Origin: a virus
Length of the DNA stretch: 20,383 nt
Direction: 5' to 3' (one strand)
Virus record (IMG/VR): IMGVR_UViG_3300049222_000072
Coordinates: 1 to 20,383 of that record
Below, in pieces: positions 1 to 20,383 of the stretch. Below the pieces are notes generated by a model that saw only the letters and a list, made by a program, of their open reading frames with translations, was not told the DNA's origin and did no database searches. The position numbers and the translations under genes are program-made. The number at the start of each line of letters is the position of its first letter. The stretch's first letter is position 1.

Positions 1-59
1 TCTTGTTCTATTTGCATATCTCTCCTTTTGCTTCCTTTACCACCATGCCACTTAGTCAT
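1..59 (-). CDS. Small basic phage protein, partial (cut by window edge)
   Basis: Only the first 19 codons are in the window. They read MTKWHGGKGSKRRDMQIEQ and then run off the left edge. The ATG overlaps the TGA stop of the upstream 165-residue gene as ATGA, a standard translational-coupling arrangement. The GGKGSKRR core resembles a family of very short basic phage proteins (start GGKGxxRRP, then a YxxNWDxIF tail) that I recall from many marine and T7-like phages; their function is unknown. An alternative start is the ATG at 17, with AAAAGGAG just upstream, but that AAGGAG may only be the Lys-Arg-Arg codons. The family match is from memory. Confidence 0.55.
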   Translation of the reverse strand, partial: MTKWHGGKGSKRRDMQIEQ

Positions 60-553
60 ACGAAACTAACCCTCTTAAAAGTTATATCCATATTCTTCTG
101 CTTAAATGTTTCTTTAGCTTCAAGGTAATCAGGATGCATAAATCTAAATAGTTCTTCTACGCTAAAAAGCACTACATCTTTATCTGATCCATACAATTCT
201 TTTAATCTAGGAATTTGTGCATCCATATCACAAACAATAGCTATCTTGTTGTTTCTGTATTTGTAGCAACGAAAATCATCCTCTAATTCTCTATAGCCAT
301 TTGCTTTAGCTTTATCAACCAATGCTTTATATGCTCGATACATCATCTGTATCATTTCTATTTTCTTTTTTGTATGTCCTTCAATAAGTGTTTCATCAAA
401 CAACATTTGTGCTTTGCAGAACTTAATCTCTAATTGAGTATCAACACATTTGAGTAATCGTTTTTTACCACCCCATTGCTTTTCAATAGAAGATTCATAA
501 TCCCTGTAGACTTTTAATTGTTTATCTAATGTTTCTTCTAAATAATTTTTCAT
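56..553 (-). CDS. Hypothetical phage protein, 165 aa
   Basis: I do not recognise this protein. It is charged, cytoplasmic-looking and has no signal peptide or membrane segment. The first 80 residues look helical and rich in Lys/Glu. Residues about 100-165 look alpha/beta, with a hydrophobic strand KIAIVCDMD and a second strand DVVLFSVEELF. No catalytic motif is obvious. There is no clear Shine-Dalgarno before its ATG (context TATTAGCAAATG), so initiation may be weak or depend on structure in the GTGTGTA/hairpin tract immediately upstream. It follows the primase-helicase gene and is coupled by ATGA to the next small gene, so a replication-module accessory role is plausible but unproven. Confidence 0.8.
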   Translation of the reverse strand: MKNYLEETLDKQLKVYRDYESSIEKQWGGKKRLLKCVDTQLEIKFCKAQMLFDETLIEGHTKKKIEMIQMMYRAYKALVDKAKANGYRELEDDFRCYKYRNNKIAIVCDMDAQIPRLKELYGSDKDVVLFSVEELFRFMHPDYLEAKETFKQKNMDITFKRVSFV

Positions 554-666
554 TTGCTAATACATATAGTGTGTATATGTGTAGTCCTACGGACTACTAC
601 ACACACAACACACATATATAATGTATGCTTACACACTTACACACCCATACACACTTGTTTACACAC
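554..666 (-). repeat. GTGTGTA iterons plus perfect hairpin; candidate origin or regulatory tract
   Basis: This 113-base gap starts right after the stop of the primase-helicase. On the plus strand the heptamer TACACAC occurs at 598, 630, 638, 648 and 660 (minus strand GTGTGTA), with near copies between. Next to them is a perfect 7-bp inverted repeat, GTAGTCC (581-587), loop TAC, GGACTAC (591-597). On the minus strand the stem can be extended through the flanking GT/AC bases to about 14 pairs with one bulged A and some G-T wobbles. An AT stretch (ATATATAATG) interrupts the iterons. No U-tract follows the hairpin on the minus strand, so it is not a typical intrinsic terminator. The position beside the primase-helicase suggests an origin or a protein-binding control site; this is inference. 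Confidence 0.55.
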
Positions 667-2592
667 CTATACATCTTCATGGAGTTTATAATCCACTAAT
701 CTATAACCTGTATCTTTTTCTATTCCAGTTACAGTTTTCTTTTGTTCAACCAAACCAGCATCAACAAGTCGATAAAAAGAATTATTTACATCATCTCTAG
801 AAAAAGGTTTACCGCTTCCATTAAACACTGCCTGATGTCCAAATGTTTTATATGTAAACCATTTTTCTTCAGGTACAGGATCATCTTTAGCCATCCAATA
901 CATTAGGCTTAAAAGTTTTAAATCAACAATATGATTAATTTGTTTTTGCGTGACAATATCCTCATTAGTTTCAATTAATAATCCTGAAGTAACCTCATAT
1001 CCATCACCTGTTAATACCTCTTCGTGGAATTCAAACTTTTTCTCAGCCATGCCCATTCCATCTTTATTTTTAGTCTGTTTCATAGTGACTAACATAGAAT
1101 CTTCGTTATCAGACTTCGTACCTTTTCTTTCAACAATAAATTCACCATCAATACTGGCATCTAATACAGACGAACCTCTTGCTCTATTCTTATTACCTCT
1201 ACCAGTGTGATGAACCATTAAAACAGTACAATTAAATGTTTGTATTAACTGATCTGCTGCTTTTATAAACTTATTGACCTCTTGAGCAGAGTTTTCGTCA
1301 CCTGAGAAGCATCTTTGAAATGTATCTAATATAATTAAACCGATATTGCCCACATCTTTTTGTAATATATTTATCTCTGCTTCAAGTTTTTCTAATTCTT
1401 CTTGTTCGTTTATTCTTGAACCTCTATTTGATAAAAACAAAGGTACGCCAGCTAATGATCCACCATGAACAGACTGGTCATACGCTCCCAACCTTTTGCG
1501 TATGCCTGAAACACCCTCGCCAGCAAGATATACTACAGGAGCTTTCGTTGCTTTATGTCCATAAAAATCACTACCTTTTGCAATAGCACATGCCATAGCA
1601 ATAGCAATAAATGATTTACCTGACTTAGGATCACCAAATACTGTTACTAATTTTTGTTTCTCAAAACAATTTTCAATTAACCAATCAGGACTTTCAATTT
1701 GTGAAATAACTTGGTCAGCTCTTTCAAATCTTAATGCACCTTTTGGTATTTTTTCTTTTTGTTTGCTAACAAAAGTTTCAAAACCTTCAAAAATATCAAA
1801 GTAATTACTTTCTGCTGCATCCCATAAATCGTCTTTTTCTGCAAAATCATCAGGTGGCGTAATAATCTTTACATTAGTACAGTCATTTGCTCTTAAATGC
1901 TCAGCTATTTCATTCGCAGCTTTTTTACCAGCTTTATCATTATCAGGAAATATCCAAACAGTTCTATTAAAAATAGGTGACCAATCTGTTTTATTCCATC
2001 CTGTAGCACCGCCATGCCAACAACAAACATCATAATCCCAAATACGCTCTGCTCCTCGCATAGCTTTCTCACCCTCATTGACTATTACAGGTTTTTCAGG
2101 ATATTTATTTGTTATATATAGTGGCAATAAACCTTCAGGTCTTTTCATTGACCAAGTGCCATTAGGATTTAGGCTAAAAGGTGCATATTTCATAGGCAAC
2201 CCTTGATGCCTTAACACCATAAAGTTGTCTGCATATTTAACTTTCACTGATGATTGTCTATATAGATCAACCATTTGTTCTCTAGAAAATGACCTCACAT
2301 TACTGGCAATGGGGGAATTGCCATTTTGTACGGAGTTATTATGTTTATGTAATGCAAGGTCATAACCAAACTGTTTTACGATTTCAGAGACATCTTTTCC
2401 ATGCTGTTCGATTAGCCACTTAACACCACCGCCTATGCCTTCCTCAAAGTCATAGAACTGACCTGTTTCAAGATTAAATACTAGTGATCCTTTATTATTC
2501 CATCGCCATTCATTAGTCTTTTGGATTTTAGGTTCACCTAGTATTAGTCTTGCAACATCAGGTGCTATTTTTTGCCAATCGTAATCTTGCAT
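667..2592 (-). CDS. TOPRIM primase fused to RepA-like hexameric helicase
   Basis: Probable bifunctional primase-helicase for phage DNA replication. Residues 1-80 resemble the N-terminal domain of phage primases (EWRWNNKGSLVFNLETG, GIGGGVKWLI) but contain no Cys, so the usual zinc-binding ligands are absent. Residues about 165-235 form a TOPRIM fold, with E173-G-E175 in VNEGEK and D217-N-D219 in FPDNDKAG as metal-binding acidic residues. Residues about 310-490 form a RepA/RecA-type ATPase: Walker A GDPKSGKS at 320-327, Walker B LIILD ending at D423, and HH at 461-462 followed by RGSS. The C-terminus (about 555-641) looks like a helical or winged-helix tail. The start directly follows the SSB-like gene (TAGATG) and has no own Shine-Dalgarno, so translation is probably coupled. 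No DNA polymerase is in the window. Confidence 0.92.
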   Translation of the reverse strand: MQDYDWQKIAPDVARLILGEPKIQKTNEWRWNNKGSLVFNLETGQFYDFEEGIGGGVKWLIEQHGKDVSEIVKQFGYDLALHKHNNSVQNGNSPIASNVRSFSREQMVDLYRQSSVKVKYADNFMVLRHQGLPMKYAPFSLNPNGTWSMKRPEGLLPLYITNKYPEKPVIVNEGEKAMRGAERIWDYDVCCWHGGATGWNKTDWSPIFNRTVWIFPDNDKAGKKAANEIAEHLRANDCTNVKIITPPDDFAEKDDLWDAAESNYFDIFEGFETFVSKQKEKIPKGALRFERADQVISQIESPDWLIENCFEKQKLVTVFGDPKSGKSFIAIAMACAIAKGSDFYGHKATKAPVVYLAGEGVSGIRKRLGAYDQSVHGGSLAGVPLFLSNRGSRINEQEELEKLEAEINILQKDVGNIGLIILDTFQRCFSGDENSAQEVNKFIKAADQLIQTFNCTVLMVHHTGRGNKNRARGSSVLDASIDGEFIVERKGTKSDNEDSMLVTMKQTKNKDGMGMAEKKFEFHEEVLTGDGYEVTSGLLIETNEDIVTQKQINHIVDLKLLSLMYWMAKDDPVPEEKWFTYKTFGHQAVFNGSGKPFSRDDVNNSFYRLVDAGLVEQKKTVTGIEKDTGYRLVDYKLHEDV

Positions 2593-3192
2593 CTAGAATG
2601 GTATATCGTCTTCAGTTAGTTCTTGTCTATCTATCTGAGCTTGAGTAGCTGCTGCCACTTGTTCGCTCATACTAACTTCGCCATCAGCAATCATTGGCTC
2701 TTCCCATACAGGAACAACAAAACCTGCTGGTCTATCTTTCCATCCTAAAAATTCAAATAAAGGTACGTTGATGTTTAATGCTTTAAGCTCAATAACCTCA
2801 TATTTATTACTAAATTGAAATACAGGAACTTTGCCTTTATTAGCTTCTATGTCCTTATAGAACTGAACAGCCATCCTTTTAAATGCCTGATACTCACCAA
2901 AGCTAAACCTTGACCATAAGAATTGACGTTTATCATTGGTATAAAGATTAATGCTAAATGCTTCTTTATAACCATCTTCAGGCTTAGGCGTTACAATGAA
3001 TGGTTTATCGCTGTATTCAGTGTTGTATGTACCATTCCACATACCCCAACCTGTTTTAATGGTATCAGGGCAAACCATAATCTTATCTAAGGTTATAGCT
3101 TCTTCATTTGAGTACCATGTTTTATCAGCGTTTTTGTGCATGATATAACTGATACCGCTACCATTATTATCATTGGAAAAAATATCTTCCAT
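2593..3192 (-). CDS. Putative single-stranded DNA-binding protein with DDIPF tail
   Basis: The 199-residue protein ends QELTEDDIPF. The acidic tail tipped DDIPF is the hallmark of bacterial SSBs, where it docks partner proteins. The body (about residues 15-150) is rich in aromatic residues and predicted strands, consistent with an OB-like fold, but I see no direct match to canonical SSB. Residues about 160-190 form a Glu/Gln/Ala-rich linker. It lies between nuclease genes and the primase-helicase, as expected for a replication SSB, and its stop abuts the primase start. A strong GGAG sits 6 bases before the ATG. The functional call rests mainly on the tail and context. Confidence 0.7.
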   Translation of the reverse strand: MEDIFSNDNNGSGISYIMHKNADKTWYSNEEAITLDKIMVCPDTIKTGWGMWNGTYNTEYSDKPFIVTPKPEDGYKEAFSINLYTNDKRQFLWSRFSFGEYQAFKRMAVQFYKDIEANKGKVPVFQFSNKYEVIELKALNINVPLFEFLGWKDRPAGFVVPVWEEPMIADGEVSMSEQVAAATQAQIDRQELTEDDIPF

Positions 3193-3206
3193 AATGCTCT
3201 CCTTTT

Positions 3207-3383
3207 TTAATGTATAGTTCTATCGTCTATACTGTTTATATAAATGCGTTCAAGATATTCGTAATTAGACATCTTGTAGCTCTCGTAACTCTCATCATTA
3301 ACAAAACCTAACAACTCTAGTGCTAGACATATTTTTTCGTATCTTTCTCGGCAAAATCTTTCAAATTCATCATCCTGATACAT
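3207..3383 (-). CDS. Small acidic hypothetical protein, 58 aa
   Basis: An open frame of 58 codons begins MYQDDEFERFCRERYEKICL and ends IDDRTIH. It is acidic, rich in Tyr and Glu, and helical-looking, without a membrane segment. Its ATG lies 14 bases inside the 3' end of the upstream nuclease gene, with a weak GAGA upstream, and its stop is 14 bases before the SSB-like gene's ATG. It fills what would otherwise be a 177-base gap in a tightly packed operon, which supports it being real. No function is assignable; a small partner or inhibitor protein is possible. Confidence 0.7.
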   Translation of the reverse strand: MYQDDEFERFCRERYEKICLALELLGFVNDESYESYKMSNYEYLERIYINSIDDRTIH

Positions 3384-3789
3384 TTGCTTTCTCTAAAATA
3401 TTTTTAATGTCCTTGCATATATCTTCTAAAGGACACATATAGGTAACTTGATTGTGCTTAGGTGCGTTACTAACTAAATAAGCTGGTATTACGCACATGA
3501 TTGTTTTGCGATCAAACTTGTAAATCAGTAGAGGTATAAATTTATCGCCAGCACTTTTTAAAACCTGATCCCACCATTCTTGGCGATACATATTAGTATT
3601 TGATTGCTTGTATCTTTTACATTCAATAGCAAAGTTCTTGTAATAAATGTCTGCTAAACCACCTTTCCATGACTGGTCAAAGTTTCTTGAGACTCTATCT
3701 TCTATACCTACTCGTTCAAAACATTCATTAATCTTACGAACTATTAGACGTTCAAATGTTGCACCTTTAGTTCTTGAATTGATAGGCAT
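3370..3789 (-). CDS. PD-(D/E)XK endonuclease, Holliday-junction-resolvase-like
   Basis: A 139-residue nuclease. MPINSRTKGATFERLIVRKI is the start typical of phage PD-(D/E)XK nucleases of the VRR-NUC/resolvase type. The metal and catalytic residues are visible as E13, D47 (in GLADIYY) and E55-C-K57 (in AIECKRY). The downstream helix DQVLKSAGDK and strand IPLLIYK complete the fold. In the replication/recombination module it probably resolves branched DNA, although a nicking or degradative role is equally open. AAGGA is placed 6 bases before the ATG, and the ATG overlaps the stop of the tiny membrane protein upstream (TAATG). Confidence 0.85.
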   Translation of the reverse strand: MPINSRTKGATFERLIVRKINECFERVGIEDRVSRNFDQSWKGGLADIYYKNFAIECKRYKQSNTNMYRQEWWDQVLKSAGDKFIPLLIYKFDRKTIMCVIPAYLVSNAPKHNQVTYMCPLEDICKDIKNILEKANVSG

Positions 3790-3893
3790 TATTGATCCTT
3801 GTATAAGATGTAACCAATAAGTATTGCTAATAAAGCTAAAGTGCCTATTGTCATGGTAAACATATGAAATATAGTCTTAATAACCTCAAGCAT
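3789..3893 (-). CDS. Tiny single-pass membrane protein, 34 aa
   Basis: The 34-codon frame reads MLEVIKTIFHMFTMTIGTLA and continues through LLAILIGYILYKDQ. Residues about 10-30 form one hydrophobic transmembrane segment, followed by a short charged end. Its ATG overlaps the stop of the 55-residue gene by 8 bases, and its TAA overlaps the nuclease ATG as TAATG. These precise overlaps on both sides are the main evidence that it is translated. Its role is unknown. Small phage membrane proteins of this type often modify host membranes or block superinfection, but nothing here proves that. Confidence 0.6.
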   Translation of the reverse strand: MLEVIKTIFHMFTMTIGTLALLAILIGYILYKDQ

Positions 3894-4053
3894 CTTGTAA
3901 GTTAATTAGTTCTTCTCTACCGCTTTGATACTTAATGTATCTGTACTCTTTTCCAGCACCTTTTTGGTAGTAATAAATGGCTATTGTTTTATCAGCTTTT
4001 TCTTCAGCTAATCGTTTTCTCTGCTCTTCAACTTTTGTAAAAAACTCAGTCAT
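3886..4053 (-). CDS. Small basic hypothetical protein, 55 aa
   Basis: The frame begins MTEFFTKVEEQRKRLAEEKA and ends REELINLQDA. The first 22 residues form a charged, coiled-coil-like helix. A Tyr-rich, basic strand-like part follows (IAIYYYQKGAGKEYRYIKY). No membrane segment or signal peptide is visible. It overlaps the upstream 54-residue gene by 8 bases and the downstream 34-residue gene by 8 bases, so the three appear to be translated as a coupled string. I do not recognise the family. Confidence 0.62.
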   Translation of the reverse strand: MTEFFTKVEEQRKRLAEEKADKTIAIYYYQKGAGKEYRYIKYQSGREELINLQDA

Positions 4054-4210
4054 TGTTCTTAGATTCTTTATGTGAACAAATACCTAGCTTGATTAAGAAC
4101 TCGCCTGCTCCTTCAAGTTTCATGTAGTTTTTATCAGCAAACTCTTTTAATGCAGCGTGCATATCAGGTGTCAACCAAAGTGCCTTCTTTTCTTTAATAT
4201 CTTTATTCAT
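4046..4210 (-). CDS. Small protein, possible ribbon-helix-helix DNA-binding protein, 54 aa
   Basis: This 54-residue frame begins MNKDIKEKKALWLTPDMHAA. A short strand (KALWLT) followed by two helices (PDMHAALKEFADKNY and KLEGAGEFLIKLGI) matches the ribbon-helix-helix layout of Arc/CopG-type repressors, including the L-x-P/E-x-H-x-x-L-K pattern. GGAGAG lies 13 bases upstream, a long spacing. It is the first gene after the 4211-4360 gap, so it begins a run of four small genes leading into the nuclease and SSB. If it is a repressor, the stem-loop and motif upstream would be natural targets. The family call is tentative. Confidence 0.6.
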   Translation of the reverse strand: MNKDIKEKKALWLTPDMHAALKEFADKNYMKLEGAGEFLIKLGICSHKESKNND

Positions 4211-4268
4211 ATTTATTTATACTCTCCATTTTTTATTTTATAGATTTTTATAACTATTACAATTACCA

Positions 4269-4286
4269 GTTTGATATTTATATAAT
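4269..4286 (-). promoter_or_regulatory. Copy of recurring GTTTGATATTTATA motif (candidate promoter)
   Basis: The plus-strand reading GTTTGATATTTATA at 4269-4282 matches 14178-14191 exactly. On the transcribed strand it contains TATAAATA, which resembles the T4 late-promoter -10 or a sigma70 -10 extension. It lies about 60 bases upstream of the small-gene string starting at 4210. The promoter role is inference. Confidence 0.4.
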
Positions 4287-4298
4287 ATAATCAAAAGT

Positions 4299-4358
4299 GA
4301 AGGGCAAATGCTAAACTCTCCATATATCTAATACTCTCTAATTAGCTACTTGCCCTTC
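4299..4358 (-). other. Long stem-loop directly after the exonuclease stop codon
   Basis: Perfect 9-bp inverted repeats GAAGGGCAA (4299-4307) and TTGCCCTTC (4350-4358) begin 3 bases after the exonuclease TAA on the minus strand. Inside them GCTAA and TTAGC can pair again, leaving a loop of about 27 bases that contains two GAGAGT copies. The minus-strand 3' flank is CACTTTTGATT, only weakly T-rich. It could be a terminator, an mRNA 3'-stability element or an operator. The pairing is seen directly; the function is not known. Confidence 0.5.
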
Positions 4359-4360
4359 TT

Positions 4361-5302
4361 TTATCCAACTCTCTTTATCTTCACAAAACCAGCTCTACGT
4401 TCAGGTGCAGCTTTGTAAGTTACTTCTTTTACCTGTTCTTTCTTAGCTGGTAATGTTTTCCATTCCAACTCATATTCTGCAACCCTAGCTTTACTATGAT
4501 TGCCCATAGCCATCATTAGATCAGTCATAAGCTCCTTCTCTTTTTCTTTTGCGATCTTGATGGTTTCTTTTAATGCTTCAATTGTATCTACAATATCAAC
4601 AGTATCAGCGTGCAATATCTTTACGTTTTCATCATTACCATCGCTAAAGATAGTCGCTGCGTGTTCAGGAGTCTCAGGCGGATAATAGTCCTCTTCTTCT
4701 ATTCTTCTATCAAAGTCCAGCACTACTCTCGCCAGCTCGTCTTTATACGCTTCATCTCTTTTGTAAACGTATATGCGTAAATCAGTTGATTGGTATAGCA
4801 CAATCAAAATGCCATACTCAGCGTTTAGTATTTCCATGCTTGCGTGTAATTGATCTACGCCTAAGTATTTGGGTGGCTCTTCTGCTGATGGAAAGTCAGA
4901 GCTACATTTACATTCAATAGGTATATCTCCATTTAGGATCAGTTCTTTATGTCCTACTACATAGATTCCATTATCAGGATTATGTTCTACTTTTACATTA
5001 ACAACATTACACCTACCATCTAGTGATGCTTGTAAAGGTAATTCAGGGTGATCTATTTTATAGTCCACTTCAGGCTCTACATTCTCTATTCCTAGCCTTC
5101 TTGCTGCTTCAGTAATTAATACAGGTTCTAGTAAGTCTCCTGTAGCTTGTCTATTAGTTTGCACAAAGTTATCTACTAGCGTTCCATTCTTCTCTGCTAT
5201 CGCCTTCTTTAGACAACCATGCTTATCAAAGAATCTAGCTCTATCAAATAGTGAACATACTATTGATGATGTTGCTCTATACCAAGTTAATTTGCCTACC
5301 AT
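4361..5302 (-). CDS. YqaJ-like PD-(D/E)XK recombination exonuclease
   Basis: The 313-residue protein fits the YqaJ/lambda-exonuclease type that resects double-stranded ends for phage recombination. Key residues are E59 in GDLLEP, D95 in QASLDG, E130-C-K132 in IPIECKCS and Q151 in GVDQLHASM, in the expected order and spacing. Residues about 160-200 complete the core (GILIVLYQSTDLRIYVYKRD). The last 80 residues form a helical segment plus a basic tail, commonly found appended to YqaJ domains in phages. AAGGAG sits 6 bases before the ATG. No separate annealing protein (RecT/Erf/Beta) is recognisable nearby; the unknown 123- and 79-residue proteins just upstream are candidates only by position. 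Confidence 0.85.
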   Translation of the reverse strand: MVGKLTWYRATSSIVCSLFDRARFFDKHGCLKKAIAEKNGTLVDNFVQTNRQATGDLLEPVLITEAARRLGIENVEPEVDYKIDHPELPLQASLDGRCNVVNVKVEHNPDNGIYVVGHKELILNGDIPIECKCSSDFPSAEEPPKYLGVDQLHASMEILNAEYGILIVLYQSTDLRIYVYKRDEAYKDELARVVLDFDRRIEEEDYYPPETPEHAATIFSDGNDENVKILHADTVDIVDTIEALKETIKIAKEKEKELMTDLMMAMGNHSKARVAEYELEWKTLPAKKEQVKEVTYKAAPERRAGFVKIKRVG

Positions 5303-5674
5303 TTATCTCTCCTTGTTAATCATTTTGTTTATTTCAAAAATAGAATCACGAACTTGAACTGGCTGACTCATGCCTGCTATTTCAATAAATGTTCCTATCT
5401 CGTTTTTGTAAAAAGATTTGAGTTTTTTAACTGGAATAGTTAGAATATTTGCACAACCTAAAATGTTAAATCTAACAGTTCTGTCAGGTTGATCAGATTT
5501 ATGTAACGACTTAGATAATTTAGCTAATTTGGTTAAATATATATTATGCGAAGTCATAGAGTTCATAAAATTAAACTCTAGCTGTTTTGTAGCATAAGAA
5601 CGTTGTTTGTACTCCACTGCTGTTCTACACATATTATTTTTATCATTTATAACTATCATAGGATCACGTTGCAT
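5303..5674 (-). CDS. Hypothetical protein, 123 aa
   Basis: I do not recognise this protein. It is basic and mixed alpha/beta, with a middle segment DRTVRFNILGCANILTIPVK that looks like a beta hairpin and a helical C-terminus. The proposed start overlaps the end of the upstream 79-residue gene by 11 bases. A second ATG at 5659, just past that stop, is equally possible because neither has a good Shine-Dalgarno. The stop lies immediately before the exonuclease ATG, and the last codons (AACAAGGAGAGATAA) carry that gene's ribosome-binding site. Position suggests a recombination or early accessory function; this is guilt by association only. Confidence 0.75.
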   Translation of the reverse strand: MQRDPMIVINDKNNMCRTAVEYKQRSYATKQLEFNFMNSMTSHNIYLTKLAKLSKSLHKSDQPDRTVRFNILGCANILTIPVKKLKSFYKNEIGTFIEIAGMSQPVQVRDSIFEINKMINKER

Positions 5675-5903
5675 TTTTGTAGTAAGAACTTAAAGGTTTG
5701 CCAGTAGCTTTGCTTTTAAGTTCTGTATTCATATTCATAATTTCCAGTTGAGCTATAAAAACTTTGTTACGTTCTGCGTTAGGCGATCTAGCAATTTTCT
5801 TAAAAGATTCGTGAAGTTGTAAAAAAACATCTCTTGCATTTTTTATTTGTTCATTAGTCTCTAAAGGTACTGTCAATCTTCTAGCACGTTTTTGATAACT
5901 CAT
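5664..5903 (-). CDS. Small basic hypothetical protein, 79 aa (first gene of replication operon)
   Basis: This 79-residue protein has a basic start (MSYQKRARRL), a helical centre and a basic end (KATGKPLSSYYKNAT). There is no membrane segment and no recognisable domain. GAGGAC provides a ribosome-binding site about 6-9 bases before the ATG. It is the first gene after an AT-rich gap holding a good sigma70-like promoter candidate, so it probably opens the exonuclease-to-primase transcription unit. The size and charge would suit a nucleic-acid-binding early protein, but I do not assign a function. Confidence 0.75.
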   Translation of the reverse strand: MSYQKRARRLTVPLETNEQIKNARDVFLQLHESFKKIARSPNAERNKVFIAQLEIMNMNTELKSKATGKPLSSYYKNAT

Positions 5904-5926
5904 TACTGTCCTCTATTACTTTTTTA

Positions 5927-5955
5927 AATATATAAATTTATATTTATATGTACAA
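5927..5955 (-). promoter_or_regulatory. Sigma70-like promoter candidate for the replication/recombination operon
   Basis: On the minus strand, TTGTAC (5955-5950) is followed by a 17-base spacer and TATATT (5932-5927), close to the sigma70 consensus with ideal spacing. Transcription would start near 5920, giving a short leader to the 79-residue gene ATG at 5903. The spacer also contains TATAAATA (plus-strand 5941-5948), shared with other gaps. Confidence 0.5.
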
Positions 5956-5985
5956 GTTTTTTTTACACATATTATACTAAACATT

Positions 5986-6516
5986 TTAGGCTAATTTTTT
6001 GTGGGTATTTTTATATCTATTTTTAAGATATTTGTAATCATCATTATAATTATCAAAATTATGTTCAGGAAAACTAGGATGATCCTCTAAACCAAACTCT
6101 TTATAAAAGTCTGCAAACATATCACTAAAAGCATCTCTAAAAGGTTCTGATATATGTTCAGCAGTTTTTAGCTTAGCAGTAGCATCAACTATCATAAGGC
6201 GTTTTAAGAATTTTGTAGGTAATATTTTTTTTGTTCTACCATCACAACCACATTGACAAATTTCAATAAGTTTTTGATCTAACAACTGTTTTAGTTTTGT
6301 TCTTATTGTATTTTCATTAGTAATAAGCGTATTAGATAGTATTGTCATAGTCACATCCCTATCATTTATATGCTCTGTATAAATAAACTTCATTAGAAAA
6401 TCAGTCATTTTATCTATCTTAAATCCAGTTTGTGCTTCAAACATAAATTGTGCTTTTGCACATTCAACTTCATATTCAGCTATTTTTTGCACTATATGCA
6501 AATACTTTACATCCAT
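5986..6516 (-). CDS. Winged-helix DNA-binding protein with Cys-rich wing, 176 aa
   Basis: Residues about 35-105 look like a MarR-type winged helix-turn-helix: helices around FLMKFIYTEH and VTMTILSNTLI, a recognition helix TNENTIRTKLKQLLDQKLI, then a wing with GRTKKILPT. The wing carries a CxCxC cluster, C87-Q-C89-G-C91, which could bind metal or sense redox. The C-terminal 70 residues are acidic and aromatic and may mediate dimerisation. The ATG comes two bases after the stop of the recombinase-like gene, within AGGGATATAAGTATG, so the two are co-translated. It is a likely phage transcription regulator at the boundary of late and early genes. The role is inferred from fold and position. Confidence 0.72.
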   Translation of the reverse strand: MDVKYLHIVQKIAEYEVECAKAQFMFEAQTGFKIDKMTDFLMKFIYTEHINDRDVTMTILSNTLITNENTIRTKLKQLLDQKLIEICQCGCDGRTKKILPTKFLKRLMIVDATAKLKTAEHISEPFRDAFSDMFADFYKEFGLEDHPSFPEHNFDNYNDDYKYLKNRYKNTHKKLA

Positions 6517-6518
6517 AC

Positions 6519-7202
6519 TTATATCCCTAGCTCCTTAGCTTTTTTAAGTAAATTAGAGACTCCCATAGGAGTCCAAGTATTTTTCCCTCTTCGTGTCTTT
6601 ATGTTTCGTGCCATAAGAGCATTAGCAATACCCTGAAGCGTTACTTTGCCATATCGCTGTATTTCTCTTATTACTGGTATGATTTCTCCACAATATTGAT
6701 CTGCTTGCTCTATCCTGACTTTACTAGCATTTATAGTAGCTACATCTAAATTAACTGGATTGCCAGCCTTCCAGCCACTTGCCCTCTTTTTGTTTAATGC
6801 TTTCTTTGCTGTCTCGCTATATAGCTTTATCTGATCAACACATTGTAAATACATTTGATGTGCATGATATTTCCAAACACTAACTGCATTATCTAATTCA
6901 CGAATTGCATATATAAAAGGATCATTACCCTCTAGCTTCATTAATGCATTACAAAAAGCAAGACTTCTAGGTAGATGTCCTATATTTGGTATGATTAATT
7001 TAGCAGCTCTGCTGTTGCATTTCTTTACAGCTTTTTCTAGTTCAGGTTTATAGTTTTTACGCACACTGGTTTCAACAAATCTATCTATAATAGTTGCCCT
7101 ACCATTTAGTGCTTTATGTAAAAGTGCTTCTCCCCTAACCACATCTTTTGTTGATTTTATGTATACAACAAGTTTGCCATTAGCACTAATATTACTTCTC
7201 AT
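6519..7202 (-). CDS. Degenerate serine recombinase (resolvase)-like protein, probably catalytically impaired
   Basis: The 227-residue protein aligns by eye along its length with resolvase-type serine recombinases: strand LVVYIKSTKD, FVETSVRKNYKPELEKAVKKC, AAKLIIPNIGHLPRSLAFCNALM, then GNP, and a C-terminal helix-turn-helix (about 174-222) with VTLQGIANALMARNIKTRRG and GVSNLLKKA. The active site is eroded. The usual YxRVS motif is YIKS (S17 kept, Arg replaced by Lys, one residue missing). The LDRLSR motif is I74-G75-H76-L77-P78-R79, losing the conserved Asp and first Arg. I start at the ATG at 7202 because AGGAG lies 8 bases upstream; a GTG at 7220 is in frame but overlaps that site. It is paired with the winged-helix gene. 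It may have become a DNA-binding regulator or may be a relic of temperate ancestry. Confidence 0.72.
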   Translation of the reverse strand: MRSNISANGKLVVYIKSTKDVVRGEALLHKALNGRATIIDRFVETSVRKNYKPELEKAVKKCNSRAAKLIIPNIGHLPRSLAFCNALMKLEGNDPFIYAIRELDNAVSVWKYHAHQMYLQCVDQIKLYSETAKKALNKKRASGWKAGNPVNLDVATINASKVRIEQADQYCGEIIPVIREIQRYGKVTLQGIANALMARNIKTRRGKNTWTPMGVSNLLKKAKELGI

Positions 7203-7315
7203 TCTTTTATCTCCTGCCACCCATTAGAATGACAATTATATTTAACATATACATAATATATAGGAATATATATTTATATACAAATATCTAACCTATAAAA
7301 TTATAAAACCTGATC

Positions 7316-7483
7316 CTATCTGACCAATCGTTTATCGTAATGCAACCTATTCTCAAAGTTGCCTTGACATGCCCATTTAGCTCTTCTCTTACGAAAAGCT
7401 AGATACATAGCTGTTTTTATATGTATTATTCTTAGGACTTTGAAACTTATAAATCCTAGTACAAAAAATATTAGATTTTCCAT
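7316..7483 (-). CDS. Small membrane-anchored basic protein, 55 aa
   Basis: The frame begins MENLIFFVLGFISFKVLRII and ends LHYDKRLVR. Residues 4-20 form a hydrophobic segment able to span or anchor in the membrane. The rest is strongly basic (FRKRRAKW) and would face the cytoplasm. Its ATG overlaps the stop of the 65-residue gene as TAATG, supporting real translation. The 95 bases after it up to 7221 are AT-rich and hold no further gene. I do not know its function; a membrane-associated host-takeover or superinfection protein is conceivable. Confidence 0.65.
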   Translation of the reverse strand: MENLIFFVLGFISFKVLRIIHIKTAMYLAFRKRRAKWACQGNFENRLHYDKRLVR

Positions 7484-7680
7484 TATTTACTCTCCTCTTC
7501 TTTTAAAATTTCAATAGCAAAATTGATCGCATTAACAGTTTCTTGATTTGCTACCTTGTTAAGATATTCTCTGATTAAAGGTATAACATCTTTTGGATTT
7601 GTAATTTCTACTTGCTCCACTTCGTTACCCCAACCAGCAAAATCTCTGCTATCAGTGTGTATTTTGAATATTGTTTCCAT
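7483..7680 (-). CDS. Hypothetical acidic protein, 65 aa
   Basis: I choose the start METIFKIHTD at 7680 because GGAG lies 9 bases upstream. In-frame ATGs at 7695, 7710 and 7725 extend into an AT-rich region that looks regulatory, including a TATAAATA. The 65-residue product is acidic, with a beta-like N-terminal half (EQVEITNPKDV) and a helical C-terminal half ending EILKEEESK. The pattern resembles many small phage proteins of unknown function, and I do not assign a role. It is coupled to the 55-residue membrane protein by TAATG. Confidence 0.72.
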   Translation of the reverse strand: METIFKIHTDSRDFAGWGNEVEQVEITNPKDVIPLIREYLNKVANQETVNAINFAIEILKEEESK

Positions 7681-7751
7681 GTTATTTAACTCCATATTTA
7701 TAATTAACATACCCTTATTATACATATTTATATATAAATGTATATATTTAG

Positions 7752-7768
7752 GTATGATATTTATAAAT
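7752..7768 (-). promoter_or_regulatory. Copy of recurring ATATTTATAAAT motif (candidate promoter)
   Basis: GTATGATATTTATAAAT at 7752-7768 (plus reading) matches 14178-14194 at 16 of 17 positions. It sits between the stop of the 149-residue nuclease and the 65-residue gene, about 75 bases before its start. A second TATAAATA (plus 7725-7732) lies nearer the gene. The promoter role is inference. Confidence 0.4.
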
Positions 7769-8217
7769 TAATTTGATAGGGGATTTAACACTGGCACTGA
7801 GCTTAAAGTGTTAAGAGTTTCTTGAAGTGAATCTAATTCCATAGAATCAGTAATAATCTTTTTATCAAAAGTAAAATAGTTTTGTGAGGTAGTGTTAGGT
7901 TTAAACATGATCCTTTTATGTTCATCATAGAAAAAAACAAAGGCGAGAATATCGCAAGTGTATTGTTTGTAAGTTTCAGACATTGATCTTGAGTTCTCAG
8001 CAGCAAATACAAACTTCTTTTCTTTAGTTGCCCTTCTGCTCTTTACTTGCACTGTATATTTAGCATTACCAAACTCAACCATTAAATCTGCTGGATGTTT
8101 CTCTTGCGTTGGATAACAAAAGTCAGCGTATTCAAGTAGGAATGTTTGCGTTAATGATTCGCCTAATGCACCAAGTCTTGAATTAGCTTGATGTTGATCT
8201 GATGTTTTTCTTGGCAT
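7768..8217 (-). CDS. PD-(D/E)XK nuclease-like protein, 149 aa
   Basis: The N-terminal half carries a PD-(D/E)XK pattern: E20 in GALGESL, D44 in HPADLMVEF, and Q57-V-K59 in YTVQVKSRR, where Gln replaces the usual acidic residue as in several resolvase and restriction-type subfamilies. The next strand, CDILAFVFFYDEHKRIMFKP, is consistent with the same fold. The C-terminal 40 residues are less structured. The start overlaps the 3' end of the lysozyme gene by 35 bases. It sits outside the replication module, between lysis and regulatory genes, so it may act in genome maturation, DNA repair or host DNA degradation. No target can be inferred. Confidence 0.75.
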   Translation of the reverse strand: MPRKTSDQHQANSRLGALGESLTQTFLLEYADFCYPTQEKHPADLMVEFGNAKYTVQVKSRRATKEKKFVFAAENSRSMSETYKQYTCDILAFVFFYDEHKRIMFKPNTTSQNYFTFDKKIITDSMELDSLQETLNTLSSVPVLNPLSN

Positions 8218-8626
8218 TTTGACATAAGGCTAGTTGCCTTGAATTGTAAGCTGCTCTATTTGGGGTCTGATGACTATAACGAGAACGTAAAATCTCCTCA
8301 CTTGCTTCTAACCATGCTCCCATCTCCATCAATGCTCTTGTTCTTCTAAAATTCATAAATCCAGTGATCCCCATTTGAAAACACATATCTATACAAACTA
8401 ATCGTGCTTTACTTGGCATAACCTTCCATGCTGGAAATATCTTATCTAAATTGTTTATGACTCTATCTATATCGTTATCAAGCAAATACATAGCTTCTTC
8501 TTCGCTAATACCATTTGCTTCTAGGTTTCTACCTATTCCTATAGTTAATTTATCTTCACTGCATTTATAAGGGTGTACTCTTATACCCTCATGCTTGATA
8601 AGCATTGCTTTTGCTTCTTTAAGCAT
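8183..8626 (-). CDS. T4-type lysozyme (endolysin), Cys in the Asp20 position
   Basis: A 147-residue muramidase of the T4 lysozyme/phage endolysin type that cuts the glycan backbone of peptidoglycan. From the start MLKEAKAMLI, the catalytic Glu is E13 (HEG), and T28 lies in KLTIGIGRNL. The residue matching T4 Asp20 is C22 (YKCSEDKLTIG), with the same spacings (9 and 6). I choose the ATG at 8626 over the in-frame ATG at 8722 because the extra 32 residues overlap the holin gene and do not look like lysozyme. The chosen ATG lies one base after the holin stop. No signal peptide is present, so export depends on the holin. The last 35 bases overlap the next gene. Confidence 0.88.
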   Translation of the reverse strand: MLKEAKAMLIKHEGIRVHPYKCSEDKLTIGIGRNLEANGISEEEAMYLLDNDIDRVINNLDKIFPAWKVMPSKARLVCIDMCFQMGITGFMNFRRTRALMEMGAWLEASEEILRSRYSHQTPNRAAYNSRQLALCQNAKKNIRSTSS

Positions 8627-8627
8627 T

Positions 8628-9020
8628 TTATTTGGTGTGAACACCTTTGACCTTCTCAAACGTCCTAAGTGAGGACATTCCCAAAAGTGATAAAAGAATT
8701 GTAGTAAGTTGTGAAAAATCAAACTGTAGATGTTCTAGCTGTAGATCAACACCACTAACAACTGCTATCCAAGTTGCTGTAGGCAATACAATGTAGTGTA
8801 TGCACAAAGAAAAACCGCAAGAATATCCAATGAAGGGTCGCCAAGATTGTACAAACCAGTTCCCGTTTTTCGCTTCTTCAGCATTGAGACTAATTTGTGC
8901 TTTATCCAGTGATATAAGTTCTTTTTGTAAGTCATGCGATAATTGTTCTTTTAAATCCTTATCTTGGACGAATTTATCCAAGACGTTATTTGCCACTTCA
9001 GCTATTTTTATAATGCTCAT
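8628..9020 (-). CDS. Holin, GTA-type three-transmembrane family
   Basis: A 130-residue membrane protein. Residues 1-50 form a charged amphipathic helix (SHDLQKELISLDKAQISLNA). The sequence WFVQSWRPFIGYSCGF is the conserved entry of the 'holin of 3 TMs' family known from gene transfer agents and marine phages. Hydrophobic segments follow at about 62-92 (possibly two passes) and 103-120. It would form the inner-membrane lesion that releases the lysozyme encoded next. Its stop is one base before the lysozyme ATG. An XhlA-like membrane protein lies just upstream, completing a lysis cassette. Confidence 0.82.
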   Translation of the reverse strand: MSIIKIAEVANNVLDKFVQDKDLKEQLSHDLQKELISLDKAQISLNAEEAKNGNWFVQSWRPFIGYSCGFSLCIHYIVLPTATWIAVVSGVDLQLEHLQFDFSQLTTILLSLLGMSSLRTFEKVKGVHTK

Positions 9021-9023
9021 AAA

Positions 9024-9224
9024 TTAAATTATGTAGTCTTTCAATAAAATTAATAACATTGAAATAACTATTGTTGTAAGACCGCCTTTTATCCAGCTAT
9101 TTAAACCTTTGATATCATCATCTAACTTTTCAAAATGTTTAAATGCTGTAGTCCATCTCTCACTGCATTGTATTTCATGATTTTTCAAATCATGTGCAAC
9201 GTCATGAGCGGTCTTTCTAGGCAT
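9024..9224 (-). CDS. Small one-TM protein, XhlA/holin-accessory-like, 66 aa
   Basis: The N-terminal 45 residues are soluble and helical (HDVAHDLKNHEIQCSERWTT), and residues about 46-64 form a single membrane segment (GLTTIVISMLLILLKDYII). This layout matches XhlA-like haemolysin/holin accessory proteins common beside phage holins. It probably helps set the timing or localisation of lysis, but sequence alone cannot separate it from an antiholin. Its ATG overlaps the stop of the 85-residue gene as TAATG, and the holin start follows 3 bases after its stop. Confidence 0.7.
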   Translation of the reverse strand: MPRKTAHDVAHDLKNHEIQCSERWTTAFKHFEKLDDDIKGLNSWIKGGLTTIVISMLLILLKDYII

Positions 9225-9481
9225 TATTTCTCCTCTACCACTTCTACTTCTTCTTCAGCGTTGATTGCTCTATCAAACGATTCAATACAAAGATTCTTGT
9301 ATTCATTTGTTATGACATAATCATCATATGCTTCTTGAAGTCTAGCTAATTTTCTACCAGCTACGTTTAATTTAGCAGCTATAGCCATTTGTTCCTCATT
9401 TAGATCAGCAGCTCTATACTGCTTATCGTTATAAGTAATAATTACCTGATCTTCAGGTTTTTTCGTTTCAGTGTTTTCCAT
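9224..9481 (-). CDS. Hypothetical acidic helical protein, 85 aa
   Basis: An 85-residue acidic protein. A short strand region (QVIITYNDKQYRAADL) is followed by a long helix of coiled-coil character (EEQMAIAAKLNVAGRKLARL) and ends with a Glu-rich tail (NAEEEVEVVEEK). This order (short 'I/V-x-Y/N-G-x-x-Y' hairpin, then a helix asking for oligomerisation) resembles small phage proteins found near tail fibres and lysis genes in cyanophages and other marine phages; their role is unknown. AAAGG sits about 9 bases before the ATG. It is coupled to the XhlA-like gene by TAATG. The resemblance is from memory. Confidence 0.75.
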   Translation of the reverse strand: MENTETKKPEDQVIITYNDKQYRAADLNEEQMAIAAKLNVAGRKLARLQEAYDDYVITNEYKNLCIESFDRAINAEEEVEVVEEK

Positions 9482-9498
9482 ATATAAATACCTTTTGG

Positions 9499-9515
9499 GT
9501 TTGTTAATTATAAAT
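9499..9515 (-). promoter_or_regulatory. Divergent copy of the recurring GTTTG...TTATAAAT motif
   Basis: GTTTGTTAATTATAAAT (plus reading) matches the 14178-14194 copy at 15 of 17 positions. It lies in the 44-base gap between the 104- and 85-residue genes, upstream of the lysis genes. It could drive lysis-gene transcription. TATAAATA itself is not intact here, which weakens the promoter reading. Confidence 0.3.
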
Positions 9516-9525
9516 TAATTATATA

Positions 9526-9840
9526 CTAAGAATCCAATGTTATTACATCAGATACAGGATTTTTTTCACTTTCTAATTGTGCATCTAAATTTGTTTCTAA
9601 ATCAGCAACAGCTTCTTCACCCATAGCACTAATAACCCATGCTTCTACATCTGAAGATGTAACAGAATCTAAAGGAATAAAATTATCTATTTCTTCACTG
9701 TTTAAAGTTTGTGTACCATAAGTAGAAGCCGAGTAATCTCCATCTTCCTTTGTTACTCTCCAATGCACATTCCATATAACACCAGTATGACCATTGTGTT
9801 CTTGAGTATATACTTCTATTGTTTTGCAATCCCAATTCAT
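9526..9840 (-). CDS. Hypothetical phage protein downstream of tail fibre, 104 aa
   Basis: The segment GVIWNVHWRVTKEDGDYSAS, followed by YGTQTL and a C-terminal helical part (EAWVISAMGEEAVADLETNL), recalls a family of about 100-residue proteins located beside tail fibre genes in pelagiphages and cyanophages ('VHW...DG...YG'). Their function is not known. It is acidic, has no membrane segment and no signal peptide. The ATG comes two bases after the fibre gene's stop, so it is probably translated from the same message. A structural or fibre-associated role is likely from position only. Confidence 0.75.
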   Translation of the reverse strand: MNWDCKTIEVYTQEHNGHTGVIWNVHWRVTKEDGDYSASTYGTQTLNSEEIDNFIPLDSVTSSDVEAWVISAMGEEAVADLETNLDAQLESEKNPVSDVITLDS

Positions 9841-9842
9841 TT

Positions 9843-12800
9843 TTATTCTCTTTTTAATAAGTTAATTTCAGACTGTAAGGCTTCAATCTGTGCTTGTTGT
9901 TCTTGTATAGCTTTAGTTAAAAGAGGTACAAGTTTGCTTTGATCTATTCCTTGATATTCAGGATTGCCTTCATCATCAACTGCATCTTTTTCACCAGTAA
10001 TAGCTTCAGGAACTATGTCTTGTACTTCGTGAGCTAAGAAACCATCAACTGTTGTATCTGCATCAGCTATAAAGTTAAATCTAGCTGGTTTTAGCTGTAC
10101 AACTCTATCAAGAGCATTAAATTCATAATCTACATTTTCTTTTAATCTGTAGTCTGAAGATGTGTTGAAAGATGTTGATGAACCACTTGTTCTAATACTG
10201 CCTACTGTTCCGTTAGGATTTTGAAATACTGCGACACCTGTGCCTGATGTGGTAGAAGTTCCTAAAAATAAAACCATCCTGTCATTAGATGCTGAAGAAA
10301 AATAAGCATGAGTAGTTCCTTTAGTCGTAGTACCCACCAACACGTTGCCTTCACTATCAATACGTAGCCTTTCATTTACATCATTTGAAACAATTCTAAG
10401 CGAATCAGTAGATTCTTCATTTTGTATTCTCCACCATTGACCTCTACCTGAATCAGATAATACAACGGAAGCATTTGTAGCTTCAACGTGTAATGGTGCA
10501 TCAGGAGTACTTGTTCCAATTCCAAGTCTAGTATTAGTTAAATCAAAAACAGAATGTACACCAGTTGATGCTGTATCTGTACCTTTTAATAATCTTAAAT
10601 AGTCTGCCCCACCTGTAGAATATGCATCCAAATGTGCAGCTAAAGAGCCGTTAGTTGATGATTGTAAAACTAATTGTCCGCCTTCAGCACCACCAGCACC
10701 TGAAGGTTTACCAATATGTAGAGTTGATTCTGTGCCTAAACTTGTTGTACCTATGCCTACTGCACCTAAACCATCAATACGGACTCTTTCTATAAAGCTA
10801 GTAGTGCCTTTATAATAACCACCAAATATCATGTCTGATGTTCTAGAAGCTGTTGTTGTATTCCCAAAATAAATAGTTCCAGAACTTCTGTTTGTGTTTG
10901 TTTGTGACGGAGTATTAGAATTAGCAAACAATAAGTTGGAAGATATACCACCATTTAATGCATCTCCTGATGACCATAAAGAAACACCATTCATTACTCC
11001 GTTATTTGTAGTGCCACCATAAAAAACTGTAGCAACATTTGTATAAGTAGGAGCTACTCCAGAAACGTGTAATATAGCCTGTGGTGAAGTAACTCCAATT
11101 CCAACGTTGCCATTACTACCTTCAATTTTAACTTTTGTAGCACCACCTGATTGTAAATAAATATCAGGCGTTCCACTTTCACCAGCATCTAAAATTAAAT
11201 CATTTACACCACCAGCACGAATAGTACCACCAGCAGTCATAATTAAGTTGCCTAATGAATCAACACGGAGTCTTTCTATTGAACTTGCACCACCTGATGC
11301 TGTTCTAAATGCAAACTCTCCACCAGTTCCACTAGCACCATAAGAAACAAATCTTGTTACGCCACCTGAAAAGTCCATAGCAGCAGTAGATGTTCTGTCA
11401 TCTACTAAAGCACCTGTTATAGCTAATGCACCATTGACTGTTAGTTTTTCAGTAGGACTACTCGTACCAATTCCAACCCTATTATTGGTAGAATCAACAA
11501 CTAAAGTAGAGGTATCAACAGTTAAACCATCAGCCACAACTGTACCTGTTACGTCTATGCCTGTTGAGGTTGTATTAAGAACTGTTGAGCCTAAATGTTT
11601 TAAAGCAACAGTTCCACCATTACCTCCATCGGTACAAGTTAAATAGTCATAACCGTCTGAATCTTGTAATTGTAAGTTTGTTCCTCTAACTAAAAGGCTA
11701 CCAGTTCCAGCTTCTTGTATTCTTGAATTAGAACCATCGTGATAAATCTGTAAATCTGAACCTGCTCCAAAGATGGCTTTATCACTATCAGCAAATAATA
11801 TGTCATTACCATTAGATGCTAAATCACCACCAAGCTGAGGAGTTGTATCTTCTACAACATTGTTAATAGAAACAGCTTGTACTCTAGCATCAGTGTAATA
11901 AAGATTAGAGCCTTCTGATAAATCGCCAGTATCTTTTGTTGCAAGTCTTGTATCAAAATCAGAGTTAGCTCTTGCACTTGTATAATATAAATTACTACCC
12001 TCAGATAAATCAGATGTAGATTTACCGCTAAAAGCAGAATTAAATCTAGTTGTTGTGTAGTAAAGATTGCTTGATCCCTCAGATAGATCGTCAGTATCTT
12101 TTGTTCCAAGTCTTGTATCAAATCTTGCATCAGTGTAATAAAGATTAGTTCCTTCTGATAAGTCTGATGTTGAATGATTGCTAATGCTTGAAACTGTACC
12201 TGTAACTGCTCCAGTAACATCACCTTCAATATTAGCAACTAAAGTACCAAGCGAGCTTAATGTAATATTACCTGTAGAAGTACCATCTGCTGTTGTTAAT
12301 CCTAGTGTAAATTTATCAACAGACTCATCCCACATAAATATACCATTATGCTGATCACCCCTATTGATTAACATACCTGAGTCATTAACTGGTGATCCTG
12401 TTAATCCTGCATTAAGTTGGAATAAGTTATCTTCTATATCTAGGTTAGTAGTATCAAGAGAAGTAAGAGTTCCATTGACTGTTAGATTACCTGCTACTGT
12501 TAAGCTATCTGCAATCTGAACATCATCAGGTAGCGATAGTGTTATAGCTGCAGACTCACTTCCACTACCTGATACTGAAACCTTATTTGCTGTACCTGTA
12601 ATAGTTGCAACATAGTTACCTGTAGTGTCAGTACCTAATGCAACTGAATTAGCATCTACACTTGATGCTTGTATTCCTAGTGCATCAACAAATGCTTTAG
12701 TAACTCTTGTATCAATAGCACTATTAGCTCTAGTGTCTGTATAGTAAAAATTAGCTGAACCCTCAGAAACATCATCAGTATCTAATACGACAGCACCAGT

Positions 12801-14144
12801 TTGAGTATTTACACTTGTTACAGGAGCAGTAGATTGTGTAAAACTTATAACACCTGTTGAGCTATCATAAGAAATATCTCCGCTTGCAGATATTGCACTT
12901 CTTGATCTTGCATCAGTGTAGTAAACATTAGTAGAGCCTTCACTTAAATCGTCTGTATCTTTTCCTGCAAATGCAGAATCAAATCTTGTTGTTGTGTAAT
13001 ATAAATTAGTACCTTCTGATAAATCTGATGTAGATTTAGTTGCAAGTCTTGTATCAAAATCTGCATTAGCTCTAGCACTTGTATAGTATAAATTTGATGA
13101 TCCTTCGCTAACTGTATCTGTATCGCCTTGAGTAAAAGATAAAACACCTGTTGTTGAGTTATAAGATAATTGTGTTGAATCTTCGCTTATAGAAGCTCTT
13201 GCTCTAGCATCAGTATAATAAAGGTTAGTACCTTCAGATAAATCGCTTGTTGATTTAGCAGTAAAAGCAGAATCAAAACGTGTTTGAGTGTAATAAAGAT
13301 TGCTTGTACCTTCGCTTAAATCATCAGTATCTTTTGTAGCTAATCTTGTATCAAAAACAGTATTTGCTCTTGCATCTGTATAGTAAAGGTTAGTCGAACC
13401 CTCTCCAATATCATCAGTATCTAAAGTTAATGTTCCGCCTAAAGATAATGCATTAGAATTTATTGTTACGCTTGCATTAACTAGTTTTGCATTTGCTATT
13501 GATCCAGCAAGCATAGCATTAGTTATTCCTAATGCTTTTACTTGTAATGCATCGCTATCAATTTCTATTGAAGAATCGTCAACTGCTACATTTAAAGTAA
13601 CAGTTCCAGCAGTTCCGCCACCAGTTAAACCATTACCTGCAACAACACCTGTAATATCGGCATCGTTTGTATTAGCTATAGTTAGAGTGCCAGCAGTATC
13701 ATCATAAGTAAGTTGTATACCTGTACCAGCTTGTAATAATGTATTTACTTGATCATCTACTCTTTCATTTGTGAAATATAAGTTTGATGATCCTTCACTA
13801 ACTGAATCAGTATCAAATGATATGTTGGCACTACCATCAAATGATGTTCCATTAATTGTTCTTGCAGTTGCTAAAGTTGTAGCTGTATCTGCATTACCAG
13901 TTATATTTCCTGTAAATGTATTAGATGCAGTAATACTTACGCCTGTTGTAATCCAATCGTTGTTTGCAGCGTTTCTTATCTTTAATACATTACTTGATGT
14001 ATCTACCCATAATTGATGTGCAAATGTAGTAGATGGCTCAGTAGCTCCGCTATTAACAGTTGCAATAGCAGATAAAGCATTATTTAAATCTGCTCTAAAA
14101 TCCGCACCTGATTGGTTTGCTAAGTTGTAATCGTGTTGTGCCAT
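9843..14144 (-). CDS. Tail fibre with SEG-YYT repeats and C-terminal peptidase S74 chaperone domain
   Basis: A 1433-residue receptor-binding fibre. Residues 1-110 form an N-terminal attachment-like region (AQHDYNLANQSGADFRADLN and LWVDTSSNVLKIRN). Residues 116-480 and 660-755 carry 12 copies of a motif of the form D-x-(S/T)-EG-(S/T)-NLYYT-x-x-R. A middle part (MLINRGDQHNGIFMWDESVD) and a long Gly/Thr/Ser-rich beta-structured shaft (IYHDGSNSRIQ and repeated GIGTSSP modules) follow. The C-terminus (1329-1433) is an S74 intramolecular chaperone: S1330-D-Y-R-L-K1335-E-N is the Ser/Lys dyad for self-cleavage, then GFLAHEVQDIVPEAITG and a coiled-coil end. After trimerisation it should cleave itself between S1329 and S1330. 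AGGA lies 7 bases before the ATG. Confidence 0.92.
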   Translation of the reverse strand: MAQHDYNLANQSGADFRADLNNALSAIATVNSGATEPSTTFAHQLWVDTSSNVLKIRNAANNDWITTGVSITASNTFTGNITGNADTATTLATARTINGTSFDGSANISFDTDSVSEGSSNLYFTNERVDDQVNTLLQAGTGIQLTYDDTAGTLTIANTNDADITGVVAGNGLTGGGTAGTVTLNVAVDDSSIEIDSDALQVKALGITNAMLAGSIANAKLVNASVTINSNALSLGGTLTLDTDDIGEGSTNLYYTDARANTVFDTRLATKDTDDLSEGTSNLYYTQTRFDSAFTAKSTSDLSEGTNLYYTDARARASISEDSTQLSYNSTTGVLSFTQGDTDTVSEGSSNLYYTSARANADFDTRLATKSTSDLSEGTNLYYTTTRFDSAFAGKDTDDLSEGSTNVYYTDARSRSAISASGDISYDSSTGVISFTQSTAPVTSVNTQTGAVVLDTDDVSEGSANFYYTDTRANSAIDTRVTKAFVDALGIQASSVDANSVALGTDTTGNYVATITGTANKVSVSGSGSESAAITLSLPDDVQIADSLTVAGNLTVNGTLTSLDTTNLDIEDNLFQLNAGLTGSPVNDSGMLINRGDQHNGIFMWDESVDKFTLGLTTADGTSTGNITLSSLGTLVANIEGDVTGAVTGTVSSISNHSTSDLSEGTNLYYTDARFDTRLGTKDTDDLSEGSSNLYYTTTRFNSAFSGKSTSDLSEGSNLYYTSARANSDFDTRLATKDTGDLSEGSNLYYTDARVQAVSINNVVEDTTPQLGGDLASNGNDILFADSDKAIFGAGSDLQIYHDGSNSRIQEAGTGSLLVRGTNLQLQDSDGYDYLTCTDGGNGGTVALKHLGSTVLNTTSTGIDVTGTVVADGLTVDTSTLVVDSTNNRVGIGTSSPTEKLTVNGALAITGALVDDRTSTAAMDFSGGVTRFVSYGASGTGGEFAFRTASGGASSIERLRVDSLGNLIMTAGGTIRAGGVNDLILDAGESGTPDIYLQSGGATKVKIEGSNGNVGIGVTSPQAILHVSGVAPTYTNVATVFYGGTTNNGVMNGVSLWSSGDALNGGISSNLLFANSNTPSQTNTNRSSGTIYFGNTTTASRTSDMIFGGYYKGTTSFIERVRIDGLGAVGIGTTSLGTESTLHIGKPSGAGGAEGGQLVLQSSTNGSLAAHLDAYSTGGADYLRLLKGTDTASTGVHSVFDLTNTRLGIGTSTPDAPLHVEATNASVVLSDSGRGQWWRIQNEESTDSLRIVSNDVNERLRIDSEGNVLVGTTTKGTTHAYFSSASNDRMVLFLGTSTTSGTGVAVFQNPNGTVGSIRTSGSSTSFNTSSDYRLKENVDYEFNALDRVVQLKPARFNFIADADTTVDGFLAHEVQDIVPEAITGEKDAVDDEGNPEYQGIDQSKLVPLLTKAIQEQQAQIEALQSEINLLKRE
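11880..12167 (-). repeat. Second block of SEG-NLYYT fibre repeats (4 copies)
   Basis: Residues about 660-755 of the fibre contain four DLSEG-NLYYT-x-x-R units about 25-32 residues apart. They are separated from the first block by about 180 residues of different sequence. DNA of the units is similar but not identical, for example repeated GTATAATAAAGATTAG-like strings. This suggests internal duplication of a module. Confidence 0.75.
12705..13799 (-). repeat. First block of SEG-NLYYT fibre repeats (8 copies)
   Basis: Residues about 116-480 contain eight copies of the S-EG-S-NLYYT-x-x-R motif, several followed by FDTRLATK or FDSAF. Spacing is irregular, with two inserted segments of the form Y(D/N)STTGVLSFTQG. 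The repeats occur widely in marine phage fibres, as I recall. They probably build a repeated shaft section. Confidence 0.75.
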
Positions 14145-14177
14145 ATTAAAATCCTATTTTATTAATTTTATACCTAT

Positions 14178-14194
14178 GTTTGATATTTATAAAT
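14178..14194 (-). promoter_or_regulatory. Best copy of recurring GTTTGATATTTATAAAT motif (candidate fibre promoter)
   Basis: Located in the 65-base gap before the fibre gene, with TATAAATA on the transcribed strand about 40 bases upstream of its ATG. The 14-base core is identical to 4269-4282, and the full 17 bases differ at one position from 7752-7768. It may allow the highly expressed fibre to be transcribed separately. Confidence 0.45.
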
Positions 14195-14209
14195 CATTTG
14201 AACAAAAAA

Positions 14210-14452
14210 TCATGTTGGTTTATTAGGAAAATGCCAATCCATAATAGAACCATCAAAAGGATGACTTTCTTCATCACTTATATAGTTTTCATGGTTTCTT
14301 AGATTATTTGGTATATCTCTAAGCTCTTGTCTATATGTTGCCCATTCTGCTTTTTCACTATCTGTTAATGGAGAGTCAGGCATTTGAGTCCAATCAGAAT
14401 CTTTTAATTTTCTGTTACGTTTATCTATAACTTCTTGCCAATATATATTCAT
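14210..14452 (-). CDS. Phage tail assembly chaperone-like protein, 80 aa
   Basis: The 80-residue protein matches the pattern of the 'phage tail assembly chaperone' (Phage_tail_APC-like) family: RNRKLKDSDWTQMPDSPLTD, then W-A-T-Y-R-Q-E-L-R-D-I-P and a C-terminal WHFPNKP. Members sit next to tail fibres and are thought to help fibre assembly. Here it lies between the tip protein and the fibre gene, in agreement. Its ATG overlaps the tip-protein stop (TAATG). It is soluble, without membrane segment or signal. Family recognition is by pattern, not by search. Confidence 0.82.
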   Translation of the reverse strand: MNIYWQEVIDKRNRKLKDSDWTQMPDSPLTDSEKAEWATYRQELRDIPNNLRNHENYISDEESHPFDGSIMDWHFPNKPT

Positions 14453-17400
14453 TATTTATTTAATCCATAAACTGTTATTGCACCATGATCAAAAGATGAA
14501 GTACCAGCAGTATTAGAACCACCAACATCATCTGTTGCTCCAAAACACCAAACTGTAATTGTTGTATTTCCTGCAACTGTAATTTTTGCATTGACACCCC
14601 TATTTCCTAAAGCATAACTGCCTGAAGCACTAAAATGTTCTGATGCTAAATAATCACTTGCACTTGTACTTGTATAATCGTTTAAATTAGAGGTTTGTTT
14701 GACTGACATTACAAATAAGGTTTCTGTAGCACTACTGCTACTCCCTTCATAATCTACTTCACCATGAATGATAAATGTTCTAGTGCCACTATAATTAGCT
14801 GTAGTAAATTGATGGCTAAATAAAGGAACATCTCCTGTTACTGTAGTTACAGACGACGAACCTAAAACATCTCCGACAGCATAACTACCACTACTAGCTA
14901 TGCTTGCAATATGATATGGCTCTGCTACTGTATAACCTGTTCTATATAATTCATTAAATTCTGTAACATCGCCTGATTCACCAGCAGTACCATCAATAAT
15001 ACCAATGCTTCCTGCATTAGCATTGGTAAAAGCATTAAAGTTTCCTAGTATTAAATTACCACTTCCATCAGTGTCAATAGTGACTCCATCAATTAATATT
15101 TTATCTGCTGAAAGATTATTAATTGTTGCATTATCAATAAGTACAGAGCCACCACTTACGACAAAAGGACTCACACTAGAACCGGCATCATTATCAATTT
15201 TAAAAGTATCAGCTAAGAAAGCTATCGTACTTGTAGCACCTGATCCTGAATCTGCATTACTTTCAAGAACCATTTGTGCAACTTTTCCATTTGCATTTAG
15301 TTGTAAAACATAAGATGCAGATGCGTTGTCATTAATATCTGTTATTGCTGTTGCATTTGTTGTTATAGATGCAGTATTGCCATTAACTGAAGAAGTTAAG
15401 CTAGTTATATCTGAAGCTAGAGCTGAATCTGCATTTGCCCTTGTAACTGCTTCAGAAGTTATATCTGCTGTATTTGAATTAACTGTAGAGGTTAATGATG
15501 TAATGTCTGCTGCTAAAGCAGAATCAGCACTTGCTCTAGTGGCTGCTTCTGAGCTTATTGATGCAGTATTTCCATTAACTGTAGAGGTCAAACTAGTTAT
15601 GTCTGCTGCTAGTGCTGTATCAGCATTTGCTCTAGTTACAGATTCAGAAGTGATATCTGCTGTATTTCCATTAACTGTAGAAGTTAATGAAGTAATATCT
15701 GCTGCTAGTGCTGTATCTGCGTTTGCTCTAGTTGTAGCTTCACTAGTAATAGATGCAGTGTTGCCATTAACTGTGGAGGTTAAAGAAGTAATATCTGCTG
15801 CTAAAGCAGAATCAGCGTTTGCTCTTGTTGTTTGCTCGGTAGTTATAGCTGAAGTATTGCTATTAACTGTAGAAGTTAAGTTAGTTATAGCTGTTGTATT
15901 GGCTGAAGTATCAGTTGTAAGAGTAACTATATCACTTTGAGCTGTAGCTATGTTTGAGCTGTTAGTTGTTACAGTAGAGCTTAATGAATTATATAAAGTT
16001 ACTAATGAAGAATCTCTAGCTTTTTCCCAACCATTATTAGATGAGTTTCTTACATATATCTGATTGTCATCATCAGTGTCCACCCATAAATCTTGAGCTT
16101 GTAATGCAGAGCTATCGGTTCTTGTTGTTGGAGCTGTTGTAGATTTTATTAATTGTGTTGAGTTTACACCACCAGCATCAATTGCAGATTGTACTTCTGC
16201 TGCTAATGCATCAAGATCAACTGCACCATCTTGTATATCTCCTGAACCTGTTGGCGGAGTTCCAACAGTAAAATTACCTGTAGCTGGAAATCTTGCTGGA
16301 CTAGATTCAACACCTAAAGTATTTAAAGAAGTAATATTGGCAACAAATGAACCAGTTGGTATAAAAGTTAAATCGCAACTATCTACATCTACTATTCTGT
16401 TCATTAGCTGATTACCTGAACTATCTACAACATTAACTCTATATTGATAATCAGGAAAATCTGTTGGTTCATCCCAAGATAAAAAAGGTCTACCTGTAGA
16501 ACTAGAATCACTATCAGTAAAACTAATATTGGTTGGAGCTTTTACTGCATAAGCAGAGGGTAAGTTAGATAATTCTTCTACTGGTTCTTGAGGTGGTACT
16601 TCCCATGTATAAACATCAAAGTATTCTATTAAGCTAACAGCGACCAATCCATTAGGTTGTAATTCTAATGCTTCAACTCTTGATATCTTTCCAGTAAATC
16701 CTAAAGGCGTATATGCAAGAGTAACAATATCGCCAACATTAAGTTTATACATCTCAGGAGTACCTAAGAACTGCATAGTTGTTTGGTTTCTGCTTCTTGT
16801 AAGAATAGCTTTAGCCATGTTATAGGCTATATAAGGATCAGTTACATAAGGAAACTCAGCTTTTATTTCTAATATTTCATCACCATCATCTGAGTAATAT
16901 TGAGGACTAGCATCATGTAAAACTGTAGCTGTATCTAATTCATACTTTTTATTGGCGTTAAAAAACTCAACAATAACTTTGTTTGCTTTTTTGTCTTTGT
17001 TTCCATAATCAACCGATATACCAGCATCAGAGATAATATGATCATCAGTAATAGTAAAAGTAGATGTACCTGTATCTTCTATTTGTAATTCATATTGCCC
17101 ATCAACATAAAGAAAAACACCTCGCATATTTGCAAGAAGCTCTTTAGCATTATCCATTACATTTTTATTAGTATCTAAATAACCATTACAATGAAATCTT
17201 TTAACCTTTAGTAAAGTAGAACCGCCAACTGAAGAATAGTTACTACTAAAATAATCATTAATAAATATTACAAACTCTTGGTTTGTATCAAAGAAATTAG
17301 TTCTTTGTATGTCTGTTATCTCTTTATTAGTTAAGACATCATCACCATTTTGGTCATAAATACTAATTACTTCGTCTACTTTATTTTGCCACCAAATATC

Positions 17401-18378
17401 ATTTGCACCTGTACCTGTAATAGTAAAGAAATTATCTCCGCTATTAGCTGACCATGTAACTGATTGTGCTGTTCCATTAAAGTAAGGCTGGTCTACCTTA
17501 GTATCACAAACAGTAGCAGCAGAGCTAAAGGTTGACATATTAAGTTGTGATGCGGTTAGACCTTTTCCATACTCATTGTTTGTAATCAGATCCAGAAAAC
17601 ATAAAGCTGGATTACTTGAATGTTTATAAGTTGAAGGAGTACCAAATGTTTGAGTATTATCTCTAGGATCATAAACCCTCTTACCTTTGACTTGTACTGT
17701 TAATTGGGGAACACCACCAAACATTCCTTTTTTATCATATTTATAATGTGCTGCTATGTAACAAACACCATTTAATTTATGTGATGAAGTCCAATTAGGC
17801 ATGGAAGCAACAAGCATAGGATCAGCACTTTGCGTTGGCTCTCCATGATGTAAATTAAATGTGATTCTATATCTTGATGTTGAGCTAGTACCAAATCCAC
17901 CATTACCAGCACTAGTAGTTGAGCCTATCTGACTAACAGTATTTAAAGCTCTATGTCCGCTATAACCTGTTTCACCATTTCTATCTGAACCAACATAACA
18001 GCCATATCTAAATCTTTTAGGATCTGTTATGGGGTTGCCATCAAGTTCAATAGTTCTACCAAGTATTTCATCACATTCACCAACTGATAAAGCATAGACT
18101 ACAAATAGATGTCTTGAATCATTGTTAGATACGTCCATATAGATGACTTGAGCACCTACTCTTCTAGTACCATAGATGACTGGTATCTTGCCACCAGCAG
18201 AAGTTTTATTAGCTAAAATGTCTTGACCTTTTGCAAGCATTTGCCTTGCTTGTAAAAATCCTTTTACACCAACTACTAATGAAGTAATTTGTAAAACAGT
18301 CGTTATAGCCTGTAATACTTTACTACCTTCGTAAACACCTTTAGCCCATTGAAAAAACTGAACAACCTTATCTAACAT
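14452..18378 (-). CDS. Tail-tip/host-specificity protein, lambda J-like, with EF-hand-like loop and 32-residue repeats
   Basis: A 1308-residue tip protein that forms the distal end of the tail. Residues 1-60 carry a hydrophobic helical start. Residues about 60-130 (GGKIPVIYGTRRVGAQVIYM) match the J-protein family's conserved entry. Residues 342-353 (DQNGDDVLTNKE) fit a calcium-binding EF-hand loop. About 613-705 is a fibronectin type III-like domain. Residues 851-1010 are five 32-residue repeats beginning TRANAD, likely helical trimeric stalk. About 1020-1120 resembles the DUF1983-like region of J proteins (LQLNANGKVAQMVL, FLADTFKIDN), and the last part is a probable Ser/Gly-rich receptor-binding tip. 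Its ATG overlaps the stop of the minor tail protein (TAATG). The receptor is unknown. Confidence 0.88.
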   Translation of the reverse strand: MLDKVVQFFQWAKGVYEGSKVLQAITTVLQITSLVVGVKGFLQARQMLAKGQDILANKTSAGGKIPVIYGTRRVGAQVIYMDVSNNDSRHLFVVYALSVGECDEILGRTIELDGNPITDPKRFRYGCYVGSDRNGETGYSGHRALNTVSQIGSTTSAGNGGFGTSSTSRYRITFNLHHGEPTQSADPMLVASMPNWTSSHKLNGVCYIAAHYKYDKKGMFGGVPQLTVQVKGKRVYDPRDNTQTFGTPSTYKHSSNPALCFLDLITNNEYGKGLTASQLNMSTFSSAATVCDTKVDQPYFNGTAQSVTWSANSGDNFFTITGTGANDIWWQNKVDEVISIYDQNGDDVLTNKEITDIQRTNFFDTNQEFVIFINDYFSSNYSSVGGSTLLKVKRFHCNGYLDTNKNVMDNAKELLANMRGVFLYVDGQYELQIEDTGTSTFTITDDHIISDAGISVDYGNKDKKANKVIVEFFNANKKYELDTATVLHDASPQYYSDDGDEILEIKAEFPYVTDPYIAYNMAKAILTRSRNQTTMQFLGTPEMYKLNVGDIVTLAYTPLGFTGKISRVEALELQPNGLVAVSLIEYFDVYTWEVPPQEPVEELSNLPSAYAVKAPTNISFTDSDSSSTGRPFLSWDEPTDFPDYQYRVNVVDSSGNQLMNRIVDVDSCDLTFIPTGSFVANITSLNTLGVESSPARFPATGNFTVGTPPTGSGDIQDGAVDLDALAAEVQSAIDAGGVNSTQLIKSTTAPTTRTDSSALQAQDLWVDTDDDNQIYVRNSSNNGWEKARDSSLVTLYNSLSSTVTTNSSNIATAQSDIVTLTTDTSANTTAITNLTSTVNSNTSAITTEQTTRANADSALAADITSLTSTVNGNTASITSEATTRANADTALAADITSLTSTVNGNTADITSESVTRANADTALAADITSLTSTVNGNTASISSEAATRASADSALAADITSLTSTVNSNTADITSEAVTRANADSALASDITSLTSSVNGNTASITTNATAITDINDNASASYVLQLNANGKVAQMVLESNADSGSGATSTIAFLADTFKIDNDAGSSVSPFVVSGGSVLIDNATINNLSADKILIDGVTIDTDGSGNLILGNFNAFTNANAGSIGIIDGTAGESGDVTEFNELYRTGYTVAEPYHIASIASSGSYAVGDVLGSSSVTTVTGDVPLFSHQFTTANYSGTRTFIIHGEVDYEGSSSSATETLFVMSVKQTSNLNDYTSTSASDYLASEHFSASGSYALGNRGVNAKITVAGNTTITVWCFGATDDVGGSNTAGTSSFDHGAITVYGLNK
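15349..15828 (-). repeat. Five tandem 96-base repeats in the tail-tip gene
   Basis: Units start at 15828, 15732, 15636, 15540 and 15444 (minus direction), each exactly 96 bases encoding 32 residues of the form TRANADxALAADITSLTSTV plus a 12-residue linker. Copies differ mainly at third codon positions and a few Ala/Thr/Ser/Val changes, so reading frame and protein are conserved. The heptad-like Leu/Val spacing suggests a coiled-coil stalk. Copy number could vary by recombination. Confidence 0.88.
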
Positions 18379-18926
18379 TATCTACCCCACCTAACGTCTG
18401 ATTTAACTTGAGTAGCAAATTCCATGCCTTTATCTCCTGAACTAAATGATTGTTGTGATTCATCAGAGTAATGTCTGCCTTTAGTTAGATTCCAATTTGC
18501 CCAATGTGATGCCACTGTCATTGATAGTGTTGAATCACTTATGTTTTCTGCTATAGCAACATTTCTAATTTGACCAGTAAAATAATTAATAGCACCCACA
18601 ATAGATTCACTAGCATCAAAGTAAGCAATATAAACATCTACTGTTTTATCAGTAAAAGAACCATCTTCTACTAAAGACCTAACTTGATCTGTAATATTTG
18701 AAAAACCTAAGTTGATTTCATTAACCTGTAATTGACCTGTTTCTGTAGTTGTGCCAATTGATAAAAAAGAACCACCAGCTTCATAGTTATTGGAATTATA
18801 AGTTATATCAGAATACCAATCAGTTAATCTGATAGTTGACGATAGATTTAACTCAACTAAAAAAGCTGTCTTAGTTGCTGTTGATGATACTTGGGTTTGT
18901 AAAGCAGTAGATAGACTTCTAGGCAT
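18378..18926 (-). CDS. Minor tail protein upstream of the tip protein, 182 aa
   Basis: A beta-rich 182-residue protein beginning MPRSLSTALQTQVSSTATKT and containing FLVELNLSSTIRLTDWYSDITYNSNNY. The 'tip-adjacent minor tail protein' pattern is a short variable hook followed by a strand-rich body with R-L-T-D/N-W and G-Q-I. The C-terminal segment (RHYSDESQQSFSSGDKGMEF) resembles the DUF2163/lambda L-like region, which often includes a phage 'GD-K-x-x-E-F' motif. It is coupled by TAATG on both sides, between the 203-residue protein and the J-like protein. A role in the tail-tip baseplate is likely. The exact family is uncertain. Confidence 0.75.
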   Translation of the reverse strand: MPRSLSTALQTQVSSTATKTAFLVELNLSSTIRLTDWYSDITYNSNNYEAGGSFLSIGTTTETGQLQVNEINLGFSNITDQVRSLVEDGSFTDKTVDVYIAYFDASESIVGAINYFTGQIRNVAIAENISDSTLSMTVASHWANWNLTKGRHYSDESQQSFSSGDKGMEFATQVKSDVRWGR

Positions 18927-19537
18927 TAGGTTATAACCTCTCTAACATCAAATGAAATACTATAAAAACCACTAGCATCTGTTGAATACATAATCTCATC
19001 ACTTTCAAGATAGACTTTAAATTTGGGTTTGTTTACAACTACTTCTTCATTATCTGCTAGAGATGTTACAAGATTAGGTGATATTAAAAGATCCAATGAT
19101 CCATCAGCATTTGAATCAATAGTTGATCTGACCATATAAACTTTACTATGACCATTAAACCTTACTAGATCACCAGCTTTTAGTGCATTAGCCTGACTTG
19201 AAGCAAAACCATCTAAATTAATAGATGCATCTCCTGCAACATGAGAACCTACTACTTGTATATCTGTTTCTGCTTTACCAGCACCTAAATTATCTAGTGG
19301 TGAACCAATGGTAAAGTCTCCTGATGATCCTTTTTGTTTCTGTAAAAATGCAAATACTTCTTGAGCCTTTTCTTGCTGTAGAGGTGGCATTTGTACTGTA
19401 AAAGAAAAATATTGACTACCTATTTGTCTAACTTGCCTTCTACCTGATAGTGTCTGATTTAATAAAGTAGGTCTATTATCTTTAAAATTTAAACTTCTAA
19501 AATTAGGGTTAGTAGGAAATTCAGGTATATCAGCCAT
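18926..19537 (-). CDS. Minor/distal tail protein, 203 aa
   Basis: A 203-residue, strand-rich protein starting MADIPEFPTNPNFRSLNFKD. An early segment, GRRQVRQIGSQYFSFTVQMPPL, resembles the opening of lambda M-like or Dit-like minor tail proteins ('RKV-GG-W-F-x-YPPM'), then QEKAQEVFAFLQKQKG. The middle includes an inserted segment (AGDASINLDGFASSQANALK, then VRFNGHSKVYMV), followed by a KFKVYLESDEIMYSTDASGF end. It follows the tape measure, the usual place for the distal hub, and is coupled by TAATG to both neighbours. It probably links tail tube and tip. The specific family is a judgement from pattern. Confidence 0.75.
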   Translation of the reverse strand: MADIPEFPTNPNFRSLNFKDNRPTLLNQTLSGRRQVRQIGSQYFSFTVQMPPLQQEKAQEVFAFLQKQKGSSGDFTIGSPLDNLGAGKAETDIQVVGSHVAGDASINLDGFASSQANALKAGDLVRFNGHSKVYMVRSTIDSNADGSLDLLISPNLVTSLADNEEVVVNKPKFKVYLESDEIMYSTDASGFYSISFDVREVIT

Positions 19538-20383
19538 TACACTACTCCCATTTTGCCTTGATTATTCATGGCATTATTTATGATTGATGTTATCAATCCT
19601 TTTCTTGATGTTAGCAACTGATCAAATCCAGCAGCATCTACTGTTGATATATTGAAGTTGACTGTAGCTCCCATACCTTGTCCTTTTGTATGGTCAATAA
19701 CAGTTTCATTAGGATGTAATATAGCAGGGAATCCACCTCTTCCATCTACACCACCTGCTCTAACACCCATACCTGTAAAACCACCACCTTCCATACTATC
19801 AGCAGCAGTTTGAAATACCTTACCTATTGTAGATTCAGCACCAAAAGCTGTAGCACCAAATCCTAATAATTTTTTAATAACATGAACTCTAATTAATTCA
19901 TCTATAATTGATTTGACAACTTGAGTAGCAAGGTTTTTAAAATTTAAAAATTCTTTATTAGTAAAGTCAAAAAATGTTTTGAAAGATGAAGTTAATGTAG
20001 AAGATATTGCGTTCATACTCTTAACACTATCAACAGCACCACTAAAATCTTTAGCAGCTTCTAAAGCAACTTTTTCTCTTAACTTTTCTGCTTTTTCTAA
20101 TGTTGCAATTTCTTGTTTAATTATGTCTATTTTATCTTGATGATTTTGCAATCCATGTCTTGCTCTTCTTCTTGAATTTGCTTCATTATATTTTTCTTGT
20201 TTTACAAGTAATTCATCTAACTCTTCTTGTAATTCAGGAATAGTTTTAGGTATATCTATTAAACCTAATGAATCCATAAACATTAATACTGAATTAGCAG
20301 CACTAATAAACATATCCTGCATAGGAGCTAATATTTGTCTTTTAAGAATATTCATAGTGTCATTGAATCTTTCTGCTCTTCTT
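19537..20383 (-). CDS. Tail tape measure protein, C-terminal part (gene continues beyond window)
   Basis: The frame is open up to the right edge (281 residues visible). Codons before the internal ATG at 20355 also read in frame (RRAERFNDT), so that ATG is not the true start. Residues around 40-110 are a Lys/Glu-rich coiled coil. Further on is an amphipathic membrane-like stretch (LATQVVKSIIDELIRVHVIK). The C-terminal section GGGFTGMGVRAGGVDGRGGF followed by PAILHPNETVIDH is the characteristic Gly-rich end of lambda-type tape-measure proteins. The protein sets tail length and helps DNA passage. Its stop overlaps the next ATG (TAATG). Confidence 0.9.
   Translation of the reverse strand, partial: RRAERFNDTMNILKRQILAPMQDMFISAANSVLMFMDSLGLIDIPKTIPELQEELDELLVKQEKYNEANSRRRARHGLQNHQDKIDIIKQEIATLEKAEKLREKVALEAAKDFSGAVDSVKSMNAISSTLTSSFKTFFDFTNKEFLNFKNLATQVVKSIIDELIRVHVIKKLLGFGATAFGAESTIGKVFQTAADSMEGGGFTGMGVRAGGVDGRGGFPAILHPNETVIDHTKGQGMGATVNFNISTVDAAGFDQLLTSRKGLITSIINNAMNNQGKMGVV

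Follow-up and report, generated by a model that had tools for sequence, protein, structure and literature searches.

Related systems described so far

A serine recombinase that also controls transcription is known from Tn3, where the resolvase is reported to autoregulate tnpR and tnpA through its binding to res (PMC7157771). Tn3 TnpR resembles the protein considered here, in the role we propose for it, in being a serine recombinase that acts as a repressor with promoters inside its own site, but it is an active recombinase and uses paired half-sites in res rather than single sites spread over many operons. TldR proteins are phage transcription factors that derive from TnpB and are nuclease-dead (PMC13418256); like the proposed regulator they go back to an enzyme of a mobile element which phages domesticated, its catalysis being lost and its DNA binding retained, whereas their RNA guidance and unrelated fold set them apart. 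Phage phi29 p4 is a DNA-binding protein whose sites lie over early and late promoters and which drives the early/late switch (PMC3100819). Its layout would be like that proposed for the phages described below, in which candidate 17-bp sites (with a putative binder) are found at early promoters and before late genes; unlike our protein, to which no sequence relation is shown, p4 acts jointly with p6 and recognizes A-tracts and an inverted repeat. A repressor recombinase, a dead-enzyme regulator and an early/late DNA binder are each known. The literature searched contained no example of all three united in one dead serine recombinase, and no paper that describes serine recombinases without catalysis as regulators.

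The DNA analyzed here (the window) is a stretch of 20,383 nucleotides, positions 1 to 20,383 of the IMG/VR virus record IMGVR_UViG_3300049222_000072. At positions 6519-7202 of its minus strand it carries a gene, below called rec-like, whose 227-aa product is identified by its ORF, Pfam, hhalign and AlphaFold (AF2) as a degenerate homologue of small serine recombinases. Small serine recombinases of plasmids (e.g., Roseomonas marmotae WP_207451261.1, with PF00239 and a C-terminal Recombinase/HTH_62-like part) are collinear with it over the full length; they have ca. 220-240 aa, the same domain order and a similar C-terminal part. The plasmid proteins keep YxRVST..Q, the RP Arg and AKLDRLxR, whereas the rec-like family has lost these as well as the QGxSGLGL loop. 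A cultured phage, MEP301 of Methylophilales OM43 (MW452941.1, PMC8024684), has its gp04 in the rec-like slot, directly upstream of a YqaJ exonuclease that is 31% identical to the window exonuclease (E 6e-20). Unlike rec-like, gp04 has an intact catalytic set (YLRIST, AKTDRVAR, DRPQL); neither a winged-helix gene behind gp04 nor a 17-bp motif site was found in MEP301.

The MEP301 paper considered that a functional serine recombinase may be absent, since PF07508 was not found (PMC8024684). Contrary to that conclusion, gp04 (locus L149, MW452941.1, 935-1624) contains a complete small-resolvase catalytic set. Intact small serine recombinases, often annotated as “hypothetical”, are also encoded by Stephanstirmvirinae (phAPEC8 YP_007348417.1, phi92 gp053) and Vibrio phage 1.170.O. 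A “resolvase domain” annotation in a phage is no evidence of recombination or lysogeny.

The rec-like protein is related to small serine recombinases

The rec-like reading frame starts with an ATG at position 7202 that is preceded by GGAG, and relatives have the same start; a GTG at 7220 would give a longer ORF and is less likely. With the single sequence, Pfam retrieved Resolvase (residues 27-142, E 0.015) and Recombinase (residues 176-221, E 0.004); the two matches are collinear, although neither reaches its curated cut-off. A tblastn search of plasmids returned 110 records (best E 3e-17), and the matches listed are mostly annotated “recombinase family protein”. When a profile of 15 phage homologues was compared by hhalign with 8 intact plasmid recombinases, the two aligned over 209 columns with a probability of 99.8% (E 2e-30). 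Taken together, these matches exclude chance as the source of the similarity; the resolvase relation, weak by single sequence, is nevertheless real.

The AF2 model built from 15 sequences (pLDDT 82, pTM 0.57) has the beta-alpha order of resolvases, after which come a long helix and the C-terminal helices. A fold search of the PDB with this model gave three matches below 0.001, all of them serine integrases, with TM-scores of 0.32-0.35, values as low as expected if domain placement differs; a PDB search with the single sequence gave only noise. The C-terminal helical part, predicted to bind DNA (Pfam Recombinase/HTH_62-like, residues 176-225, positions 6528-6677, minus strand), is recognized by Pfam, AF2 and conservation and is the best conserved third of the protein in most relatives. 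The protein thus combines a collinear catalytic fold with a C-terminal DNA-binding part, as serine recombinase homologues do, and at 227 aa it is not a large serine integrase, a group defined by a length of at least 450 aa and by zinc-ribbon and coiled-coil domains. A resolvase layout with a C-terminal helix-turn-helix had been suggested by the first-pass annotation; the hhalign match and the order of elements in the model bear this out, and a different fold, checked for by AlphaFold and profile comparison, was not what we found.

Searches of known phages with the rec-like protein and with the whole-window DNA returned no match. A scan of the genome collection with the degenerate rec-like profile was also without a match, and therefore there is no sign of the degenerate family in cellular genomes. 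Matches of rec-like to Pfam Lactonase (E 2e-4, below the cut-off) and to NCBIfam 6-phosphogluconolactonase were discarded, each being one short stretch that is not common to the family.

Catalytic residues are replaced throughout the family

Residue numbers of gamma-delta resolvase are given as we take them to fall on the rec-like alignment. Residues 14-18 (YIKST, positions 7149-7163, minus strand) occupy the Y-x-R-x-S(T) position, with Lys in place of Arg, and residues 74-79 (IGHLPR, positions 6966-6983, minus strand) occupy the LDRLxR position, where Asp and the first Arg are lost and the last Arg is kept. The family alignment agrees with the first-pass annotation, which had quoted YIKS (residues 14-17) and IGHLPR (74-79) and had noted the absence of Asp and the first Arg from the latter. 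The losses it named are correct, but the list was incomplete, since the RP-motif Arg (R45) is Lys in the degenerate family and the 8-residue active-site loop QGxSGLGL is deleted relative to intact relatives. Its choice of S17 as the catalytic Ser is insecure: in an ungapped alignment T18 occupies the Ser column, in which T, S, K, I, A, V or E is found across the family, and with a one-residue gap residue 17 falls there, with S or N, so that both columns vary.

As can be seen from the alignment with intact relatives, the R8 position is Lys in the core clade. The D67 position is Gly or Ser in the degenerate family, Asp being kept only in the L021/L049 group, where the neighbouring Arg and the Ser are lost; the R68 position is His, Tyr or Ala. 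R71 (R79 in rec-like) is the only residue of LDRLxR kept in the core clade, and in L107 and L126/L127 the entire catalytic set is lost. The rec-like family does not conserve the Arg and Ser of Y-x-R-x-S, and of the Asp-Arg pair, the final Arg of LDRLxR and the RP Arg it keeps the final Arg alone. Because these defining features of an active enzyme were tested and are missing, rec-like is not counted among active serine recombinases. Loss of the catalytic set is well supported by the alignment, and we infer that no residual catalysis is left.

The degenerate family forms one group and is under purifying selection

Using the rec-like protein, profiles and the exonuclease as queries, we gathered from IMG/VR 27 distinct homologues belonging to a marine-phage clade, and all 27 are catalytically degenerate. 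In a tree of these proteins with 17 intact ones, the degenerate proteins lie on one side of a branch with support of 93/95, and the split is present in 94% of bootstrap trees. Since the degenerate side is one branch but L107 and L126/L127 are long-branched, a single loss of catalysis in this clade is likely but not certain.

The dN/dS ratio of the rec-like gene is 0.06-0.30 (13 pairs), which indicates that the gene is under selection and is no pseudogene. In most gene pairs pN is lowest in the C-terminal part (0.02-0.15 at high pS), and the ORF is full length in all complete copies. Purifying selection is, by these substitution patterns, well supported. Much as in the TldR concept, catalysis has been lost while the gene stays under selection in a new gene neighbourhood. 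The first-pass annotation had made a distinct family conditional on many related phages sharing the degenerate motif; an eroded catalytic part joined to an intact DNA-binding part is indeed common to a whole family, with 27 distinct proteins under purifying selection. Nor is this copy the only mutated one, since mutated copies are many and the intact homologues are those of plasmids and other phages.

The genomic slot and the MarR-like partner

One edge of the slot that houses rec-like is the YqaJ/RecE-like exonuclease gene (4361-5302, minus strand; phrog_434, E 3.5e-26), the syntenic anchor of our slot survey, and the other is a PDDEXK-like gene of cluster c4 (7768-8217, minus strand), assigned by a weak PDDEXK_5 match and by synteny in 35 loci. 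Core phages carry, one after the other, the lysis genes, the PDDEXK-like gene, small genes, rec-like, the MarR-like gene, c3, c6 and the exonuclease. In a sister group (L085-L105, L108, L125) lysis genes and exonuclease are present, the PDDEXK-like and small genes are mostly present, and the whole rec-like block is absent. More distant phages have an intact recombinase in the same slot upstream of the exonuclease, namely nine contigs (five of the L109 group and four of the L116/L118 group) and the cultured MEP301. Intact-recombinase phages differ in head and tail genes, and the slot is therefore recognized by the exonuclease, at only ~30% identity. Since related phages, including a cultured one, still have the intact version in this slot, a direct comparison of the states before and after is possible. 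In the contigs tested we found neither a tyrosine integrase nor an HTH_3 repressor or ParA.

Two further contigs deserve mention. Contig G015 (L129/L130; 31,984 bp) has an intact PF00239 match near an end repeat; a direct terminal repeat of ~123 bp makes it look complete, with the exonuclease at the other end and the recombinase upstream. L082, which is related to the rec-like clade and represents the one loss within it, is without rec-like, MarR-like, c3 and c6, has two small unknown ORFs instead, and its P1R site (see below) is degenerate; since just this one site differs from its relatives, L082 is weak evidence and was set aside as a clean natural knock-out.

The gene that begins 2 nt past the rec-like stop (5986-6516, minus strand) encodes a 176-aa winged-helix protein, identified as MarR-like by profile search, AF2 and Pfam. 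Its profile (A6) matches MarR regulators of the PDB with E 1.1e-6, which places it among MarR proteins, and its AF2 model has a pLDDT of 83.7; Pfam HTH_27/MarR matches were obtained for 3-6 of 14 partner members, and the window member alone is without one. The first reading of the sequence had proposed that rec-like is paired at the late/early boundary with a gene for a winged-helix protein, and this was confirmed here. In nearer phages a MarR-like gene comes after the degenerate rec-like gene in nearly all cases. The second genes of L107 (E 0.0015, probability 17%) and L126 were rejected as MarR-like homologues, the former as weak and the latter as unsupported, and so the pairing cannot be claimed as constant outside the core clade. 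The distributions of c3, c6, c11 and the MarR-like gene nearly coincide with that of rec-like. The small c3 protein (5664-5903), which co-occurs with rec-like, begins with R-x-T-V-P, much as ribbon-helix-helix proteins do, and may be another candidate for DNA binding.

An asymmetric 17-bp motif accompanies rec-like

The predicted promoter of rec-like, P2 (TTGTAT-17-TATATT, 7255-7283, minus strand), is conserved among phages with rec-like proteins down to ~44% identity. A second predicted promoter, P1 (TATACA-16-TATAAT, 7717-7744, minus strand), lies by its sequence at the late/early boundary. A first promoter pattern with mismatches allowed gave no useful matches. A third AT-rich promoter-like element (TTGTAC...TATATT, window 5927-5954) stands upstream of the gene at 5664-5903 and recurs in G003 and G004, with no strong 17-bp site.

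Inspection, post hoc, of sequence common to the surroundings of P2 and P1 revealed a non-palindromic 17-bp motif, GGGTATGTTAATTATAA, which flanks the two early promoters and also precedes lysis, tail-fibre and head genes. Seven sites, taken from the window phage, G003 and G004, served to build a matrix, with which whole contigs were scanned at a threshold of at least 14 bits. Seven contigs with rec-like (178 kb) contain 38 sites, compared with 1.76 +/- 1.76 (maximum 9) for 100 column-permuted control matrices; six contigs without rec-like (168 kb, same GC) contain 2 sites vs. 1.54 in the control, i.e., chance level. Best scores in the slot are 12.4-22.9 at 19 loci with rec-like and 0.9-10.6 at 16 loci without it, with no overlap (p 4e-7, a value that ignores relatedness and the shorter slots of loci without rec-like). 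Because presence or absence of the gene largely follows two phage clades, co-occurrence of motif and gene is not independent for each phage. Tail-fibre and head-gene sites and held-out phages, which were absent from the matrix, also score. No site reaches 14 bits in the most distant degenerate relatives (L107, L126, L127 and L083).

The window phage has six sites of at least 14 bits, all intergenic. At P2, site P2A (AGGTTAGATATTTGTAT, 7278-7294, minus strand, 16.5 bits) overlaps the -35 element, and site P2B (GTATATGTTAAATATAA, 7236-7252, minus strand), 2 bp past the -10 element, is weak in the window phage (8.9 bits) and strong in relatives (20.8 bits); an earlier view of P2 as a palindromic operator was dropped in favour of these two direct sites. 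At P1, site P1R (7698-7714, minus strand, 22.9 bits), whose sequence is that given above for the motif, is 2 bp past the -10 element, and site P1L (AGGTATGATATTTATAA, 7750-7766, plus strand, 20.5 bits) is just upstream of the -35 element. P2A and P2B are direct and 42 bp apart (~4 helical turns), while P1L and P1R are inverted and 52-53 bp apart (~5 helical turns). The lysis-group site (9497-9513, plus strand, 23.2 bits) is upstream of the heading gene 9224-9481; phages without rec-like have this gene but not the site. The tail-fibre site (14176-14192, plus strand, 15.7 bits) is upstream of gene 9843-14144 and is found at the same place in G003, G005, G010 and G011; the head-gene site is located outside the window. 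In core phages nearly all sites are intergenic and ahead of the same genes. All late sites have the opposite orientation and precede their genes by 24-83 bp, with spacing that is nearly constant between phages. Phages without rec-like keep a promoter at P1, and the flanking 17-bp sites are missing.

A proposed role for rec-like in the early/late switch

We consider it just about probable that the dead recombinase has been kept as an early/late transcription switch that binds the predicted 17-bp sites. A stronger form, in which catalysis was lost once in the ancestor of the marine clade and the protein became the master early/late switch through helically phased single half-sites at early promoters and late operons, is offered tentatively and has less than an even chance. 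The ancestor would have been an ordinary small serine recombinase of the resolvase/invertase type, encoded upstream of a phage exonuclease. One large clade of marine phages lost the catalytic residues and the active-site loop, retaining the fold, the long helix with a basic arm and the C-terminal helix-turn-helix region. The protein may now be a sequence-specific transcription regulator, the first gene behind its own conserved σ70-type promoter, made together with the MarR-like protein and occupying asymmetric 17-bp sites. At P1 and P2 one site lies at or upstream of the -35 element and the other, 2 bp past the -10 element, would cover the start point; with a distance of 42 or 52-53 bp between the sites, their occupants could face one another on either side of the promoter and thereby close it. 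The single reversed sites 24-83 bp before lysis, tail-fibre and head genes could serve late transcription. The idea of repurposing had been raised by the first-pass annotation, and its regulator version gains indirect support from the conserved promoter and from a motif that tracks the gene, whereas nothing specific was found for a site-binding partner in replication. If true, this would be a plain example of how a recombinase became a regulator, and an unknown group of marine phages would gain a concrete regulatory circuit with defined sites.

That the motif is bound by rec-like and not by its partner, and that the same protein would both repress early promoters and serve late ones, we infer from the arrangement described above. 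The MarR-like protein, or c3, c6 or c11, could be the binder, since their distribution is nearly the same as that of rec-like, and the dead recombinase would then be accessory or otherwise employed; we regard this as unlikely but worth keeping in mind. MarR-type regulators are standard repressors, and the gene is next to rec-like and has matching profiles. MarR dimers usually bind palindromes, whereas the motif is asymmetric, as expected of a recombinase half-site; moreover, the incomplete 14.9-kb contig L018/G005 keeps four sites without any winged-helix homologue. The asymmetry of the site, its phasing by helical turns and the case of L018 favour rec-like as the candidate binder. On the sense strand the late sites have the sequence TATAAWTA, shortly before lysis, tail-fibre and head genes, and could therefore be promoter elements; the motif as a late promoter element (TTATAAWTAWCAAACCC) for host RNA polymerase plus some phage factor, with rec-like unrelated, is nonetheless improbable. 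The P2 sites and the downstream P1 site are antisense, at fixed distances from another good σ70-like promoter, and phages that lack rec-like retain the P1 promoter without the sites.

Two other readings concern the protein itself. The fold is kept, and some catalytic positions hold polar residues that are strongly conserved, so one may ask whether rec-like still recombines or nicks DNA, e.g., as a resolvase, via an altered active site (K16, K52, R79, H76). This appears very unlikely, given variable columns 17 and 18 and hence no conserved nucleophile, replacement of the Asp and first Arg of LDRLxR and of the Arg of YxRxS, deletion of the active-site loop, and Tyr or Ala in place of H76 in some members. 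That rec-like is a functionless, decaying remnant of a lysogeny module would fit the lack of integrase, repressor and ParA genes in the contigs tested, but it is hardly credible: the ORF is full length in all complete copies, promoter and start are conserved, and the dN/dS values already contradict it. The dead recombinase as an early/late switch is accordingly the reading we prefer.

Repeats of TTCGCATAATATATAT, similar to one arm of Xer dif, are present in rec-like leaders of L057 (~2900-3010), L073, L080, L004, L006 and L019. Those of L057, L073 and L080 were set aside as Xer attachment sites, one arm alone fitting. In the L057 leader, TTCGCATAATATATAT occurs twice in tandem.
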